Assembly (NCBI RefSeq): GCF_011603255.1
Contig: NZ_JAANCM010000003.1
Location: 186,001 to 250,000, forward strand
Length of the DNA stretch: 64,000 bases
Direction of reading: 5' to 3'
Source of the DNA: Ferranicluibacter rubi
GTDB taxonomy: Bacteria; Pseudomonadota; Alphaproteobacteria; Rhizobiales; Rhizobiaceae
Shown here: piece after piece, positions 1-64,000 of the stretch
Layout: each line of letters begins with the position of its first letter
Numbering within the stretch: position 1 is the stretch's first letter
Notes under the pieces: model-generated
Told to the model about the DNA's origin: nothing
The model's database searches: none
The model's input: only the letters and a program-made list of their open reading frames with translations
Position numbers and translations under genes: made by a program

Positions 1-1
1 C

Positions 2-379
2 AGGTTCATGCCGGCGAATGCGCAGGAGACCTCGTCGGGACAGCTGGTCTCCTATCTCTACCGGATCGTCCGCAATCTCGCCTTCGATGTCATGAAACGG
101 CAGAAGCTCGAAGCAAGGGAAAGCGTCGATCCACCCTACTGGACGGTGCCGTCCCGTCATCCGACGCCGGAGGATATCGTTGCCGCATCGGACGAATTGC
201 GGCTGATCGAAAGGTTGCTCGAGGACTTGCCTCTGGAAACCCGGATCGCGCTCGAAATGCACCGGTTCGGCGGCTATACGCTGAGCGACATCGCGGCACA
301 TCTGGGCATATCCGTTGCGACGGTGCATCGGCACGTCCGAACTGGGATGGTTCGTCTCGCCTCCGGCCTCGCCTCGTGA
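2..379 (+). CDS. ECF RNA polymerase sigma factor, FecI-like (5' end outside window)
   Basis: Extracytoplasmic-function sigma factor expected to direct RNA polymerase to iron-uptake promoters. Only the C-terminal ~125 residues are here: the frame is open to the first bases of the window, so the ATG at 8 is probably internal. Seen: the end of region 2 (YLYRIVRNLAFDVMKRQK) and a full region 4 with helix-turn-helix LSDIAAHLGISVATVHRHV. FecI relatives are usually 165-180 residues. The next two genes on the same strand are a FecR anti-sigma factor and a TonB receptor with an STN domain, the classic cell-surface signalling order, which supports the assignment. Confidence 0.9.
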   Translation, partial: RFMPANAQETSSGQLVSYLYRIVRNLAFDVMKRQKLEARESVDPPYWTVPSRHPTPEDIVAASDELRLIERLLEDLPLETRIALEMHRFGGYTLSDIAAHLGISVATVHRHVRTGMVRLASGLAS

Positions 380-535
380 GCGTGTGATTCAACCGTAAGC
401 CATGAAAAATTATTGCCTCCTGCTCGTCTTTGCTAGACGACGTGCATCCTGCACGAGGCAACAGCCAGCGACGAGACGCTTCGATGGGCGCTCCTCTGTC
501 GATCGGGATGCTGCGGTCATAGGAACTTCGCAACG

Positions 536-1537
536 GTGAAAACGAACCCACCTTTTCCGGAAGCAACGCTCGGCGAAGCCACGGACTGGTTCCTGGAGAT
601 GCGGAACCGTCCTGATTGTCTTGAGACGCAGGCCGCCTTCCAGCAGTGGCTGTCGGCGTCCGAGGAGAACGCGGCTGCGTGGCGCCAGGTGGAGAAGACC
701 TGGGCGCTGCTCGGCGAAACCCGCCCAGTTCACGCCGCGGACTGGGAAACGGCTGCAACGGGCACAGCGGCGGTCGTGCCTTTCACTGCGAAACGGTCCG
801 AACCGCGTCGAAACCGGCTGGCCGGCGCCGCCCTGCTGGCGGTGGCGGCTTGCGCTGTGGCATTTCTGGCGGGCCCCACTCTTCTCCTGCACCTGCGCGC
901 GGACGAAGTGACGGCGTCGGGAGAAAGCCGGCGCGTCGTGCTTGCCGATGGAACGACGGTGGATATGAGCGGTGGAACCGCCTTTACAGTGACGATCGAC
1001 AAGCAGGAGCGCCATGTCGAACTGCTGAAGGGCGAAGCCTTCTTCGACGTCGCGCATGATGCGGGCCGGCCTTTCACCGTCGATACCGACGGCGTCACCG
1101 TGACGGTTCTCGGCACCGCCTTCGACCTGCAGACCGGGGAGCAGGATACGACCGTGGAGCTTGCGCGCGGATCGGTCGCCATCTCCTATGACGGGGAGAG
1201 CCAGCGCAGCACGTTCGAACTCTCCCCCGGCGAGACCGCAGCAATCGACCGGGAGACCGGAACGGCGATCCGGGGAAAGGCCGATATCGAGGAGATGGGC
1301 GCCTGGCGAAGCGGCAAGCTCTCCGTCGACAACGTCACCATCGCCAGCGCCATCGAGCGCATCCAGCGCTATCACCCGGCCTGGATCACGATCGCTGACG
1401 GCACGCTCGGCTCTCTCCGCGTGACCGGCCTCTACGATCTGCGCGATCCCGATCGTGCGCTGAATGCGCTGGTCCGCCCCTTCGGCGGCAAGGTGCGGGC
1501 CGTCACGCCCTATGCCCGCATCGTCTCGCGCTACTGA
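536..1537 (+). CDS. FecR-family anti-sigma factor / iron-signal transducer
   Basis: Inner-membrane regulator that holds or activates the adjacent ECF sigma factor in response to the occupied outer-membrane receptor. 333 residues, the normal FecR length. Seen in order: an N-terminal cytoplasmic DUF4880-like helix region (ATDWFLEMRNRP, then FQQWLSASEENAAAWRQVE), one membrane segment around residues 98-120 (AGAALLAVAACAVAFLAG), a periplasmic FecR domain (RRVVLADGTTVDMSGGT, then FDVAHDAGRPFTV) and a C-terminal DUF4974/STN-like part. The start is GTG at 536; no ATG lies nearby in frame. It sits 156 bp after the sigma gene; I saw no clear Fur box in that gap. Confidence 0.9.
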   Translation: MKTNPPFPEATLGEATDWFLEMRNRPDCLETQAAFQQWLSASEENAAAWRQVEKTWALLGETRPVHAADWETAATGTAAVVPFTAKRSEPRRNRLAGAALLAVAACAVAFLAGPTLLLHLRADEVTASGESRRVVLADGTTVDMSGGTAFTVTIDKQERHVELLKGEAFFDVAHDAGRPFTVDTDGVTVTVLGTAFDLQTGEQDTTVELARGSVAISYDGESQRSTFELSPGETAAIDRETGTAIRGKADIEEMGAWRSGKLSVDNVTIASAIERIQRYHPAWITIADGTLGSLRVTGLYDLRDPDRALNALVRPFGGKVRAVTPYARIVSRY

Positions 1538-1676
1538 GTGATTTTCGCAGAAAAGATCGGTTCTCGGCACGATTGTCCGAAAAACGTCGATCGGGGTGAG
1601 AAAAAACGCAACGTCGATCGTCTTAGAAAGGATGCGCGTGCCGTGGCCATGCTCTGACAGAGAGACGAGAGTAAGA

Positions 1677-3971
1677 ATGCGTTCGCCGAGATGCCGACAG
1701 AAAGTCGCAGATCTGAAGATCAGCAGCCGCAGGCTTTTCAGCCTGCTTGCCACGACTGCGACGGTGGGGCTGGTTACCCTTGCAGCGGCAGAGGGATCGC
1801 CGGTCGCGGCGCAGACGGTCGAGGCGAAGCATGCGTTTTCCATTGCCGCGCAGCCGCTTTCTCAAGCTTTGAAGACCTTCGGCCGGCAATCCGGCCTGCA
1901 GATCACGCTGGCGGCGGAAACGACGCGCGGCGTGCAGGCCCGCCCCGTCAGCGGACAGCTGACCGCGCGGCAGGCACTGGCCGAGCTGCTTGCCGGCACC
2001 GGGATTTCCTACGACATCGCTGAGGGTACCGCGACCGTGGGTGGGCTTGGCGGTGCAAACACCGATGGCGGCATCGTCGCGGGCAACGGTGCGACGGTCC
2101 TTGCGCCGATCACCGTCTTTGGCGTCGGCACGACCGGGCCCGGCCAGATCACCATTTCGAGCAAGGAGCTGGAACAGAAGAACCCGGCCAGCATTGCCGA
2201 TGTCTTCGAGGGCGAGCCGGGCGTCTCGGTCGGCAGCTCGCTTCCCATGTCGCAGAAGGTTTATGTCCACGGCATCGAGGAGACCAATCTGGCCGTAACC
2301 ATCGATGGCAGCCGGCAGAACAACAAGGTCTTTCACCACTCGGCCACCAACCTCATCGATCCCAGCCTCCTCAAGACCGTCAACGTCGATGCGGGCGTTG
2401 CGCCGGCTGATGCCGGGCCGGGGGCGCTTGGCGGCGCCATCGCCTATGTGACGAAGGATGCGCGCGACCTTCTCGACGGGGATGGCTATGGCGGCTTCGT
2501 CAGCTCCAGCTACAATTTCAACAGCGATACGGTGGTCACGGGGCTCTCGGGCTATACCATGAAGGACGGGCTGGAGGCGCTCGGCACTTTTACCTTCGGC
2601 AAGGGCAACGAATTCCATGCCGGCAATGGCGACGAAGTGCTCGGCACCGGCACGGACCTGATCAGCGGCATCGGCAAGCTCGCCTACACGTTCGACAGCG
2701 GCGACCGGATCTCGATCAGCCATGATCGCCTGCGCGATGATGCCGAACGACCCTTCCGCGCCAATGCAGGTTTTATCGAAGGCCGCCCGCCGTGGGAGCC
2801 GCGGGTTCGCGACTACGCCCTGGAGCGGCAGAACACGGTCTTCACCTATTTCGACAGCACGCCGGAAGGCTGGTGGGACCCGAAGGTCATTCTGGCCTAT
2901 AGCCGCACGAGCGTGGAAACGAAGATTTATCTCCGGCCCACACTCAATATTCCGCCCTATGACGGGGTCGGCGAGACCGGCAGCCTCAACGGTAAGGTCC
3001 AGAACACCTTCGCGCTCGCCAACGGCACTATCGTCGCCGGCATCGACGTCTACGACGACAAGGCGGAGCTCGACGATCTCTTCGATTCCGCGACGGAGAA
3101 AGCGCGCGACATCGGCATCTATGCCCAAGCGCGCATCGAGCCGTGGGAGAAAACCCGCCTTTCGCTGGGCGCACGCGGCGACCAGCAGTGGTTTACCGGC
3201 ACGACGGGCGAGACATGGGATCATTCCGGCCTCAGCGGCAATATGTCCGGCGAATACGACCTGATCGAGGACACGCTGACGGCCAAGGCCGGCTATTCCC
3301 GCGTCTGGGCTGGCATTCCGCTGGCCGAGAACTTCATCATGAATCCCAACTGGGATTATGGCGACGGTCCCGATCCGGTTCGCTCGAACAATGCCAATCT
3401 CGGCCTTGCGGCGACATTCAACGATGTCACCATCGAAGGCAGCATCTTCCGCACGAATATCGATAAAGCCAGAGCCTCTCGCTACGCCGTGCCGCTCGGC
3501 GTGCAACAGCGTGACGTGACATCGAAGGGCTTCGAGATCGGCGCCGGGTACAGCTGGGATGCAAGCTCGGTGAAGGTCAAATATGCCGATATCGACGTCG
3601 AGATCGACGGCCAGCCGGCGGATTCCGAGCTTGGCAGCTACCTTGCGGCACCCGCCGGGCAGATCTTCACCCTCACGGCCATCCACACCTTCGTGGACCT
3701 GGGCGTGACCCTCGGTGCCGATGCGGAATTGGCGCTCGACTACGACGATGTCGCGCCCGGCAGTAGGCCCTATGAGGGATATCAGGTGTTCAACGCCTTC
3801 CTCGAATACAAGCCACCGACCAAGCCGAACCTGACCTTGCGTGCTGACATCAAGAACGTCTTCGACGAGACCTACGCCGACCGCGCCACCTACGGGCAGG
3901 AATTCGGCACCGTAACCCCCCTCTACGAACAGGGGCGGACCTTCATTCTCACCGCAAAGGCCACGTTCTAG
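1677..3971 (+). CDS. TonB-dependent outer-membrane receptor with STN signalling domain
   Basis: Outer-membrane receptor for a ferric siderophore or heme-like ligand that also signals to FecR. The frame opens at a GTG (1596), but ATG 1677 is chosen because a purine-rich GAGAGACGAGAG precedes it and it gives a normal signal peptide (FSLLATTATVGLVTLAAA, cleavage near PVAAQ). Order from that start: signal peptide, STN/secretin domain (FSIAAQPLSQALKTFGRQSG), plug (from about residue 150, with QKVYVHGIEETNLAVTIDG and DAGPGALGGAIAYVTKD), then a 22-strand-type barrel ending in the aromatic tail KATF. 764 residues is normal. The plug wording resembles heme/hemoglobin-type receptors, while the neighbouring importer resembles siderophore systems, so the ligand is open. 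Confidence 0.9.
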   Translation: MRSPRCRQKVADLKISSRRLFSLLATTATVGLVTLAAAEGSPVAAQTVEAKHAFSIAAQPLSQALKTFGRQSGLQITLAAETTRGVQARPVSGQLTARQALAELLAGTGISYDIAEGTATVGGLGGANTDGGIVAGNGATVLAPITVFGVGTTGPGQITISSKELEQKNPASIADVFEGEPGVSVGSSLPMSQKVYVHGIEETNLAVTIDGSRQNNKVFHHSATNLIDPSLLKTVNVDAGVAPADAGPGALGGAIAYVTKDARDLLDGDGYGGFVSSSYNFNSDTVVTGLSGYTMKDGLEALGTFTFGKGNEFHAGNGDEVLGTGTDLISGIGKLAYTFDSGDRISISHDRLRDDAERPFRANAGFIEGRPPWEPRVRDYALERQNTVFTYFDSTPEGWWDPKVILAYSRTSVETKIYLRPTLNIPPYDGVGETGSLNGKVQNTFALANGTIVAGIDVYDDKAELDDLFDSATEKARDIGIYAQARIEPWEKTRLSLGARGDQQWFTGTTGETWDHSGLSGNMSGEYDLIEDTLTAKAGYSRVWAGIPLAENFIMNPNWDYGDGPDPVRSNNANLGLAATFNDVTIEGSIFRTNIDKARASRYAVPLGVQQRDVTSKGFEIGAGYSWDASSVKVKYADIDVEIDGQPADSELGSYLAAPAGQIFTLTAIHTFVDLGVTLGADAELALDYDDVAPGSRPYEGYQVFNAFLEYKPPTKPNLTLRADIKNVFDETYADRATYGQEFGTVTPLYEQGRTFILTAKATF

Positions 3972-4037
3972 GCCCGCACGACGACACTGGCGGCGGGCAT
4001 GCTCCGCCGCTGCATCCGCCAAAACAGGAGTCCGCCA

Positions 4038-4328
4038 ATGCTCGAAGCGACAAGCCGGTTTGAAACGAACGAGGGGCAGAAGTACCTCGTGCAGTTGTGC
4101 AAGCATTTCGCCCACAAGATCGACGTCGATCAAGTGGGCGACCGGGGCGAGCTGCGGTTCTCCTGCGGCACGGGTTTTCTCGCAGCGAGCACCGAGGGCC
4201 TCGACATCCGCGTTCGCTCTCCCGACGATCGGAGTCTGGGCGAGACGAAGGCCGTGATCGAAAGCCACCTCCTGCGTTTCGCCTTTCGCGAGCCGTTCGG
4301 GGCCCTCCTATGGACACCGGCAGCGTGA
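4038..4328 (+). CDS. DUF2218-family small protein of iron-uptake locus
   Basis: 96-residue cytoplasmic protein of the DUF2218 family, which is repeatedly found beside siderophore receptor and transport genes; biochemical role unknown. Seen: LCKHFAHKIDVDQVGDRGEL followed by a beta-rich stretch and ESHLLRFAFREPF, the usual layout of the family (histidine-rich opening, FxF near the end). ATG 4038 is chosen over an in-frame upstream codon because ACAGGAG lies 7 bases before it. It lies between the receptor and the ABC importer, all on the same strand with short gaps, so it is probably co-transcribed with them. No signal peptide. Confidence 0.75.
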   Translation: MLEATSRFETNEGQKYLVQLCKHFAHKIDVDQVGDRGELRFSCGTGFLAASTEGLDIRVRSPDDRSLGETKAVIESHLLRFAFREPFGALLWTPAA

Positions 4329-4353
4329 GAACCGGACAAAGAGGATGAACGGC

Positions 4354-5271
4354 ATGAACGTTTCCCGACATCGCAGAGCCTGGTGGCTCATCGCCATCGC
4401 CCTGACCCTGCTGCCAGCCGGGCTCGCCCGGGCGACCGATATGCAGACGGCAGCGGGCATCGTGCCGGTTGCCGAGCGTCCCGGCAAAATCGCCGTGTTC
4501 GACATTGCGGCCGTCGATACGCTCGACAGCATTGGCGTCGAGATCGCCGGACTTCCGAGCAATCTCTATCTGCCGGAACTGCAGGCGCTCGCACGAAAGG
4601 CCGTTTCCGTCGGCACGATCTTCGAGCCCGATCTCGAGGCCCTGAGCGCGCTGCAACCGGATCTCATCATTCTCGGCGGCCGCTCGTCACCGAAGCGGGC
4701 AGCGACCGAGCAGGTCGCGCCGAGCATCGACATGACGATGGATGGCGACGATCTTCTCGATCAGGCGAAGGGTCGGCTGGCCGCCTATGGCGCTCTCTTC
4801 GGCAAGCAGGCGGAGGCTGGCAAGGTCGAGGCGGAGCTGGATGCGGCCGTGGCGCGGGCGAAAGCGGCCGTCGCAGGCAAGGGCCGTGCCCTGATCATCA
4901 TGACCAACGGCCCCAAGGTCACCGCCTATGGCATGGGCTCGCGGTTCGGCTGGCTCCACAGGTCGCTCGACCTCACCCCGGCGGTGAGCGACGTCGATGC
5001 GGCCATTCACGGGGAAGCCGTCTCCTTCGAATTCATCCGCGCCGCCAATCCGGACTGGCTCCTCGTGATCGACCGGGCAGCGGCCATCGGCTCGCAGGAC
5101 CAGAACGCGCGGGCGACGCTCGACAATGCACTCGTCGCCAAGACGACGGCATGGGCGAAGGGCCAGGTCATCTACCTACCGGCCGGGGATTTCTACATTG
5201 CAGCCGGCGGTACGCGATCGATGATCCGGGTTTTCGACGCGATCACCCAGGGCTTCACGAAGAGCCCATGA
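4354..5271 (+). CDS. Siderophore ABC transporter, periplasmic binding protein (CeuE/YclQ/FatB type)
   Basis: Periplasmic ferric-siderophore-binding lipoprotein-like protein that delivers ligand to the two permeases downstream. Seen: signal peptide (WWLIAIALTLLPAGLARA), then the class III binding-protein layout: IAVFDIAAVDTLDSIG, PDLIILGGRSS and a long central helix (QAEAGKVEAELDAAVARAKAA). About 305 residues, normal for the family. ATG 4354 gives AGAGG at 9-base spacing; an upstream in-frame ATG at 4345 has no room for a ribosome site. Its stop overlaps the next start (ATGA at 5268), so translation is coupled. The substrate is not decided by sequence; relatives bind catecholate or carboxylate siderophores. 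Confidence 0.88.
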   Translation: MNVSRHRRAWWLIAIALTLLPAGLARATDMQTAAGIVPVAERPGKIAVFDIAAVDTLDSIGVEIAGLPSNLYLPELQALARKAVSVGTIFEPDLEALSALQPDLIILGGRSSPKRAATEQVAPSIDMTMDGDDLLDQAKGRLAAYGALFGKQAEAGKVEAELDAAVARAKAAVAGKGRALIIMTNGPKVTAYGMGSRFGWLHRSLDLTPAVSDVDAAIHGEAVSFEFIRAANPDWLLVIDRAAAIGSQDQNARATLDNALVAKTTAWAKGQVIYLPAGDFYIAAGGTRSMIRVFDAITQGFTKSP

Positions 5272-6245
5272 AAGCAGAATGGCGCAAACGCATCACCTTG
5301 CCCAGGGTGGCCGCGGCCGCGGCCCTCGTCGTGCTGGTCTGTCTCAGCCTCCTCATCGGTGCCGATACCCTGTCGCCGACGCAGCTTGCGAGCGATCCTG
5401 AAGCGCTGGAACTGCTGCTGGCCAGCCGCCTGCCGCGCACGCTTGCAGCCCTTCTTACAGGTTCGGCGCTCGCCATTGCCGGGTTGATCATGCAGGCGCT
5501 GGTGCGAAATCGTTTCGTCGAGCCCTCCACGGCTGGGACGGCGCAGAGCGCCGCGCTCGGTATCCTCCTGATGACGCTCGTCTTTCCCGCGGCCTCCCTC
5601 GGCGTCAAGATGATCGGCGCAACCGCGCTCGCTCTTCTCGGCACCTCCGTCTTCATGGCCACGGCCGACCGGCTGCCGGTCACGCAGCCGCATCTCGTAC
5701 CACTGTTCGGCCTCGTCTACGGCGGCGTCATCGGCGCCGTCGTCACCTTCGTCGGTTGGCAGACGGATCTCCTGCAGTTCATCGACATCTGGACGAATGG
5801 TGAGTTCTCCGGCGTCGTTCGCGGCCGCTACGAGTTTCTCTGGGGCGCCGGTATCATGGTCGTCCTCTCCTGGTGGATCGCCGACAGGCTCACCGTTCTG
5901 TCGCTCGGCCGGGAGGCCAGCATCGGCCTCGGGCTCGATTACGCCTGGACCCTGCGTCTCGGCCTTCTCGTCGTCTCCGTCATCGCCGCGCTCACGGTGT
6001 CCGTCGTCGGCATCATCCCCTTCGTCGGGCTCGTGGTGCCCAATATCGTCTCACGGGTCATCGGCGACAATCTGCGCGCGTCCATTCCCTGGACGGCGCT
6101 TTCCGGAGCCCTGCTGGTGCTGGGTTGCGACATCGTCGGCCGGCTGATCCGCTACCCCTACGAGATCCCGGTCGCGACCGTCATGGGCGTCGTCGGCGCG
6201 CTGCTGTTCCTGAAGCTGATGCGCCTGCGTCCGTCCCATGCATAA
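5268..6245 (+). CDS. Siderophore ABC transporter permease 1 (FecCD family)
   Basis: Inner-membrane permease of the BtuC/FecCD family, 325 residues with about nine hydrophobic segments. Seen: the family motif RLPRTLAALLTGSALAIAG near residue 55, NRFVEPSTAGTAQSAALGI, and the cytoplasmic coupling segment GLDYAWTLRLGLL with VPNIVSRVIGDN near the C-terminus, which contacts the ATPase. Overlaps the binding-protein gene by 4 bp and the second permease by 8 bp, so it is part of a tightly coupled four-gene operon. Most like CeuB/YclN/FatD permeases by layout; the pair of permeases forms a heterodimer. Confidence 0.9.
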   Translation: MKAEWRKRITLPRVAAAAALVVLVCLSLLIGADTLSPTQLASDPEALELLLASRLPRTLAALLTGSALAIAGLIMQALVRNRFVEPSTAGTAQSAALGILLMTLVFPAASLGVKMIGATALALLGTSVFMATADRLPVTQPHLVPLFGLVYGGVIGAVVTFVGWQTDLLQFIDIWTNGEFSGVVRGRYEFLWGAGIMVVLSWWIADRLTVLSLGREASIGLGLDYAWTLRLGLLVVSVIAALTVSVVGIIPFVGLVVPNIVSRVIGDNLRASIPWTALSGALLVLGCDIVGRLIRYPYEIPVATVMGVVGALLFLKLMRLRPSHA

Positions 6246-7179
6246 GCGCCGCCTCGTCCTTCTGGCCGTCCTTGCGGTTGTCTCAGTCGCGGCCTTCCTG
6301 ACCCTCGGCCTGCGGGGAAACCTTGCCTTCGTGCTGCAGATCCGTGCGGTGAAGCTGCTCGCGCTCGTGCAGGTGGCCGTGTCCGTGGCATTGTCCACCG
6401 TCCTGTTCCAGACCGTTACCGCCAACCGAATTCTCACGCCCTCCATCATGGGCCTCGATGCGCTCTATCTTTTCGGACAGGCGCTTCTCGTCTTTCTCCT
6501 CGGTGGCCTCGGCTACGCGGCGATCGGGGGCGGCTGGAAGTTTGCGGCCGAAGTCCTCATCATGATTGCTCTTGCCGCCGTCCTGTTGCGCCCCCTGCTC
6601 ACCGCGCGTCTCGACATGAGCCTCCTGCTTCTGACAGGCGTCACCATCGGCCTTCTGTTCCGCAGCCTGTCGCAACTCCTGTTCCGCCTGCTCGATCCCA
6701 ACGCCTTCGCCGTGGTGCAGGCGGCCAGCTTTGCCAATTTCAATGCCCTGCGCGCCGACCTCACCATCATCGGCAGCGTCGTGACTTTTGCCGCCGCGGC
6801 TCTTTGCTGGCACCTGCGGCACAGGCTCGATGTCGTGGCGCTCGGCCGCGAAGCCGCCATCGGGCTCGGTATCGACTGGTCGCGGACAGCGGCGCTCCTG
6901 CTCCTCGTCGTCGCGCTTCTGGTCGCGGTGTCCACGGCCCTCGTCGGGCCGGTCGCCTTCTTCGGCCTGCTGGTGGCGGCCCTTGCCGAGCGTATCCTCG
7001 GCACAAGGCGGCATGCCGTCCTCTTGCCCGCCGCCGCTCTCGTCGCGATCATCCTTCTGGTCGGCGGCCAGGCGATCTTCCAGCATCTGCTGGGCAGCGC
7101 CTCGACGCTCGGCGTCGTCATCGAATTTGCCGGCGGCATTGCCTTCCTTCTTCTGCTCTATCTGGGAAGCCGGACGTGA
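6238..7179 (+). CDS. Siderophore ABC transporter permease 2 (FecCD family)
   Basis: Second FecCD-type inner-membrane permease, 313 residues, partner of the preceding one. Seen: multiple hydrophobic helices, TVTANRILTPSIMGLDALY (equivalent of the substrate-pathway loop) and VGPVAFFGLLVAALAERILG near the C-terminus, the ATPase-coupling region. The ATG at 6238 overlaps the upstream stop by 8 bp; its own stop overlaps the start of the ATPase gene (GTGA at 7176). The heterodimeric permease arrangement and gene order match CeuBC/YclNO/FatDC systems. Confidence 0.9.
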   Translation: MHKRRLVLLAVLAVVSVAAFLTLGLRGNLAFVLQIRAVKLLALVQVAVSVALSTVLFQTVTANRILTPSIMGLDALYLFGQALLVFLLGGLGYAAIGGGWKFAAEVLIMIALAAVLLRPLLTARLDMSLLLLTGVTIGLLFRSLSQLLFRLLDPNAFAVVQAASFANFNALRADLTIIGSVVTFAAAALCWHLRHRLDVVALGREAAIGLGIDWSRTAALLLLVVALLVAVSTALVGPVAFFGLLVAALAERILGTRRHAVLLPAAALVAIILLVGGQAIFQHLLGSASTLGVVIEFAGGIAFLLLLYLGSRT

Positions 7180-7934
7180 TCCTCATCGAAGACCTATCCC
7201 TCGCCCATGGCGGCACGCCGATCCTCAGGGACATCAACCTGACGATCGATCGCGGCGGCATCGTTGCGCTCGTCGGGCCGAACGGCGCGGGAAAGTCGAG
7301 CCTCCTGTCGCTGATCGCGCGCCTGCGCCCTCTGCAGACCGGCCGCGTCGTCATCGACGATCTGCCGGTGACAACGACGCCCGGCCGGGAGCTTGCCCGA
7401 CGGATGGCGATCCTGCGCCAGGACGGGGTATTCGCCGGCCGCCTGACCGTGCGCGAACTCGTGAGCCTCGGCCGCTTTCCCCACAGTCAGGGCCGCTCGA
7501 CGCCGCAGGACAGGGCGCGCGTCGAGGAGGCGCTGGCGCAGTTCGGCGTGGCGGATCTCGCCGAACGTTTTCTCGAGACGCTGTCAGGCGGTCAACGCCA
7601 GCGCGCCCTTGTCGCCATGACCTTCTGCCAGGGCACGGACTACCTGCTGCTCGACGAGCCGCTCAACAACCTCGACATGTTCCATGCGCGCCACCTGATG
7701 CAGAGCCTGCGGCGCATGGCGGACGAGGAAGATCGCACGGCCATCATCGTCCTCCACGACATCAATCAGGCCGCCGCCTATGCAGACCGGATCATCGCGA
7801 TGCGGGACGGCCGTGTCGTCGCGGACGGCACGCCGCAGGACGTGCTGACGCCCGATACGCTTGCCGAGATCTTCGGCTACCGCATGCAGGTGACGCAGAT
7901 CGGAGGGAAACCCCTCGTGCTGCACCACTTGTGA
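7176..7934 (+). CDS. Siderophore ABC transporter ATP-binding protein
   Basis: Cytoplasmic ATPase that powers the importer, about 252 residues. Seen: Walker A GPNGAGKS (residues 34-41), ABC signature LSGGQRQR, Walker B YLLLDEP, D-loop NNLDM and switch histidine VLHD. Start is GTG 7176, overlapping the upstream TGA; a longer reading to an upstream codon would run through the permease gene and is rejected. Fourth gene of the importer operon. Family knowledge: FecE/YclP-type ATPases act as homodimers beneath the FecCD permeases. Confidence 0.92.
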   Translation: MILIEDLSLAHGGTPILRDINLTIDRGGIVALVGPNGAGKSSLLSLIARLRPLQTGRVVIDDLPVTTTPGRELARRMAILRQDGVFAGRLTVRELVSLGRFPHSQGRSTPQDRARVEEALAQFGVADLAERFLETLSGGQRQRALVAMTFCQGTDYLLLDEPLNNLDMFHARHLMQSLRRMADEEDRTAIIVLHDINQAAAYADRIIAMRDGRVVADGTPQDVLTPDTLAEIFGYRMQVTQIGGKPLVLHHL

Positions 7935-8023
7935 CGCGAGGACCGGGAGAACCCACGCGTCACAGGTGGTGCCACAAAAGCGACCATTCCCCACGCTACG
8001 GGTCGCCCCGCAACGAGGAACCC

Positions 8024-8344
8024 ATGATGCGCTTGTCTCTGCTGACCCTTGCCATCCTGATGACGGCGACCGCCGTTCATGCGTCGTCCGACGACGCCTG
8101 GGCGAAGCTCAACCTCAAGATCGCGGAGACCTGTGCGGCGGCGAGCGGGCTGAAGCATGCGCATGTCTCGGAGATCATCCAGTTCGACGATACGCTCGGC
8201 AAAGTGGCGACGCTGGTCAGCGGCGTCTTTCCACAAAAGGCGCTGAAGGGCGCGCATGGCAAGATGCTCTGCATCTTCGACAAAACCTCGGGCAAGGCCT
8301 GGATCGACGAGGCCAAGGGCTGGAGCGCCCCCGACCTGCGCTGA
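8024..8344 (+). CDS. Small secreted protein of iron locus, unknown function
   Basis: 106-residue protein with a clean signal peptide (LSLLTLAILMTATAVHA) and a short mature part with two cysteines (ETCAAASG, MLCIFDKTSG) that could form a disulfide in the periplasm. I do not recognise the family. ATG 8024 (with a second ATG at 8027) follows CGAGGAA at good spacing. It lies 89 bp after the siderophore ATPase on the same strand, so it may be read from the same message. The central FDDTLGKVATLVSG and terminal KAWIDEAKGW suggest a compact domain. Confidence 0.65.
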   Translation: MMRLSLLTLAILMTATAVHASSDDAWAKLNLKIAETCAAASGLKHAHVSEIIQFDDTLGKVATLVSGVFPQKALKGAHGKMLCIFDKTSGKAWIDEAKGWSAPDLR

Positions 8345-8441
8345 TGCCTCGCCGATCCCCTGATCTCACCCCAACGATGCGGACGCAAGCCTCTCCGAAA
8401 GTCCGTGTCGTAAGACTCGACCAACAGAAGGACTATCCCCC

Positions 8442-8822
8442 ATGAAAGCTGTCACCCTGTCGCTCGCCGCTCTCGGATTCATCGGTCTGCCCGCAGCGTC
8501 GCAGGCTGCCGACCAGGATTTTACGCTGACCTACCATGTCGAGCGCATTCCAGCGGCGAAGCTCAGTATCGACACCTGCGGTAGCGTCGTCTCGGAGGTT
8601 GCGGAAAAGGCGGGCCTCGGCGCCGCTCTCCAGAGCTTCCCGGGCCAACTCGTAACCGTTCAGGGTGGCACATCCGGCAGCGGCGCCTTCGTCGTGCAGT
8701 GCATCGCGGTCGATGCGACGACGGTGGCCGTGGTGCAGGGGTTCGATTACCAGAGCACAAAGGGTCCTCTGGGCGATGCCGCCGACCAGATGATTGCGGC
8801 TTTGAAAGCAGAGGCGGAGTAG
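8442..8822 (+). CDS. Small secreted protein of iron locus, unknown function
   Basis: 126-residue exported protein: signal peptide MKAVTLSLAALGFIGLPAAS, cleavage near QAA, then a mature domain with two cysteines (IDTCGSVVSEV and FVVQCIAVD) and a segment TTVAVVQGFDYQSTKGPLGD. I do not recognise a named family with confidence. It follows the previous small exported protein by 97 bp and is also cysteine-paired, suggesting two periplasmic accessory factors tied to the iron importer, which is an inference from position. It is the last gene on this strand before the oppositely oriented MFS gene. Confidence 0.65.
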   Translation: MKAVTLSLAALGFIGLPAASQAADQDFTLTYHVERIPAAKLSIDTCGSVVSEVAEKAGLGAALQSFPGQLVTVQGGTSGSGAFVVQCIAVDATTVAVVQGFDYQSTKGPLGDAADQMIAALKAEAE

Positions 8823-8824
8823 GC

Positions 8825-10003
8825 TTAAGGCCGCCTCTCCCGGGTGAAGAGCTCGTAAAGCACGAGCAGCAGCACTGTGGCTGCGAACACCACGATGCCG
8901 ATGACCTCAAGGCCGAGGGAGCGGGTCATCAGGCCTGTGAGGGCCGTAACCACGGCGCCGCCGAGGCCTGCGGCGGCGATCTGGAAGCCGATCGCGCTGT
9001 TGGCGTGCTCGCGCCCGACGCGCCCGGGCGTCAGGCTGATCAGCGAGGCGAAGATGGGCGCGAAGAAGAAGCCGATCATCATCAGGCCGAGCACGCCGAG
9101 CGCCGGCACCGGGGCGAGCCAGAACAGGAGCGCGCCGAGCGCTGCGGCGAGAATGCAGATTCGCAGCGTCTTGAGGAGGGGCACCCGGTTGGCGATGAAG
9201 CCGAAACCGATGCGCCCTATGGTGAGGCTGCCCCAGAAGAGGCCCACCACGAGGCCGGCATTGGTTTCCGAAAAGCCGCGCCCGAGCGTCAGCAGCGTGT
9301 AGCTCCACTGTGCCGCCGTCACCTCGATGCCGCAATAGACAAAGAAGACGAGCATGCCGAACCAGACGACCGGCTTGCGCAGGGTCTCCGATACCGGCGC
9401 TGCGGGCAGCTCCTCCGCGACGTCGTGTCCGATCTCCGCCACCTCCTCCCAGCGCGACCGGGTGAGGAAGAACGTGGCGGCCAGGACCAGCTGCGCGCTG
9501 CCGACAATCGCGTAGCTTACCTGCCAGACGAGCCCTGACCCGAGCACGCCGGAGACGAGCAGCGGTCCGATGGTAGTGCCGAGGCCGAAGAAGGCATGCA
9601 GCCAGTTGAGGATCTGTGGGCTGAAATGGCGCGCGCCATAAGCGTTTAGCCCCGCATCGACCGCGCCACCACCGAGCCCGGCGAGGAAACCGAGCGCAAT
9701 CATCAGCGGCCACGCCGGCGTGAGCGCGAAGCCGAGCAGGCCGATGGCGGCGGCGAGCGTCGACAGCGCCAGCACCATGCCGATTGGTACGCGCCGCAGC
9801 ACCGCGCCGCTCATGAAACTCGCCGCTAGATAGCCGGCCGTGGTGACCGCAACCAAAAGCCCGAGCCGGTCGAGCGGCAACGTGAAATCCGCGCGGATCG
9901 ACGGCCAGGACACGCCGAGAAGACCATCGGGAAGCCCGAGGCTGATGAAGGCGAGAAAGGCCAGCGTCGTGAGAAAACTGCGTTTCGACATTTCGGAGAT
10001 CAT
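8825..10003 (-). CDS. MFS transporter (FucP/YbjJ-like)
   Basis: Major facilitator superfamily permease of 392 residues with about 12 membrane helices. Seen: FISLGLPDGLLGVSWPSIRADF in the first helix, a loop RRVPIGMVLALSTLAAA, FGLGTTIGPLLVSGVLG in helix 5, and a second half starting KPVVWFGMLVFFVYCGIEVT with GFIANRVPLLKTLR. The wording of helix 1 and helix 7 is typical of the FucP/YbjJ branch (sugar or unknown substrate). The stop is 3 bases from the end of the convergent secreted-protein gene. An internal ATG at 9991 is a possible alternative start. Substrate unknown. Confidence 0.82.
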   Translation of the reverse strand: MISEMSKRSFLTTLAFLAFISLGLPDGLLGVSWPSIRADFTLPLDRLGLLVAVTTAGYLAASFMSGAVLRRVPIGMVLALSTLAAAIGLLGFALTPAWPLMIALGFLAGLGGGAVDAGLNAYGARHFSPQILNWLHAFFGLGTTIGPLLVSGVLGSGLVWQVSYAIVGSAQLVLAATFFLTRSRWEEVAEIGHDVAEELPAAPVSETLRKPVVWFGMLVFFVYCGIEVTAAQWSYTLLTLGRGFSETNAGLVVGLFWGSLTIGRIGFGFIANRVPLLKTLRICILAAALGALLFWLAPVPALGVLGLMMIGFFFAPIFASLISLTPGRVGREHANSAIGFQIAAAGLGGAVVTALTGLMTRSLGLEVIGIVVFAATVLLLVLYELFTRERRP

Positions 10004-10057
10004 GCCTTCATCTGGGGAAGCGGTCGGGTGTTGTCGGTTGAAGGCGAACGACCCGCC

Positions 10058-10405
10058 TCACGGTGCCCCGTCGGGTGTGTCGGCCAGCACACAGGCCAGC
10101 AGGCCGGGAAAGCGTGCATCGAGATCCTGCCGCCGCAGCGTTAGGCGCCTTCCCCGGCCGGATGCCTCGTTGCGGATGATGCCAGCCTCGCGCAGCACCT
10201 TCATGAGATGCGACTTGGTCGATTTCGGCGTCGAGGCATCGGAAAGATGGCATTGCGCCATATCGAGCGGGCCAGAGGCAAGCTGCCGCACGATCGCGAG
10301 CCGCTCCGGATCGCTGAACGCGAAGAGCACCTGCGTCAGCTTCAGGTCGCCCGGTTCGGGATGGGGGAGATCCAAATGCGGGATGGGAGCGATATCGGGT
10401 GTCAT
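10058..10405 (-). CDS. ArsR-family winged-helix repressor
   Basis: 115-residue DNA-binding repressor of the ArsR/SmtB fold. Seen: KLTQVLFAFSDPERLAIVRQ (helix 1-2), MAQCHLSDASTPKSTKSHLM (recognition region) and IIRNEASGRGRRLTLRRQDL (wing). The recognition helix replaces the usual metal-site CVC with a CH pair, and no obvious metal ligands remain, so the inducer may be organic. It diverges from an MFS gene; the 76-bp gap carries two copies of a GTTCGA-N6-TYGAAC inverted repeat (10407-10468), so it most likely represses the MFS gene and itself. Confidence 0.85.
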   Translation of the reverse strand: MTPDIAPIPHLDLPHPEPGDLKLTQVLFAFSDPERLAIVRQLASGPLDMAQCHLSDASTPKSTKSHLMKVLREAGIIRNEASGRGRRLTLRRQDLDARFPGLLACVLADTPDGAP

Positions 10406-10406
10406 G

Positions 10407-10468
10407 GTTCGAATTTAGTTGAACGGACACGCCTTTGCCAGTAAAGAAAAGTTCGAAAAATCTCGAAC
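10407..10468. promoter_or_regulatory. Paired ArsR operator candidates
   Basis: Two inverted repeats of the same form lie between the divergent arsR-type gene and the MFS gene: GTTCGA-ATTTAG-TTGAAC at 10407-10424 (one mismatch) and GTTCGA-AAAATC-TCGAAC at 10451-10468 (perfect). Centres are 44 bp apart, about four helical turns, so two dimers would sit on the same face. The first begins 2 bases upstream of the repressor start; the second ends 13 bases before the MFS start. Confidence 0.75.
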
Positions 10469-10481
10469 TGTCGGGGGACAC

Positions 10482-11678
10482 ATGACCGACGTGCTGCTCA
10501 AGATACCGGTAAACATGAACGCCGGTTTCCGCCTGACCCTCGCCGCCATGGCGGTGATGATGGCCGGCGCCAGCGCGCCCTCGCCCTTCTACCCTACGCT
10601 CCAGCAGGAGCTCGGCTTCACGTCGATGACGCTCACTGCGGTCTTCGCCGTGTACACCGTCACCCTGCTCGCCTCGCTGCTCGTCATGGGGTCGCTGTCC
10701 GACCATGTCGGCCGACGCCCGGTCATCTCGGCGGGCTTCGCGCTGATGGCGTTCAGCCTCACGCTCTTCTGGCAGGCGCAGGACGTGGGCAGCCTCGTCA
10801 TCTCGCGCATCCTGCAGGGCGTCGCCGCCGGCCTGCTCCTGTCGACGCTGTCGGCCGCCGTCGTCGATTTCGAGCCAAAGGACAGGCCCGGCAGCGCCTC
10901 CATCTGGAATTCCGTCGTTCCGCTCAGCGGGCTTGCCGTGGGGGCCCTGGTCGCAGGCCTGCTGATGGACGCGACATTGACGGCGAAGGCGAGCGTCTTC
11001 GGCGCGCTGGTTGCAGGATCCGCCCTCTTTGCCGGCCTCATCTGGTGCGTGCCGGAAACCGCACCGCGCCATGAAGGCGTCTGGGCGTCGCTCCGGCCGC
11101 GCATCGGCGTGCCCGCAGCCGCGGTGACCGCCTTCTGGCGCAGCGCGCCGGCCGTCATCGCCGGCTGGGCCACCGGCGGCCTCTATCTTGCGCTCGGCGC
11201 GCCGTTGGTGCGCAGCGTGTTCGGCGTGGAAGACCATACGAGGCAGGCGATCGTCATCGTCATTCTCTGCGGCGCGGGTGCGGCCGCCTGCTATGTGGCG
11301 CGCGGCCGCTCGTCACGCAGCGTCACCCTCTTCGGCACCGCGGCGCTCGCGCTCGGCACGACGCTCACGCTCGCCGCAATGGTCTGGACGTCCCTCCCCG
11401 CCTATCTTCTGGCGCTCACCATCGCCGGGACAGGGTTCGGCACCTGCTTCTATGGCGTCCTGCGCTCCATCGTGCCGGTCGTGCGCCCGCACGAGCGTGG
11501 CGAGCTCTTCGCCGCCCTCTTCACCTTGAGCTACCTCGCCTTCGGCCTGCCGACGCTTCTGGCAGGCCTCGCCATCGGCACGTTCGGCCTTGCCCCTACC
11601 GTCCTCGTCTATGGCGCGCTCATCGTGCTCTTCTCGACCATGGCGGGGCTGCTGCGCCTGTTCGGCACGCGGGACTGA
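10482..11678 (+). CDS. MFS efflux transporter controlled by divergent ArsR repressor
   Basis: Major facilitator permease of about 398 residues, 12 predicted helices. Seen: the MFS signature between helices 2 and 3 (GSLSDHVGRRPVISAGF), SRILQGVAAGLLLSTLSAAV in helix 4, and LIWCVPETAPRHEG after helix 6. Such proteins are usually drug or metabolite exporters. ATG 10482 has TCGGGGGA 4-11 bases upstream; an in-frame TTG at 10419 lies inside the first operator and is unlikely. It is the probable target of the divergent ArsR protein. Substrate unknown. Confidence 0.87.
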   Translation: MTDVLLKIPVNMNAGFRLTLAAMAVMMAGASAPSPFYPTLQQELGFTSMTLTAVFAVYTVTLLASLLVMGSLSDHVGRRPVISAGFALMAFSLTLFWQAQDVGSLVISRILQGVAAGLLLSTLSAAVVDFEPKDRPGSASIWNSVVPLSGLAVGALVAGLLMDATLTAKASVFGALVAGSALFAGLIWCVPETAPRHEGVWASLRPRIGVPAAAVTAFWRSAPAVIAGWATGGLYLALGAPLVRSVFGVEDHTRQAIVIVILCGAGAAACYVARGRSSRSVTLFGTAALALGTTLTLAAMVWTSLPAYLLALTIAGTGFGTCFYGVLRSIVPVVRPHERGELFAALFTLSYLAFGLPTLLAGLAIGTFGLAPTVLVYGALIVLFSTMAGLLRLFGTRD

Positions 11679-11813
11679 ACCTGTCATGGTTCCTGTCGCG
11701 CTTACCGGCGCGGATGTCGTGCCCGCACTGGCTTTCGCCGTCCCCGGCGCGTAGACAGGGTGATCCCAAGCCGATCCGTCACATCGCGTCGCAGGCGCGA
11801 CAGTCGGAACATC

Positions 11814-12680
11814 ATGACAGCCAAGACACGCGGTTACCTCTATGTCCTCCTCGCCATCACCATCTTTGCGGGACAGGATGCGTTCTCCAAGCTGCTCGGG
11901 GAAAAGTACCCGCCCATCATGGTCGTCATGGTGCGCTTCTGGGCCTTTGCCGTGTTCGTCATGGTCATGGCGGCGTTTGCACCGGGCGGGCTGAGACGGG
12001 CCTTCGTGACGCGGCGGCCGGTTCTACAGGTGTTTCGCGGCGTGCTGCTGGTCGGCGAGGTCGTCATCGTCGTCTTCGCCTTCATCACCGCCGGTCTCGC
12101 CATGAGCCAGTCCATCCTGCAAGCGACGCCGCTGATCGTGACCGTGCTGTCCGTGCCGCTCCTGGGCGAGAAAGTCGGCTGGCGGCGCGGCCTTGCGGTG
12201 GTCGCAGGCCTCTTGGGCGTGCTCGTCATTCTTAATCCGCTGTCGGTTGTGTTCGATCTTCGCCTGCTCGTGCCGCTCGTCGCCGCCTTCATATACGGCT
12301 TCTACAGCATCGCGACCCGGGCAGTGAGCCGGGACGATTCCGCTGTGACGAGCGTTCTCTATGCCGGCGTGTTCGGCGCACTGGCGGCAACGCTCGTCGG
12401 CCCGTTCTACTGGACGCCGATCGCGCCGGCCGACTGGCCCGCCATGATCGCGCTCTGCATCTGCGGCGCCACCAGCCACTATTTCCTGATCAAAGCCTAC
12501 GGCCTGCTGACGGCCGTCGAGGTGCAGCCCCTGACCTACCTGCAGCTCGTGCTGAGCGGCGGCATCGCGGTCCTGTTCTTCGGCGAGACCGTGACGATCA
12601 ACATGATCATCGGCGCCCTCATCGTCGTCGGCGCCGGGCTCTTCACCGTCTGGCGCGAACACCGCGTCGGTCTGCGGTAG
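11814..12680 (+). CDS. DMT-superfamily (EamA) transporter
   Basis: Inner-membrane drug/metabolite transporter of about 288 residues with ten hydrophobic segments in two EamA halves. Seen: LLAITIFAGQDAFSKLLGEKYP in helix 1, VVMVRFWAFAVFVMVM in helix 2, TPLIVTVLSVPLLGEKVGWRR at the end of half one, and PLTYLQLVLSGGIAVLFFGE in half two, the duplicated EamA pattern. ATG 11814 is preferred to an upstream GTG because the peptide begins with TAKTRGYLYVLLAIT at the first helix. It stands alone on this strand; substrate unknown. Confidence 0.87.
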   Translation: MTAKTRGYLYVLLAITIFAGQDAFSKLLGEKYPPIMVVMVRFWAFAVFVMVMAAFAPGGLRRAFVTRRPVLQVFRGVLLVGEVVIVVFAFITAGLAMSQSILQATPLIVTVLSVPLLGEKVGWRRGLAVVAGLLGVLVILNPLSVVFDLRLLVPLVAAFIYGFYSIATRAVSRDDSAVTSVLYAGVFGALAATLVGPFYWTPIAPADWPAMIALCICGATSHYFLIKAYGLLTAVEVQPLTYLQLVLSGGIAVLFFGETVTINMIIGALIVVGAGLFTVWREHRVGLR

Positions 12681-12694
12681 GCACCCGGTGCGCG

Positions 12695-13288
12695 TTATCG
12701 CGGCTCAGCCAGAAGCCCGGTTGCCAGCGCCTGAAACGCCTCGATCGCCTTTGGCAACACACGCGCCGCATCGCCGCTGGCGGCAACCCAAAGGGCAGCG
12801 TTCAGGGCGGCGCCGCTGAGAAGCCGGGCGGCGGCCTCCGGATCGACGGGCTTGACGATGCCGTCCCCGATCAGCCGCTCGATCGCGCGCTGCGTTACCT
12901 GCAGGCAGCTGTCCTGGCTCGGCCATTTCGAGGGGTCGCCCAGCACGGCAGGCCCGTCGAGAAGCACGATGCGCTGCACGTCCGGGTCGAGCGACATCTC
13001 GATATAGGCCGTCCCTTCCGCCAGAAGGCCGGCCCACGCATCGTCCATGCCAGCGCCGATCGCTTGCGCGCGTGCGGCCATCTCGCCGTCGATCTGATCG
13101 ACGACGGCAGCCAGCAGCCCCTTCTTGTCGCCGAAATTGTGGTAAAGCGCGCCCCGCGTCAGCCCCACTTCCGCCGTCAACTCATCCATGGAGGCGGCCG
13201 CATAGCCCTTGTCGGCAAAGGCGCGGCGCCCGGCCGCGATCAGCCTCGCCCGGTTTTCCTCCATCGTTTCCGCCCGTGTTCTCGCCAT
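12695..13288 (-). CDS. TetR-family transcriptional repressor of ridA gene
   Basis: 197-residue TetR/AcrR-type repressor. Seen: helix-turn-helix at residues 28-50 (MDELTAEVGLTRGALYHNF, then GDKKGLLAAVVDQ) and an all-helical ligand domain (LLDGPAVLGDPSKWPSQD, GIVKPVDPEAAARLLSG) typical of the TetR_C_33-like group. It diverges from a RidA-family gene, and the gap contains three copies of ATACG-N3-CGTAT, so it probably represses both genes. The inducing molecule is unknown; electrophilic or aromatic compounds are common for this group. Confidence 0.87.
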   Translation of the reverse strand: MARTRAETMEENRARLIAAGRRAFADKGYAAASMDELTAEVGLTRGALYHNFGDKKGLLAAVVDQIDGEMAARAQAIGAGMDDAWAGLLAEGTAYIEMSLDPDVQRIVLLDGPAVLGDPSKWPSQDSCLQVTQRAIERLIGDGIVKPVDPEAAARLLSGAALNAALWVAASGDAARVLPKAIEAFQALATGLLAEPR

Positions 13289-13306
13289 CTCAATCCTTCA
13301 TTTCAC

Positions 13307-13372
13307 ATACGAGACGTATCTTTATTTGACATACGCCTCGTATGCGACTACCTCTCTGCATACGCACCGTAT
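13307..13372. promoter_or_regulatory. Triple TetR operator, ATACG-N3-CGTAT
   Basis: Three perfect 13-bp palindromes in the gap between tetR and ridA: ATACGAGACGTAT at 13307-13319, ATACGCCTCGTAT at 13331-13343 and ATACGCACCGTAT at 13360-13372. Centres are 24 and 29 bp apart. Both genes start within 55 bases of an outer copy. Such perfect, repeated, short-spacer palindromes are characteristic TetR-dimer sites. Confidence 0.85.
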
Positions 13373-13425
13373 CTGAAACCTAGCGCGACCGGAAGCCGGA
13401 CACCGCTAACCTTGAGGATCACACC

Positions 13426-13815
13426 ATGACCGACCGCCAAGCCATCTTCCCCGCAGACCGCCACGCACTTTACGAAAAGCACCACTATTCCGCCGCCATC
13501 CGCTCGGGCGACCTCCTGTTCGTCTCCGGTCAGGTCGGCAGCCGCATAGATGGCTCGCCCGAGCCAGATTTCGCCGCCCAGGTGGAACGCGCCTTTGAAA
13601 ACCTGAAGGAAACGCTGGCCGCAGCCGGCTGTACGTTCGAGGACGTGCTGGACGTGACGACATTCCACACCGATCCGGAGCGCCAGTTCGAAACCATTCT
13701 ACCGATCAAGGACCGCTATTTCGGCACAAAGCCCTACCCGGCATGGACCGCCCTCGGCGTTACCTGGCTTTCTGGCTTCGATTTTGAAATCAAGGTTATC
13801 GCCCGCATTCCCTGA
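13426..13815 (+). CDS. RidA/YjgF-family protein
   Basis: 129-residue protein of the RidA (YjgF/YER057c/UK114) family. Archetypal RidA hydrolyses reactive enamine/imine intermediates from amino-acid metabolism; many family members have other or unknown activities. Seen: SGDLLFVSGQVGSRIDGSPE, the central ENLKETLAAAGCTFEDVLDV and the C-terminal WTALGVTWLSGFDFEIKVIA. The arginine that marks true RidA deaminases (R105-like, in a GxxRxxxE/VEI context) is not evident: LSGFDFEIKV has no such Arg, so this is probably a non-deaminase Rid subgroup. Probably repressed by the divergent TetR protein. Confidence 0.85.
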   Translation: MTDRQAIFPADRHALYEKHHYSAAIRSGDLLFVSGQVGSRIDGSPEPDFAAQVERAFENLKETLAAAGCTFEDVLDVTTFHTDPERQFETILPIKDRYFGTKPYPAWTALGVTWLSGFDFEIKVIARIP

Positions 13816-13832
13816 ACGGGGACAGGGGACCC

Positions 13833-14750
13833 TTACCCACCCTCCCGCCGCGCCTTGATGAAGTCGATGAAGGCGCGCAGGGGTGAGGGGACGAGGCGGC
13901 GGCCAGAGTAGTAGAGGAAGGGACCGGGGAAGCTCGGCCACCAGTCCTGCAGCACCGGCTCCAGCGCGCCTGAGTCGAAGTGCGGCTGCAGCCAGGTTTC
14001 AAACAGCGAGACGATGCCGAGGCCTTCGATGGCGACGGCGACACCGAGATCCGACCCGCCGCCGGCCTGCACGATGAGTTGCGGTGTGGGATCGACCCGC
14101 AAAGTCTCGTCCCCCCGCTCGAACTCCCAGGGCGTGACGGACCGCCCGGCAAAACGGCTGCGGATGCAGGTATGGGACAAGAGGTCGCTGGGATGCGTCG
14201 GCCGGCCCCGGGCCGTGAGATAGGCTGGCGATGCGGCGCTGGCAAAACGCTGGAGGCGCGGGCCGATGGGCACGGCGATCATGTCCTGCTCCAGCCGCTC
14301 GTCGTAGCGGATGCCGGCATCGCAGCCGGCAGCGTTGATGTCGACGAAGGTCTCGTCCGTCATGATTTCGAGCCGGATATCCGGATAGGCCTTGAGGAAG
14401 GCCGGGACGATCTGCGGCAGGATAAGCCGCGCCGCGCTGATCGGCACGTTCAATTTCAGGCTTCCCGCGGGCCGGTCGCCGAGGCCGACGACATGGCGGA
14501 GCGCCGCGTCGATTTCCCGCATCGCCGGGTTCACGCGCGCCATCAGCGCCCGCCCGGCCTCCGTCGGCACCACGCTGCGCGTCGTCCGGTTGAAAAGCCG
14601 GATGCCGAGCTGCGCTTCGAGCCGGCGAACGGCATCGCTCAGCGCCGAGGCGCTGCTGCCCGACGCCCGTGCCGCCTCGCGAAATCCGCCAGCGGAGGCC
14701 ACAGCGAGAAACGCCTTCACGTCGCCCATCTCAAAAGCGCTGTCCTGCAC
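13833..14750 (-). CDS. LysR-family transcriptional regulator
   Basis: LysR-type regulator of about 305 residues. Seen: N-terminal winged helix (MGDVKAFLAVASAGGFREAA, then SALSDAVRRLEAQLGIRLFN and RTTRSVVPTEAGRAL) and a periplasmic-binding-like effector domain (GSLKLNVPISAARLILPQIV). The chosen start is GTG 14750, which has GGAGGG five bases upstream and leaves a normal N-terminus; a longer reading to 14810 adds an unconserved leader. It diverges from the aldo/keto reductase gene 107 bp away and probably activates it. Effector unknown. Confidence 0.85.
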   Translation of the reverse strand: MQDSAFEMGDVKAFLAVASAGGFREAARASGSSASALSDAVRRLEAQLGIRLFNRTTRSVVPTEAGRALMARVNPAMREIDAALRHVVGLGDRPAGSLKLNVPISAARLILPQIVPAFLKAYPDIRLEIMTDETFVDINAAGCDAGIRYDERLEQDMIAVPIGPRLQRFASAASPAYLTARGRPTHPSDLLSHTCIRSRFAGRSVTPWEFERGDETLRVDPTPQLIVQAGGGSDLGVAVAIEGLGIVSLFETWLQPHFDSGALEPVLQDWWPSFPGPFLYYSGRRLVPSPLRAFIDFIKARREGG

Positions 14751-14857
14751 GACCCCTCCCTCATTGTCCGCCAGTCCGCACAACCTGTTCGCATTACCAC
14801 GGATTATCAAGCGACGGATACAGTTCTATCTTGGGCTTCATCAACAAGGAGGGTCCC

Positions 14858-15730
14858 ATGACCGATATCCGGAACGCCGGCACATTTCAGCTTGGAAGCT
14901 TTACCGTCAAACGCCTCGGTTACGGCGCCATGCAGCTCGCGGGAAAGGGCGTCTTCGGCCCGCCGCGCGATCGCGCGGAGGCGATCGCCGTGCTGCGTGA
15001 GGTCGTGGAAAGCGGCGTCGATCACATCGACACCAGCGATTTCTACGGCCCGCATGTCACCAACCAGATCATCCGCGAGGCGCTGCATCCCTATCCGGAT
15101 CATCTCGTCATCGTCACCAAGGTTGGCGCCGTGCGCGGCGCGGATGCCTCCTGGAAACCGGCATTCTCCAAAGACGATCTGACCAAAGCGGTGCATGAGA
15201 ATCTTGAGAACCTTGGGCTGGAGACGCTCCCCGTCGTCAACCTGCGTGCCATGTTCGATGTACACGGCCCGGCCGAGGGGTCGATCGAAGCGCCGCTGAC
15301 AGTGCTGGCAGAACTGCAGGCTAAGGGCCTCATCCGCCATATCGGCCTGTCGAACGTCACCCCGGCGCAGATCGCGCAAGGCCGCGGGATCACCGAGATC
15401 GTCTGCGTGCAGAACCAGTACAATCTCGCTCATCGCGGCGACGACGCCCTGATCGACAATCTCGCCGCCGTCGGCACGGCCTATGTGCCCTTCTTCCCCC
15501 TCGGCGGCTTCTCGCCCTTGCAGTCGGCAGCGCTCACCACTGCCGCGGCGGACCTTGGCGCCACGCCCATGCAGGTGGCACTCGCCTGGCTCCTGGCGCG
15601 GTCGCCCAACATCCTCCTCATCCCCGGTACATCCTCGCGCCCGCACCTGCGCGAAAACCTCGCTGCCGCCGGTCTAAAGCTTCCGGCCGACGTCCTCACC
15701 CGCCTCGATGCCATTGGGAGGGCCGGGTGA
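14858..15730 (+). CDS. Aldo/keto reductase
   Basis: NAD(P)H-dependent oxidoreductase of about 290 residues with the (beta/alpha)8 aldo/keto reductase fold, likely reducing an aldehyde or ketone. Seen: LGYGAMQLAGKG, catalytic Asp/Tyr in DHIDTSDFYGPHVTNQIIRE, the Lys segment HLVIVTKVGAV, GLIRHIGLSNVTPAQI and the cofactor tail ILLIPGTSSRPHLRENLAA. ATG 14858 follows AAGGAGGG. Divergent LysR gene upstream. The substrate is not indicated by sequence. Confidence 0.88.
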   Translation: MTDIRNAGTFQLGSFTVKRLGYGAMQLAGKGVFGPPRDRAEAIAVLREVVESGVDHIDTSDFYGPHVTNQIIREALHPYPDHLVIVTKVGAVRGADASWKPAFSKDDLTKAVHENLENLGLETLPVVNLRAMFDVHGPAEGSIEAPLTVLAELQAKGLIRHIGLSNVTPAQIAQGRGITEIVCVQNQYNLAHRGDDALIDNLAAVGTAYVPFFPLGGFSPLQSAALTTAAADLGATPMQVALAWLLARSPNILLIPGTSSRPHLRENLAAAGLKLPADVLTRLDAIGRAG

Positions 15731-15783
15731 TCAGGCTTATCCCAAGGATCTGCAACAGCCTGACGTCGTTGATTTCATGAGGC

Positions 15784-15802
15784 CGTCGGCACAAGGCCGA
15801 CG
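15784..15802. terminator. Weak bidirectional hairpin between convergent genes
   Basis: CGTCGGC-ACAAG-GCCGACG forms a 7-bp stem between the ends of the aldo/keto reductase gene (+) and the betaine ATPase gene (-). There is no T-run, so it is only a candidate terminator. Confidence 0.35.
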
Positions 15803-15830
15803 ATGACGTTTCGCAAACGGGATACAGGCG

Positions 15831-16931
15831 TCAGGCGACGTTCGCCCGGCTTCCCCCCGCTTGCTGGCCGATGTCGTGCGCATTGACCATGGCGCCTGCA
15901 AGCTGGCGGAAGCTGACGGTGCCCACGGGCTTGGCCGTTGCGTCTACCACAATGGCCTCGTCATCCGGCGTGCCGACGAGCATGCGGAGTGCCTCCTCGA
16001 TCGTCACGTCGGCGGCGATCGTGCGGCCGGCGGGTACATGGCTAGGGGCAAGTGTCCGCAGCGGCGTCATCACCGCCTCCACATGCACAACGCGGCCGCG
16101 GTTCACCTCGCGCACGAAGCTCGCCACATAGTCGTCGGCGGGCCGCAGCACGATGTCCTGGCTCGTGCCCTGCTGGATCACCTCGCCATCGCGCAGGATG
16201 GCGATCCGGTCGCCAAGGCGCAGGGCCTCGTCGAGGTCGTGCGTGATGAAGACAATGGTCTTGCGGATCTCGGCTTGGATGTCGAGAAGCACCGACTGCA
16301 TGTCCATGCGGATCAGCGGGTCGAGCGCGGAATAAGCCTCGTCCATCAGAAGCACGGGCGCGTCGTTGGACAGCGCGCGCGCCAGCCCCACGCGCTGCTG
16401 CATGCCGCCCGAGAGCTGGTTGGGATACTTGCTCTCGAAGCCCTTCAGCCCCACCCGCTCCAGCCAGCGCATGGCGATGTCGCGCGATTTCGTGCGCTCG
16501 ATGCCCTGGATCTCCAGGCCGAACATGGTGTTGTCGAGCACACTGCGGTGCGGCAGCAGCGCGAACTTCTGGAACACCATGGCCGTCTGGTGGCGGCGGA
16601 AATTGCGCAGTTCCGCGGGGTCCATCTTCACCACGTCGACACCATCGACCAGCACCTCGCCGGCCGTCGGGTCGATCAGCCGGTTGATGTGGCGGATCAG
16701 CGTGGACTTGCCGGAGCCCGAAAGGCCCATGATCACCTGGATCGAGCCCGAGGCGATCTCGATATTGATGTCGCGCAGGCCGAGTACGTGGCCGTGCACG
16801 GCGTTGAGCTCCGTCTTGGTCATGCCGTTGCGCACGGCATCGACATGGGCGCCAGCATTGGGGCCGAAGATCTTGTAGAGATTGCGGACGGCGATGCCGC
16901 CGAAAGCCATGCGGGGGGCCGGATCAACCAT
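15831..16931 (-). CDS. Glycine/proline-betaine-type ABC transporter ATP-binding protein (ProV/OpuAA-like)
   Basis: ATPase of a quaternary-amine importer, about 366 residues. Seen: Walker A GLSGSGKS near residue 70, signature LSGGMQQRV, Walker B VLLMDEA followed by YSALDPLIR (D-loop), switch VFITHDLDEALRLGD, and a C-terminal extension with CBS-like sequence (APSHVPAGRTIAADVTIEEA) as in ProV. ATG 16931 is chosen: it overlaps the permease stop by 8 bp (ATGGTTGA), giving translational coupling. Third gene of a binding protein-permease-ATPase operon transcribed leftwards. Confidence 0.9.
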   Translation of the reverse strand: MVDPAPRMAFGGIAVRNLYKIFGPNAGAHVDAVRNGMTKTELNAVHGHVLGLRDINIEIASGSIQVIMGLSGSGKSTLIRHINRLIDPTAGEVLVDGVDVVKMDPAELRNFRRHQTAMVFQKFALLPHRSVLDNTMFGLEIQGIERTKSRDIAMRWLERVGLKGFESKYPNQLSGGMQQRVGLARALSNDAPVLLMDEAYSALDPLIRMDMQSVLLDIQAEIRKTIVFITHDLDEALRLGDRIAILRDGEVIQQGTSQDIVLRPADDYVASFVREVNRGRVVHVEAVMTPLRTLAPSHVPAGRTIAADVTIEEALRMLVGTPDDEAIVVDATAKPVGTVSFRQLAGAMVNAHDIGQQAGGSRANVA

Positions 16932-17811
16932 GGACGATCTCCCGATGCTTCTGCAGGCGTTTGCCATAGGCCTGGCTGACGCGGTCGAAGATGATGGCGA
17001 TGCCGACGATGGCGAGCCCGTTGAACATGCCGAGCGTGAAGTACTGGTTGGCGATGGCTTTCAGCACCGGCTGCCCCAGCCCCTGCACGCCGATCATCGA
17101 GGCGACCACGACCATGGCGAGCGCCATCATGATCGTCTGGTTGATGCCGGCCATGATGGTGGGCAGAGCGAGCGGCAGCTGCACCTTGAACAGCTTCTGC
17201 CGCTCCGACGTGCCGAACGCATCGGCTGCCTCCAGCACGTCCTTGTCCACCAGCCGGATACCGAGATCGGTGAGCCGGATCATCGGGGGAATGGCGTAGA
17301 TGACGACGGCGATGAGGCCGGGCACGCGGCCGATGCCGAGCAGCATGACGACCGGGATGAGATAGACGAAGCTCGGCATGGTCTGCATCACGTCGAGGAT
17401 CGGGTTGACGATCCGCCGGAACGTGTCGGAGCGCGCCATGAGAATGCCGATCGGCAAGCCCACCGCGATGGACAACACCGTGCACACGAAGATCATCGCG
17501 ACCGTGCGCATCGTATCGGTCCACATGTCGAAATAGCCGATGAGCAGCAGCGTCACGAGACAGCCGAGCACGATCTTCACGCTGCGGCTGGCAAACCAGG
17601 CGATCGTGAGGATGATCGCGGTAATGATCGGCCAGGGCGTTTGCGTCATGAAGCGATCGGTGGCGAGCAGGAAGCTTTGCAGCGGCGAGAACAGGCTCTC
17701 GATCGCGTCGCCATAGGTGCGGGTGAAGCCCCGGAATCCCTCGTCGATGGCTTTCTTCAGGTTGCGAAGCGCGTCGTCATCCATGTGTGGAAATGTGTAA
17801 AACCATTCCAT
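16924..17811 (-). CDS. Glycine/proline-betaine-type ABC transporter permease (ProW-like)
   Basis: Inner-membrane permease of about 295 residues. Seen: a cytoplasmic N-terminus, five or more hydrophobic helices, and the conserved permease block PILDVMQTMPSFVYLIPVV, followed by IRLVDKDVLEAADAFGTSER (EAA-like coupling motif) and KVQLPLALPTIMAGINQTIM. This wording is typical of the ProW/OpuAB family. Start ATG 17811 follows AGAAAGGGA; longer readings begin in a non-conserved stretch. It lies 132 bp after the binding-protein gene. Confidence 0.9.
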   Translation of the reverse strand: MEWFYTFPHMDDDALRNLKKAIDEGFRGFTRTYGDAIESLFSPLQSFLLATDRFMTQTPWPIITAIILTIAWFASRSVKIVLGCLVTLLLIGYFDMWTDTMRTVAMIFVCTVLSIAVGLPIGILMARSDTFRRIVNPILDVMQTMPSFVYLIPVVMLLGIGRVPGLIAVVIYAIPPMIRLTDLGIRLVDKDVLEAADAFGTSERQKLFKVQLPLALPTIMAGINQTIMMALAMVVVASMIGVQGLGQPVLKAIANQYFTLGMFNGLAIVGIAIIFDRVSQAYGKRLQKHREIVHG

Positions 17812-17943
17812 GCGGGTCCCTTTCTCTGGAAGGAGCCGTGCGACGTCTTTTTCTTCTTCTGACGGCAAGCGGAAGGCGGCACGCGCCGGCACGATACCCG
17901 GAAGAGGTAAAGTGCCGGCGGGCGCCGCTTCAAAGGACGGGGC

Positions 17944-18945
17944 TCAGAGCGCCGCTTCGATCTTCGCGGCCGCGTCGGCCGAAACCCACTTGGTCCAGAT
18001 CTCCTTATTTTCCTTCAGGAAGTGCTTGGCACCGTCTTCGCCGCTCGCCTGGTTGTCGGTCATCCAGGCCATCAGCTTGCCGATCGTCTCGTTGCTCCAA
18101 GAGCGCTTTTCGAGATAGGCCATGACCTCGGGACCGGCCTTCTCCGAGAAGGGCTTGGCGACCAGCGTGACGATAGTGTCCACCGGCCACGCGTTTGGCT
18201 TGGGGTCCGGGCAGTCGGCAACAGTGTTGCAACGCTTCCATTCGGCCGCATCCGCACCCACACCGGCTTCCAGCTTTACCATCGGATACTTACCGAGGAG
18301 GGCCGTCGGCGCCCAGTAGTAGGCGGCGAAGCCCTTTTCACGCTCGTAGGCCTTGGCGATTGCACCATCGAGGCCGGCGGCCGAGCCGGTATCGACCAGC
18401 GTGAAGTTCGCCTTCTCGCCATCATAAGCCTTGAAGAGCTGCGTCGTCACAACCGTGCCGCCCCAGCCCTGCGGACCGTTGAGCACCGCGCCCTTGCTCG
18501 TGTCTTCCTCGTTGGGGAAAAGCTCGGGATGCTTCAGGAGGTCGGGAATGGTCTTGATGTCAGGATGCTTGTCGGCAAGGTATTTCGGGATCCACCAGCC
18601 CTGGTTTCCGCCATCCGGCAGAGGCGAGCCGACCTTGACGATGCGGCCCTCTTCCACGCCCTTGGCAACGACGTCCGGTAGCAGGTCCACCCAGGCCTCC
18701 GGCGCGATGTCCGGCTGGCCCTTCTCGGCCATGGAGGTGATGGTCGGAACCGTATCGCCGACAGTGATCTCGGCCTGACAGCCATAGCCCTCGTTCAGGA
18801 TCAGCTTGTCGAGATTGGAGATGACCTCCGCGCTCTGCCAGTTCATGCTGGCGATGGTGACTGTGCCGCACTCGGCAGCACCGGCGGCCGATATGCCTGC
18901 GAAAAGGCCCATCGTCAGGCAGCTCGAAGCGAGTAGTTTCTTCAT
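17944..18945 (-). CDS. Glycine/proline-betaine-type ABC transporter binding protein (ProX/ChoX-like)
   Basis: Periplasmic binding protein of about 333 residues for a quaternary ammonium solute. Seen: signal peptide MKKLLASSCLTMGLFAGISA ending at GAAE, then GTVTIASMNWQSAEVISNLD, the OpuAC opening, several tryptophans able to form the aromatic cage for a trimethylammonium group (QGWWIPKYLADKHPD, GPQGWGGTVV, FAAYYWAPTALL), and the usual C-terminal MAWMTDNQASGEDGAKHFLK. ATG 18945 has AAAGGGG upstream. First gene of the importer operon. The adjacent demethylase suggests the solute is also a carbon or nitrogen source. Confidence 0.9.
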   Translation of the reverse strand: MKKLLASSCLTMGLFAGISAAGAAECGTVTIASMNWQSAEVISNLDKLILNEGYGCQAEITVGDTVPTITSMAEKGQPDIAPEAWVDLLPDVVAKGVEEGRIVKVGSPLPDGGNQGWWIPKYLADKHPDIKTIPDLLKHPELFPNEEDTSKGAVLNGPQGWGGTVVTTQLFKAYDGEKANFTLVDTGSAAGLDGAIAKAYEREKGFAAYYWAPTALLGKYPMVKLEAGVGADAAEWKRCNTVADCPDPKPNAWPVDTIVTLVAKPFSEKAGPEVMAYLEKRSWSNETIGKLMAWMTDNQASGEDGAKHFLKENKEIWTKWVSADAAAKIEAAL

Positions 18946-19298
18946 TGTCGTTCCCCTTTGTTTTTTAGCGGCAAGGCATGAAAAGCGGGGCGCCGCGGAT
19001 ACCCGCTTCATGGGCTCTGAAGGACAGTCTCCTCATCCTCGATGATGGCTGCAGGCCGCGTTTGCGGTGCGAAAATCTTGCCCTCCGCATAGGCTGAGCC
19101 TTACGGAGGTTGTGTGATTGTGGCGGATGGGTTGGACGATCGACATCCCTGTCGCGCCATTCCAAGGCGCGATTAGACGGGCCGAGGTGCGATCGGACAG
19201 GCTGTCGGTTTTGTTCGGGAGAGGTGTGGCGATAGGAAAGGGCTGCGGTGTGGTCGCCATCCGGCCTATATTCGATGTCGCCACGGCCGCCATTTCCG
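18946..19298. other. Intergenic region upstream of betaine importer and downstream of tetR gene
   Basis: 353 bases without a supported gene. It must hold the promoter for the leftward importer operon. I see a short inverted repeat GCGCC-ATTCCAA-GGCGC around 19155-19171, but no strong operator resembling the TGTACA sites beyond the tetR gene, and no credible -35/-10 pair I would commit to. Confidence 0.5.
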
Positions 19299-19928
19299 CT
19301 ATTCCTGCCTGTAGCCGTGGCGGGCATAGAAGCGGTCGAGCTCCCGCTGCTGCGCGTCTTGTCCCGTAAAGATCGAGATGTAATGCGGTATCCGCTTCAT
19401 CCGCAGCGCCACATCCTCGCGGGCCTGCATGGAGATATAGCCGATCTGCACGAGATAGGTCGTGCGCGCCCTGACATCCGCGGTGACCGCGTCATGGCCG
19501 AAGCGCATGAACATGCGGGCGAGCGCGTCCATCCGCGCCGCATCCGCGCGCTGCACCTCTGCCTCGATCTCCGGTGATTGCAGCGCCCAGCTGCGCACGG
19601 CGAACTCGAACCGGGCATCGAAAAGGACAGTGTCGATCCAGCAATCGAACACGTTCAGCATGGCTTCCACCAGCGTCTCCGCGTAAGCCTCGGACTGCCG
19701 GACGATGTTGCCGGTGTTCGTGTCGCGCCAGCGCGCGATCAGCGCATCCAGCAGCGCCTCGCGGTCCTTGAAGAACCAGTAGAAGCTGGTGCGCGACAGG
19801 CCGAGCCGCTTGGCAAGCGGCAGGATCTTCACCGAGTCCACGCCCGATTCCAGCAGCGAGGCGTAAGCGGCATCGAACCACCCCTCGTAAGACCCCCGCC
19901 AGCCGCTGTCGTTCACCGCCTGCTCCAT
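19299..19928 (-). CDS. TetR-family regulator of methylated-amine catabolism (inferred)
   Basis: About 209 residues, TetR fold. Seen: helix-turn-helix VKILPLAKRLGLSRTSFYWF followed by FKDREALLDALIARW, the standard TetR segment, then an all-helical effector domain (FDARFEFAVRSWALQSPEI; TTYLVQIGYISMQAREDV). ATG 19928 is preferred to a longer reading. It diverges from the demethylase gene and lies next to the betaine importer; two TGTACA sites stand in the 125-bp gap. It probably represses the demethylase, and perhaps the importer, until substrate appears; this is inference from position. Confidence 0.87.
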   Translation of the reverse strand: MEQAVNDSGWRGSYEGWFDAAYASLLESGVDSVKILPLAKRLGLSRTSFYWFFKDREALLDALIARWRDTNTGNIVRQSEAYAETLVEAMLNVFDCWIDTVLFDARFEFAVRSWALQSPEIEAEVQRADAARMDALARMFMRFGHDAVTADVRARTTYLVQIGYISMQAREDVALRMKRIPHYISIFTGQDAQQRELDRFYARHGYRQE

Positions 19929-19967
19929 ACCGTTAGTCCTACCAAACACCACCGCAGCAGACAAGCA

Positions 19968-20010
19968 GAATGTACACCCCTGTTTTTAATGTTGACACTT
20001 CTGTACATTC
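19968..20010. promoter_or_regulatory. TGTACA operator pair over a TTGACA -35 element
   Basis: GAATGTACA at 19968-19976 and TGTACATTC at 20002-20010 form a perfect 9-bp inverted repeat with a 25-base spacer; each arm contains the small palindrome TGTACA. A TTGACA (19992-19997) lies just upstream of the second arm, in the rightward direction of the demethylase gene. A TetR-type repressor bound here would block that promoter. The matching -10 is weak (TTAGCC at 20015). Confidence 0.6.
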
Positions 20011-20053
20011 CTCGTTAGCCTCGCGCACATCCCCACCTATCGGAGCTTAAGGC

Positions 20054-22105
20054 ATGTCCAGCGATCCCCTCCTGCAGCCCTATAGGCTGAAGCACCTGAC
20101 CCTTCGCAACCGCATCATCGTGACGTCCCACGAGCCGGCCTATCCCGAAGACGGCATGCCGAAAGCGCGGTATCGCGCCTACACGGTCGAGCGGGCGAAG
20201 GGCGGCGTCGCGCTGACCATGACGGCGGGCTCTGCGGCCGTATCGAAGGACAGCCCGCCGGTGTTCAACAACCTGCTCGCCTACAAGGACGAGATCGTGC
20301 CCTACATCCGCGAAATGACGGATGCCGTGCACGAGGAAGGTGCGGCGATCATGATTCAGCTCACCCATCTTGGCCGTCGGACCCGCTGGGACAAGGGCGA
20401 CTGGCTGCCCGTCATCGCCCCTTCGCACCAGCGGGAGGCCGCCCACCGCGCCTTTCCAAAGAAGCTCGAGGACTGGGACATCGCCCGGGTGATCGCCGAC
20501 TTCGCCGATGCGGCCGAGCGCATGAAGGCGGGCGGCATGGACGGTGTCGAGCTGGAAGCCTATGGCCACCTCATCGACCAGTTCACCTCGCCCGTGACCA
20601 ACGAACTCGACGGGCCCTATGGCGGCGCCTCGCTCGACAATCGGCTGCGCTTCTGTCTCGACGTGTTCAGGGCCATGCGCGCCCGGGTGGGCGACGATTT
20701 CATTCTTGGCGTACGTTATACGGCCGACGAGTGTCTTCCCGGCGGCACGGGACAGGCCGAGGGGCTGGAGATCTCGCGCCGCCTGCGCGACAGCGGTCTT
20801 ATCGATTACCTCAATGTCATTCGCGGCCATATCGACACCGATCCGGGCCTCACCGACGTCATCCCCATCCAGGGCATGGCCAATTCCCCGCACCTCGATT
20901 TCGCCGGGCAGATCCGCGCAGCGACCAACTTTCCGACCTTCCACGCCGCCAAAATCCCCGATGTCGCCACCGCCCGCCACGCGATTGCCAGCGGCAAGGT
21001 GGACATGGTCGGCATGACGCGGGCGCACATGACCGACCCGCATATCGTGCGCAAGATCATCGAGAAGCGTGAGGAGGACATCCGCCCCTGCGTCGGCGCC
21101 AATTACTGTCTCGACAGGATCTACCAGGGCGGCATGGCCTTCTGCATCCACAATGCCGCGACGGGACGCGAGGAAACCATGCCGCATGCGATCCCGAAGG
21201 CCGAAACCAAGCGCCGGATCGTCATCGTCGGCGCCGGCCCTGCGGGACTGGAGGCCGCCCGTGTCTCGGCCGAGCGCGGCCATTCGGTCGTCGTCTTCGA
21301 GGCGGCGAACCATGCCGGCGGGCAGATCCGCCTGACCGCGCAGAGCGAGCGCCGCCGCGAGATGATGAGCATCATCGACTGGCGCATGGGCCAGTGCGAA
21401 AAGCGCGGCGTCACCTTTCATTTCAACAGCTGGGCGGATGCCGACACGATCGCGGCGGAAAACCCCGACGTCGTCATCATCGCCACCGGCGGACTGCCGC
21501 ACACGGATGTGCTCTCCGCCGGCAACGATCTCGTGGTCTCCTCCTGGGACATCATCTCCGGCGATGTGAAGCCGGGCACCAACGTTCTCCTCTTCGACGA
21601 CGCCGGCGACCATGCCGGCCTCCAGGCCGCCGAGATCATCGCGAAATCGGGCGCCAAGGTCGAGATCATGACGCCGGATCGCGCCTTTGCGCCGGAGGTC
21701 ATGGCGATGAACCTCGTGCCCTACATGCGCTCTCTTCAGGCGCTCGATGCCACCTTCACGGTCACCTACAGGCTCCAATCCGCCGAGCGGCGCGGCAACG
21801 AAATCGTCGCTCATGTCGGCAGCGATTACGGCGGCGATCTAAGCTGCGGGGCCAAAGAGCGCACCGTCGACCAGATCGTCGTCAACCACGGCACCATCCC
21901 CCTCGACGACCTCTATTTCGACCTCCGCCCCGCCTCCACCAACCTCGGCGAAGTCGCCTACGACGCCCTCATCGCCGGCATTCCGCAAACCGTCACCCGA
22001 AACCCCTCAGGCACCTACCAGCTCTTCCGCATCGGCGACGCCGTGGCGGCGCGCAATACGCATGCGGCGATTTATGATGCGCTGCGGCTGGCGAAGGATT
22101 TGTGA
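20054..22105 (+). CDS. TMADH/DgcA-like FMN-FAD oxidoreductase, probable N-methyl amine (betaine-derived) demethylase
   Basis: 683-residue two-part flavoenzyme of the old-yellow-enzyme/trimethylamine-dehydrogenase family; relatives demethylate dimethylglycine or N-methylproline. Seen: FMN barrel (residues 1-370) with RNRIIVTSHEPAYPEDGMP, MIQLTHLGRRTRWDKGDW and HLIDQFTSPVTNELDGPYGG; cluster region C346, C352, C364; then an FAD/NAD domain (RRIVIVGAGPAGLEAARVSA; VVVFEAANHAGGQIRL). The fourth expected cluster ligand is alanine (A349) instead of cysteine. The neighbouring betaine-type importer supports a role in breaking down a betaine. The ATG at 20054 follows GGAGCTTAAGG. Alternative: another 2,4-dienoyl-CoA reductase-like enzyme. 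Confidence 0.85.
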   Translation: MSSDPLLQPYRLKHLTLRNRIIVTSHEPAYPEDGMPKARYRAYTVERAKGGVALTMTAGSAAVSKDSPPVFNNLLAYKDEIVPYIREMTDAVHEEGAAIMIQLTHLGRRTRWDKGDWLPVIAPSHQREAAHRAFPKKLEDWDIARVIADFADAAERMKAGGMDGVELEAYGHLIDQFTSPVTNELDGPYGGASLDNRLRFCLDVFRAMRARVGDDFILGVRYTADECLPGGTGQAEGLEISRRLRDSGLIDYLNVIRGHIDTDPGLTDVIPIQGMANSPHLDFAGQIRAATNFPTFHAAKIPDVATARHAIASGKVDMVGMTRAHMTDPHIVRKIIEKREEDIRPCVGANYCLDRIYQGGMAFCIHNAATGREETMPHAIPKAETKRRIVIVGAGPAGLEAARVSAERGHSVVVFEAANHAGGQIRLTAQSERRREMMSIIDWRMGQCEKRGVTFHFNSWADADTIAAENPDVVIIATGGLPHTDVLSAGNDLVVSSWDIISGDVKPGTNVLLFDDAGDHAGLQAAEIIAKSGAKVEIMTPDRAFAPEVMAMNLVPYMRSLQALDATFTVTYRLQSAERRGNEIVAHVGSDYGGDLSCGAKERTVDQIVVNHGTIPLDDLYFDLRPASTNLGEVAYDALIAGIPQTVTRNPSGTYQLFRIGDAVAARNTHAAIYDALRLAKDL

Positions 22106-22262
22106 AGGGGTATCTGGCAGGGGTGAAAGCGAGCGGCTTTGAGATAGACGACGGCATCTTTCTGTTTGCCCTCGATGCGAGCTTTGCGCGAAAATACGGT
22201 CATTGCAGCGGCATGAACGAAAAGCTATGCGTGGCGACGTACATGAGCCAAGGACAAACAAG

Positions 22263-22475
22263 ATGATCAAGATCATGGTCTTGCTACACAGCGCCGAAGG
22301 TCTGGATTGGCAGGCTCCCCCAAAAGGGACAAGCCTGAAGACGTTGAGCGAAGCCGAGGAGCAAGGCTTTATCCAAATTCGCGGGGAGTATCAGAAACGA
22401 CAGTTCCGCCTGTCCGAGCTGGGATACAAACACGTCGAACACGACAAAAAGCGCCTTCAAGCCCGCAAACTCTGA
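22263..22475 (+). CDS. Possible small hypothetical protein
   Basis: A 70-residue frame from ATG 22263 with balanced, charged composition (KGTSLKTLSEAEEQGFIQIR, then RQFRLSELGYKHVEHDKKRL) that reads like a small winged-helix protein rather than an antisense shadow. A weak CAAGGAC lies about 7-13 bases upstream. No family recognised. The surrounding 840 bases between the demethylase and the SDR gene are otherwise without credible genes and less GC-rich, so this may be a relict of transferred DNA. Confidence 0.35.
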   Translation: MIKIMVLLHSAEGLDWQAPPKGTSLKTLSEAEEQGFIQIRGEYQKRQFRLSELGYKHVEHDKKRLQARKL

Positions 22476-22864
22476 GCCGAACGGACCACACTGAAGCGTG
22501 GACGAAGTGGCAGGAGAAGGCTGCCTTATCACTTGATATGATCATGCGCCCAGAGAGATCGGCGATGGCATGAAAAGCCTTATCCAGCAGCTCGCCAGCC
22601 AGCGCCGACGTTCGGCGCACTGGATCATGCTTGAGGCCATCCAGCAATAGGTATCGCGACACTCTGCCCTAACAGCGCGTCTTTCGACGTGAAGCGAAGA
22701 TGAGAGCCGCTCGTCAGGCTGGTGTCGCTGATAACGCGGACGGGTTCCGCAACAGCGATGCGGTCGGCTCGGAATTTTCACACGACAATCTCCACAATGC
22801 TGCATTCGAAGCCATCCCTTCGACCGTTTTCGCACCTCGCACGACCGTCTTGAAATTTTCCTCA
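22476..22864. other. Non-coding stretch before the SDR cassette
   Basis: About 390 bases with several short overlapping frames in both directions, none with a family signature or good ribosome site. Base composition drops towards AT just before the inverted repeat at 22865. I see no RNA gene or repeat here. Confidence 0.4.
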
Positions 22865-22905
22865 TTGCATTACGATCATAATTTATATAAGCATTCGTAA
22901 TGCAA
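22865..22905. promoter_or_regulatory. Operator of the SDR-AcuI-TetR cassette (copy 1)
   Basis: TTGCATTACGA (22865-22875) and its exact reverse complement TCGTAATGCAA (22895-22905) are separated by an AT-rich 19-base spacer containing ATTTATATAAG. The same arms and the same spacer length recur in front of the second cassette at 40051-40091. It lies 40 bases before the SDR start and is the probable binding site of the TetR protein encoded at 25076. Confidence 0.8.
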
Positions 22906-22945
22906 CAGTATGCCACTGGGAAAACTCAGCGGTTTGGAGACAGCG

Positions 22946-23761
22946 ATGACATCACATTCCCAAAAGACCGCTCTCGTCACGGGAGCATCATCCGGTATCG
23001 GTCTGGCGAGTGCCGAGGCCCTGGCAAGAGCTGGCTTTACGGTTTTCGGAACCAGCCGCAAGCCGAGCAAAGGCAGCTCGAGCGGGGTCTCCATGCTGGC
23101 TTGCGACGTGACCGACGAGACTTCTGTGGCGTCGCTGGTTTCGACGGTCCTCGAAAGCACCGGACGGATCGACGTTCTGGTCAACAATGCCGGCCTCGGC
23201 ATGTTTGGTGGCGCCGAGGAATCCTCGGTCGCTCAGGTTCAGAGCCTGTTCGATGTCAACCTCTTCGGTGTCATGCGGATGACCAACGCCGTGCTGCCGT
23301 CGATGCGGCGTCGCGGAGAAGGCCGCATCGTCAACATGAGTTCGGCGCTGGGTTTCGTGCCGGCACCCTACTCGGCCTATTACGCAGCGAGCAAATATGC
23401 CCTCGAAGGCTATTCGGAATCGCTCGACCACGAAATCCGCGGCTTCAACGTCCGCGTTTCGTTGATCGAGCCGGGCACCGTCCAGGGCAGTTTCGACCAC
23501 AGCTCGCTGGAACCGGATACCAAGATGGCGGAGTACGACGCGGGGCGTGCCTGGGTGCATGACTTCTACGAGAAGGCGAAGCTCACGGCGGATACGCCCG
23601 AGGACGTGGCGAGAGCAGTCGTTCTGGCGGCCACGGCCAAGCGCCATCGGCAACGTTACACGGTCGGCAAGGTCGCAGGACAGGTCAGCCTGCTGCGACG
23701 CCTCCTGCCCGCATCGATCTTCGACAAGGCCTTGCGCCAGCAGTTCGGCATGCCGACGTGA
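22946..23761 (+). CDS. Short-chain dehydrogenase/reductase (SDR), cassette copy 1
   Basis: NAD(P)-dependent oxidoreductase of about 271 residues. Seen: cofactor motif TGASSGIG (residues 12-19), NNAG (80-83), catalytic Ser in IVNMSSALG (about 132-133), and Tyr146/Lys150 in YAASK. The C-terminus GQVSLLRRLLPASIFDKALR recurs, frameshifted, in the decayed copy near 39.9 kb. ATG 22946 follows TTGGAGAC; an in-frame upstream codon at 22910 is less likely. First gene of a three-gene set (SDR, AcuI/YhdH-like reductase, TetR). Substrate unknown; such sets often respond to reactive carbonyls or quinones. Confidence 0.87.
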   Translation: MTSHSQKTALVTGASSGIGLASAEALARAGFTVFGTSRKPSKGSSSGVSMLACDVTDETSVASLVSTVLESTGRIDVLVNNAGLGMFGGAEESSVAQVQSLFDVNLFGVMRMTNAVLPSMRRRGEGRIVNMSSALGFVPAPYSAYYAASKYALEGYSESLDHEIRGFNVRVSLIEPGTVQGSFDHSSLEPDTKMAEYDAGRAWVHDFYEKAKLTADTPEDVARAVVLAATAKRHRQRYTVGKVAGQVSLLRRLLPASIFDKALRQQFGMPT

Positions 23762-23916
23762 CGATCCCGTCGCTTGCCGACGCAACAGAACGGGAAGCGT
23801 ATCAGGCAGCCCGGCAGGCCATGCCTCGCAACCACCGCTGGCAGCATGCCGCCGGACGCTATCGCATCGCCAGATAATCTGCATCGCCACCCCTTTGATT
23901 CAACAGGAAGAAGACA

Positions 23917-24903
23917 ATGACGTTCAAAGCTTTGCTCACCTCCAAGGATGGCGATACGCTCTCCACGAAGCTCGTAGATCTGACCGAGTCCGATCTGATG
24001 GACGGCGACGTGACGGTCGCCGTGGATTACTCGACCGTGAACTACAAGGACGGGATGGCCGTGACCGGGCGGCTGCCGGTGATCCAGACCTTTCCGCTCG
24101 TTCCCGGCATCGACCTCGCCGGAACGGTGGAAGTGTCTTCCCATCCCGATTTCAAGGTTGGCGACCGGGTGGTGGCCAACGGCTGGGGGCTCAGCCAGAC
24201 CCATCACGGCGGATATGCGCAGAAGGCAAGGTTGAGCGGAGACTGGCTCGTCAAGCTCTCCGAATCGCTCTCCACAAAGGATGCGATGGCCATCGGCACT
24301 GCCGGCTACACGGCCATGCTGTCGGTGCTGGCTCTCGAACATGGCGGGATCACGCCCGATAAAGGCGATATCCTCGTGACAGGCGCCAATGGCGGCGTCG
24401 GATCAGTTGCCATCGCACTGCTCTCGGGTCTCGGATACCGCGTCATCGCCTCCACGGGCAGACTTGAGGAAACAGCCTATCTGCGGGAACTCGGCGCGGC
24501 AGAGGTCATCGATCGGAACACATTGTCGGAACCGGGCGCGCCCGTTGCGGCCGAACGCTGGGCCGGTGCGATCGACAGCGTCGGCAGTCATACGCTGGCA
24601 AACGTCCTGGCACAGACCAAATATCGCGGCGTCGTCACCAGCTGCGGCCTTGCCCAGGGCCGTGACCTTCCCGCTACTGTGCTCCCGTTCATCCTGCGCA
24701 ACATCACCCTTGCCGGCATCGACTCGGTCAATGCGCCGCAGACGGTGCGTCTGGAAGCCTGGTCCCGTCTTGCCCGCGATCTGGATCTCGCAAAGCTTGC
24801 GCGCACGACGACCGTCATCGGTCTGGCGCAGGTCCCCGGCGTCGCCGAGAGCATTCTGGGCGGGCATGTTCAGGGCCGCACGGTCGTCGATGTCAATCTT
24901 TAG
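23917..24903 (+). CDS. AcuI/YhdH-family MDR oxidoreductase, cassette copy 1
   Basis: 328-residue NADPH-dependent medium-chain reductase of the YhdH/AcuI group, whose characterised members reduce acryloyl-CoA or related activated double bonds. Seen: MTFKALLTSKDGDTLSTKLV, VDYSTVNYKDGMAVTGR, PLVPGIDLAGTVEVSSHPDF, ANGWGLSQTHHGGYAQKARL, the Rossmann motif TGANGGVGSVAIAL and AERWAGAIDSVGSHTLANVL, all standard for this family. No zinc ligands. The ATG follows a GGAAGAAG ribosome site. Lies 155 bp after the SDR gene; a truncated close relative lies at 39.0-39.75 kb. Confidence 0.9.
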   Translation: MTFKALLTSKDGDTLSTKLVDLTESDLMDGDVTVAVDYSTVNYKDGMAVTGRLPVIQTFPLVPGIDLAGTVEVSSHPDFKVGDRVVANGWGLSQTHHGGYAQKARLSGDWLVKLSESLSTKDAMAIGTAGYTAMLSVLALEHGGITPDKGDILVTGANGGVGSVAIALLSGLGYRVIASTGRLEETAYLRELGAAEVIDRNTLSEPGAPVAAERWAGAIDSVGSHTLANVLAQTKYRGVVTSCGLAQGRDLPATVLPFILRNITLAGIDSVNAPQTVRLEAWSRLARDLDLAKLARTTTVIGLAQVPGVAESILGGHVQGRTVVDVNL

Positions 24904-24908
24904 GGCTG

Positions 24909-24937
24909 TCAGGGGAAAGCGAAGTTTCGCTTCCTGA
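24909..24937 (+). terminator. Hairpin after the AcuI-like gene
   Basis: TCAGG...CCTGA outer arms enclose AAGCGAA-GT-TTCGCTT, six bases after the stop codon of the AcuI-like gene. No T-run follows, so termination would be weak or protein-assisted; it may separate the reductases from the tetR gene downstream. Confidence 0.5.
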
Positions 24938-25016
24938 ATGACACCCTACCACTCGACAAGCAGATGCCTGCCCAGGCCAGCGCGAACCGGGCAGGCACCA
25001 AGCGGTTTCATACCAG

Positions 25017-25056
25017 CTGCATTATGTTCACCTTTAATATTGCGATCGTAAGAAAA
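25017..25056. promoter_or_regulatory. Degenerate cassette operator in front of tetR (copy 1)
   Basis: CTGCATTATGT (25017-25027) and TCGTAAGAAAA (25046-25056) resemble the arms of the operator at 22865-22905, with an 18-base spacer and several mismatches. Position, 20 bases before the tetR start, fits autoregulation. Confidence 0.45.
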
Positions 25057-25075
25057 GCGATCTGAAAGGCGTCTC

Positions 25076-25663
25076 ATGCGATATGAAAAGGGCCGAAAAG
25101 ACACGTCACGCCGCAGAATCATGGATGTCGCTATTGAGCGGTTTCGCGCAGACGGAATTGCCGGCTCGGGTCTCGCGACAATCATGAAGGATGCCGGCCT
25201 GACGAACGGTGCGTTCTATCCCCACTTCCCTTCGAAGGCCGATCTGGTGCGGGAGACCGTGTCGGATGCGCTGGGCAAACAGGCCGTCTGGCTGCGCGGG
25301 ATGCTGGACGAAGGGGGGCTCGACAGCGTGATCGACTTCTACCTTTCGCCGGAACACAGGGACAATCAAGGACGGGGATGCGCATCCTCAGCCCTGCTGC
25401 CGGAGCTTGCACGACAGCCGGAGGAGACACGCGGCATGTATGGCGAACAGTCCCGCACGCTCGTGCTTCTGCTTGCCGACGCGCTTCCGGCGGACGTGGA
25501 AGCGAAATATGACATGGCAAGCGCGATTTTTGCCACCTTGATCGGGACGCTCCAATTGGCGCGCGCGGTCAATGGTGAGACGTCGGACCGCATCTTGCAG
25601 GCCGGAAAGAACGCGATACACGCCTTGGCCGGTCTTACGCACGCACCGGCGTCCTCATCTTGA
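25076..25663 (+). CDS. TetR-family regulator, cassette copy 1
   Basis: 195-residue TetR/AcrR-type repressor. Seen: N-terminal RRIMDVAIERFRADGIAGSG, recognition region LATIMKDAGLTNGAFYPHFP followed by SKADLVRETVSDAL, and a C-terminal helical domain resembling the TetR_C_11 group (GCASSALLPELARQPEETRG). Starts with ATG 25076. It is the intact counterpart of a frameshifted copy at 40113, and the probable ligand of the 11-19-11 inverted repeats. Likely senses a reactive small molecule, by analogy with NemR/AcrR-like repressors of reductase operons. Confidence 0.87.
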   Translation: MRYEKGRKDTSRRRIMDVAIERFRADGIAGSGLATIMKDAGLTNGAFYPHFPSKADLVRETVSDALGKQAVWLRGMLDEGGLDSVIDFYLSPEHRDNQGRGCASSALLPELARQPEETRGMYGEQSRTLVLLLADALPADVEAKYDMASAIFATLIGTLQLARAVNGETSDRILQAGKNAIHALAGLTHAPASSS

Positions 25664-25791
25664 AACACACCCGGGCGGTTGCCGTGCCTTCGAATGACGG
25701 CATGATCGCCCTAGACCCATTGTGAACCTTTGCAGCTGGCATGACGACATCGAAACCTTGCCAGCAGTGAACCAACAACCGGAGATATCCA

Positions 25792-26793
25792 GTGAAAGCC
25801 TTTGTCGTCGAGAAGTACAAGAAGAATGGCCCGTTGCGCCTTGCAGAACGGCCGGAACCCCAGGTTGAAAACGGCGACGTCCTCGTGCGCATCCATGCCA
25901 CATCCGTCAACCCGCTCGATTCCAAGCTCAGGGACGGCGCCTTCAAGATCTTCCTGCCGTATCGTCCGCCCTTCGTGCTTGGGCATGACGTCGCCGGGAC
26001 GGTCGTCAAGGTCGGCTCTGACGTCAGCCGCTTCAAGGTCGGTGACGAGATCTATGCCCGGCCGCGCGATCACCGCATCGGCACGTTCGCCGAATTCATC
26101 GCCATTCATCAGGACGATGTCGCGCTCAAACCCAGCACACTGACGATGGAAGACGCCTCGTCCATCCCGCTGGTCGCGCTAACGGCGTGGCAGGCTCTGG
26201 TTGATGTCGCCAAGGTGAAGCCCGGCCAGAAGGTCTTCATTCAGGCGGGTTCGGGCGGCGTCGGCACGATCGCGATCCAGCTTGCCAAGCATCTTGGCGC
26301 GACGGTCGCCACGACCACAAGCGCTGCAAACGCCGCTCTCGTCAAAAGCCTCGGCGCCGACGTGGTCATCGACTACAAGAGCCAGGACTTCGAAAAGGTC
26401 CTCTCCGGCTACGACGTCGTGCTGAACAGCCAGGATGCAAAGACGCTCGCGAAATCCCTGAACGTCCTGAAGCCGGGCGGCCACCTCATCTCCATTTCCG
26501 GCCCGCCGGACCCCGCCTTTGCAGACGCTCTTGGAGTGAACCCGCTTCTCAAGCTCGTCATTCGCCTGCTTAGCCGCAGCGCGCGCAAAAAGGCAAAGAG
26601 CCTCGGCCTGCGTTACTCCTTCCTGTTCATGCGGGCCGATGGCCGGCAACTGGAACAGATCGCCGGATTGATCGACAGCGGCGCTATTCGCCCCGTCGTC
26701 GATAGGGTATTCCCCTTCAACCAGACGCCCGAGGCGCTCGCCTATGTCGAGACGGGGCGTTCTAAGGGTAAGGTCGTTATCAAGGTGGAATAA
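25792..26793 (+). CDS. NADP-dependent MDR oxidoreductase (quinone-oxidoreductase-like)
   Basis: 333-residue medium-chain dehydrogenase/reductase. Seen: LVRIHATSVNPLDSKLRDGA, PYRPPFVLGHDVAGTVVKVG (GroES-like domain), GQKVFIQAGSGGVGTIAIQL (nucleotide-binding loop GSGGVG), and DVVLNSQDAKTLAKSLNVLK with an HLISISGPPD segment. Structural-zinc cysteines are absent, as in quinone/enone reductases. 128 bp downstream of the tetR gene on the same strand, so it may belong to the same stress-response cluster. Precise substrate unknown. Confidence 0.87.
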   Translation: MKAFVVEKYKKNGPLRLAERPEPQVENGDVLVRIHATSVNPLDSKLRDGAFKIFLPYRPPFVLGHDVAGTVVKVGSDVSRFKVGDEIYARPRDHRIGTFAEFIAIHQDDVALKPSTLTMEDASSIPLVALTAWQALVDVAKVKPGQKVFIQAGSGGVGTIAIQLAKHLGATVATTTSAANAALVKSLGADVVIDYKSQDFEKVLSGYDVVLNSQDAKTLAKSLNVLKPGGHLISISGPPDPAFADALGVNPLLKLVIRLLSRSARKKAKSLGLRYSFLFMRADGRQLEQIAGLIDSGAIRPVVDRVFPFNQTPEALAYVETGRSKGKVVIKVE

Positions 26794-26987
26794 GAGCAGA
26801 GGGTGGCATTCTGCAGGACGCCGCGGAGGAATACGGCTTCCGGTCGATCAGGCCGAGAGCCGTATAACGATGACGCGGCTTCCAACGCCACGAGCCTCGA
26901 TTGGCCAAACGGCCTTACCGAAGGTCAATCTCAAGCAGAGACTTCCGCAAGGGAAGAGGCCGCGATCTGGCCTCAGGCTCTGCGAAT

Positions 26988-27461
26988 TCAAGCCGTCACG
27001 TCAATGACGATATTGCCGACGACCTCTCCCGATTCCTGTGTGTCGTGCGCGACAGCGAGTTCGGACAAAGCGAAGCGGCCGCCGATGAAAGGTCGCAACG
27101 CGCCGGCTTCGATAGCAGCGTTGATGTCATGGATGGCTGCCGCGCGGGCCTCGTCGGACAGGACGTAGACAAAGACGAAATTCACGGTGATGTTGAGAAA
27201 TGCGAGCTGGTAAAACGGGATTTTCGGCGCGGCATCCGCACCGCCCGTCGCGTAGGTAGAGATCACACCACCCACCTTGAGCACTATAAGGTTGGCCTCG
27301 AGATTCGCCTCGAAGGCGACCTCGACGATGCGGTCGACCCCGCGCCCGGATGTCGCTTCCTGGATGCGGCCCACCACATCCTCCTCCTTGCGGTCGATCA
27401 CAAGGTGCGCACCAGCATCTCTTGCGGCTTGCGGCTTGCGCCTGAGCGGGTCGGCTGACGG
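26988..27461 (-). pseudogene. 3' fragment of a quinone-oxidoreductase-like gene cut by IS21
   Basis: C-terminal part of a further MDR oxidoreductase: the frame carries AARDAGAHLVIDRKEED, then VGRIQEATSGRGVDRIVEVA, LIVLKVGGVISTYATGG, PFYQLAFLNITVNFVFVYVL and the usual tail RFALSELAVAHDTQESGEVV. The GroES-like half and the nucleotide-binding loop are missing; homology stops within about 20 bases of the left end of the IS element at 27479. The first half is not found at the right end of the element, so insertion was followed by deletion or rearrangement. Confidence 0.8.
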
Positions 27462-27485
27462 TCGCGATCACATATGCGTGTCAAC

Positions 27486-27506
27486 GGCGGAGTAAAAACC
27501 GGCCAC
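27486..27506. repeat. IS21 left inverted repeat
   Basis: Starts GGCGGAGTAAAAACCGG; pairs with 29910-29930 at 20 of 21 positions. Confidence 0.85.
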
Positions 27507-27540
27507 GCGGCGGCGCAAAAGTCGGCCACCTTGGCCCGGG

Positions 27541-27584
27541 CATGAGACCCGCGGGAGGGCGTAGCCCGAGCGGGGGGTCTCATG
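27541..27584. terminator. Long hairpin near IS21 left end
   Basis: CATGAGACCC (27541-27550) pairs perfectly with GGGTCTCATG (27575-27584); an inner GGGC-GTA-GCCC lies between them. It sits 27 bases beyond the end of istB and probably terminates or insulates IS transcripts. Confidence 0.5.
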
Positions 27585-27610
27585 CGCGAGCGGCGATTTT
27601 TGAGAGGGCT

Positions 27611-28369
27611 TCAGCCGGCCTTTTTAGCGCGGCTTTGGGCGAGACGATAGCTGTCGCCATTCATCTCAAGGATACTAACGTGGTGAGTGATGCGATCAAG
27701 CAGTGCTCCGGTGAGACGCTCCAATCCCAAGGTTTTCGTCCATTCGTCAAATGGAAGATTGCTGGTGATGAGGGTAGCGCCCCGTTCGTAACGTTGCGAT
27801 ATCAGCTCGAAGAGTAATTCTGCGCCGGTCTTGGAGAGCGGCACGAAGCCCAGCTCGTCGATGATCAGCAGGTTATAGGCGGCCATCTGCTTCTGGAAAC
27901 GGAGAAGACGCCGCTCGTCGCGCGCCTCCATCATCTCGCTGACCAGGGCGGCGGCAGTGGTGAACCAGACGGACAGGCCCTTCTGGCATGCTGCAAGGCC
28001 GAGGCCGAGAGCAACATGGGTCTTTCCTGTACCACTCGGGCCGAGAGCGATGACGTTCTCCCGGCGCTCGATCCATTCGCATCGCGCCAGTTCCAGCACC
28101 TGCATCTTGTTGAGTTTGGGAATGGCTGCGAAGTCGAAGCTGTCGAGGCTTTTGACGACGGGGAATTTGGCCGCCTTGATACGGCGTTCGACCTTGCGGC
28201 GATCCCGCTCGATCATCTCCCGCTCGGCAAGCCGGGTGAGGTATCCGACATGATCAACGCCTTCGGTGGCGCATAGCCTTGCCAGTTTCTGATACTCACG
28301 CTGGAACGTCGGCAGCTTCAGGGTCTTGAGATAATGCGAGAGCAGGATCTCTGGGACTTCGGTGCTCAT
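27611..28369 (-). CDS. istB: IS21 transposition helper ATPase IstB
   Basis: DnaC/DnaA-like AAA+ ATPase that assembles on target DNA and activates the IstA transposase. About 252 residues, full length. Seen: Walker A GPSGTGKT (residues 110-117), Walker B NLLIIDELGFVPLSKTGAEL, sensor region ATLITSNLPFDEW, and C-terminal RLTGALLDRITHHVSILEMN. Start ATG 28369 (STEVPEILLSHYLKTLKLP) overlaps the end of istA by 4 bp. The gene is intact even though istA is interrupted. Confidence 0.93.
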   Translation of the reverse strand: MSTEVPEILLSHYLKTLKLPTFQREYQKLARLCATEGVDHVGYLTRLAEREMIERDRRKVERRIKAAKFPVVKSLDSFDFAAIPKLNKMQVLELARCEWIERRENVIALGPSGTGKTHVALGLGLAACQKGLSVWFTTAAALVSEMMEARDERRLLRFQKQMAAYNLLIIDELGFVPLSKTGAELLFELISQRYERGATLITSNLPFDEWTKTLGLERLTGALLDRITHHVSILEMNGDSYRLAQSRAKKAG

Positions 28370-29862
28370 GCCGCTTCTCCCGCATCCGACGACAGGAGGC
28401 GCATGTAGGCCTTCGCCGACGTCGTCTCGACCGTCGCCCTCGGCAGGTAGGGGTAGATGGACAGGTCCAGGCGAGGCGGCCGGCGTTCCACCCGGCACAG
28501 GATCAGATGCTTGACGGCGTCAAAGCCGATGGCTCCGAGCTGGAGGGCCTGCTTCACCGCCGCGTTAAGGTCGGCAAGCTCAAAGCTCTCCAGCAGGCGC
28601 AGGACTTGCACCTACTCACGCCGGCCGTGCTTGGCCATGCGGCCCTCCATCAGACGGCGCAGCGTGGCGAACTCTTCGGGCAAGTCCCAGCCCTGGAGAG
28701 GCGCTGCCTGATCCAGCGAATTGATCTTCTGCTCGATCAGCGGCAGGTAGTGCACAGGATCGAAGACGACGTCTTCCCGGTCCCAGTTCCGCGGATGGCG
28801 GGCGATAATCTCGCCACGGCAGCCAATCACCACTTCGTCGACATAGCCCCGGACCCAAACATCCTGATGGCCGTAGGCGACCGGGACGGAATAGTCGTTG
28901 GTCTTGTAGCGAACGAGCGACTAGGCCGTGACTTTCGCACTCGCCTGGTCGCAGGCATCGAATGGAGATGCCGGCAACGCACGCATAGCAGCCAGATCAC
29001 GCTGCAGTCGCTCTCCGATCGTCTCGCTCTCGCCGCGCAGCCTGTCGTGCTGACGCTTGCGGCATTGCTCCTCGAGCCAGATATTGAATGCACCCCATGT
29101 CGGAAACTGCGGGATCGGAACCATGAAGTTGCGCCTGCTATAGCCAACAATCCCCTCGACGTTTCCCTTTTCGTTGCCCTTGCCTGGCCGCCCGTAACGA
29201 TCCCGGATCAGGTAGTGGGACAGGAAGCCGCTGAACAGTGTTGCCCGCTTGCGTGTGCCATCGGGCAGGATCTTCGCTACATGGCAGCGGTCGTTGTCGT
29301 AGACGATCGAGTGCGGCACGGCCCCGAACAAAGCAACCGCATGGATGTGGCCATCGACCCAAGCTTCCCACACTGCCGCCGGATGGGCCCGCACATAGCA
29401 ACGGTCGCTATGCGGCAGATCCAGTACGAAGAAGTGCGCCTTCCGCTCTACGCCACCGATCACCACCATCGCCTCGCCGAAATCGGCCTGCCCATGGCCT
29501 GGCGGATGAGCCAGCGGCACGAACACCTCTTGGCGACGCTGATCTCGCTCGCGCATGTAATCCTTGATGATCGTGTAGCCGCCGGTGAACCCGCGCTCGT
29601 CTCGAAGACGGTCGAACACCCGCTTGGCCGTATGGCGCTGCTTGCGCGGAACCTTCAGGTCTTCTTCCAGCCAATCCTCGATCGTTGAAACGAAAGCATC
29701 CAGCTTAGGTCGCCGGATCGGCAACTGACGCTGATAGCCGGGCGGTGTCGAATACGACACCATCTTGGCAACGCTGTCGCGAGATATGTTGAAATGCTTC
29801 GCAGCCTGACGCCGGCTCATCCCTTCAGAACAAGCAAGTCGAACCTTCAGATATAATTCCAC
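28366..29862 (-). pseudogene. istA: IS21 transposase IstA with two in-frame amber codons
   Basis: DDE transposase of about 500 codons. Seen: N-terminal helix-turn-helix SRRQAAKHFNISRDSVAKM, catalytic-core segments GHGQADFGEAMVVIGG (first Asp), AVPHSIVYDNDRCHV (second Asp) and GKGNEKGNVEGIVGYSRRNF (Glu), and the C-terminal beta-barrel LVRYKTNDYSVPVAYG. The same frame is broken by TAG at 28921-28923 (after AKVTA) and again by TAG at 28612-28614 (after HGRRE, where relatives have a tyrosine). Everything between and after them still reads as good IstA. GTG 29862 is the likely start; ATG 29889 is an alternative. Probably inactive unless amber codons are read through. Confidence 0.88.
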
Positions 29863-29909
29863 GGTGTAGATCCCCAAGCCCTCCTGCATTCGTCGCAGAA
29901 GGGAAATAG

Positions 29910-29930
29910 GTGGCCGGATTTTACTCCGCC
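29910..29930. repeat. IS21 right inverted repeat
   Basis: Reverse complement of the left repeat with one mismatch; ends TTTTACTCCGCC, 12 bases inside the GACA terminus. Confidence 0.85.
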
Positions 29931-29993
29931 CGAAGCGGGACAATCCCGCCGCTACCGTGGACTAATTTTGCACCGCCGCTCTCAGAAGGAGCG

Positions 29994-30241
29994 ATGCTGA
30001 AGACCGACACCCGTCAGGCAAACTGGCGCCGGGCCAATCCGGCAAAGTACGATGCGCACCTGGCTGTGCAGTCAAAGCGGGCGATCTTTCCAAGCAACCC
30101 TGCGAGGTCTGCGGCATCGACACGGTCGACGCGCATCACGACCAGTACGACGACCCTCTCGACGTGCGCTGGCTGTGCCGCCGTCATCACACCCGCCTGC
30201 ATCACTATGGCGAGGACATGTTCCCTATCCGAACCGCATGA
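29994..30241 (+). pseudogene. Frameshifted small zinc-motif (HNH-like/phage-type) protein gene
   Basis: Reads MLKTDTRQANWRRANPAKYD and then HLAVQ in one frame, then continues in another frame as KAGDLSKQPCEVCGIDTVDA and HHDQYDDPLDVRWLCRRHHT to a TGA at 30241. The C-x2-C...HH...C-x2-HH pattern is typical of small HNH-like zinc proteins of phages and plasmids. The frame change lies near 30070. ATG 29994 follows AGAAGGAG. Located between the IS element and the traA end. A sequencing error could also explain the shift. Confidence 0.55.
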
Positions 30242-30253
30242 CCGCTCACCATC

Positions 30254-33200
30254 CTATCGGCTCAACCCAAGCCCCTTCGTTCGGCTGAGCTGCTGCTTCA
30301 ACGTGTGATCCCGCGTGAGCTCCGCCATGCGGGCGCGCTCCACGATACGGGCAACGCTTTTGATCGTCTCGGCCTGTTTTGCGAGCTCAGGCCGCTTCTC
30401 AAGCTCGGGGGCAAAGTTCCGCGGATCGGAATGCCCGAACCGAAGCGTGAGCGCATCGGCCACCCGCTTCGCTTCTTCCAGCGCGATCCTGCCCTCCGGC
30501 GTTGACCGCAACTGATCGATGAGCGGACCCTGTTTGTCGATCGCTGCCTTTTCCACCTGGGCAATGAGCTCGAAGCTGCGAGGTGTCAGCCCGGGCACCT
30601 CGACGCCATCGCGTTTCTCCCGCTGCCAGGTTTCCGATGCCCGCTCCGCATCCAGGCGCCGTTCCCAGGCTTTCGAGACATGGCCGATATGGGCGGCCAC
30701 CGCCTTTGCGATCTCCGTTGCCTGTTTGCGCTCCTTGTTGTCGCCAAGCAGCCCCGACCTGCCACGCAGCTCCCCGAACCGCTCCGGCTGTTTGGCCATG
30801 ATCGTCGCGAGTTCTTTCCCCCTCCCCGTCTTCTCGGTGATGCCTGTGCGCAGCTGACGTGTGACGGCCTCCGGATCCTGGAACACCTGCTGCGCGAGCG
30901 ACGCGACCGTCCCGAACCTGTGCTCGACCACCGATGCGGCCTTCTCGCGCGCGACCTCCTCGATACCGCGGTCGTAGCGGGTGACGGCTGGCACAAGCGG
31001 TTCTGGACGCTGAGACCCGCCCGGACCCTTGCGCTCTGCGTTCACACGGTCCAAGGCGATCTCGCTGCGAATGCCGGCCTTTTCCGCAATCCCCCGGCGA
31101 TGGGCGAAGTCCTCGGTGTAGTCGAGCGTCGTTTCCTTGACGCCCGAGCGGCTGAGCCGCTCCTCGAGCTGCCGGAATGCCAGATCCTCCCCGGTGAGCA
31201 CGCTCCAGCGGTTGCGTGTCACGGCGCTTCCATCGGGAAGCCGAACCGGATCCGAGCCGACGCGCTCAAGCCGTATCGCTGCACCAACCTCTGGCGCTGC
31301 TGCCTCCATCGCGCGTTTGAGATCCGTGCCCCAGACCGTCTGCGTCTCGCCTTTGTCCGTCTTGATCGTGACGAAGGTGCTGTCGCGGTTTTTGGGATCG
31401 TGGGCATAGGGTGCGGTACCGAACGCCACCAGCCGACCGGCGCTCGCGTCTGTGAACGCGTCCTGGCTCGCATAGAGCTGGACGCTGTCACGATGCCGCG
31501 TCATGGCGACATAGGTCAGGTGACGGTCCATCGTCTTCGACGCCATCACAAACGCACGATCGACGGTGGCGCCTTGCGTCTTGTGGATGGTGGTCGCATA
31601 GCCGTGATCAAAGGACTGGTAACTTTTGGTGGGTATGGTGACGATGCGGTCATTGTTCTGACCGCGACCAGCACCATCGTCGAGCTGAACCTGTATTGCG
31701 TCCGGCTCGACGGTCCGCACGGTCCCGAGCATCCCGTTCTTCACGCCGAGATCCCGATCGTTTTCCAGAAACACCAGCCGGTCACTGGGTGCAAAGGCGC
31801 GCGCACCGTTGCTCGTCTGGAACGACAGCTCACCATTCTCCCCGCCGCGTGCCAGACGGCCGGTGTCCTGAAGCGCTGAACGGATATCGGCGTTGATGGC
31901 GGAGACGTCGGCTCGGCGATGCGCCATGGCAACCCGGCTGCCCTGCGGGCGGGCCTCCAGATCCGCAACGGTGTCGCGCACGATGGCGGACCGCGCATCA
32001 TCCACCGTCTGGCTGAACCGGATGTCGCCATGCCGCCGATACGCCGCCAGGCCCTCCGCCGTCTTGTGCGTGGCAAACGACACGGATGCTGCGCGCTGCC
32101 AGTCCACGCGCTGACGACGGATGTCGGAGAGCGCACTGTGCCCGATCTGCTCGGCGATCGCCCGGAACGGCGCGCCGGCTCCGATCGCCTGCAGCTGTTC
32201 GTGGTCGCCAACCAGGACGATCTTTGCACCGCGCTTCTCGACCTCGCGCAGAACCCGAGCAAGCTGGCGACTGCCGACCATGCCCGCCTCGTCAATCACG
32301 AACACGTCACGCCGGCCAGGCAGCTGACGATCGTTCTGCCACCGCATCTCCCAGGAGGCGAGCGTGCGGGAGGCAATGCCAGACGACTCTTCCAGCCCTT
32401 CCGCCGCCTTCCCCGACAGTGCTGCACCCTGCACCTGATAGCCCTGGCGCTGCCAGGCTTCCCGCGCGGCCGTCAGCATGGTCGACTTGCCCGCACCGGC
32501 ATAGCCGACGACAACCGCAATACGCTCAGGTCCCGTGACATGTTCGATCGCCGCCTGCTGCTCTGCGGACAACCGCGCCGCGGAAAGGCGCCGATCGCGC
32601 TCTGCGGTGTCCAGCTCGCCACGCTCGACCTTTGCTACCGTATCGCTGGCAATGCCTGCTCGAAGCGCCGCATTCTGGCGGCGGATCGCATGATCGATAT
32701 GCTGACGAGCGACCCCATGTGTGCGCGCTGCCTGCAGCCTTTCAGCGCTCTTCGCCATCCCGTTTTCTATCTCGACCATCTCGCGCGTCGAATAGCGCGC
32801 GAGCGCAATCCTGCCGGTCGCGTCATGCGTTCGTTCCGGCTGCAACGCGACCAGTGCCGGCGAGGCCATGACGGTTGCGAACGCGTTCTGGAACGCTTGG
32901 GCATCGTCGTTGATGTATCGATGCAAAGCACGCGCGACATCGTGGCGGTCAAAGACGCTCTTCTCGCCTGTGATGATCGCCAGCACCTCCTCCGGTTTCT
33001 TGCGAATGAGATCGGCGTTGCGCCTGGCGGCATCCTCATCCAGTCGCGCGCGAGTGATATCCTGGCCGCGGCGTTGCATCTGTGTCGCGTGAACGCCGGC
33101 ATGTTCCGTCGGCTCAATCTCCAGTCCGCGCTCGGCATGACTACGATGATCGACGCGAATATCGAGACCTGCACGGGCAAGATGCGCATTGGTCATCTGT

Positions 33201-33757
33201 TCGAACGATTGGCGGATATCGCGAAGCTGCATCTGCGATGTCGGAAGGTCGTTCGACAGCAGCCATTTGTTCTCACGCTCGATGTAGGTTTTGTCCGCAA
33301 GCCCCTCCCCTGTCACCTGCCGCGTGGTCATCATGATGTGCGCGTGGTGATTTCGAACGTCGCTGGCGGAATGCGGACGATGCACGGCAAAATCCACCGC
33401 CGCGCCATGACGGTTTGCCAGCTCCTGGGCGAACTCCCGCGTCAGATCAATACGCTGTTCCGCAGTCAGCTCATGCGGTAGCGCCACCTCGAATTCGCGG
33501 GCAACACGGGCGTCCTTCCGGTTCTCGGCTTTCTCCGCCGCATTCCACAAGGCCGATCGATCCCGCGCCCACTCAGTATCCACGCCTTCGGGAAACACGA
33601 TCTCCGCATGCTCAACACCCTGCTTGGCGCGAAAATCATGCGTTAGGCCATCGCGCTCGTTGGTGAGCTTTTCTGCAGCACGATAGGCAGCGGATGCGAC
33701 CGCGCTGCGGCCACCGCTCCTTGCAATCGGCTTCATGCTGCAATGGTAGATCGCCAT
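30254..33757 (-). CDS. traA: Conjugal transfer relaxase/helicase TraA (Ti-plasmid type)
   Basis: Bifunctional DNA-transfer protein of 1167 residues: it nicks oriT and unwinds the transferred strand. Seen: N-terminal MobA/MobL relaxase (MAIYHCSMKPIARSGGRSAV, with the metal-binding HHAH at residues 137-140), then a RecD/TraI-like helicase with Walker A GYAGAGKST (418-426), DVFVIDEAGMVGSRQL (motif II), VGDHEQLQAIGAGAPF (motif III) and YATTIHKTQGATVDRAFV (motif V/VI), and a long helical C-terminus. ATG 33757 gives the family N-terminus; longer readings add a random leader. The probable oriT lies 39-68 bases upstream of its start. Intact. Confidence 0.94.
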   Translation of the reverse strand: MAIYHCSMKPIARSGGRSAVASAAYRAAEKLTNERDGLTHDFRAKQGVEHAEIVFPEGVDTEWARDRSALWNAAEKAENRKDARVAREFEVALPHELTAEQRIDLTREFAQELANRHGAAVDFAVHRPHSASDVRNHHAHIMMTTRQVTGEGLADKTYIERENKWLLSNDLPTSQMQLRDIRQSFEQMTNAHLARAGLDIRVDHRSHAERGLEIEPTEHAGVHATQMQRRGQDITRARLDEDAARRNADLIRKKPEEVLAIITGEKSVFDRHDVARALHRYINDDAQAFQNAFATVMASPALVALQPERTHDATGRIALARYSTREMVEIENGMAKSAERLQAARTHGVARQHIDHAIRRQNAALRAGIASDTVAKVERGELDTAERDRRLSAARLSAEQQAAIEHVTGPERIAVVVGYAGAGKSTMLTAAREAWQRQGYQVQGAALSGKAAEGLEESSGIASRTLASWEMRWQNDRQLPGRRDVFVIDEAGMVGSRQLARVLREVEKRGAKIVLVGDHEQLQAIGAGAPFRAIAEQIGHSALSDIRRQRVDWQRAASVSFATHKTAEGLAAYRRHGDIRFSQTVDDARSAIVRDTVADLEARPQGSRVAMAHRRADVSAINADIRSALQDTGRLARGGENGELSFQTSNGARAFAPSDRLVFLENDRDLGVKNGMLGTVRTVEPDAIQVQLDDGAGRGQNNDRIVTIPTKSYQSFDHGYATTIHKTQGATVDRAFVMASKTMDRHLTYVAMTRHRDSVQLYASQDAFTDASAGRLVAFGTAPYAHDPKNRDSTFVTIKTDKGETQTVWGTDLKRAMEAAAPEVGAAIRLERVGSDPVRLPDGSAVTRNRWSVLTGEDLAFRQLEERLSRSGVKETTLDYTEDFAHRRGIAEKAGIRSEIALDRVNAERKGPGGSQRPEPLVPAVTRYDRGIEEVAREKAASVVEHRFGTVASLAQQVFQDPEAVTRQLRTGITEKTGRGKELATIMAKQPERFGELRGRSGLLGDNKERKQATEIAKAVAAHIGHVSKAWERRLDAERASETWQREKRDGVEVPGLTPRSFELIAQVEKAAIDKQGPLIDQLRSTPEGRIALEEAKRVADALTLRFGHSDPRNFAPELEKRPELAKQAETIKSVARIVERARMAELTRDHTLKQQLSRTKGLGLSR

Positions 33758-33795
33758 GTCCGTGGTCGCCTTTCCCGATGCGCCATCGGCCACTT

Positions 33796-33825
33796 GAGTT
33801 GCGCAGCAACTCGTAAGTGCGCCCT
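33796..33825. other. Origin of transfer (oriT), RSF1010/Ti-type nick region
   Basis: A hairpin GAGTTGC-GCA-GCAACTC (33796-33812) is followed directly by G and TAAGTGCGCCCT (33814-33825). The latter is the nick-region consensus of the RSF1010 (IncQ)/pTiC58 oriT family, where cleavage falls after TAAGTGCG, here predicted between 33821 and 33822. An outer CACTT (33791-33795) can also pair with AAGTG. It lies between divergent traA and traD, exactly where Ti plasmids keep oriT. Confidence 0.88.
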
Positions 33826-33965
33826 TGTGCCTCATTCGCTTCGCTCTCTTCGTACGGGATCTCACAGGGTGCCGCTATTTGTAGGATTCACCAAATTGCC
33901 GATGCGACAGCCGCTCCGTAGCCTCGCCCCTGATGTGGATGACTCGGATCAGGAAGGATCACAAC

Positions 33966-34337
33966 ATGGCGCGAAAGAGCATTGGGGAACGGCTGGCCCA
34001 GATCGAGGCCCAGCGCAAAACGCTCAAAGCCCGGTTGGGAAAGCAGGAGCGATCGGAAGAGACAAGGCGCAAGATCCTGCTGGGCGCACTGGTGCTTCAC
34101 CGGCTTCAGACGAACGGCAACAGCACGTTCACACGGCAGCTCGATGACTGGCTGAGACGCGAGCTGCCAGGCTTCCTGACACGCGAGGCCGATCACGCGC
34201 TCTTTGCCGATCTGCTGCAACCGGATCCGCTTCCATCAAGCCCGCTTCCATCAGATCAAGTGACGACACCCTCTGCGACAACGGGCAGCAATGGCGCGGA
34301 CAGGCACGGTGAGACCGAAGGCGAGGTGGCGCCATGA
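33966..34337 (+). CDS. traD: Conjugal transfer protein TraD (rhizobial small Tra protein)
   Basis: 123-residue protein of the small TraC/TraD class encoded between oriT and traG. Seen: MARKSIGERLAQIEAQRKTL, then a basic helix (KARLGKQERSEETRRKILLG), a helical core (ALVLHRLQTNGNSTF) and a low-complexity tail. Rhizobial TraD proteins are probably relaxosome accessory DNA-binding proteins. ATG 33966 follows AGGAAGGA; it overlaps traG by 4 bp (ATGA at 34334). Symbol assigned by position and wording; TraC is the alternative. Confidence 0.75.
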   Translation: MARKSIGERLAQIEAQRKTLKARLGKQERSEETRRKILLGALVLHRLQTNGNSTFTRQLDDWLRRELPGFLTREADHALFADLLQPDPLPSSPLPSDQVTTPSATTGSNGADRHGETEGEVAP

Positions 34338-36007
34338 ACCGGATGACCCGCACCTTTGACGCCTTCAGCACCATGTTGCGGCAGGTGGCCCGTGATCCGC
34401 TCTGGGCGATCGTCGCCCTGATCGCGGCACCCTTCCGCTATTCAAAGATGGTCGCAAGGGCCGCCGTCTATTTGATGATCGTTCTCTTCGCTGCGGTTGT
34501 CGCACGTGACTATCTGCTACGGCTTGCCGGCAGTGTGACGCATGACGCGCTCTGGTATCTCGGCAACATCGTTCTGACCCTCGTTGCGATCGCCTTCGTA
34601 TTCCGCGTGATCAGCGAACCGTTGATCCTGCACTTCGGCTCGAGCGACGATGCCACGCATGGCTCGGCCCGGCTTGCGACCACCAGAGAGATCGCGCCAC
34701 TCATCAACGCGCCCTCGGGCTTGCTGATCGGTCGCGATCCGAGAACGGGCAAACTTCTGCGCTATGACGGACCGGCCCATCTCCTCACCATGGCGCCGAC
34801 GAGGTCTGGCAAAGGTGTCGGCACCATCATCCCGAACCTGCTGACGGCGGATCGCTCGGTGATCTGCATTGATCCGAAAGGCGAGAACGCGATGGTGACA
34901 GGGCGTGCGCGCGAACGCTTCGGCCCGGTTCATGTTCTCGATCCTTTCGGTGTCACCGGTCGACCGTCCTCGACCTTCAATCCGCTCGACCAGATCGATC
35001 CCGACAGCGTCGATGTCGCCGAGGACGCAAGCACACTTGCCGATGCATTGGTGTTTGACGAGCCGGGTCTGTCCGGCGAGGCGCACTGGAACGAAGAGGC
35101 AAAAGCGCTGATCACCGGTCTGATCCTTCACATCGTTATCAACGAGCCGCCAGCCCGGCGAACGCTTGCCACCCTGCGCGACAATCTGACCCTTGATCCC
35201 GGTGCCTTTGCAGCGCTTTTGAAGACCATGCAGGTGTCCCTAGGCGCCAGTTCTGCCGGCAACCTTGTTGCGCGTGCCGCCAACCGTCATCTTGCCAAAT
35301 CCGACCGCGAGGCGGCCGGTGTTCTGTCATCCGCCCAACGTCACACGCACTTCCTCGACAGTCCGCGCATGACGGCTGTTCTCGCACGATCCGATGTCCG
35401 GTTTGCCGATCTGAAAGCGCGTCACGCCACGGTGTTCCTCGTGCTGCCGCCGGATCGGCTTTCGGCCTATTCCCGCTGGCTGCGCCTGCTCGTCACCCAG
35501 AGCCTCACGGACATGGCGCGCGATCGGCAAAAGCCGGATGTCCCCGTGCTCTATCTTCTCGACGAGTTCGCAAGCCTTGGGTATCTCGCGCCCGTCAGCC
35601 AGGCCATGGGATTGATGGCCGGCTACGGCGTCCAGCTCTGGCCGATCCTGCAGGACATCCATCAACTACGCGCCACATACGAGAAACGCGCCGGCACGTT
35701 CCTGTCGAATGCCGGCGTCCTTCAGGTGTTCGGCGTCAACGATCACGAGAGTGCCCGGTTGATCTCCGATCTCCTTGGACAGGAGACGGTCGTCTTCCAG
35801 ACAATGGGACGCAATCTCGATGCGAGCGATCCTGGCATCTCGCTCAGCCAGCAGCACACCGGCCGTGCCCTCATGACACCTGACGAGGTGCGCAATCTGC
35901 CAAAGGAGGTCGAGCTTCTGTTCCTTGCCGGGCAACGTCCAATCGTTGCGCGCAAGCTCGCTTACTATTCCGACCCAGAGTTCGCAGGCGCGTTTGATCC
36001 GGCATGA
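34334..36007 (+). CDS. traG: Type IV coupling protein TraG (VirD4 family)
   Basis: Inner-membrane ATPase that links the relaxosome to a type IV secretion channel. 557 residues. Seen: N-terminal membrane segments (AAVYLMIVLFAAVVARDYLL; YLGNIVLTLVAIAFVFRVIS), Walker A APTRSGKGVGTIIP (154-167), DRSVICIDPKGENAM, and Walker B PVLYLLDEFASLGYL, followed by GVNDHESARLISDLLGQETV. Slightly shorter than pTi TraG (about 630-660 residues), mainly at the C-terminus, but all motifs are present. The stop overlaps the following small gene. No mating-pair-formation genes are present in this window. Confidence 0.93.
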   Translation: MNRMTRTFDAFSTMLRQVARDPLWAIVALIAAPFRYSKMVARAAVYLMIVLFAAVVARDYLLRLAGSVTHDALWYLGNIVLTLVAIAFVFRVISEPLILHFGSSDDATHGSARLATTREIAPLINAPSGLLIGRDPRTGKLLRYDGPAHLLTMAPTRSGKGVGTIIPNLLTADRSVICIDPKGENAMVTGRARERFGPVHVLDPFGVTGRPSSTFNPLDQIDPDSVDVAEDASTLADALVFDEPGLSGEAHWNEEAKALITGLILHIVINEPPARRTLATLRDNLTLDPGAFAALLKTMQVSLGASSAGNLVARAANRHLAKSDREAAGVLSSAQRHTHFLDSPRMTAVLARSDVRFADLKARHATVFLVLPPDRLSAYSRWLRLLVTQSLTDMARDRQKPDVPVLYLLDEFASLGYLAPVSQAMGLMAGYGVQLWPILQDIHQLRATYEKRAGTFLSNAGVLQVFGVNDHESARLISDLLGQETVVFQTMGRNLDASDPGISLSQQHTGRALMTPDEVRNLPKEVELLFLAGQRPIVARKLAYYSDPEFAGAFDPA

Positions 36008-36351
36008 GAAACGAGTTCGACGACATGGCGAGAACGCTGATCTGGGCGGCGGGTATGGTCCTGCAGAGCGGCCCGGCGGATCGACGCCGGATCGCCAGAG
36101 CATATCGGAAAGCACAGGAGCGGGTCGCGGCCATTCCGGCCGCCAATGGCGATGCGCGGCCGCGGATCGTGGCCTGCTTTGAAGCGTTCGACGATTACAA
36201 ATCCAGGGAGGATGTTGCCGGCGTTGGCTGGCTGCTCACCGCGATCCAGGAGCGGGTGAACGAGCATGATCTACCTGACTGGCAGGCGCTCAACCTTCTC
36301 GTCGATGATGTCTTGGAAATGTTGGGACTGGTGGAGATGACCGGCCATTGA
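36004..36351 (+). CDS. Hypothetical protein translationally coupled to traG
   Basis: 115-residue cytoplasmic, helical protein of unknown function. Seen: MARTLIWAAGMVLQSGPADR, RRIARAYRKAQERVAAIPAA and a C-terminal LNLLVDDVLEMLGLVEMTG. It starts ATG 36004 inside the traG stop (ATGA), so it belongs to the traD-traG operon. No known domain recognised. Confidence 0.7.
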   Translation: MRNEFDDMARTLIWAAGMVLQSGPADRRRIARAYRKAQERVAAIPAANGDARPRIVACFEAFDDYKSREDVAGVGWLLTAIQERVNEHDLPDWQALNLLVDDVLEMLGLVEMTGH

Positions 36352-36504
36352 AGCGTGAGCAATCGCGAAAAACTCAGCTGCTTTGGGGAAAGCACTCCAC
36401 AAACTTATGCTTCATAAAAGATCTGTCGGATCATCTCCGGCAGGATGGCGCCATGGCTAGCGACGCGCTCGAGGCTCCCGCAGCAAAAGAGTCTGCTAGC
36501 AGTA

Positions 36505-36735
36505 TCACGAGCGCGATTTTTGCAAGCGAACGCCCGGCCCCTCGCCGTTCTCAGGAATAAAGATGATTCCTGCTTCTTCCAGCACAGCACGAAGCTCATC
36601 GACCGTCGACTGCTTCAATTCATAACCCGTTTCAAATCGGACGACTGTGTTGGTCGACATACCGGCCCGCTCTGCAAGATCCGCGATCTTCAACCCCAAG
36701 GCCGCGCGCGCCATCCTACATTGAATCGGTAACAT
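36505..36735 (-). CDS. Small XRE-family helix-turn-helix regulator
   Basis: 76-residue Cro/C1-type DNA-binding protein. Seen: PIQCRMARAALGLKIADLAE, then RAGMSTNTVVRFETGYELKQ and a short tail STVDELRAVLEEAGIIFIPE, the standard plasmid-borne XRE pattern. ATG 36735 is kept because the residues before MARAALG (LPIQCR) match the family's usual opening. A perfect 9-5-9 inverted repeat lies only three bases upstream of the start, so it is probably autorepressed from a very short leader. Confidence 0.82.
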   Translation of the reverse strand: MLPIQCRMARAALGLKIADLAERAGMSTNTVVRFETGYELKQSTVDELRAVLEEAGIIFIPENGEGPGVRLQKSRS

Positions 36736-36738
36736 GTA

Positions 36739-36761
36739 AATTCGCCTAATATAGGCGAATT
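36739..36761. promoter_or_regulatory. XRE autoregulatory operator
   Basis: AATTCGCCT-AATAT-AGGCGAATT is a perfect 9-bp inverted repeat with a 5-base spacer, beginning three bases upstream of the XRE start codon. Confidence 0.75.
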
Positions 36762-36883
36762 CTCTTTGATCCGCCCTGTGTCTGTTGTAAAGTAGGTCGC
36801 CTGCGGCACGCAGACGGTCGAACAGAGTGTTGCAACCACCCTGCTCGACCTGACCAAAAACCTAGCTATCAGGAGCTTGGATC

Positions 36884-37576
36884 ATGGCTGATTCCGAGAG
36901 TAGCAGAACTCTGCCTGGAATTTCGATTGAAAAGAACACCACGACAGGCGGCAAGGCTGACGAAGCGCCAACCATCATCTCGCGGCGAAACCTTCTTTCA
37001 CACACAGCGCGGGTTTTGCAGCACTGCTTCACCGACATGCCGCCTCGGACGGAAAGGGGGCCTGCTTCAGTACGGGAAATCTGGCTACGTTGGTGGATCC
37101 TCCAGCAACAGCATTTGCGGCAGAGTCGCAGAGTGCGGAAGCTGAGCGACAGGCTGTTGGATGAGCTCGATGGCTATCCGTCTGTAGCGATCGACGGACT
37201 TGAAGGTGAGCCGCCCTACGTTGCGACGACGTACGCAGAGATCCGACACCTGTCCTCCAGGATCGACGCAGGTCGGCTCGACGCCGCACGATCGACGCTA
37301 CGCCAAAGACGGCAAGCCTGGAAAAAGGCCGACGCTCGCATAGGGTACAGCGCTGCCGTCAGGCGGGAAAGGGACCTCGATCGCTCTGCGGGTATTTCCG
37401 CCAACGTGGTACTACTGATGCCGCCGTTCTCCCTCATGGAGGTCGCTGCCAAGCTTCACTGCCTTCTTGAGCTGCACGATCCTCGGCTCAGACATGAGCA
37501 TGAGCCTTGGCTGCAACTGCGAAGGATGCTGAAGGAACTTGTAGACCTTCGTCAACGACCGGATTGTGAGCACTGA
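36884..37576 (+). CDS. Hypothetical protein of rhizobial plasmid type
   Basis: 230 residues, soluble, rich in arginine and leucine. Seen: an unstructured N-terminus, TARVLQHCFTDMPPRTERG, REIWLRWWILQQQHLRQSRR, a helical middle (SSRIDAGRLDAARSTLRQRR) and EVAAKLHCLLELHDPRLRHE near the end. Starts ATG 36884 after AGGAGCTTGG. Function unknown; no catalytic motif recognised. It diverges from the XRE gene across 148 bp. Confidence 0.6.
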   Translation: MADSESSRTLPGISIEKNTTTGGKADEAPTIISRRNLLSHTARVLQHCFTDMPPRTERGPASVREIWLRWWILQQQHLRQSRRVRKLSDRLLDELDGYPSVAIDGLEGEPPYVATTYAEIRHLSSRIDAGRLDAARSTLRQRRQAWKKADARIGYSAAVRRERDLDRSAGISANVVLLMPPFSLMEVAAKLHCLLELHDPRLRHEHEPWLQLRRMLKELVDLRQRPDCEH

Positions 37577-37690
37577 TACCTCAGACGGAACCTGGCAGAC
37601 TCCAGTTTCGCTGAAGTACTCGATTATCGGGTCATGTTCCAGAACGGAACCTTGATGCTGCTATAGTGGCGTCTCCAGCGACGTAGGAGG

Positions 37691-37870
37691 CTAGTTGCCG
37701 TCCCATGCGTCGGTGGAATCCCGGCCGCCATGAAGCAGGATGAGGATGAGCACTGTATCACCTTAGACGCAGAACGCGATCGAGGTACGGCGCTCAAGTC
37801 CGATGCGAATCCCCTCGTCCAGTTCGCTGCGGGGGGAACCCGCGATGAGAAAACGGCATAATTTAAGCTG
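37691..37870 (-). pseudogene. Degraded ParE-type toxin remnant
   Basis: On the minus strand the frame reads CRFLIAGSPRSELDEGIRIG, then a stop at 37763-37765, then GDTVLILILLHGGRDSTDAW to a TAG at 37691. These are the C-terminal signatures of RelE/ParE toxins (a PRxELxEGIR helix turn and GDTVxILRxLHGxRD), with the intervening YxVFYR strand corrupted. No N-terminal half is recognisable and no antitoxin gene adjoins it. The rest of 37577-37896 holds nothing else I can support. Confidence 0.55.
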
Positions 37871-37896
37871 AAACTCCAAGTAAGCAGCCCAACAAA

Positions 37897-38202
37897 TCAG
37901 TTCGACAACGCTCGCAGCACTGCTTCGGGTTCTTTTTCCATCACACGAAGAAGCGTTCGAGCAGCGCCTGACGGCTGCCGAGCCCCCTGCTCCCACTTTT
38001 TATATCCTGAAGCACTCGTGCCGAGAAATGCAGCCATTTCGTCTTGCGTCAGGTGTAGCTTTCGGCGGATTGCTTTTGCGTCCACGGTTTCCAAATCAAC
38101 GGCAGTGATGCGAAGTCCAACCACGTCCTTACCCTGGGCATGTCCCAGAGCTTCGGTCATAGCTTGAATCAAATCCTCGCCGAATTTTGTTGTCTCGCTC
38201 AT
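37897..38202 (-). CDS. NadS/HigA-type helix-turn-helix antitoxin
   Basis: 101-residue antitoxin with a C-terminal XRE domain. Seen: AVDLETVDAKAIRRKLHLTQ, then DEMAAFLGTSASGYKKWEQG (recognition helix) and ARQPSGAARTLLRVMEKEPE. This arrangement (short N-terminal arm then HTH) is the NadS family. Its ATG overlaps the toxin stop by 4 bp, and it follows the toxin gene, the reversed order typical of HigBA-type pairs. It would neutralise the toxin and repress the operon. Confidence 0.85.
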   Translation of the reverse strand: MSETTKFGEDLIQAMTEALGHAQGKDVVGLRITAVDLETVDAKAIRRKLHLTQDEMAAFLGTSASGYKKWEQGARQPSGAARTLLRVMEKEPEAVLRALSN

Positions 38203-38537
38203 GGTTTACTCCTGTACGTCGCTTTGATCGCCTTTGCGAACGCCGCAACCGCCTTGGCCTCTTCCGGCTTCAAATCGGTCTTTTCATTCTTTCCGTAGAC
38301 GAGAAGCGCATAAATGGGCGCGTCGTCGCCGTACCAGTAATAGATAACGCGGGCACCACCCCGTTTGCCTTTACCCTTGGCACCAAATCTTAGCTTTCGG
38401 ACACCACCCGCACCCGGTATTTCATCACCGACCTGAGGATGGGTCGCCAGAAAGTCGATAAGATCCTTGCGCTCGTCGTCCGTAAATAGGGCCGCGGCCT
38501 GTTTGACGAAAAGCGGTGTTTCAGCAACTGTCTGCAT
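38199..38537 (-). CDS. RelE/HigB-type toxin
   Basis: 112-residue toxin, probable ribosome-dependent mRNA endonuclease of the RelE superfamily. Seen: TPLFVKQAAALFTDDERKDL, DEIPGAGGVRKLRFGAKGKG, the core strand KRGGARVIYYWYGDDAPIYA and the C-terminal LLVYGKNEKTDLKPEEAKAV, all standard for the HigB group paired with NadS antitoxins. First gene of the pair. Plasmid stabilisation is the usual role. A candidate operator lies just upstream (38546-38566). Confidence 0.87.
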   Translation of the reverse strand: MQTVAETPLFVKQAAALFTDDERKDLIDFLATHPQVGDEIPGAGGVRKLRFGAKGKGKRGGARVIYYWYGDDAPIYALLVYGKNEKTDLKPEEAKAVAAFAKAIKATYRSKP

Positions 38538-38545
38538 AGTGTTTT

Positions 38546-38566
38546 ATAACCCATTGGGGTAGTTAT
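38546..38566. promoter_or_regulatory. Candidate toxin-antitoxin operator
   Basis: ATAAC (38546-38550) and GTTAT (38562-38566) flank an 11-base centre containing CCATTGGGG, eight bases upstream of the toxin start codon. The symmetry is short, so confidence is limited. Confidence 0.4.
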
Positions 38567-38597
38567 GGCAATTGAAATCTCTTATGTCAATGATCAG

Positions 38598-39009
38598 TCA
38601 CGCCAACCGCTTTCCAGCCTCCCCGTTCAACCGTAGCAGTGCCATCATCATCGGCCCGAGTGAAAACTCCCCGCGCGCCGCCCGGCTGGTGAGATCACGT
38701 AGATAGCCGCCCGCGGAGTTGATATGCGCCGCCCTCTCAAGGATACAGGCAATCGCAACCGCTGCGTTTTCAGGCCCCATGGTTTCGCACGCCTCCTGAT
38801 AGGCCGACGGGCTCACACCCAGCATCGATCTCACCACAACCGCGGCCGACATGAGATCACGCCAATCACCCACAGATCCTGCCGGACCATAGTCGATAAT
38901 CTGTGGGCATGCCTTCAGCACGACACCCAGAGGAAAGGCCTTCAGCGTCTCTCTGTCAGGCCCGCGGTTCTTCGTCGGCTTTCCGCCCTGGTCTTTTTCA
39001 AAGCTAGGT
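38598..39009 (-). pseudogene. repC: RepC replication initiator, 3' fragment
   Basis: The last ~135 codons of RepC, the initiator of repABC plasmids. Seen: AFPLGVVLKACPQIIDYGPA, WRDLMSAAVVVRSMLGVSPS, AYQEACETMGPENAAVAIAC and ILERAAHINSAGGYLRDLTS, the highly conserved RepC C-terminus. The N-terminal DNA-binding half (about 270 residues) is absent: near 39010 the sequence passes straight into the truncated AcuI-like gene. It shows that this tract once belonged to a repABC replicon; it cannot initiate replication. Confidence 0.9.
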
Positions 39010-39751
39010 GTCCCTGAGCGATGCCGCAAGCGGTTACCACACCGCGATATCTGGTTTGTGCCAATACGTTCGCCAGCGTGTGGCTGCCAACCGAGTCCAC
39101 CGCGCCTGCCCAACGCTCGGCCGCGACAGGCTCTCCCGGTTCGGAGAGCGTGCGGCGGTCGATGATTTCGGCAGCGCCGAGTTCGCGCAGATAATCGGCC
39201 TCTTCGGGACGCCCGGTCGAGGCGACAACCCGGTAGCCCAGATTGGAAAGAAGCGCGATCGCAAGCGATCCAACACCGCCATTCGCTCCGGTCACGAGGA
39301 TGTCGCCCCGCTCCGGAGTGATTCCACCATGTTCAAGAGCCAGTACGGACAGCATGGCGGTGTAGCCTGCGGTGCCGATCGCCATGGCATCCTTGGTCGA
39401 GAACGGCTCCGGGATCTTGACGAGCCAGTCGCCGTTCAGCCGCGCTTTCTGCGCGTAGCCGCCATGATGCGTCTGGCCCAGCCCCCAGCCATTGGCGACG
39501 ACCCGATCGCCGATCGTGATGCCGGGATAGGAAGAGGCTTCCACCGTTCCTGCGAAATCGATGCCCGGGATCAACGGAAACTGCTTGATGACGTCATAAT
39601 CGCCCAGTGCCCCAGCGTCCTTGTAGTTCACGGTCGAATAGTCGACCGTAACCGTGACGTTCCCCGGCATGAGGTCCTTGTCTTCAAGTTCGACCACGTT
39701 GGTCGAAAGTTTATCGCCATCTTTGGTAGCCAAAAGCGCTTTGAAGGTCAT
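39010..39751 (-). pseudogene. Truncated AcuI/YhdH-family reductase, cassette copy 2
   Basis: Starts ATG 39751 after AGGACAGAAGA and reads MTFKALLATKDGDKLSTNVV, VDYSTVNYKDAGALGDYDVI, ANGWGLGQTHHGGYAQKARL, VTGANGGVGSLAIALLSNLG and AERWAGAVDSVGSHTLANVL, closely paralleling the gene at 23917. Homology stops after VVTACGIAQG, about 80 residues short of the normal end, at the junction with the repC fragment; the frame then runs antisense-like into repC DNA. The missing end contributes to the nucleotide domain and dimer surface, so it is unlikely to work. Confidence 0.85.
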
Positions 39752-39849
39752 TCTTCTGTCCTTTGTCGGGTAGTGAAGATGAATATGGCCCACCTGATAT
39801 TCCTTGTCGGTGCACGACCGGAAATCAGGCGGCCAAGTCGAGGCTGCGA

Positions 39850-40004
39850 TCAGACCGGCATGCCGAACTGCTGGCGCAAAGCCTTGTCGAACACCGATGC
39901 GGGCAAGAGACGTCGCAGCAAGCTGACCTGGCCAGGGCCTCGGCACTCGCCAAACCGATGCCAAAGGATGCCCCAGTCACGATTGCAGTTCTTACGGCGT
40001 CCAT
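39850..40004 (-). pseudogene. SDR remnant with large internal deletion, cassette copy 2
   Basis: Begins ATG 40004 as MDAVRTAIVTGASFGIGLAS then AEALA, matching the first ~26 residues of the SDR at 22946, then jumps out of frame to the equivalent of that gene's last 26 codons (QVSLLRRLLPASVFDKALRQ in the third frame). About 620 bp corresponding to the middle of the gene, with the catalytic Ser, Tyr and Lys, is missing. Lies 98 bases upstream of the truncated reductase on the same strand, preserving the SDR-reductase order of copy 1. Confidence 0.85.
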
Positions 40005-40050
40005 GTTTTTTCCCGCAGATGAAGGTCCCGGATTTAAGGTTCGGCGACAA

Positions 40051-40091
40051 TTGCATTATGATGACTTACTAATATTACAATCGTAATGCAA
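40051..40091. promoter_or_regulatory. Operator of the SDR-AcuI-TetR cassette (copy 2)
   Basis: TTGCATTATGA (40051-40061) and TCGTAATGCAA (40081-40091) with a 19-base AT-rich spacer. The right arm is identical, and the left arm differs by one base, from the site at 22865-22905. Here it lies between the divergent SDR remnant and tetR remnant, the more usual place for a TetR operator. Confidence 0.8.
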
Positions 40092-40112
40092 TAGAAACTT
40101 GGAAGAAGTGTC

Positions 40113-40440
40113 ATGCGACACAAAAAGGGCCGAAGAGACACGTCGCGCCGCAGGATCATGGACGTCGCCGTCGAGCGGTTCCGCTCGGATGGAATTGCAG
40201 GCTCGGGCCTTGCTACGATCATGAAGGAGCTGGCCTGACGAACGGCGCCGCTATCCCCACGTTCCCTGGAAGGCCGATCTCATCAGGGAAACCGTGTCGG
40301 ACGCCGTGAGCAAGCAGACCGAATCGCTGCGCGACGTACTCGATGAAGGCAGCCTCGACCGGATCGTCGACATCCCCCTGCCGCCCGAACACCGGGACAA
40401 TCCAGGACTGGGTCGTGTCTCAGCATCACTGCTGCCGTTT
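40113..40440 (+). pseudogene. TetR-family regulator remnant, cassette copy 2
   Basis: ATG 40113 opens with MRHKKGRRDTSRRRIMDVAV, ERFRSDGIAGSGLATIMK, nearly the same as the intact regulator at 25076, but two single-base deletions (near 40228 and 40247, by alignment with copy 1) destroy the recognition helix and shift the frame. The later frame continues as SDAVSKQTESLRDVLDEGSL and DRIVDIPLPPEHRDNPG, then homology ends near 40440. A non-functional duplicate. Confidence 0.82.
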
Positions 40441-40784
40441 TCTCAGGCAACTTTCCATCACGCCGCCGTGGGACACGTTCGCTGTCTATCTTCACCAGAC
40501 CGCACCAGCGCGGCGGAAGCAGGGCGACAGGAATCTCACTCTGGCCTGAAGAATAGGCCCCACCTTGCAATTGCTACGCAATTCCTTATATCCGCGAAGT
40601 TAGACCGCTTTCCGATTTTTAAATGCTGACGCATGTCTTCTGTGTGCACACTTCGGCCCGCAAAAATAGGTCGTCCCGGTGTGGTCAGAATAAAACGGCT
40701 CGAGTTTGGTGGATTTGAAACCGTCATTTACGGAAAGCGAACGGGAAGCAACTTGGCGATGTGATACGCATAACGACCCTCTAA
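40441..40784. other. Non-coding tail between the broken tetR copy and the LuxR-type gene
   Basis: 344 bases with no supported gene. It includes an AT-richer segment (40560-40760). Short frames on both strands have no family signature. It follows the point where similarity to cassette copy 1 ends, so it may mark the edge of the accessory block. Confidence 0.45.
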
Positions 40785-43433
40785 TCATCGCTCTAATGTT
40801 TTTAGAACCGCCTGGGTGCGCGTTTTGACGTCGAGTTTCTCGAAAATATTCTTGATGTGCGATTTCACAGTGTTGAGATTGATACCAAGCTTCGTTGCGA
40901 TGTCCTGATTGGACAATCCCCATTGCAGAAGCTCCAGAACGGCATTTTCGCGGACAGTCAATCCGCCGGCTTGAGACGGGTTTCCAGACAGCCCCTGCTT
41001 TACGCGTGCGACGTATTTTTGCTGCTGTGAAACGGGCAAGAGAAACTGCTCTGAAAGCGTTCCCATCCCCATCTGCCCCGCCTCGTCCATTGCTGCGTTC
41101 ATAGCTTCGGCCGGATTATCGTCTTCGCACCGATACGTCACCGCCAGGGCTTCGCACTGGATCGCATAGACTAGGCGGCCCTGAAGGCGGGCGACGCGGC
41201 TGATGCCCTCCAGCCGAGCGCGTGCACCATCCATCCGTCCGCTGGTAGCCAGAATACGCGCTTCGACCACGTCGAAAGCATCCCAGATCTGCCACACTAC
41301 GCGTGGGAACCTTTTCTCCGCTTCGGCGAGCTGCAAACCCAGTCTTTCCCGTTCACGCCGACCCTCGATAGTATTGCCAATACGCAGAGCCCGGTCGGCG
41401 CGTTCGATTGCAAGCTGGAATTCAAGCCGAAAATCCTCCGTTTCATAAGCCCGCCGGCTGGCGCGGACGAGCAAAGCGGATGCCGCATCGAAACGGCCTT
41501 GGACATCGTAAAGGCGCGCAAGGCCGATGGTCGATGTCAGCACGCGTTCGGAGAGGCCCGAAACATTGGTTGAGGTCTCCGACGGGATGGAGCGCAGCCA
41601 GAGGTCTTCGGCGAGCGGAAGGTCGCCGGCGTTGAACGCGACCGTACCGAGCAGTGCCGACGGCAAGGCCACCATGTAGGAATTCTCGGCGAAGTGTTTC
41701 TGAGCGATGGTCAGCGCGTCCTTGAGCAGCGACTCGGCTTGATCAAACCAGCCCCGCGCCAGATAGGACATCGCAGCGATGCAACGCGAATGGATGCCGC
41801 CCCAGTGGCACGCCATATCATCGTAGACACCCTTGGCCTTGAACGTCAGCCGTTCGGCTTGTTCCAGATCGCCAGCGTTGAAAGCAAGGTAGCTGTGGAT
41901 GGAGTCCAGATCAACCTGGCCGAACGCCAGATGGTCCAGTTCCCTGCGATCCAATGCCTTAATGTGCGTGCCACCCGCAGAAAGATCGCCGCCATAGGCT
42001 CCGATCAGCGCCCGCATCAAATGTAGGCGCCCCTGGATATCGACACCCTCTTCCCGCGCGATGGTGGAAAACCGGCTTTCCGGATCGCGCGCTGCGGTCT
42101 CGATAGCCATCAAGGTCTGCTCGGCCTGCAGAAACCGGCGCATATTGATGGAGCGCCAGACGAGCAGGAACATCAGCAACGGCCGCTCCTCGCGAGATTC
42201 ACGCGGCAACTGCTGCATCCAGTGGGAATAGGTCTCGAACCGGCCGTGGCTGAGATAGTCGTAGAGGCAGTAGCGCTCGATGAGTTCCGCTGCCCATGTG
42301 GGCTGGCGCGCCAGAAAAGCATGCCGGACGGCATCGACGGGCGAGCCCGACCGAATAAACCATCGCGCCGCGCGCTCGTGGGCATTGCAGAAACTGTCGA
42401 GCCCCTCCTTGTAGAGCCGCGTCTGCAGGAACTCCTGAAACAGATGGTGGTATTTGTACCAGCGCTGCGCGCCGGGAAGCGCCACGATGAAAAGCTGCGT
42501 CTCCTCCAACACAGCCAGGGTCGAGCCGGCATCTTCCTGATCCGACACGGCACCGCAGAGATCGGCGTTGAAGGTCTCAAGAATCGAGGTTCTGGCAAGG
42601 AACGTGCAGACGGTATCGGGAAGCCCGGCAATCACCTCCTCCAGGAAATAATCCGCAAATGCCCTGTGGCTTCCGGCCGGTGCCGTCTCCATGAAACTGC
42701 CCGGTGTCCGGCCCAGCACTAGAGAGGCCAGACGCAGTCCGGCGGCCCAGCCTTCGGTATGATCGCGCATCTGTCGGCTCTGCGCCGATGACAGCGCGAC
42801 ATTGGAGGCGAGCCGAAAGAAATCCTCGGTCTCGCTCTCGTCGAATTGCAGGTCGGCGACCGACACCTCAATCATCTCGCCATTGGCACGGTAGCGCCCG
42901 ACGGCCAGTGTCGGACGGGTGCGGCTCGCAAGCACTACCGTCATGTTCGGCAGGCGGGCCGCCAGCAGGGCATTGATCGTCGCCACGCCGCTGCTGCTTT
43001 CGGAGAGGTGATAGTCGTCGATAAACAGCACGAAGGGATTGTCGGTCGCCAGTTCGGCAACGGCGGCGACGAGACGCCGAACAGCATCATCCTCGTCACC
43101 CGCCGGAATGAAGTCTCCAGCCACATCGGCAGAGCTGCCACCAAGATACCCTGTGGATTGGTCGATCGCTAGCAACAGATATTCAGCAAGGCTGATGGGG
43201 TCCTTGTCATCGTCACCGGCGGAATACCAGACCGTGCGGATGTCGGCGGCCTGAACGGCGTGATGCCACTGCGAAAGAAGCGTGGTCTTTCCCGATCCTG
43301 CCGGAGCATGCACCAGCGCCAGCCGATGGCGCACAAGAATGCCTGCCATTTTCGTTAGGCGCGGCCGGTCTATGACGCCGGCTGATGCATGCGGAGGCAA
43401 GGATCGTCGGCTCAGGAAGTTCACGCGTCGCAC
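40785..43433 (-). CDS. MalT-like LuxR-family ATP-binding transcriptional activator (LAL)
   Basis: 882-residue signal-transducing regulator of the STAND class. Seen: N-terminal NTPase with Walker A HAPAGSGKTT (42-51) and Walker B NPFVLFIDDYHL, arginine-rich sensor region, a long superhelical TPR-like middle (for example AEQTLMAIETAARDPESRFS, AFNAGDLEQAERLTFKAKG), and a C-terminal LuxR helix-turn-helix (LTVRENAVLELLQWGLSNQD, IATKLGINLNTVKSHIKNIF). Relatives bind a small effector and ATP, oligomerise and activate transport operons. It diverges from the amidase-ABC operon and a 16-bp palindrome lies in the gap, so that operon is the probable target. Confidence 0.9.
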   Translation of the reverse strand: MRRVNFLSRRSLPPHASAGVIDRPRLTKMAGILVRHRLALVHAPAGSGKTTLLSQWHHAVQAADIRTVWYSAGDDDKDPISLAEYLLLAIDQSTGYLGGSSADVAGDFIPAGDEDDAVRRLVAAVAELATDNPFVLFIDDYHLSESSSGVATINALLAARLPNMTVVLASRTRPTLAVGRYRANGEMIEVSVADLQFDESETEDFFRLASNVALSSAQSRQMRDHTEGWAAGLRLASLVLGRTPGSFMETAPAGSHRAFADYFLEEVIAGLPDTVCTFLARTSILETFNADLCGAVSDQEDAGSTLAVLEETQLFIVALPGAQRWYKYHHLFQEFLQTRLYKEGLDSFCNAHERAARWFIRSGSPVDAVRHAFLARQPTWAAELIERYCLYDYLSHGRFETYSHWMQQLPRESREERPLLMFLLVWRSINMRRFLQAEQTLMAIETAARDPESRFSTIAREEGVDIQGRLHLMRALIGAYGGDLSAGGTHIKALDRRELDHLAFGQVDLDSIHSYLAFNAGDLEQAERLTFKAKGVYDDMACHWGGIHSRCIAAMSYLARGWFDQAESLLKDALTIAQKHFAENSYMVALPSALLGTVAFNAGDLPLAEDLWLRSIPSETSTNVSGLSERVLTSTIGLARLYDVQGRFDAASALLVRASRRAYETEDFRLEFQLAIERADRALRIGNTIEGRRERERLGLQLAEAEKRFPRVVWQIWDAFDVVEARILATSGRMDGARARLEGISRVARLQGRLVYAIQCEALAVTYRCEDDNPAEAMNAAMDEAGQMGMGTLSEQFLLPVSQQQKYVARVKQGLSGNPSQAGGLTVRENAVLELLQWGLSNQDIATKLGINLNTVKSHIKNIFEKLDVKTRTQAVLKTLER

Positions 43434-43477
43434 AGCATCGCTCCCGTGGAGGACCTCTTTATTTTCAGGCAGCCTAT

Positions 43478-43521
43478 CACCCTTAAGGGTGAGATGAAGT
43501 TATTTTTCCAACTCACCCTTC
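43478..43521. promoter_or_regulatory. Repeated TCACCCTT boxes between LuxR-type gene and amidase
   Basis: TCACCCTTAAGGGTGA (43478-43493) is a perfect 16-bp palindrome, that is two back-to-back TCACCCTT boxes; a third TCACCCTT stands at 43514-43521, 36 bp from the first. MalT-type activators bind several short asymmetric boxes, so this is a good candidate site for the regulator encoded at 43433. Confidence 0.65.
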
Positions 43522-43565
43522 CGGATCATGCCAAAAATATAAGCGCGCCGTAATTTTCAGCAGAG

Positions 43566-45008
43566 ATGACGGAAGGGATGACACTCATGCTGTTGAGTGA
43601 TTATGTAAAATACGACGCGACAGGGCTGGCGGACCTCGTGAAACGACGCGAAGTTCGGCCGCAGGAGTTGCTGGACACGGCCATGGCGGCTGTCGAGGCC
43701 GTCAATGGCCCGCTCAACGCCGTCGTTGCGACCTTCGAGGACGAGGCCTCTCGCTTCGTTCGTGAGGAGCTTACCGAGGGACCCTTCGCAGGCGTGCCGT
43801 TTCTTCTCAAAGATCTGACGGCCCATTATGCCGGCCAGCCGACCGGGGCGGGCTGGCCTCCGCGCGCAAGCGTCAGGCCCGCCGACGACAGTGAACTGGT
43901 TCGCCGGTTCAAGAAAGCCGGACTTGTGATCTTTGGCAAGACGGCGGTTCCGGAGCTTGCCATGGACTGGACGACGCGGTCGCGTGCCCATGGCGTCACC
44001 TCCAACCCCTGGGACACGGGCAAGACGGCAGGCACATCCAGCGGCGGGACCGCCGCCGCCGTTGCGGCCGGCATCGTGCCGATGGGCCATGGCAATGACG
44101 GCGGCGGCTCGATCCGCGTGCCCGCCTCGTGTTGCGGGCTGTTCGGCATGAAGCCGACTCGCGGACGCAATCCGGTGGCGCCGGCCGGAAGCACGTGGCA
44201 AGGCATGCTGGTCGAGCATGCGCTGACACGTTCTGTACGCGACAGCGCGGCCCTGCTTGATGCAACGTCGGGTCTTTACCGCGGGCAATTCTTCAACGCG
44301 CCCGAAGGCGGTCAATTTTCAGGGGACGTCGATCGCGATCCGGGGAGGCTGAGGGTCGGCGTGTCCACGCGTGCACCCTATGGCGCAACAACCCATGAAG
44401 ATTGCAAAGCGGCCGTTGCGGAGACGGTGAGGCTGCTGGAAAGCCTCGGCCATATCTGCGAACCCTATGACATAGACCTGCCGGACGACGGGTGGGATGC
44501 GTTCGAAACCTTCATTCTGGCGGAATATGCGACCGACATGCGGCTGGAAGCAGATGTCATCGGCCGCCCCCTCACGGCTGCGGATTTCCCCCCCATGCTC
44601 TGGGACATGATCGAGGCCGGCAACCAGATTACCGCGGTCGATGTCAATGTCGCGACAACGCGACTGCATCGGGTCGCCGCCGCCGTTACCTCTGCCTTCG
44701 ACAGGTACGACGTCGTCCTCTCTCCCACGCTCGCACAGCCGCCGCTGCCGCACGCAGCCTTTCCGGAGGCGACCTCCATGCGCGGCCACTACGAATTCTA
44801 CCTGTCGTGGATGCCGTACACGCATATCTTCAACATCAACGGGTCACCCGCCATGTCGGTGCCCCTCTCTTGGAATGCAGACGCGCTGCCGATTGGGGTT
44901 CAGTTCGCAGCAGCACCGGCTGCCGAAGGATTGCTGTTCCGTCTGGCGGGGCAGCTTGAAACCGCCCGTCCTTGGGCGGACAGGAGACCACCCATTTCCA
45001 TTGCATGA
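43566..45008 (+). CDS. Amidase-signature hydrolase
   Basis: 480-residue amidase-signature enzyme hydrolysing a carboxamide to acid and ammonia or amine; cytoplasmic. Seen: Lys82 in FAGVPFLLKDL, cis-Ser158 in KTAGTSSGGTAAA, and nucleophile Ser182 in GNDGGGSIRVPASCCGLFGM, the complete Ser-cisSer-Lys triad; also FGMKPTRGRNPVAPAG and the C-terminal NINGSPAMSVPLSW. ATG 43566 is used; ATG 43587 has better GGAAGGG spacing and may be the real start. First gene of the operon with the peptide-type ABC importer, so the imported compound is probably an amide. Exact substrate unknown. Confidence 0.88.
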   Translation: MTEGMTLMLLSDYVKYDATGLADLVKRREVRPQELLDTAMAAVEAVNGPLNAVVATFEDEASRFVREELTEGPFAGVPFLLKDLTAHYAGQPTGAGWPPRASVRPADDSELVRRFKKAGLVIFGKTAVPELAMDWTTRSRAHGVTSNPWDTGKTAGTSSGGTAAAVAAGIVPMGHGNDGGGSIRVPASCCGLFGMKPTRGRNPVAPAGSTWQGMLVEHALTRSVRDSAALLDATSGLYRGQFFNAPEGGQFSGDVDRDPGRLRVGVSTRAPYGATTHEDCKAAVAETVRLLESLGHICEPYDIDLPDDGWDAFETFILAEYATDMRLEADVIGRPLTAADFPPMLWDMIEAGNQITAVDVNVATTRLHRVAAAVTSAFDRYDVVLSPTLAQPPLPHAAFPEATSMRGHYEFYLSWMPYTHIFNINGSPAMSVPLSWNADALPIGVQFAAAPAAEGLLFRLAGQLETARPWADRRPPISIA

Positions 45009-45039
45009 CGTCTCAACACGATAAAAAGGGAACAGAGAG

Positions 45040-46587
45040 ATGAGATCAAGACTTCGCAAGACCGCACTTCGAACCTCGGCCTTGATGCTGTCACTGGGAG
45101 CCTTGCTGACAACGCTTCCAGCCCTTTCGGCCGATCTGACCATCGCCCGGTCGGTCGATGCCGACGGCTTGGATCCGCAGAAGGCCAGCACCACCCAGTC
45201 GTTGCAGGTCACAAACCTGATCTTCGACACCCTGCTGACCATGGACAAGGACGGTTCCGTCCATCCAGGTCTAGCTAGCGAGTGGTCGATGTCAGACAAC
45301 GGCAAATCCTATTCCTTCACGATCCGCGACGGCGTGAAATGCCATGACGGCTCGGTGTTCGATGCCGCCGCAGCAAAAGCCAGCGTCGATCGGGCCCTCG
45401 ATCCGGCGACCGTCAATCCCAATCTCTCGTCATGGGGTCCGATCAGCGGCACCAGCGTTGATGGCAAGGCGCTCAAGCTGACCCTGTCGGAACCTTACGG
45501 TCCTTTCGCCTCGTTCCTGACCAGCATCCAGGCTGCCTTCATCTGCCCGAGTTCGGTTGCCGGCAGCGAATTCAAGCCGATCGGCACCGGTCCCTTCAAG
45601 TTCGCCAGTTGGACCCGCAACGACAGCATCAAGCTGGAGGCCAATACGGACTATGCCAACGTCAACCCACTGGTCAAAAATCCCGGCAAACCGCATATAG
45701 ACACGCTGATGCTGAAGGTCATCCCTGAAGCAGTCGCCCGCATGGCAGCACTGCGCTCCGGCGAAGTCGACATGGTGGAGCCTTCGCTTGAGGAAGCAGC
45801 CGATCTCAAGGCTGACAGCAACTTCAAGGTTTACTCCGCCGAACTGTCCGGTCAGCAGATGCTTGCTGCCTTTACTTGGAAGATCAAGCCGCTCGACAAT
45901 CCCGATATCCGCAAGGCGATCGGCATGGCGATGAACCGCGATGCCTATGCCTCGATAGCCTTCGAAGGCCTGGTCAACACCTCCAACTGCCCGGTCGCTC
46001 CCAATCTCTTCGCCACCGACGAAGCGCTGTGCGCGACATGGGGTGTCACCTACGATCCGGAAGCGGCAAAAGCCCTGATGGCGAAAGCCGGTTACGGCCC
46101 CGACAAGCCGCTGAAGGTCAAGCTTCTCGTTCACAAGCTGCCAGGCTGGGACGCCATGCATCAGATCATGCAGCAGGATCTCGCAGCCATCGGCGTGGAG
46201 GCCGAGATCGAGACCCGGGAAGTGGCCGCCTTTTTCGATCACATGAAGGGCGTTAACGAAAAGACCGACGGCGAACCGGCTGTCTGGACCATGGGCATGT
46301 CGGGCGTCGATCCAGACTACCTCTACTTTCTCTGGAAGCAGCCGGGCTTCGTCAACATGGGCCTGAACGCCGACGTGGATGCCATGCTTGAGGAGCAGCG
46401 CAAGCTCAGTGGCGATGCACGGGCCGCCAAGATCCACGAGATCCAGAAATATCTGATGGAGAATGCCTACGCGATTCCGCTCCTGTCACCGGGCTGGGGC
46501 TGGCTGATGGCATCGACATCGAAGGTCGATGGCTTCACGATGGGTTTTTCGGCCTCACTCATCTTCAACGACGTGACCAAATCGTAA
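45040..46587 (+). CDS. Peptide/nickel-type ABC transporter binding protein (SBP family 5)
   Basis: 515-residue periplasmic binding protein. Seen: signal peptide (LMLSLGALLTTLPALSA), then ARSVDADGLDPQKASTTQSL, HPGLASEWSMSDNGKSYSFT, IRDGVKCHDGSVFDAAAAKA, and the later IGTGPFKFASWTRNDSIKLE, RKAIGMAMNRDAYASIAFEG, all standard for the DppA/OppA family. Starts 31 bp after the amidase. The ligand pocket cannot be read from sequence; an amide- or peptide-like compound is likely given the amidase. Confidence 0.9.
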   Translation: MRSRLRKTALRTSALMLSLGALLTTLPALSADLTIARSVDADGLDPQKASTTQSLQVTNLIFDTLLTMDKDGSVHPGLASEWSMSDNGKSYSFTIRDGVKCHDGSVFDAAAAKASVDRALDPATVNPNLSSWGPISGTSVDGKALKLTLSEPYGPFASFLTSIQAAFICPSSVAGSEFKPIGTGPFKFASWTRNDSIKLEANTDYANVNPLVKNPGKPHIDTLMLKVIPEAVARMAALRSGEVDMVEPSLEEAADLKADSNFKVYSAELSGQQMLAAFTWKIKPLDNPDIRKAIGMAMNRDAYASIAFEGLVNTSNCPVAPNLFATDEALCATWGVTYDPEAAKALMAKAGYGPDKPLKVKLLVHKLPGWDAMHQIMQQDLAAIGVEAEIETREVAAFFDHMKGVNEKTDGEPAVWTMGMSGVDPDYLYFLWKQPGFVNMGLNADVDAMLEEQRKLSGDARAAKIHEIQKYLMENAYAIPLLSPGWGWLMASTSKVDGFTMGFSASLIFNDVTKS

Positions 46588-46598
46588 ACGAACAGCAT

Positions 46599-46625
46599 CC
46601 CGCTCCAGGCAAAGCCTGGAGCGGG
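46599..46625 (+). terminator. Stable hairpin between binding-protein and permease genes
   Basis: CCCGCTCCAGGC (46599-46610), loop AAA, GCCTGGAGCGGG (46614-46625): a perfect 12-bp GC-rich stem with no T-run. In ABC operons such hairpins stabilise the binding-protein message or attenuate downstream transcription, giving excess binding protein. Confidence 0.7.
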
Positions 46626-46647
46626 TCACAATCGAAGACGGAATCTC

Positions 46648-47571
46648 ATGCTTTTCCTGATCGCAAAGAGAGTGCTGACGGCGTTCGTCACCGTCTTGAC
46701 GGTGATCGTGCTCTCCGGAATTCTTATCCATGTCGTTCCCGGTGATCCGGTCACGGCGATGATGGCCCAGTCGGTGACGGCGACGCCCGAAGTCATGGCC
46801 GAGATGCGCTCCCAGCTCGGGCTCGATCTTCCGGTCTGGCAACAGGTTGTCCTCTATGCCTCCCATGTGCTGACAGGCGATCTCGGAACGACGATCCGTG
46901 GAAACGAACCCGTGGCGCGGCTTCTGTTCGAACGCCTTCCCAACACGTTCGCGCTGGCCGTCTCCGGCCTGTCGGTCGCGCTCCTGATCGGCATTCCTCT
47001 GGGTTTCCTTGCCGCCATCAACCGTGGGCGGCTCGCCGATACCGCCGTGATGGTCATCGCGGTTCTCGGTGTCTCGATCCCCGGCTTCTGGCTTGGACTG
47101 ATCATGATCCAGGTCTTCTCGCTCAAGCTCGGCTGGTTTCCGGTCGCGGGTTCAGGCTATCGCAACATTGTTCTCCCGGCCCTGACGCTGGGCCTTACCT
47201 ACTGCGCGCTGGTCGCCCGCATGACCCGCTCGGCACTCGTCGATATTCTTGCCGAGGATTACATCCGCACGGCCCGCGCACGGGGACTGCGCGAACATCA
47301 GGTGCTGTTCGTTCATGCTCTGAAGCCCGCCCTGATCAGCATCGTCACCGTCGTCGGGCTTGTCTTTGCCTATCTCATGGGCGGTCAGGTGATCGTCGAG
47401 AACGTGTTTTCCTGGAACGGCATCGGCCGCCTCGCGGTGCAGGCCATGCTTGAGCGCGACTATCCGATGATCCAGGGCTTCATTGTCGTCTTCGCAAGTT
47501 CGGTCGTCATCGTTTCCATGCTGATCGATATTCTCTACGGCTTTCTCGACCCGCGCATGAGGCAAAGATGA
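46648..47571 (+). CDS. Peptide-type ABC transporter permease (DppB-like)
   Basis: 307-residue inner-membrane permease. Seen: RVLTAFVTVLTVIVLSGILI (helix 1), VVPGDPVTAMMAQSVTATPE, QLGLDLPVWQQVVLYASHVL, GDLGTTIRGNEPVARLLFER and the coupling segment DYIRTARARGLREHQVLFVH followed by LKPALISIVTVVGLVFAYLM, the DppB/OppB pattern. Overlaps the next gene by 4 bp (ATGA). Confidence 0.92.
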   Translation: MLFLIAKRVLTAFVTVLTVIVLSGILIHVVPGDPVTAMMAQSVTATPEVMAEMRSQLGLDLPVWQQVVLYASHVLTGDLGTTIRGNEPVARLLFERLPNTFALAVSGLSVALLIGIPLGFLAAINRGRLADTAVMVIAVLGVSIPGFWLGLIMIQVFSLKLGWFPVAGSGYRNIVLPALTLGLTYCALVARMTRSALVDILAEDYIRTARARGLREHQVLFVHALKPALISIVTVVGLVFAYLMGGQVIVENVFSWNGIGRLAVQAMLERDYPMIQGFIVVFASSVVIVSMLIDILYGFLDPRMRQR

Positions 47572-48416
47572 GTATGGTCCCGACAACCACAATCCGGCGA
47601 CGGGCCTTGCCATGGAGCGTCATCATCGGGCTCGGCCTTGCGCTCGTCATCATCATTCTTGCCCTCGCCGCCCCCGTCATCGCGCCCTACGACCCAATGC
47701 GTATGGCATCGGGTCCGCGCCTTTCCGCACCGGGGCTTACGCATCTGTTCGGGACGGACGAGTTCGGCCGGGACCTGTTCAGCCGCGTTCTCCACGGCGG
47801 ACGGCTATCGCTGGGCATCGGCCTGACGGCGGTCTTGACCGGTATTCTTGCCGGCGGATTGATCGGCCTCATCGCGGCTTTTTCAGGGCGTGTGATCCAG
47901 TCCGTCCTGTTGCGTCTGATCGATGTGCTCTACTCCTTCCCCGACACGCTGATCGCCCTTGCGCTGGTCGCTTTTCTCGGACCTGGGATCGGCAATGCGA
48001 CGCTCGCGATCGCAATCAGCCTCATCCCCTTCTACGCCCGGGTCACCTATGGTCTTGCGGCAGCCGAGCGCGCCAAACCCTATATCGAGGCGGCACAGCT
48101 CGCTGGCATCCGCTCGGCCCGGCTGGTGCGCGTGCATGTCATGCCGAACATCACGCAGAGCCTCATCGTCATGGGAACGCTCGGCTTTTCCTCGGCTATT
48201 CTTTCGGCAGCGGGTCTTTCCTTCCTCGGCCTTGGCGTCCAGCCACCGTCGCCGGAATGGGGCGGCATCCTTGCCTCCGGGCGCAACTACATCACGAAGG
48301 CGCCCTGGATCCTCTTGTTTCCGGGTCTGGCGATCTGTGTCACCGTGCTGTCTTTCAATCTGATCGGCGATAGCCTGCGCGACTTGATCGACCCGAGGCG
48401 GAAGTCACCATCATGA
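47568..48416 (+). CDS. Peptide-type ABC transporter permease (DppC-like)
   Basis: 282-residue second permease. Seen: N-terminal extension, PVIAPYDPMRMASGPRLSAP, HLFGTDEFGRDLFSRVLHGG (DppC hallmark), VLYSFPDTLIALALVAFLGP and coupling segment PYIEAAQLAGIRSARLVRVH, with LSFLGLGVQPPSPEWGGILA near the end. Overlaps both neighbours by 4 bp. Confidence 0.92.
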   Translation: MSMVPTTTIRRRALPWSVIIGLGLALVIIILALAAPVIAPYDPMRMASGPRLSAPGLTHLFGTDEFGRDLFSRVLHGGRLSLGIGLTAVLTGILAGGLIGLIAAFSGRVIQSVLLRLIDVLYSFPDTLIALALVAFLGPGIGNATLAIAISLIPFYARVTYGLAAAERAKPYIEAAQLAGIRSARLVRVHVMPNITQSLIVMGTLGFSSAILSAAGLSFLGLGVQPPSPEWGGILASGRNYITKAPWILLFPGLAICVTVLSFNLIGDSLRDLIDPRRKSPS

Positions 48417-49249
48417 GCGAATCCTTTCTGAACGTGCGGAACCTCTCCGTCACTTTTCCAACGGCTTCCGGTACATTTGCGGCCGTCGATGATATCAGTT
48501 TCACCCTCAAGCGCGGCGAGATCCTCGCGCTGGTCGGCGAGTCCGGCAGCGGAAAAAGCATGACCTCGCTCGCCATCATGCGGCTTCTGCCAGATGCAGC
48601 CAGATTTCATGGCACCATTTCGATCGACGGCACGGCGATTGCCGGCCTTGACCGGCGGCATATGGAGGACGTGCGCGGAGCACGTATCGGTATGATATTC
48701 CAGGAACCGATGACCTCGCTCAACCCTGTCCTGAAAATAGGCAGGCAGATGACGGAGGGGCTCATCCGCCACCAGCGAATGCCTCGCCATCAGGCGCGCA
48801 TCGCCGCGATCGCGGCTCTCGATGATGTCGGCATCCCCGATCCTAAATCTCTTCTCGATCAATATCCCCACCATTTGTCCGGCGGCATGCGGCAACGCGT
48901 TATGATCGCAGCCGCGTTGACCCTCAAGCCCGGCGTACTGATCGCCGACGAACCGACGACGGCGCTTGACGTCACGGTGCAGGCGCAGGTGCTCGACCTC
49001 CTCGTAGACCTGAAGACGCGCCACGGTTCCGGGGTTCTTCTCATTACCCACGACATCGGTGTCGTCGCAGAGACCGCGGACCGCGTTGCGGTTATGCGCG
49101 GGGGCCGTATCGTCGAAACCGGAACTGTTGGGGATATCCTCACCAATCCGCAACACGACTATACCAAGGGGCTCATCGCGTCTCACCTCACCGTTGAGCG
49201 CGCCATGCGCCAGCGACATGCCGAGGGACGACGAGGCCGCACATCATGA
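48413..49249 (+). CDS. Peptide-type ABC transporter ATP-binding protein (DppD-like)
   Basis: 278-residue ATPase. Seen: Walker A GESGSGKS, SLAIMRLLPDAARFHGTISI, GMIFQEPMTSLNPVLKIGRQ (Q-loop), signature HLSGGMRQRVMIAAALTLKP, Walker B LIADEPTTALDVTVQAQVLD and LITHDIGVVAETADRVAVMR. Slightly short relative to DppD (about 330) because the C-terminal iron-sulfur/oligopeptide tail is missing or reduced. Overlaps the neighbouring genes by 4 bp. Confidence 0.92.
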   Translation: MSESFLNVRNLSVTFPTASGTFAAVDDISFTLKRGEILALVGESGSGKSMTSLAIMRLLPDAARFHGTISIDGTAIAGLDRRHMEDVRGARIGMIFQEPMTSLNPVLKIGRQMTEGLIRHQRMPRHQARIAAIAALDDVGIPDPKSLLDQYPHHLSGGMRQRVMIAAALTLKPGVLIADEPTTALDVTVQAQVLDLLVDLKTRHGSGVLLITHDIGVVAETADRVAVMRGGRIVETGTVGDILTNPQHDYTKGLIASHLTVERAMRQRHAEGRRGRTS

Positions 49250-50151
49250 ATGGCAAACCCCTCCTCCAGCTTCAGGACATCCGCCGTAGCTTCACGTCGT
49301 CGGGGCGAAAGACGAACGCGCTTAACGGCATTTCGCTGTTGCTCGAACGCGGAGAAACGCTCGGGATCGTTGGGGAGAGCGGCTCGGGCAAATCCACGCT
49401 CGGCCGGATCGCCGTCGGCCTCGACAATCCGACCGATGGCAAGGTGTGGATCGGCGGCGTCGACGTCGCCACCGTAAGCACCACCAATCGACGTGAGCTG
49501 TTTCGCGGCAGCCAGATGATCTTTCAGGATCCCTACTCCTCGCTCAATCCACGACTTAAAGTCGGTCGCCAGATTGGCGAAGGTCTGTTTGCCAGCGGCA
49601 TATCAAACTGGAGGGATATCCACGAACGGGTATCCGAGCTCTTCGTCCAGGTCGGCCTCAGGCCAGACCAGGTGGATCGCTTCCCCCACGAGTTTTCAGG
49701 CGGGCAGCGGCAACGTGTTGCCATCGCAAGAGCGCTGGCGCCGGGACCAAGTATCATCGTCGCCGACGAACCGGTCTCCGCACTCGACGTAACCATCCAG
49801 GCGCAGATCCTCGATCTGATGTTCGATATTCAGAAACAGGTCGCCCTCTCATATTTGTTCATTTCACACGATATGGCGGTCGTCGCCCATCTAAGCGACC
49901 GTATCGCGGTCATGCATCGCGGCCGGATCGTTGAATGCGGGCCAACGGAAAGCGTTGTGGGCGATGCCCGGCATCCTTATACGAAAATGTTACTGGAGGC
50001 AGTGCCGCGCCTCGGACGTCGGCGAACCGGTGAAAAGCGCTTGCCGGAACAACTTCCCCACCATGATGCAGGCGACCTGTTCGAATGTGTGGCGCCGGGA
50101 CATCAGGTTCTTGTTTCAGAGAATTGGAAGTTCAAACCCGAGGCTCGCTGA
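49246..50151 (+). CDS. Peptide-type ABC transporter ATP-binding protein (DppF-like)
   Basis: 301-residue ATPase, partner of the previous one. Seen: Walker A GESGSGKS within GETLGIVGESGSGKSTLGRI, SQMIFQDPYSSLNPRLKVGR, signature EFSGGQRQRVAIARALAPGP, Walker B IIVADEPVSALDVTIQAQIL and switch LFISHDMAVVAHLSDRIAVM. The C-terminal oligo/dipeptide segment GDARHPYTKMLLEAVPRLGR is present and includes one of the family's cysteines (LFECVAPGHQV). Last intact gene of the operon; followed at once by a permease remnant. Confidence 0.92.
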   Translation: MNGKPLLQLQDIRRSFTSSGRKTNALNGISLLLERGETLGIVGESGSGKSTLGRIAVGLDNPTDGKVWIGGVDVATVSTTNRRELFRGSQMIFQDPYSSLNPRLKVGRQIGEGLFASGISNWRDIHERVSELFVQVGLRPDQVDRFPHEFSGGQRQRVAIARALAPGPSIIVADEPVSALDVTIQAQILDLMFDIQKQVALSYLFISHDMAVVAHLSDRIAVMHRGRIVECGPTESVVGDARHPYTKMLLEAVPRLGRRRTGEKRLPEQLPHHDAGDLFECVAPGHQVLVSENWKFKPEAR

Positions 50152-50153
50152 TC

Positions 50154-50510
50154 ATGTGCAGATTGCTCGCGCTTGGCGGCATCGTCGGCGATCTGTTTTC
50201 GTGGGCAACGTTTCTGACAGCCGTCGTGCCGCCGATCGGCGGCATCATCGTGGCAGATTATTACGTCGTGCGCGCCCATTCCGTTTTTTTAAGAGGTCAC
50301 GAGATGCGGTTCAACGCGGCGGCGCTGATTGCGCTCGGCGTCGCGGTGGCTGCGACCCTCTTCATCTGGTTCTATCTTCTCGACATCGTGACGCCTCTGG
50401 TCGGCGCCCCCCTGGCAGGCTTTCTCTATCTTGCGTTGGCAGCCATCGCGCCTGACCGGCTGGGCGTCGGACTCGGCCGGGGCTCGCTCGGCGCCGAAGC
50501 AGTCGATTGA
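50154..50510 (+). pseudogene. Cytosine/purine permease (CodB-like) 3' remnant
   Basis: The frame carries LGGIVGDLFSWATFLTAVVP then PIGGIIVADYYVVRAHSVFL, the last conserved block of the NCS1 cytosine permease family (PPIGGVIIADY), followed by two more hydrophobic helices (AALIALGVAVAATLFIWFYL; LVGAPLAGFLYLALAAIAPD). The first ~330 residues of a CodB protein are missing. It begins two bases after the dppF-like stop, so it may still be co-transcribed, but it lacks most of the transport core. Confidence 0.75.
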
Positions 50511-50783
50511 AGACCGATGTCCGCCCGCCGCCCCATGGAAGCCCGCTCCGGCATCGTCGCCATTATCGTCTTTTCGTCGCTGGTCCTTCTACTGATGCAG
50601 GCCCGCAAAGACGTCCAGAGCAATCTTTCCATTCAGGAGGCGCGTCGCGACATGTGTACGGTGATGGAGGAGCCAGATCCGCACTTCGGCGATCAGCGGC
50701 ACCGACCGCTCTTGCCGTCTGGCAAGGCGAGCGTCCAGATCAAGACTGCGCAGTTCACCCTCGATCAGATCGTCCGTATGTAG

Positions 50784-51111
50784 GCCTGAACATCGATTTT
50801 GCGGTAACCTTACATGTTGATGATCCTAGCCAATAAGATGGATTTCAACTTCTTGGGAGTGCCGGTCGCCTGGACCTTGGGATTTCGGACGAGCAGCATG
50901 CGATTGGGTTTCGACAGGCCTTGCCTAACCGCACGCTCATTTCATAAGTTTTTTCTATTGTGCAAGTCGTTTTTAGATATTTCTTAGAGGAATGATTTCA
51001 GTCCTCTAAGTCTCTGTTTTCAAATGTGCTACCGGGACAATTGGCTTGGGTTTCAACACAGTTAGAGATGCGACAGTCTCGCCTCGACACACTGATCAAA
51101 GCCCCCGCCGC
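50784..51111. other. Gene-poor, AT-richer stretch
   Basis: About 330 bases with no supported gene. Together with 50511-50783 it follows a permease remnant. On the minus strand, 50660-50783 reads LARRQERSVPLIAEVRIWLL, which weakly resembles an IS66 transposase segment, but it is too short to assert. No hairpin terminator with a T-run seen. Confidence 0.35.
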
Positions 51112-51882
51112 CTAATGCCCGCCCTCACGGGCCTTCCGCGCAAAGTCGTTCAACGTGGTCAATGTCTCGTCGAACCGCTTTTCCGACTCGGCAAACCGCA
51201 GGAAACCGACATTTTTGACAAGGATTTCCGGGGGTGTCGGCTGCCGTGAGAAGAGCGACATCACCTCATCCATGAAGTCGTTCAGCGGCATGTAGCCCGA
51301 GCGCGTGGACTGTCCGGGCGTCAGTTCCGTCTGCACGGCGGGCGGTGCAAGCTCGATGACCTCGATCTTGCCTTTCAACGCATCCCGCAGGCTGACCGTA
51401 TAGGAATGGATCGCCGCCTTCGTTGCCGAGTAGGTGGGCGTGGAAACGAGAGGCACGAAGGCGAGGCCGGAGGAGACGTTGACGATGGCGGCGTCCGGCC
51501 GTGTCGTCAGGTGATCGATCAGTGCATTGGTCAGCCGGATCGGCCCGAGGAGATTGGTCACGATGGTCGATTCCGCATCCGTCAGATCGCGCGACTGGGT
51601 CAGGTCCTCGAACATCATGACGCCGGCATTGTTGATGAGGACGTTCAATTCCGGGTGGTTGCGGATGACATCGGCCGCGAAGGCTGCGATGCTCTCGGGG
51701 CTGGAGATGTCGAGTGCATAGCCCACGATGCCTTCATGGTCTGCGGCGACCTCGTCCAGTCGGTCCTGCCGGCGGCCGGCGATGATGACGGTGTTGCCCT
51801 GCGCGTGGAAGCGCTCCGCCAGTTCGCGTCCGATGCCGGAAGCGCCGCCGGTGATGAGAATGGTGTTTCCGCTGGTTTTCAT
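51112..51882 (-). CDS. Short-chain dehydrogenase/reductase (DltE/YdfG-like SDR)
   Basis: About 256 residues. Seen: TGGASGIG (11-18), NNAG (84-87), Ser in AIVNVSSGLAFVP (137-138), and Tyr151/Lys155 in YSATK. The C-terminal AVQTELTPGQSTRSGYMPLN resembles the DltE-type oxidoreductases. ATG 51882 follows GAGG at 8 bases; an upstream GTG (51894) is possible. Diverges from an HxlR-family regulator over 119 bp, which likely controls it. Substrate unknown; many such SDR-HxlR pairs respond to quinones or aldehydes. Confidence 0.88.
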   Translation of the reverse strand: MKTSGNTILITGGASGIGRELAERFHAQGNTVIIAGRRQDRLDEVAADHEGIVGYALDISSPESIAAFAADVIRNHPELNVLINNAGVMMFEDLTQSRDLTDAESTIVTNLLGPIRLTNALIDHLTTRPDAAIVNVSSGLAFVPLVSTPTYSATKAAIHSYTVSLRDALKGKIEVIELAPPAVQTELTPGQSTRSGYMPLNDFMDEVMSLFSRQPTPPEILVKNVGFLRFAESEKRFDETLTTLNDFARKAREGGH

Positions 51883-51937
51883 GTCATGCCTCACGACGTT
51901 CGATAGGGTTCACGTTGATTGTCCAGCAGAGCTAACG

Positions 51938-51958
51938 CTGTTACTCTCCACATAACAG
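51938..51958. promoter_or_regulatory. Candidate HxlR operator
   Basis: CTGTTA (51938-51943) and TAACAG (51953-51958) form a perfect 6-bp inverted repeat with a 9-base spacer in the gap between the divergent SDR and hxlR genes. Confidence 0.5.
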
Positions 51959-52001
51959 AAGGCACCAAAAAGATTTATACGCACCGAAAGGAGAGTGTCG
52001 G

Positions 52002-52427
52002 ATGCAGAGCCTACACCGCCGCCCTGCCGAAGCTCCCGCAGAGACAATGGAACGAGAGATCGCTGATGTTGTGGACCCGCGCGTCGAAGCTCTCGTCCAC
52101 GAGCTGATCGGACGCGTGGCGGACAAATGGACGATGCTGATCTTGGAAACACTGGAGGAAAAAGGCGAGCTTCGGTTTACCCAGCTCAGCCGCGAAATCG
52201 GCACCATCAGCCAGAAGATGCTGACGCAGACGCTCCGGCAGATGGAACGCGACGGCCTGATCAAGCGCACCATCCATGCCGTCGTTCCGCCCAAAGTGGA
52301 GTATCGGCTGACCGGACTTGGCAAAAGCCTCGGCGCGGCCTTTTGCGGCGTGTGGATCTGGGCGGAAGAGAACCTTGCTCAAGTCCATCGGGCACGGGAC
52401 GCTTTCGAGCAAGCCACCAAGGCATAG
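52002..52427 (+). CDS. HxlR-family winged-helix regulator
   Basis: 141-residue MarR-fold regulator of the HxlR family. Seen: HELIGRVADKWTMLILETLE, GELRFTQLSREIGTISQKML (recognition helix), TQTLRQMERDGLIKRTIHAV and VEYRLTGLGKSLGAAF (wing). The usual N-terminal redox cysteine of quinone/aldehyde-sensing HxlR proteins is missing before the HTH; one cysteine (AAFCGVWIWAEEN) lies after the wing. Probably controls the divergent SDR gene. Start ATG 52002 follows AAAGGAGAG. Confidence 0.87.
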   Translation: MQSLHRRPAEAPAETMEREIADVVDPRVEALVHELIGRVADKWTMLILETLEEKGELRFTQLSREIGTISQKMLTQTLRQMERDGLIKRTIHAVVPPKVEYRLTGLGKSLGAAFCGVWIWAEENLAQVHRARDAFEQATKA

Positions 52428-52430
52428 TGT

Positions 52431-52459
52431 CCCCAGCCCGGCGCGAAGCCGGGCTGGGG
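52431..52459. terminator. Bidirectional terminator between hxlR and DUF4142 gene
   Basis: CCCCAGCCCGGC, loop GCGAA, GCCGGGCTGGGG: a perfect 12-bp stem between two convergent genes, 4 bases after one stop and 13 before the other. Confidence 0.75.
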
Positions 52460-52471
52460 AGATCTTTGAGA

Positions 52472-53005
52472 TCAATGCGCAGCGACGAGCTTCATCACGT
52501 GCGCCTTGTGCATTTCGAGCTTCGGCAGCGTTTCCGCCGCAAAGGCCTTCACCGCAGCATCGTCCCCGCCCTTGGCGTAGGTCGCAAACAGCGTCACGGC
52601 TTCCATATGGGCAACCGTCTGCATCTCGATGTAGAGCGGCTGGAAGTCCTGTTCCGATGCGCCCTTCAGTGTCTCGATCATCGCGGCATGCTTCGGCGAT
52701 AGGGCCGGTGCAGCGTCATCGAGCTTGGCTGCCGTCTTCAGTCCCTCGCCTGCCTTGGTGTGATCCGCGATCATCTGCCGGGCAAATTCCTTCACATCGG
52801 CATCGCGGGCTTTCTCCGCAGCCAGTTTGCTGGACTCGATTTCGAACTGGTTTGAGCTCGTCACCTGTTTGACGAAGGAGGCCTTGTCCACATTGAAAGC
52901 GGCGGCCGCCGTGTCCGAACTGGCGGGCATGGCCGCAAAGGTCGGCGAGAGCGGTGCCGCGAGGAGCACAAGTGCCAGAGAGGCGGCGGTGAATGTCTTT
53001 TTCAT
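52472..53005 (-). CDS. Exported DUF4142 protein
   Basis: About 177 residues, signal peptide (MKKTFTAASLALVLLAAPLS, cleavage near TFAAM) and a DUF4142 four-helix, ferritin-like domain: SFVKQVTSSNQFEIESSKLA, VKEFARQMIADHTKAGEGLK and MQTVAHMEAVTLFATYAKGG. Family members are periplasmic and often stress-associated; no enzymatic role established. ATG 53005 has AAGGAAGA at better spacing than ATG 53011. Only 12 bases separate it from the end of the upstream esterase gene, so the two are probably one transcript. Confidence 0.87.
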   Translation of the reverse strand: MKKTFTAASLALVLLAAPLSPTFAAMPASSDTAAAAFNVDKASFVKQVTSSNQFEIESSKLAAEKARDADVKEFARQMIADHTKAGEGLKTAAKLDDAAPALSPKHAAMIETLKGASEQDFQPLYIEMQTVAHMEAVTLFATYAKGGDDAAVKAFAAETLPKLEMHKAHVMKLVAAH

Positions 53006-53017
53006 TATCATTCTTCC

Positions 53018-54064
53018 TTACTTGGCAAAGGCGGCGGTGAGGTCGGCGATTGCCATGTCCATCGCCTGTTTCGCTTCGGGAACGACCTTCGCCATGCCGA
53101 AGAACTCATGTGTTACGCCGGGGTAGGTTTTCGTCTCGACCTTCACGCCCGCATCTTTCAGCTTCGCGGCATAGGCTTCGCCCTCCGAGCGCAGAGGATC
53201 GATCTGCGCCATGATGAGGGTTGCAGGTGCAACGCCTGCGAGATCCGTACGGCCGACCAGATTGAGGCGCTCGTCCGAGGTTTCATCCATGGAGGCGAAC
53301 GCGTTCTTCACGAACCACTCCATATCGGCCTTGCCGAGCGGCTTGGCGTTGGCATTCTCCGTATAGGACGGCGTGTTCATATCGTTGCCGGCCACGGGAT
53401 AGACGAGAAGCTGGTGCACCGGCTGCTTCGTCTTCATGGACTTGGCCATCAACGCGACATTGGCTGCAAGATTGCCACCGGCGCTCTCACCTGCGACCGC
53501 GATCTTATCTGCATTGCCGTTCAGCTCATGGATGTTCTCGACGATCCACTGATAAGCCGTCCAGGCATCCTCGTGGGCTGCCGGAAACTTGTGCTCGGGT
53601 GCATGCCGATACTCGACGGATACGACGATGGCGTTCGCTCCGAGCGCCAGGGCGCGTGGTGCGCCATCATAGACGTTGATGTCGGCCACGACCCAGCCGC
53701 CGCCGTGATAGTAGACGACGACGGGGAACGGGCCCTTGCCGCCGGGAATGTAGACGCGCGCCGCAAGTCCGCCAGCCTTCGAGGGAATAGCGATGTCACG
53801 CGTGGTGACCTGGGCTTCGGGGTTGGTCGAGAGGCGCTTGTCCCACTGGATAGCACGGGCCGCGTCCGCAGGCGTTGCCTGTGAGCGGGCTTCGGGAACC
53901 GAAAGCGTCGAGAAGGGCTTTGCGTCCAGCGCCGCCAGCTTGTCGAGAACGGCTTGCATCTCCGTGGTGGGTTTCGCCATGTCCTGCGCCAGAGAGGTGG
54001 TCGCAAAGCTGAGCGGAACCAAGAGGGCCACGGCAGTCGAAAGGGTTAGGCTTCGTAAGGTCAT
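53018..54064 (-). CDS. Exported alpha/beta hydrolase (HSL-type esterase/lipase)
   Basis: About 348 residues, probable periplasmic carboxylesterase of the hormone-sensitive-lipase family. Seen: signal peptide (SLTLSTAVALLVPLSFATTS, near SLAQ), oxyanion motif PVVVYYHGGGWVVAD, nucleophile elbow KIAVAGESAGGNLAAN, catalytic Asp in IMAQIDPLRSEGEAYA and catalytic His in YPGVTHEFFGMAKV. The triad is complete. ATG 54064 follows GGAG at 7 bases. Lies upstream of the DUF4142 gene on the same strand. Substrate unknown, probably a short-chain ester. Confidence 0.9.
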   Translation of the reverse strand: MTLRSLTLSTAVALLVPLSFATTSLAQDMAKPTTEMQAVLDKLAALDAKPFSTLSVPEARSQATPADAARAIQWDKRLSTNPEAQVTTRDIAIPSKAGGLAARVYIPGGKGPFPVVVYYHGGGWVVADINVYDGAPRALALGANAIVVSVEYRHAPEHKFPAAHEDAWTAYQWIVENIHELNGNADKIAVAGESAGGNLAANVALMAKSMKTKQPVHQLLVYPVAGNDMNTPSYTENANAKPLGKADMEWFVKNAFASMDETSDERLNLVGRTDLAGVAPATLIMAQIDPLRSEGEAYAAKLKDAGVKVETKTYPGVTHEFFGMAKVVPEAKQAMDMAIADLTAAFAK

Positions 54065-54351
54065 CAACACATCTCCAAGGTTGGTGGCCTGTCAAACTGA
54101 GCCTTCATCGGTTTGTTCCCGACGAGAAAATTCCCGAATTTTTACAAACTCAAGTGAAACTTTCGCGGTAGGATTCTCGTCTTTTCTCCTTCGTAAAAAT
54201 GCGAAATTTGTCTCACGATGACGAAATCGCCCCCCCATCAACGGCCCGCGGGCAGTGGCATTCAGAAACACCTTGCCTATCTGTCTGGTGCCTTGTTAGC
54301 ACCGCACAGGTCCTTGGCCGGACGCAGGTTTTACGAACGCACGGAAAGGGC

Positions 54352-56481
54352 ATGAATTTGAACAGAGAGACGACATCCCTGACGCGTGAAGACCTCGAGA
54401 AGGAAGTCGTGCTCTTGAGATCGCAGATGTCCGGCGACGACGCGCTGCAGAGTGCAGCACGGCGGCGGGCACTGTTTGAGGCCATCGACGATGGCTTTTG
54501 CATCATCGAGTTCATCGACGGCCCGAACGGTCCGATGAGCGACTATCTTCATGTAGAGGCAAACTCCGGCTACGAGCGCCAGACCGGCATCGCCGATATC
54601 GTGGGCAAGCGCCTGCGCGAGATCGAGCCCGCGAATGCGGATGTGTGGCTGAAGCTCTATGGCGGCGTGCTGAAGAGCGGGCAGACCGTACGGTTCGAGC
54701 AGGAGTTCGCGGCGATCGGCCGCCATATCGAGGTGTCCGCCTCGCGTGTCGAGCCGGAAAGCCTCCGCCAGGTCTCCGTTCTTTTCCGCGACGTTACCGC
54801 CCGCAAGCAAGCAGAAAAAGCCCTGCGCGAAAGCGAGGCGATTGCGCGCGAGAACATCCAGCGCGTCCAGTTGGCCCTCGCCGCGGGCGCAATCATCGGA
54901 ACATGGTCCTGGCACCTGCCGACGGACCGCTTCACGGTCGATGAAGGTTTTGCGGCCGCTTTCGGTTTCGATCCCTCGCTCGGGCGGTCCGGACTGAGCC
55001 TCGCGCAGGTGGTGGAGACCGTGCATCCGGACGATCAGGCGGGACTTGCTGCAGCGATTGCGGAAGCCCTGTCGCGCGGCGGGTCCTATGCGCATCAGTA
55101 CCGGACGCGACGCACCGACGGGAAATACTACTGGCTGGAGGCGAACGGTCGGGTCGATCTCGCCCCCGACGACACGCCTGTCACATTCCCCGGCGTCCTC
55201 ATCGATATCGAAGGGCGCCGCGCCGTGGAGGCTGAACGCGACCGCGCCATCACCGCGCTCCGCGCATTGACCGATACGCTGGAACAGCGCGTCGAGCAGC
55301 GAACGGCCGCTCTTCTGCAGGCCGAGGAAGCGCTCCGTCAGGCTCAGAAGATGGAGGCCGTCGGCCAGCTCACCGGGGGCCTTGCGCATGATTTCAACAA
55401 TATTCTCGCCGGCATCGGCGGTAGCCTCGACCTGATGCGGACCCGCCTCGCCCAGGGCCGGATCGGCGATATCGACCGCTACGTCACCGGCGCCCAGTCG
55501 GCGGTGAAGCGCGCCGCCGGCCTGACGCAACGCCTTCTCGCCTTCTCGCGACGGCAGACGCTCGATCCAAAGCCGTCCGACATCAACCGCATCGTTGCAG
55601 ACATGCAGGATCTGATCAGCCGCAGCGTCGGCCCAGCGATCGCCATTGAGGCGGTGGCCGCTGGCGGCCTGTGGAAGGCGTTCGTGGATGTGGGACAGCT
55701 CGAAAACGCGCTCCTGAACCTTTGCATCAACGCGCGCGATGCGATGCCCGACGGCGGCAAGCTGACGATCGAGAGCGGCAATCGCTGGCTGGACGAGCGC
55801 ACAGCCAAGGAGCGCGGCCTCGAGCCCGGGCAGTATGTGTCGCTTTGCGTCAGCGATACCGGAACAGGCATGTCGCCGGACGTCATTGCCCGCGCGTTCG
55901 ATCCCTTCTTCACGACGAAGCCGATCGGTCAGGGAACGGGGCTCGGCCTGTCGATGGTCTACGGCTTTGCCGGCCAATCGGGTGGCGCCGTGCGCATCTA
56001 TTCCGAAGTCGGCAAAGGCACGATGATCTGCATCTACCTGCCGCGCTACGTCGGCGACGACGAAAGCGACGAAGCGCCGGCCGAAGCGACGCGCTCCGTC
56101 TCGGCGACCGACCGCAACACGATCCTCGTGGTCGATGACGAGCCGCTGGTTCGCATGGTCGCCGTCGAGATCCTGGAAGAACTCGGCCATGCCGTGCTGG
56201 AGGCGGAGGACGGCCCGTCGGCGCTGAAGATCCTGACCAGCCGCCCGGACGTCGAGCTGCTGATCACCGATGTGGGTCTGCCCAACGGCATGAACGGGCG
56301 ACAGCTGGCGGATGCCATTCGCGCGCAACGCCCGGAACTCAACGTTCTGTTCATCACCGGATACGCAGAGAATGCCGTGCTCAACCACGGCCATCTGGAA
56401 CAGGGCATGCAGGTCATCACCAAGCCATTCGAGGCGGACGCCTTCGCCCGGCGGGTAAGCGAGTTGATCTCCGCAAGCTGA
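54352..56481 (+). CDS. Hybrid PAS-histidine kinase/response regulator
   Basis: About 709 residues, soluble sensor kinase. Domains: PAS 1 (about 40-155, GFCIIEFIDGPNGPMSDYLH), PAS 2 (170-290, TWSWHLPTDRFTVDEGFAAA; FPGVLIDIEGRR), coiled coil, HisKA with His346 in GGLAHDFNNILAGIGG, HATPase with N-box LLNLCINARDAMPDGG (N460), G1 SDTGTGMSPDV and G2 GTGLGLSMVYGF, then a receiver domain with DDE (595-597) and phospho-acceptor Asp640 in LLITDVGLPNGMNG. ATG 54352 follows GGAAAGGG. No transmembrane helix. No cognate output gene beside it. The signal is unknown; the first PAS lacks an obvious LOV cysteine motif (NCRFLQ). Confidence 0.9.
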   Translation: MNLNRETTSLTREDLEKEVVLLRSQMSGDDALQSAARRRALFEAIDDGFCIIEFIDGPNGPMSDYLHVEANSGYERQTGIADIVGKRLREIEPANADVWLKLYGGVLKSGQTVRFEQEFAAIGRHIEVSASRVEPESLRQVSVLFRDVTARKQAEKALRESEAIARENIQRVQLALAAGAIIGTWSWHLPTDRFTVDEGFAAAFGFDPSLGRSGLSLAQVVETVHPDDQAGLAAAIAEALSRGGSYAHQYRTRRTDGKYYWLEANGRVDLAPDDTPVTFPGVLIDIEGRRAVEAERDRAITALRALTDTLEQRVEQRTAALLQAEEALRQAQKMEAVGQLTGGLAHDFNNILAGIGGSLDLMRTRLAQGRIGDIDRYVTGAQSAVKRAAGLTQRLLAFSRRQTLDPKPSDINRIVADMQDLISRSVGPAIAIEAVAAGGLWKAFVDVGQLENALLNLCINARDAMPDGGKLTIESGNRWLDERTAKERGLEPGQYVSLCVSDTGTGMSPDVIARAFDPFFTTKPIGQGTGLGLSMVYGFAGQSGGAVRIYSEVGKGTMICIYLPRYVGDDESDEAPAEATRSVSATDRNTILVVDDEPLVRMVAVEILEELGHAVLEAEDGPSALKILTSRPDVELLITDVGLPNGMNGRQLADAIRAQRPELNVLFITGYAENAVLNHGHLEQGMQVITKPFEADAFARRVSELISAS

Positions 56482-56506
56482 CGGCAAGGCGAGAACCGGG
56501 CAGCCC

Positions 56507-57268
56507 TCAGTTGAGGATCCGGGAAAGCTCCTTGCGCACATGCAGAAGCGGCGGCAGAAAGGCTAGCGCAACGGTTTCCATCGTTTCCGAAGATGCGGGA
56601 AAGCCGGTGTTCAACGCCGCGACCACCTGCCCGCGAGCGTTGACGATGGGAACGGCGATCGATCGGAGGCCAAGCTCCACCTCTTCGCTGACAGCGGCAT
56701 ATCCTTGCGCGCGAACCGTCTCCAGTTCCGTCATCAGCCTCTCGACAGCCGTCATCGTGTGCGGCGTTCGCCGGGCAAGCGGCGCAGCGCCGAGGAGGCT
56801 TCGTGCCTTATCTTCCGGCAGAGCCGCCAGCAGCACGCGCCCCATGGAGGTGCAATAGGCTGGCAGGCGCGAGCCGGGCATGAGAGCGATCGACATCACT
56901 TTCCGCTGCGCGGCCCGCGCGACATAGACGATCTCGCTCTCATCGAGGATCGCAACCGACGTGCTCTGGCCGATCTTTTCGGAAAGGTCATCCAGCCAGG
57001 GCTGGACGATGCGGGGCAGCGGCATGGTCGCGAGACAGCCGGTCCCGAGCCTCAACACGCGTGGCGTCACCGTGAAGAACTTGCCGTCATAGGCGCAGTA
57101 CCCCTGCTCCGCGAGCGTCAGCAGGCAGCGCCGCGTCGTCGCCCGGTCGAGTCCGGCAATCGCGGCGGCCTCGGAAATGCTCAGGCGCGGCGTATCCACC
57201 GTGAAGGCCTCGATCACCCGAAGCCCTTTGGCGAGCCCGCCCATCATGTCGCTCTGCTTCGTTTCCAT
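56507..57268 (-). CDS. pcaR: IclR-family regulator of beta-ketoadipate pathway (PcaR/PobR type)
   Basis: About 253 residues, IclR family. Seen: N-terminal winged helix (AFTVDTPRLSISEAAAIAGL, DRATTRRCLLTLAEQGYCAY) and effector domain (IVYVARAAQRKVMSIALMPG; RLPAYCTSMGRVLLAALPED; VSEEVELGLRSIAVPIVNAR). The wording matches PcaR/PcaU/PobR activators, which respond to beta-ketoadipate or aromatic acids. ATG 57268 is used because a longer TTG start would sit in the operator. It diverges from pcaIJF, the expected target, across 130 bp. Confidence 0.88.
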   Translation of the reverse strand: METKQSDMMGGLAKGLRVIEAFTVDTPRLSISEAAAIAGLDRATTRRCLLTLAEQGYCAYDGKFFTVTPRVLRLGTGCLATMPLPRIVQPWLDDLSEKIGQSTSVAILDESEIVYVARAAQRKVMSIALMPGSRLPAYCTSMGRVLLAALPEDKARSLLGAAPLARRTPHTMTAVERLMTELETVRAQGYAAVSEEVELGLRSIAVPIVNARGQVVAALNTGFPASSETMETVALAFLPPLLHVRKELSRILN

Positions 57269-57279
57269 TGCCGGCCTCA

Positions 57280-57318
57280 AATGTGCGATATCGCAACAAA
57301 TGCACCATATCGCACATT
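57280..57318. promoter_or_regulatory. PcaR-type operator
   Basis: AATGTGCGATAT (57280-57291) and ATATCGCACATT (57307-57318) form a perfect 12-bp inverted repeat with a 15-base spacer; the left part also contains the palindrome TGCGATATCGCA (57284-57295). IclR regulators typically bind such repeated ~10-bp half-sites. It lies 11 bases from the pcaR start and 80 bases before pcaI. Confidence 0.8.
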
Positions 57319-57398
57319 CTCATTGCCGTCGATGGCCCGTCGCGTTACCGTTTTCGTGTGGCCGGCCTCTCGAAGGCGGGTTTTAGGCGGAGGATACA

Positions 57399-58106
57399 GT
57401 GGACAAGACGGTCAGCAGCACGGCGGACGCCGTGAAGGACATCGGCGACGGTGCCACCATCATGATCGGCGGCTTTGGCGGGTCTGGCGCGCCGATCGAA
57501 CTCATTCATGCCCTGATCGACAAAGGCCCGACCGGGCTGACGGTGATCAACAACAATGCCGGAAACGGTCGCATCGGCATCGCCGCCATGATCGACGCCG
57601 GCATGGTCCGCAAGATGATCTGCTCGTTCCCCCGCTCATCCGATCCGCGCGCTTTTACCGACCGCTATCTCGCCGGCGAGATCGACCTGGAGCTTGTTCC
57701 GCAAGGCACGCTTGCCGAACGCATCCGCGCGGGCGGCGCCGGTATCCCAGCCTTCTACACGCCGACCGCCTATGGCACTGAGCTCGCCGAGGGCAAGCCG
57801 ATCGCCGAATTCGACGGCCGCCATTATGTGCAGGAGCGCTGGCTGAAGGCGGACTTCGCCATCGTCAAGGCGCATCTGGGAGACCGCCACGGCAACCTCA
57901 CCTACAACAAGGCCGGCCGCAACTTCAATCCGCTGATGTGCATGGCGGCGGCGATCACGATCGCCCAGGTGTCGCGGATCGTCGCACCGGGCGAGATCGA
58001 CCCGGAGCATGTGATCACGCCAGGCATCTTCGTGAACCGCGTCACCGAGGTCGCACAGCCACAACAGGAAGAAGAGCTCATCCGAGCCGGAGTATCCTAC
58101 GCATGA
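57399..58106 (+). CDS. pcaI: 3-oxoadipate CoA-transferase subunit A
   Basis: 235-residue alpha subunit that, with PcaJ, moves CoA from succinyl-CoA to beta-ketoadipate. Seen: the CoA-transferase motif GATIMIGGFGGSGAPIELIH, TVINNNAGNGRIGIAAMIDA, ELVPQGTLAERIRAGGAGIP, FYTPTAYGTELAEGKPIAEF and ADFAIVKAHLGDRHGNLTYN. Start is GTG 57399 with GCGGAGGA upstream. Overlaps pcaJ by 4 bp (ATGA). Controlled by the divergent PcaR, by position. Confidence 0.92.
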   Translation: MDKTVSSTADAVKDIGDGATIMIGGFGGSGAPIELIHALIDKGPTGLTVINNNAGNGRIGIAAMIDAGMVRKMICSFPRSSDPRAFTDRYLAGEIDLELVPQGTLAERIRAGGAGIPAFYTPTAYGTELAEGKPIAEFDGRHYVQERWLKADFAIVKAHLGDRHGNLTYNKAGRNFNPLMCMAAAITIAQVSRIVAPGEIDPEHVITPGIFVNRVTEVAQPQQEEELIRAGVSYA

Positions 58107-58792
58107 GCACCGGCGATATCGACGACATCAAGCTTTCCAACGCCCAGATCGCATGGCGCGCTGCGCAGGACATCGAGGACGGGGCCTATGTCAATCTCGG
58201 CATCGGCTTCCCGGAAATGGTGGCGCGCTACCAGCCGCCCGGCCGCCGGGCGATCTTCCACACCGAAAACGGCATTCTCGATTTCGGCGAGCCCCCGGCC
58301 TCAGGCGAGGAAGACTGGGACCTGATCAATGCCGGCAAGCGTGCTGTCACCCTGAACCCCGGTGCTGCCTTCTTCCACCATGCCGACAGCTTCGCCATGG
58401 TGCGCGGCGGGCATCTCGACGTCGCCATTCTCGGAGCCTATCAGGTAGCCCAGACGGGCGATCTCGCCAATTGGCGGGTCGGATCGAAGGGCGTTCCCGC
58501 CGTCGGCGGCGCGATGGATCTGGTGCACGGCGCAAAGCAAGTTTTCGTCATCACCGAGCATGTGACGAAAGACGGCAAGCCGAAGCTGGTTGAGGCCTGC
58601 ACCTTCCCGCTGACGGGCGTCGCCTGCATCACACGGGTCTATACCAGCCACGCCGTCATCGACATTTCCGACGGTCGCTTCGTGGTGCGTGAGAAGCTTG
58701 CCGCTGTGTCGATGGAGGATCTCCAGGCCATGACCGGCGCGCCGCTCCATGTCGCAGCGCCGGTCGTCGATCTCGTCGTGCCCGAACTCTGA
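58103..58792 (+). CDS. pcaJ: 3-oxoadipate CoA-transferase subunit B
   Basis: 229-residue beta subunit with the catalytic glutamate. Seen: AQDIEDGAYVNLGIGFPEMV, the active-site motif FHTENGILDFGEPP (catalytic Glu in HTEN), FFHHADSFAMVRGGHLDVAI, LGAYQVAQTGDLANWRVGSK and GAMDLVHGAKQVFVITEHVT. Starts at ATG 58103 inside the pcaI stop; the upstream extension is another reading of pcaI DNA and is rejected. Confidence 0.93.
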   Translation: MSTGDIDDIKLSNAQIAWRAAQDIEDGAYVNLGIGFPEMVARYQPPGRRAIFHTENGILDFGEPPASGEEDWDLINAGKRAVTLNPGAAFFHHADSFAMVRGGHLDVAILGAYQVAQTGDLANWRVGSKGVPAVGGAMDLVHGAKQVFVITEHVTKDGKPKLVEACTFPLTGVACITRVYTSHAVIDISDGRFVVREKLAAVSMEDLQAMTGAPLHVAAPVVDLVVPEL

Positions 58793-58804
58793 AGGAGCTG
58801 AGCC

Positions 58805-60010
58805 ATGCCAGACGCTTTCATCTGTGATTATATCCGCACACCCATTGGCCGCTTCGGCGGAGCGCTCGCCTCCGTCCGCCCCGACGATCTCGGCGCCGTG
58901 CCGCTGAAGGCGCTGATGGCGCGCAACACTTCCGTCGATTGGGAAGCGGTCGATGACGTCATCTTCGGATGCGCCAACCAGGCCGGAGAGGACAACCGCA
59001 ACGTCGCCCGCATGTCGCTTCTGCTCGCCGGACTACCGGTCTCCGTCAGTGGTACGACCCTCAACCGCCTTTGCGGCTCCGGCATGGACGCGGTCATGAC
59101 GGCTGCGCGGGCGATCAGTTCCGGCGAGGCCGACCTGATGATCGCCGGTGGCGTGGAAAGCATGAGCCGGGCACCCTTTGTCATGCCGAAGGCCGAAACC
59201 GCCTATTCCCGGCAGGCCGAAATCTACGACACGACGATCGGCTGGCGTTTCGTCAATCCGCAGATGAAGGCGCTCTACGGCGTCGATTCCATGCCGGAGA
59301 CAGGAGACAACGTCGCCAACGACTTTCACGTCTCCCGCGAAGACCAGGACGCCTTTTCGGTCCGCTCGCAGGAAAAGGCAGCGGCCGCCCAGGCGAATGG
59401 CCGTCTCGACCGGGAGATCACGCCCGTCAGCGTTCCCCAGCGCAAGGGCGATGCCCTTGTCGTCGCGAAGGACGAGCATCCTCGCGCGACCAGCATCGCG
59501 GCGCTCGCCGGCCTCAGGCCGGTCAACAAGACAGGCAGCGGCACCGTGACGGCGGGCAATGCGTCCGGCGTGAATGATGGCGCTGCAGCCCTGATCATCG
59601 CATCCGAAGCCGGCGCGAAGCGCCACGGACTGACCCCGATCGCGCGGATCGTCGGAGGTGCTGCTGCAGGCGTGCCGCCGCGGGTCATGGGCATCGGGCC
59701 GGTGCCGGCGACACAGAAGCTTGCCAGGCGTCTCGGCCTGTCGCCGACGCAGTTCGACGTGGTGGAAATCAACGAAGCCTTCGCCTCCCAGGCCATCGCC
59801 GTGCTGCGGGAACTCGGCATTGCCGAGGATGCCGCGCACGTGAACCGGAACGGCGGTGCCATCGCGCTCGGCCACCCACTCGGAATGTCCGGCGCCCGCA
59901 TTGCCGGAACGGCGGCACTCGAACTGTCCCTCGGCACGGGCCGGCACGCTCTGGCAGCCATGTGCATCGGCGTCGGCCAAGGCATCGCGATGGCGTTCGA
60001 GCGCGTATAA
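58805..60010 (+). CDS. pcaF: 3-oxoadipyl-CoA thiolase
   Basis: 401-residue thiolase that splits beta-ketoadipyl-CoA to succinyl-CoA and acetyl-CoA. Seen: nucleophile Cys90 in TTLNRLCGSGMDAVMTA, His357 in NRNGGAIALGHPLGMSG and second cysteine Cys387 in LAAMCIGVGQGIAMAF, plus VNKTGSGTVTAGNASGVNDG. RTPIGRFGGALASVRPDDLG at the N-terminus is the PcaF/PhaA type; PcaF follows from the pcaIJ context. Starts 12 bp after pcaJ with AAGGAGCTGAGCC upstream. Confidence 0.92.
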   Translation: MPDAFICDYIRTPIGRFGGALASVRPDDLGAVPLKALMARNTSVDWEAVDDVIFGCANQAGEDNRNVARMSLLLAGLPVSVSGTTLNRLCGSGMDAVMTAARAISSGEADLMIAGGVESMSRAPFVMPKAETAYSRQAEIYDTTIGWRFVNPQMKALYGVDSMPETGDNVANDFHVSREDQDAFSVRSQEKAAAAQANGRLDREITPVSVPQRKGDALVVAKDEHPRATSIAALAGLRPVNKTGSGTVTAGNASGVNDGAAALIIASEAGAKRHGLTPIARIVGGAAAGVPPRVMGIGPVPATQKLARRLGLSPTQFDVVEINEAFASQAIAVLRELGIAEDAAHVNRNGGAIALGHPLGMSGARIAGTAALELSLGTGRHALAAMCIGVGQGIAMAFERV

Positions 60011-60014
60011 GAGC

Positions 60015-60033
60015 CGGAGGTCTTCGACCTCCG
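60015..60033 (+). terminator. Hairpin after pcaF
   Basis: CGGAGGTC-TTC-GACCTCCG, a perfect 8-bp stem 4 bases after the pcaF stop; no T-run follows, so it may be a weak terminator or message-stabilising structure. Confidence 0.55.
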
Positions 60034-60124
60034 CGCCACGCTCCACGACATGAACCGCGTATATTCATCGGCTCTTCAAAACGCGCCGTCGAGGACTATC
60101 TTCGACAGCGATCGTTGATGGAGA

Positions 60125-60730
60125 GTGACGGATGGCGGGGAGTTCAGGCGGTGCCTCGGTGATCGGATCGGACGTCTGTTGGAAGCGCTGATCTCGGACT
60201 ACGGCATCTGGGCCGTTCTCGTTGGCGCCGGCGTCGAGGGAGAAGCAGTCGCCTTCCTCGGCGGCGTGCTCGCGCATCGCGGTCTCCTCGTCTATTGGCA
60301 GGTGGCAGCCGCTACCGCGTTCGGTTCGTTTATTGCCGACCAGCTCTTCTTCTTCATCGGCCGGCATGCCGCGCGCTTTCGCTTCGTGGAGCGGCTTGAG
60401 GCGACGACGGCCATGCGCCGCGCGACCGGCCTGCTGGAGCGCTATCCCGTCGGCTTCATCCTCGCCTTCCGCTTCATCTACGGCATGCGCATCATCAGTC
60501 CCCTGCTGATCAGCCGGACGAGCATTTCCGCTTTTCGCTTCCTCGTGCTGAACGGGGTTGCCGCCTGCCTCTGGGGAACGGCGATCACCGCCATCGGCTT
60601 TCTCTTCGGCAATGCCGTGGAGATGCTGTTTGGACATGTGCGCCTGCACTTCCACCTTCTCATCGCGCTTGCAGCGCTGATGGCTGGCATTGCCGGGACC
60701 GCGGTGTTGATGCGCCATCGATACCGATAA
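60125..60730 (+). CDS. DedA-family membrane protein
   Basis: 201-residue inner-membrane protein of the DedA/SNARE-associated family, linked to membrane-potential homeostasis and lipid-carrier flipping. Seen: LVGAGVEGEAVAFLGGVLAH, FGSFIADQLFFFIGRHAARF, LLERYPVGFILAFRFIYGMR (with the conserved FxRF(x)3R pattern) and FLVLNGVAACLWGTAITAIG. Start GTG 60125. It follows the pca operon by 114 bp beyond a hairpin, so independent expression is likely. Confidence 0.85.
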   Translation: MTDGGEFRRCLGDRIGRLLEALISDYGIWAVLVGAGVEGEAVAFLGGVLAHRGLLVYWQVAAATAFGSFIADQLFFFIGRHAARFRFVERLEATTAMRRATGLLERYPVGFILAFRFIYGMRIISPLLISRTSISAFRFLVLNGVAACLWGTAITAIGFLFGNAVEMLFGHVRLHFHLLIALAALMAGIAGTAVLMRHRYR

Positions 60731-60792
60731 CCTCTCCTGCCTTGCTTGTCGCACGACCGACCAACCCCCAGCGCGCCGACCGGAAACAGATC

Positions 60793-62301
60793 ATGCCCGA
60801 ACGCCTCAAAGCGCCATCCCTCGACCGCGAAACCCTCCAGGCGCTTCTCGGCGGCCTCAGCGAGGGGGTGATATTTCTGGATGGCAAAGGGCGCATCACC
60901 TGGGCGAACCCAGCCGCTCTGGCGATGCACCGCGTCGAGGCCATCGACGATCTTGGCGGCGACGCGAAAGGGTACCGGCGGACCTTCACCCTGCGCTATC
61001 GCAACAACCATCCGCTGGAAGAGGGCCAGTATCCGATCGAGCGTCTGCTGGCAGGCGAAACGGTCGAGGACGTCACGGTGGAGATCTCGCCGGCAACGGA
61101 CCTCGATACGGCTTGGGTTCACACGAGCCGGAGCATGGCGATCTCGGGCAGGAGCGATGGCGATGCGGTTCTGGCGCTGGTCATCCGCGACGAGACGCCA
61201 CGCTTCGAGGCCGAGGAGCGGTTCGAGCGCTCCTTCAACGCCAACCCCGCCCCCGGCCTTATCTGTCGGCTGGATGACCACCGGTTCATCCGCGTCAATC
61301 AGGGGTTCCTCGAGATGACCGGCTTCATCAAGGAAGACATTATCGGGCGAACGGTCGAAGCCATCGGGCTGTTTTCAAATTGCGAAAGCGGCGAGGATGC
61401 ACTGGCGAAGCTTGTCGAGGGCCGCGTCATCCGGCATCGCGAGGCGCTGGTTCCCCTGCCGGCCGGCGGCGACCGTCTGGTGATCGTGGCGGGAGAGCCG
61501 ATCGCGGTCGTGGAGGAGCCCTGCATGCTCTTCACCTTCGCCGATCTGGATGCGCGTCGAAAAGCGCAAAATGCCCTGCGGCAGAGCGAAGAACGGTTCT
61601 CGAAATCCTTCCGTCTTTCGCCGGCACCCGCAGCCATCTCGCGGCTGGACGATTTCGTCTTCACCGAGGCGAACGATGCGTTTCTGCAGATCTCCGGCTA
61701 CGGCCTGACGGACGTCGTCGGCCGAACGGCGGGCGAGTTGCGCCTGTGGGACGATATCGCCGCGCGTAAAGACATCGAGCAGAAGCTGCGCGACAACACC
61801 TTCGTGCGCGACGAACCGATGCGCATGAAGCAGAAGGATGGTGCCTTTGCCGAATGCCTCGTCTCTGCGGAGCGCGTCGAGATCAACGACGAACAATGCG
61901 TCATCTGGGCCTTGCAGGACGTGACCGAGCGTCGGCGGAGCGAGGCGCAGCTGGTGGAGGCGATCGAAAGCGTGATGGCCGACACCTCTTGGCTCAGTCG
62001 CTCGATCGTCGATCGCCTTGCGACGCTGAAGCAGACTTCGAGCGCGGCTCCGACGGCGCAGCTTATCGCCTTGAGCGACCGGGAACGCGAAATCCTCGGC
62101 CTGATCTGCAGCGGGCAGACCGATGCCGAGATGAGCGACACCCTGCATCTCTCCAAAAACACGATCCGCAACCACATCGCATCGCTCTACGGAAAGATCG
62201 GCGTCAACCGCCGCGCGGCCGCTGTCATCTGGGCGCGGGAGCGCGGCTTTACGGGACTGCCGGATGCCAAGCTCAGCAAGCGGCCGGGACGGCAAAAATA
62301 G
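60793..62301 (+). CDS. PAS-domain LuxR-type transcriptional regulator
   Basis: About 502 residues. Domains: PAS 1 (about residues 15-140: LLGGLSEGVIFLDGKGRITW), PAS 2 (150-270: NPAPGLICRLDDHRFIRVNQ; GFLEMTGFIKEDIIGRTVEA), PAS 3 (280-400: RFSKSFRLSPAPAAISRLDD; ISGYGLTDVVGRTAGELRLW) and a C-terminal LuxR helix-turn-helix (LSDREREILGLICSGQTDAE, MSDTLHLSKNTIRNHIASLY). No kinase domain, so it senses through the PAS modules and binds DNA itself. ATG 60793 used; an upstream in-frame codon at 60742 is an alternative. Target unknown. Confidence 0.87.
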   Translation: MPERLKAPSLDRETLQALLGGLSEGVIFLDGKGRITWANPAALAMHRVEAIDDLGGDAKGYRRTFTLRYRNNHPLEEGQYPIERLLAGETVEDVTVEISPATDLDTAWVHTSRSMAISGRSDGDAVLALVIRDETPRFEAEERFERSFNANPAPGLICRLDDHRFIRVNQGFLEMTGFIKEDIIGRTVEAIGLFSNCESGEDALAKLVEGRVIRHREALVPLPAGGDRLVIVAGEPIAVVEEPCMLFTFADLDARRKAQNALRQSEERFSKSFRLSPAPAAISRLDDFVFTEANDAFLQISGYGLTDVVGRTAGELRLWDDIAARKDIEQKLRDNTFVRDEPMRMKQKDGAFAECLVSAERVEINDEQCVIWALQDVTERRRSEAQLVEAIESVMADTSWLSRSIVDRLATLKQTSSAAPTAQLIALSDREREILGLICSGQTDAEMSDTLHLSKNTIRNHIASLYGKIGVNRRAAAVIWARERGFTGLPDAKLSKRPGRQK

Positions 62302-62338
62302 CAGAAAACCATCTGCGACCTGAAAAAAGGTCATTTAC

Positions 62339-62355
62339 TACCAGGCCGACTGGTA
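62339..62355. promoter_or_regulatory. Short palindrome upstream of csbD-like gene
   Basis: TACCAG-GCCGA-CTGGTA, a perfect 6-bp inverted repeat with a 5-base spacer, 106 bases before the CsbD-family start and 37 bases after the PAS-LuxR stop. Candidate operator; no regulator is assigned. Confidence 0.45.
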
Positions 62356-62461
62356 TTTCCCAATCTGAAATCATCCATCCAAACCGCCTATCTCCCCTCT
62401 CATGACAGCGAGATCGTCGCTGCCATCTGAACCTGAACGTCAGTTTTCAAGGAGAACCAGG

Positions 62462-62641
62462 ATGGACAAGAACCGTATCGAAGGCGGAGCCAAGGAAGCG
62501 AAGGGTACTGTCAAGGAGGCTGTCGGCAAGCTTGTCGGCAACGAGCGCCTCGAAGCCGAAGGCAAGATCGACAAGGCGGATGGCAAAGCTCAGAGCACGC
62601 TCGGCAAGGCCAAGGACACCATCAAGGGTGCCCTCAAATAG
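62462..62641 (+). CDS. CsbD-family stress protein
   Basis: 59-residue hydrophilic CsbD-like protein, general-stress induced in many bacteria; structure is a small helical bundle of unknown action. Seen: MDKNRIEGGAKEAKGTVKEA, VGKLVGNERLEAEGKIDKAD and GKAQSTLGKAKDTIKGALK, the canonical repeats. ATG 62462 has AAGGAGAACCAGG upstream. A longer frame from 62402 is rejected. I could not see a clear EcfG-type promoter. Confidence 0.92.
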   Translation: MDKNRIEGGAKEAKGTVKEAVGKLVGNERLEAEGKIDKADGKAQSTLGKAKDTIKGALK

Positions 62642-62731
62642 GCTGCTGCGGCTGCCGGCTCTCTACCATTGGAGAGCCGGGACGCAGGCGAGATGATCCC
62701 CTTGAGAGCCCGACCGAGAGGCAGAGCCATC

Positions 62732-62992
62732 ATGTTGTTCCCCGTTCTTTCGAACACCGCCCTCACCCCCGACCAGGGATCGACTCAAGCAACGATCGCT
62801 TGCGTTCTTGCCTATACATACGGGCTGGAAGACTGCCGGATCGCGGTTGCTGTGACCGAGGAGCACGTCCTGCTCTCGGGCACGGCCCCGAGCCGCGAGG
62901 CGATCGACATGGCCATCGGCATTGCCGCCGACCTCTCGTCGCGCCGCGTCATCAGCGACGTCGAAATCGTTTCGCCCGCTGCACCGTGCTGA
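62732..62992 (+). CDS. BON-domain-like small protein
   Basis: About 86 residues. Seen: ATIACVLAYTYGLEDCRIAV, AVTEEHVLLSGTAPSREAID and MAIGIAADLSSRRVISDVEI, an alpha-beta-beta-alpha-beta layout with the V-x-L-S-G-x-A-P-S-x-x-x core typical of BON domains (usually membrane- or phospholipid-associated). No signal peptide. ATG 62732 is preferred to an in-frame codon at 62669. Located between CsbD and DUF992 genes, in line with a stress or envelope role. Confidence 0.7.
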   Translation: MLFPVLSNTALTPDQGSTQATIACVLAYTYGLEDCRIAVAVTEEHVLLSGTAPSREAIDMAIGIAADLSSRRVISDVEIVSPAAPC

Positions 62993-63053
62993 ACCGGTGC
63001 GCTTCAGGCCCAAACATCGAACCGAACATCACAATCAATATCGGAGTCATTTT

Positions 63054-63572
63054 ATGAAGAAGACCCTCATCCTCGCCGTCGCGGCAATCCTGGCCATCGG
63101 CACCACCGCATCGGCGGCCGACATGACACCGTCGAAGAAGCACCATGGCAGGCAGGTCGCTGACGAGCCTCGCGAACGTCTGGGTACGCTGTCCTGCGAG
63201 GTCGCCGGCGGAATCGGCCTGCTCATCGGGTCGAGCAAGGCTGTGGATTGCACCTTCAAGCAGCGCGGCGGAAAGACCGAGCGCTACACCGGCACCATCG
63301 GTAAGCTCGGCATCGACGTCGGCGTGACGGGCAAGTCCTATCTCAGCTGGATCGTCGTCAACACGGTCCCGACCACCATCGGCCAGGGCAGCCTTGCTGG
63401 CACCTATGTCGGCGCATCAGCAAGCGCCGCCGTCGGCCTCGGCCTTGGCGCAAACGCCCTTGTCGGCGGCAATTCGAAGAACTTCGGTCTCCAGCCGCTG
63501 AGCACGCAGGCCGGCACCGGCCTCAACGTCGCCGCCGGCGTCTCGCGCCTACAACTGCGCGCCGCCAACTGA
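63054..63572 (+). CDS. Exported DUF992-family protein
   Basis: 172 residues with signal peptide (MKKTLILAVAAILAIGTTAS, cleavage near AADM) and a DUF992 domain: RLGTLSCEVAGGIGLLIGSS, KAVDCTFKQRGGKTERYTGT, LGIDVGVTGKSYLSWIVVNT and the glycine-rich ASASAAVGLGLGANALVGGN. Two conserved cysteines (LSCEV, VDCTF) fit a disulfide. The family is common and uncharacterised in alphaproteobacteria. ATG 63054 follows TCGGAGTCATTTT. A strong terminator follows (63611). Confidence 0.85.
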   Translation: MKKTLILAVAAILAIGTTASAADMTPSKKHHGRQVADEPRERLGTLSCEVAGGIGLLIGSSKAVDCTFKQRGGKTERYTGTIGKLGIDVGVTGKSYLSWIVVNTVPTTIGQGSLAGTYVGASASAAVGLGLGANALVGGNSKNFGLQPLSTQAGTGLNVAAGVSRLQLRAAN

Positions 63573-63610
63573 CCAAGGCGAAACGCAAACGCCTTGCCGT
63601 TGAACGGATA

Positions 63611-63636
63611 GGGGCGGGACCGAAAGGTCCCGCCCC
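63611..63636 (+). terminator. Strong terminator after DUF992 gene
   Basis: GGGGCGGGACC, loop GAAA, GGTCCCGCCCC: a perfect 11-bp stem with a stable GNRA loop, followed by TTCTT. Remaining bases 63637-63863 hold only the upstream region of the next gene; I see no other feature. Confidence 0.8.
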
Positions 63637-63863
63637 TTCTTGCGTCTACAACGGGAAGCCCTTCCGACCTCCTCTGCAAACCATCCAGAAGACATCGCGA
63701 AGATTCAATTTGACGACGGATACAAACAATGGAATAAACATTCCACGAGGATTTATTTTGTTAGTTTTGTACCGTTTCGGCGTTGCGCCTGCGGACATCG
63801 AGGAACCCGTTTTGGGAGATCCGGATAACGGGGTGCGACCGGACACCCGCCTGAGGAGGAAAC

Positions 63864-64000
63864 ATGAAGAAGATCATTTTCAGCGCGGCGCTTGCCGTGA
63901 TGCTCTCGACGGCAGCACATGCCGAGACCATCGGCGTGTCGATCGCCAAGTTCGACGACAACTTTCTGACCGTTCTGCGCAACGGCATGAGCGACTACGC
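63864..64000 (+). CDS. Sugar/polyol-type ABC transporter binding protein, 3' end outside window
   Basis: First 45 codons of a periplasmic binding protein. Seen: signal peptide MKKIIFSAALAVMLSTAAHA then ETIGVSIAKFDDNFLTVLRN and GMSDYA, the opening of the RbsB/rhizopine-binding family (ETIGVSxAxFDDNFLTxLRNGM). The ATG follows GAGGAGG at 7 bases. Ligand cannot be judged from this fragment; rhizopine, inositol or ribose relatives share this start. Confidence 0.85.
   Translation, partial: MKKIIFSAALAVMLSTAAHAETIGVSIAKFDDNFLTVLRNGMSDY

What the first reader, a model, noticed from the sequence alone, without database searches (positions are those of the whole stretch)
33796..33825. RSF1010/Ti-type oriT between traA and traD
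A 7-bp hairpin is followed directly by TAAGTGCGCCCT, the nick consensus of the IncQ/pTi oriT family. It lies in the expected traA-traD gap next to an intact relaxase. The extra CACTT...AAGTG pairing that extends the hairpin into the nick region is unusual.
Basis: partly seen in the sequence, partly recalled or inferred. Interest (0 to 1): 0.72.

Follow-up and report, generated by a model that had tools for sequence, protein, structure and literature searches.

The report
Plasmid transfer origin with paired nick
This is a standard start point for plasmid transfer between bacteria; comparison with relatives shows that the bases beside its cutting site are often kept paired with a matching stretch across a hairpin, which may control or guide the cut.

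Summary
Window 33796-33812 is a 7-bp hairpin, then G, then TAAGTGCG|CCCT, identical to the nick sequence cut in RSF1010, 38 bp upstream of an intact Ti-type (MOBQ) relaxase gene, traA. It is almost certainly the oriT of that relaxase. The divergent neighbour is better called a MobC-type mobilization gene than traD; a VirD4/TraG-like coupling gene follows. No RepC or VirB4 was found on this contig.

The "unusual" extra pairing is not peculiar to this site. The CACTT version is rare, but an outer stem joining the foot of the hairpin to the bases 5' of nic recurs in MOBQ oriTs of Proteobacteria and a staphylococcus, and covaries: target GTGC with GCAC/GCGC, TTGC with GCAA/GCAG, CTGC with GCAG, GCGC with GCGC, TCGC with GCGA, CCGC with GCGG, GTGA with TCAC. 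Full 4/4 Watson-Crick partners: 51 of 145 oriTs, against a mean of 23.2 (maximum 36) with targets permuted. An RSF1010-type IncQ1 oriT lacks it, and independent contrasts are too few for significance.

Precedents are pMV158 (nested IR1/IR3) and the IS608 guide. Whether the stem closes nic or helps to place it is undecided.

The parts
33796..33812 (+). inner 7-bp hairpin (GAGTTGC GCA GCAACTC), presumed relaxase recognition stem
   Evidence: compensatory changes in relatives
33814..33825 (+). nick region TAAGTGCG|CCCT; predicted nic between 33821 and 33822 on the + strand
   Evidence: identical to the cleaved RSF1010 sequence; exact in 78 of 84 homologous upstream regions; cleavage here not tested
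33788..33795 (+). outer left arm GGCCACTT: CACTT pairs with AAGTG 33815-33819, GGC with GCC 33821-33823 past a bulged C
   Evidence: family covariation
33836..33846 (+). TCGCTTCGCTC, recurrent element on the leading side of nic, function unknown (perhaps accessory-protein binding)
   Evidence: CGCTNCGCT within 40 nt after the motif in 63 of 81 relatives, this exact 11-mer in 31 of 81
30254..33757 (-). traA, 1167-aa Ti-type MOBQ relaxase-helicase with a BID-like segment
33966..34337 (+). mobC-like mobilization protein, 123 aa
   Evidence: 74% identical over 84 residues to the mobilization protein of Aminobacter pUSP5; weak Pfam TraD match under cut-off
34334..36007 (+). VirD4/TraG-like coupling protein, 557 aa
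   Evidence: PF02534 282.5 bits; under the cut-offs of the TraG/VirD4 models of NCBIfam

Best explanation
33788-33825 is the core of the oriT of the neighbouring TraA / MobC / coupling-protein module. TraA (a MOBQ, HUH-type relaxase) recognises the inner 7-bp stem, cuts the + strand between 33821 and 33822 and stays on the 5' CCCT end. The mobC side then enters the recipient first and traA last, with the hairpin at the 3' end of the transferred strand, where it serves rejoining. In addition, the bases just 5' of nic are complementary to a short arm at the foot of the hairpin, so that naked single-stranded or cruciform DNA forms a longer two-tier hairpin with nic at or inside its outer stem. 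The most likely role is a closed state that the relaxase must open in order to cut or rejoin, as shown by others for pMV158 (IR3 to IR1). Shown here: sequence, gene context, conservation, covariation. Inferred: nicking, strand polarity, the switch. The confidence below is for the oriT with an evolutionarily kept outer pairing; for the switch itself I would give about 0.45.
For: Nick sequence identical to the cleaved RSF1010 site. Relaxase over the TraA_Ti and MobQ cut-offs, nearest solved relatives NES 4ht4 (E 7.5e-25) and MobA 2ns6 (E 5.9e-10). The genome's other exact 12-mer lies beside its other near-identical traA. 78 of 84 homologous regions keep the exact 12-mer and inner arms change in compensating pairs. 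Outer arm follows the nick-side bases: 51 of 145 full Watson-Crick, permuted mean 23.2, maximum 36 of 5000; of 62 rows with a target other than GTGC, 39 carry their own full partner and 0 the GTGC partner. Precedent for a nested hairpin with bulge and nic at its foot, opened by the relaxase: pMV158 (PMC5863519 passages).
Against: No nicking or mobilisation data. An RSF1010-type oriT has no outer arm (L098: under 3 of 4 paired) and RSF1010 oligonucleotides without it are cut well, so the arm is not needed in general. 7 of 163 rows pair fewer than 3 of 4. In the window the 4-mer in the usual register pairs only 3 of 4, with two extra T-A pairs towards the hairpin. Independent contrasts on the relaxase tree are too few for significance (5 at -4, 4 at -5). 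The fold of another origin with a full outer arm (E. coli MOBQ, L104) is no better than shuffles (z -0.25, 76 of 200 as good).
Confidence: 0.8

Rival explanations
1. Guide model. As in IS200/IS605 (IS608) transposases, which are also HUH single-tyrosine enzymes, the short segment at the hairpin foot stays paired with the bases next to nic during catalysis and helps to place nic in the active site. Nick specificity can then drift as long as both sides change together.
For: Same order guide - hairpin - linker - cleavage site as in IS608, where a tetranucleotide 5' of the hairpin base pairs with the cleavage site (PMC5934647 passages). Partner changes with target in seven target types. Many partners lie directly at the hairpin foot (offset 0 in 23 and offset 1 in 53 of 98 rows).
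Against: RSF1010 substrates without a guide are cut. A review-type comparison gives the guide as a trait of transposases and not of relaxases (PMC7826260 passages). The paired positions are -5 to -2, whereas IS608 pairs the tetranucleotide directly at the cut. In the window the predicted stem would hold nic in duplex.
Confidence: 0.25
2. Protein half-sites. The foot segment and the nick-side segment are two half-sites in double-stranded DNA for a dimer (MobC or TraA, for example to repress traA and mobC), and complementarity only reflects the symmetry of the site.
For: In pIP501 (MOBQ) the relaxase binds the left half repeats near nic and represses its promoter (PMC4981023 passages). MobC-type genes lie beside these origins.
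Against: The distance between the two segments varies from 19 to 29 nt over 98 rows as the inner hairpin changes, which hairpin pairing explains and a rigid dimer site does not. G-T pairs are frequent (GTGC rows: 26 of 101 full Watson-Crick, 72 of 101 with G-T).
Confidence: 0.15
3. No function: the outer complementarity comes from shared ancestry and G+C-rich composition.
For: Close relatives share flanks (24 of 83 rows end in GGCGCGCT), and independent contrasts do not reach significance.
Against: Permuting targets among rows keeps composition and still halves the full matches. Reversed targets give 6 of 163, windows 6-8 nt further out give 1 of 163 (with G-T 32 and 7). The rare targets TCGC (2 of 2), CCGC (1 of 1) and GTGA (1 of 1) carry their own partner.
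Confidence: 0.12
4. Not an active oriT: a relic of a plasmid now sitting in a larger replicon without a mating apparatus.
For: No RepC and no VirB4 found on this contig; an IS21 element lies just downstream of traA.
Against: traA, mobC and the coupling gene are open; the two copies in the genome share a nearly identical intergenic region; a VirB4 gene exists on C1 and could serve in trans.
Confidence: 0.12

Closest known systems
RSF1010/R1162 oriT (IncQ1, MOBQ1)
   Same: Nick sequence TAAGTGCG|CCCT identical; hairpin ends just before it; MOBQ relaxase and a small mob gene beside it.
   Different: Other arm sequence (10-bp repeat in RSF1010 per PMC4814116, 7 bp here); the RSF1010-type record L098 has no outer arm; here the relaxase is a long TraA with helicase part.
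Origins of Ti-type TraA plasmids (MOBQ2; traA divergent from traC-traD-traG)
   Same: TraA_Ti relaxase over cut-off; oriT in the divergent gap; hairpin plus nick motif.
   Different: Those four have TraC, TraD and TraG genes and nick sequences TAATTGCG or TTACTGCG; here one MobC-like gene and a coupling protein under the TraG-Ti cut-off.
TraA / mobilization protein / T4CP modules (Aminobacter pUSP5, Agrobacterium vitis pRvVAT039d)
   Same: Same genes, MobC 74% identical over 84 residues in pUSP5, same oriT plan.
   Different: Outer arm sequence differs; in pRvVAT039d an extra gene lies between oriT and the mobilization gene.
pMV158 oriT (MOBV1) with nested IR1/IR3
   Same: Inner hairpin 8-9 nt from nic, nested in a longer hairpin with a small bulge in the right arm and nic at its foot (PMC5863519 passages).
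   Different: Other relaxase family and sequence; the switch was shown there by footprinting and is only inferred here.
IS608 (IS200/IS605) guide sequence
   Same: Short segment at the hairpin foot complementary to the bases at the cut; HUH enzyme (PMC5934647 passages).
   Different: Transposase, not relaxase; paired positions shifted by one; need for pairing not tested here.
pIP501 oriT (MOBQ3)
   Same: A second, imperfect inverted repeat near nic is already described (PMC4981023 figure legend passage).
   Different: Its sequence was not compared here.

Membership tests
MOBQ (RSF1010/pTi class) oriT | Nick consensus TAAGTGCGCCCT | tested here: met
   exact
MOBQ (RSF1010/pTi class) oriT | Inverted repeat ending just 5' of the nick motif | tested here: met
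   compensatory changes
MOBQ (RSF1010/pTi class) oriT | Adjacent MOBQ relaxase with open frame | tested here: met
   MobQ 238.4 bits (cut-off 200), TraA_Ti 992.7 (cut-off 590.45)
MOBQ (RSF1010/pTi class) oriT | Relaxase nicks between G and C; fragment is mobilised | not testable with these tools
   needs bench work
Ti-type traA-traCDG transfer region | Divergent TraC and TraD | tested here: not met
   no TraC match, TraD 17.4 bits under 22.3
Ti-type traA-traCDG transfer region | TraG-Ti coupling protein | tested here: not met
   126.6 bits to TIGR02767, cut-off 686.2
pMV158-like IR1/IR3 switch | Inner hairpin nested in a longer bulged hairpin with nic at its foot | tested here: met
   fold; here the predicted stem continues past nic
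pMV158-like IR1/IR3 switch | Relaxase shifts the longer to the shorter hairpin | not testable with these tools
   needs probing with TraA
pMV158-like IR1/IR3 switch | MOBV relaxase | tested here: not met
   MOBQ
IS608-like guide | Tetranucleotide at the hairpin foot complementary to the bases at the cut | tested here: inconclusive
   supported in the family; in the window itself 3 of 4 in the usual register
IS608-like guide | Pairing needed for cleavage and able to redirect it | not testable with these tools
   needs oligonucleotide cleavage assays

The most novel reading that the evidence does not exclude
Most MOBQ transfer origins carry a DNA guide: four or five nucleotides at the foot of the hairpin base-pair with the nucleotides next to nic and help the relaxase to place its cut, as in IS200/IS605 transposases. 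Nick specificity of conjugative plasmids could then drift by paired changes in the DNA alone, and RSF1010, the textbook model, would be the exception that lost or never had it.
Probability: 0.25. Interest if true: 0.82.

Novelty: new variant of a known kind. Interest (0 to 1): 0.5.

Why it matters
As an oriT it is ordinary: one more MOBQ origin beside its relaxase. Relaxase models place nic in single-stranded DNA 3' of the hairpin (PMC4814116 passages). If in many MOBQ origins the same nucleotides are kept complementary to the foot of the hairpin, there is either a built-in closed state or a guide. Each can be tested directly with oligonucleotides and would bear on how nick specificity evolves and perhaps on why some MOBQ relaxases prefer their own oriT in cis (PMC6856555 passages). 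It could also help to find MOBQ origins whose nick sequence departs from the consensus.

Tried and rejected
Chance: rejected. One exact 12-mer where 0.0087 is expected, in the expected place, with the genome's other exact hit beside its traA twin.

Sigma-70-type promoter or intrinsic terminator: none found in 33700-34000 by the consensus scan; other promoter types are not covered by it.

pSmeLPU88b parA-mobC-mobZ region: considered because of the name mobC. Not resolved: the passages seen give a different gene order and put TraA and MobZ in one tree (PMC13274422, PMC10194956); I did not compare MobZ with this TraA.

The extension as a peculiarity of this plasmid: rejected.

Folding as extra evidence: of three folds only the window's is informative in favour; L104 is no better than shuffles, and for L098 I gave a range that cuts off the hairpin, so that fold was not used.

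Rows dropped. 16 loci of the window's own genome (among them the C40 copy) were left out; the C1 copy stayed in. Of 202 sources scanned (window included) 31 gave no motif with hairpin; the other 171 gave 147 distinct contexts, of which L135 (relaxase N-terminus not in that match) and L215 (weak arm) were dropped: 145. Of 22 loci re-scanned at lower stringency, 7 were added (L105 and L107 with the reading) and 15 left out. Of 20 loci scanned, 11 were added and 9 left out. These 18 additions were parsed by hand after the pattern had been seen, so (145 rows) is the cleaner count; the idea itself came from looking at the earlier sets, which are part of the 145. Tree counts use the 158 of 163 rows with a relaxase stretch, contrasts the 145 of those with a readable partner 4-mer.

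Print. Papers were seen as passages only: PMC4814116, PMC5863519, PMC5934647, PMC7826260, PMC4981023, PMC6856555, PMC5789077, PMC8627217, PMC4652767, PMC13274422, PMC10194956. I found no statement of an outer stem that covaries with the nick side in MOBQ origins in the listings of searches or in those passages; pIP501 is described with a second, imperfect inverted repeat.

Full report
What is there. The window is 64 kb of a 504,505-bp contig (C33) of a 5.47-Mb genome in 42 contigs; the relatives point to the Rhizobiales (inference). At 33796-33825 the sequence is GAGTTGC GCA GCAACTC G TAAGTGCG CCCT. The 12-mer TAAGTGCGCCCT is the only exact copy in the window, with 0.0087 expected from composition. 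The cut in RSF1010 is TAAGTGCG/CCCT, read in the substrate table of PMC4814116. The single-strand fold is the inner 7-bp stem, a 2-nt bulge (G33813, T33814), CACTT/AAGTG, a bulged C, and GGC/GCC across nic: -11.6 kcal/mol, z -2.73 over 51 nt and -3.46 over 40 nt.

Genes. traA (30254-33757, minus) has no internal stop. It matches TraA_Ti and MobQ over their cut-offs and holds MobA_MobL, AAA_30 and a BID-like segment. Its nearest solved relatives by sequence are NES 4ht4 and MobA 2ns6. Divergent from it, 33966-34337 encodes a 123-aa protein, 74% identical over 84 residues to the 'mobilization protein' of Aminobacter pUSP5; it reaches only 17.4 bits to Pfam TraD (cut-off 22.3). Next is a 557-aa VirD4/TraG-like coupling protein. 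pUSP5 has the same arrangement, and A. vitis pRvVAT039d too with one extra gene. In this genome VirB4 was found only on C1 and RepC only on C14, C1 and C39. The module therefore looks like DNA processing plus coupling without its own mating apparatus on this contig; the assembly is in pieces, so this is tentative.

Relatives. One scan of genome contigs with a five-row TraA alignment (A2) kept the best 80 of 108 relatives. With the window, its C40 twin and four plasmid loci that makes 86 upstream regions; two (L023, L026) hold under 36 nt of upstream sequence. Of the 84 others 78 have the exact 12-mer, four have one mismatch, one has two, and one (L083) lacks a full motif. In the 83 with at most two mismatches 75 have 7 of 7 paired inner positions in the fixed frame (G-T counted), six have 6, and two fall out of frame because their loop has 2 nt. 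Inner arms show compensatory changes: GAGTTAC/GTAACTC, GACTTGC/GCAAGTC, GGGTTGC/GCAACCC, GGCTTGC/GCAAGCC. That is strong evidence that the inner hairpin is real. The CACTT outer arm was seen only in the window, its C40 twin, L020 and L021. A 15-mer with the nick motif, CGTAAGTGCGCCCTT, was found in 4 of 385 genomes of the class, this one included; its reversed control was zero in the rows of the table.

The outer stem. I widened the set with distant MOBQ plasmids and whole-genome searches. The four nucleotides at -5 to -2 from nic differ between groups: GTGC, TTGC, CTGC, GCGC, TCGC, CCGC, GTGA. The segment just 5' of the inner hairpin differs with them: GCAC or GCGC, GCAA or GCAG, GCAG, GCGC, GCGA, GCGG, TCAC. 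The script that picked motif and inner hairpin did not use the flank. In 145 distinct oriTs 51 have a 4/4 Watson-Crick partner within offset 0-4; with targets permuted among rows the mean is 23.2 and the maximum of 5000 is 36; with one row per target, arm and flank type it is 31 of 93 against 13.0, maximum 25. With 18 further rows added by hand (163), 64 match within offset 0-2 (permuted mean 29.1, maximum 44 of 2000; reversed target 6), and 114 match if G-T is allowed (permuted mean 72.7, maximum 88; reversed 32). Windows 6-8 nt further out give 1 of 163, or 7 with G-T, no more than permuted. By type within offset 0-3, 4/4 Watson-Crick: GTGC 26 of 101, GCGC 20 of 26, TTGC 9 of 18, CTGC 6 of 14, TCGC 2 of 2, CCGC 1 of 1, GTGA 1 of 1; with G-T 72, 22, 15, 7, 2, 1, 1. 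Of the 62 rows with another target than GTGC none carries the GTGC partner, 39 carry their own, 48 with G-T. Against this, 44 of 101 GTGC rows carry the exact partner of GCGC, which fits GTGC only through a G-T pair. In 98 rows with 4/4 pairing (G-T allowed, offset 0-2) the distance between the two segments runs from 19 to 29 nt as the inner hairpin changes length.

Limits. The rows are related; permutation keeps composition but not relatedness. On a relaxase tree of 147 rows the target type changed at least 10 times. Independent contrasts are few: 5 pairs that differ at -4 (partner follows in 4.3 on average, opposes in 0.0) and 4 that differ at -5 (1.7 and 0.0); neither can reach significance. 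Seven of 163 rows pair fewer than 3 of 4, among them L098, an IncQ1 plasmid whose oriT equals the RSF1010 stretch as I recalled it; RSF1010's own record was not held. The window's own arm is a shifted version: it lacks the pair at -2 but has two T-A pairs towards the hairpin.

How it probably works. The standard steps (relaxase on the inner stem, cut at G|C, covalent 5' end, transfer, rejoining at the hairpin of the single strand) follow the accepted relaxase model (PMC4814116 passages) and are inferred here. For the outer stem there are two precedents. In pMV158 (MOBV) a hairpin 8 nt from nic is nested in a longer one with a 3-nt bulge whose foot is at nic, and the relaxase shifts the longer to the shorter (PMC5863519 passages). 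In IS608 a guide at the hairpin foot pairs with the cleavage site (PMC5934647 passages). I favour the switch, because RSF1010 substrates are cut without such an arm and the predicted stem here runs through nic; the guide remains open.

What is new. The oriT is a new member of a known kind. The outer stem as a covarying feature of MOBQ origins was not found in print in the searches named under Tried and rejected; pIP501 is described with a second imperfect inverted repeat, so single cases have been noticed. Many relevant papers are not held here.

Noticed in passing
window 33836-33846: A recurrent element TCGCTTCGCTC lies on the leading side of nic: CGCTNCGCT within 40 nt after the motif in 63 of 81 relatives, the exact 11-mer in 31 of 81. 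Function unknown.
   Followed up: partly
genome C39:259845-260606 (L012): A stretch matching only the C-terminal part of this TraA (residues 914-1167, 91% identical) in an open frame of 291 codons, apart from any full traA match.
   Followed up: no
window about 27476-29985: An IS21-type element (istA/istB) lies just downstream of traA, where pUSP5 has a DUF6118 gene.
   Followed up: no
window 23917-24903 (+) and 38942-39946 (-): Two similar oxidoreductase-like proteins flank the transfer module in opposite orientation, judged by eye from the translations.
   Followed up: no
L258-L261, L267, L268: Origins from genomes of the phylum outside the window's class, with arms close to RSF1010's but a GCGC target; three of six (L259, L267, L268) have a full GCGC partner at the hairpin foot.
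   Followed up: partly
window TraA residues 944-1025: The C-terminal part of TraA matches the BID domain of Bartonella effectors (32 bits, cut-off 29.5).
   Followed up: no
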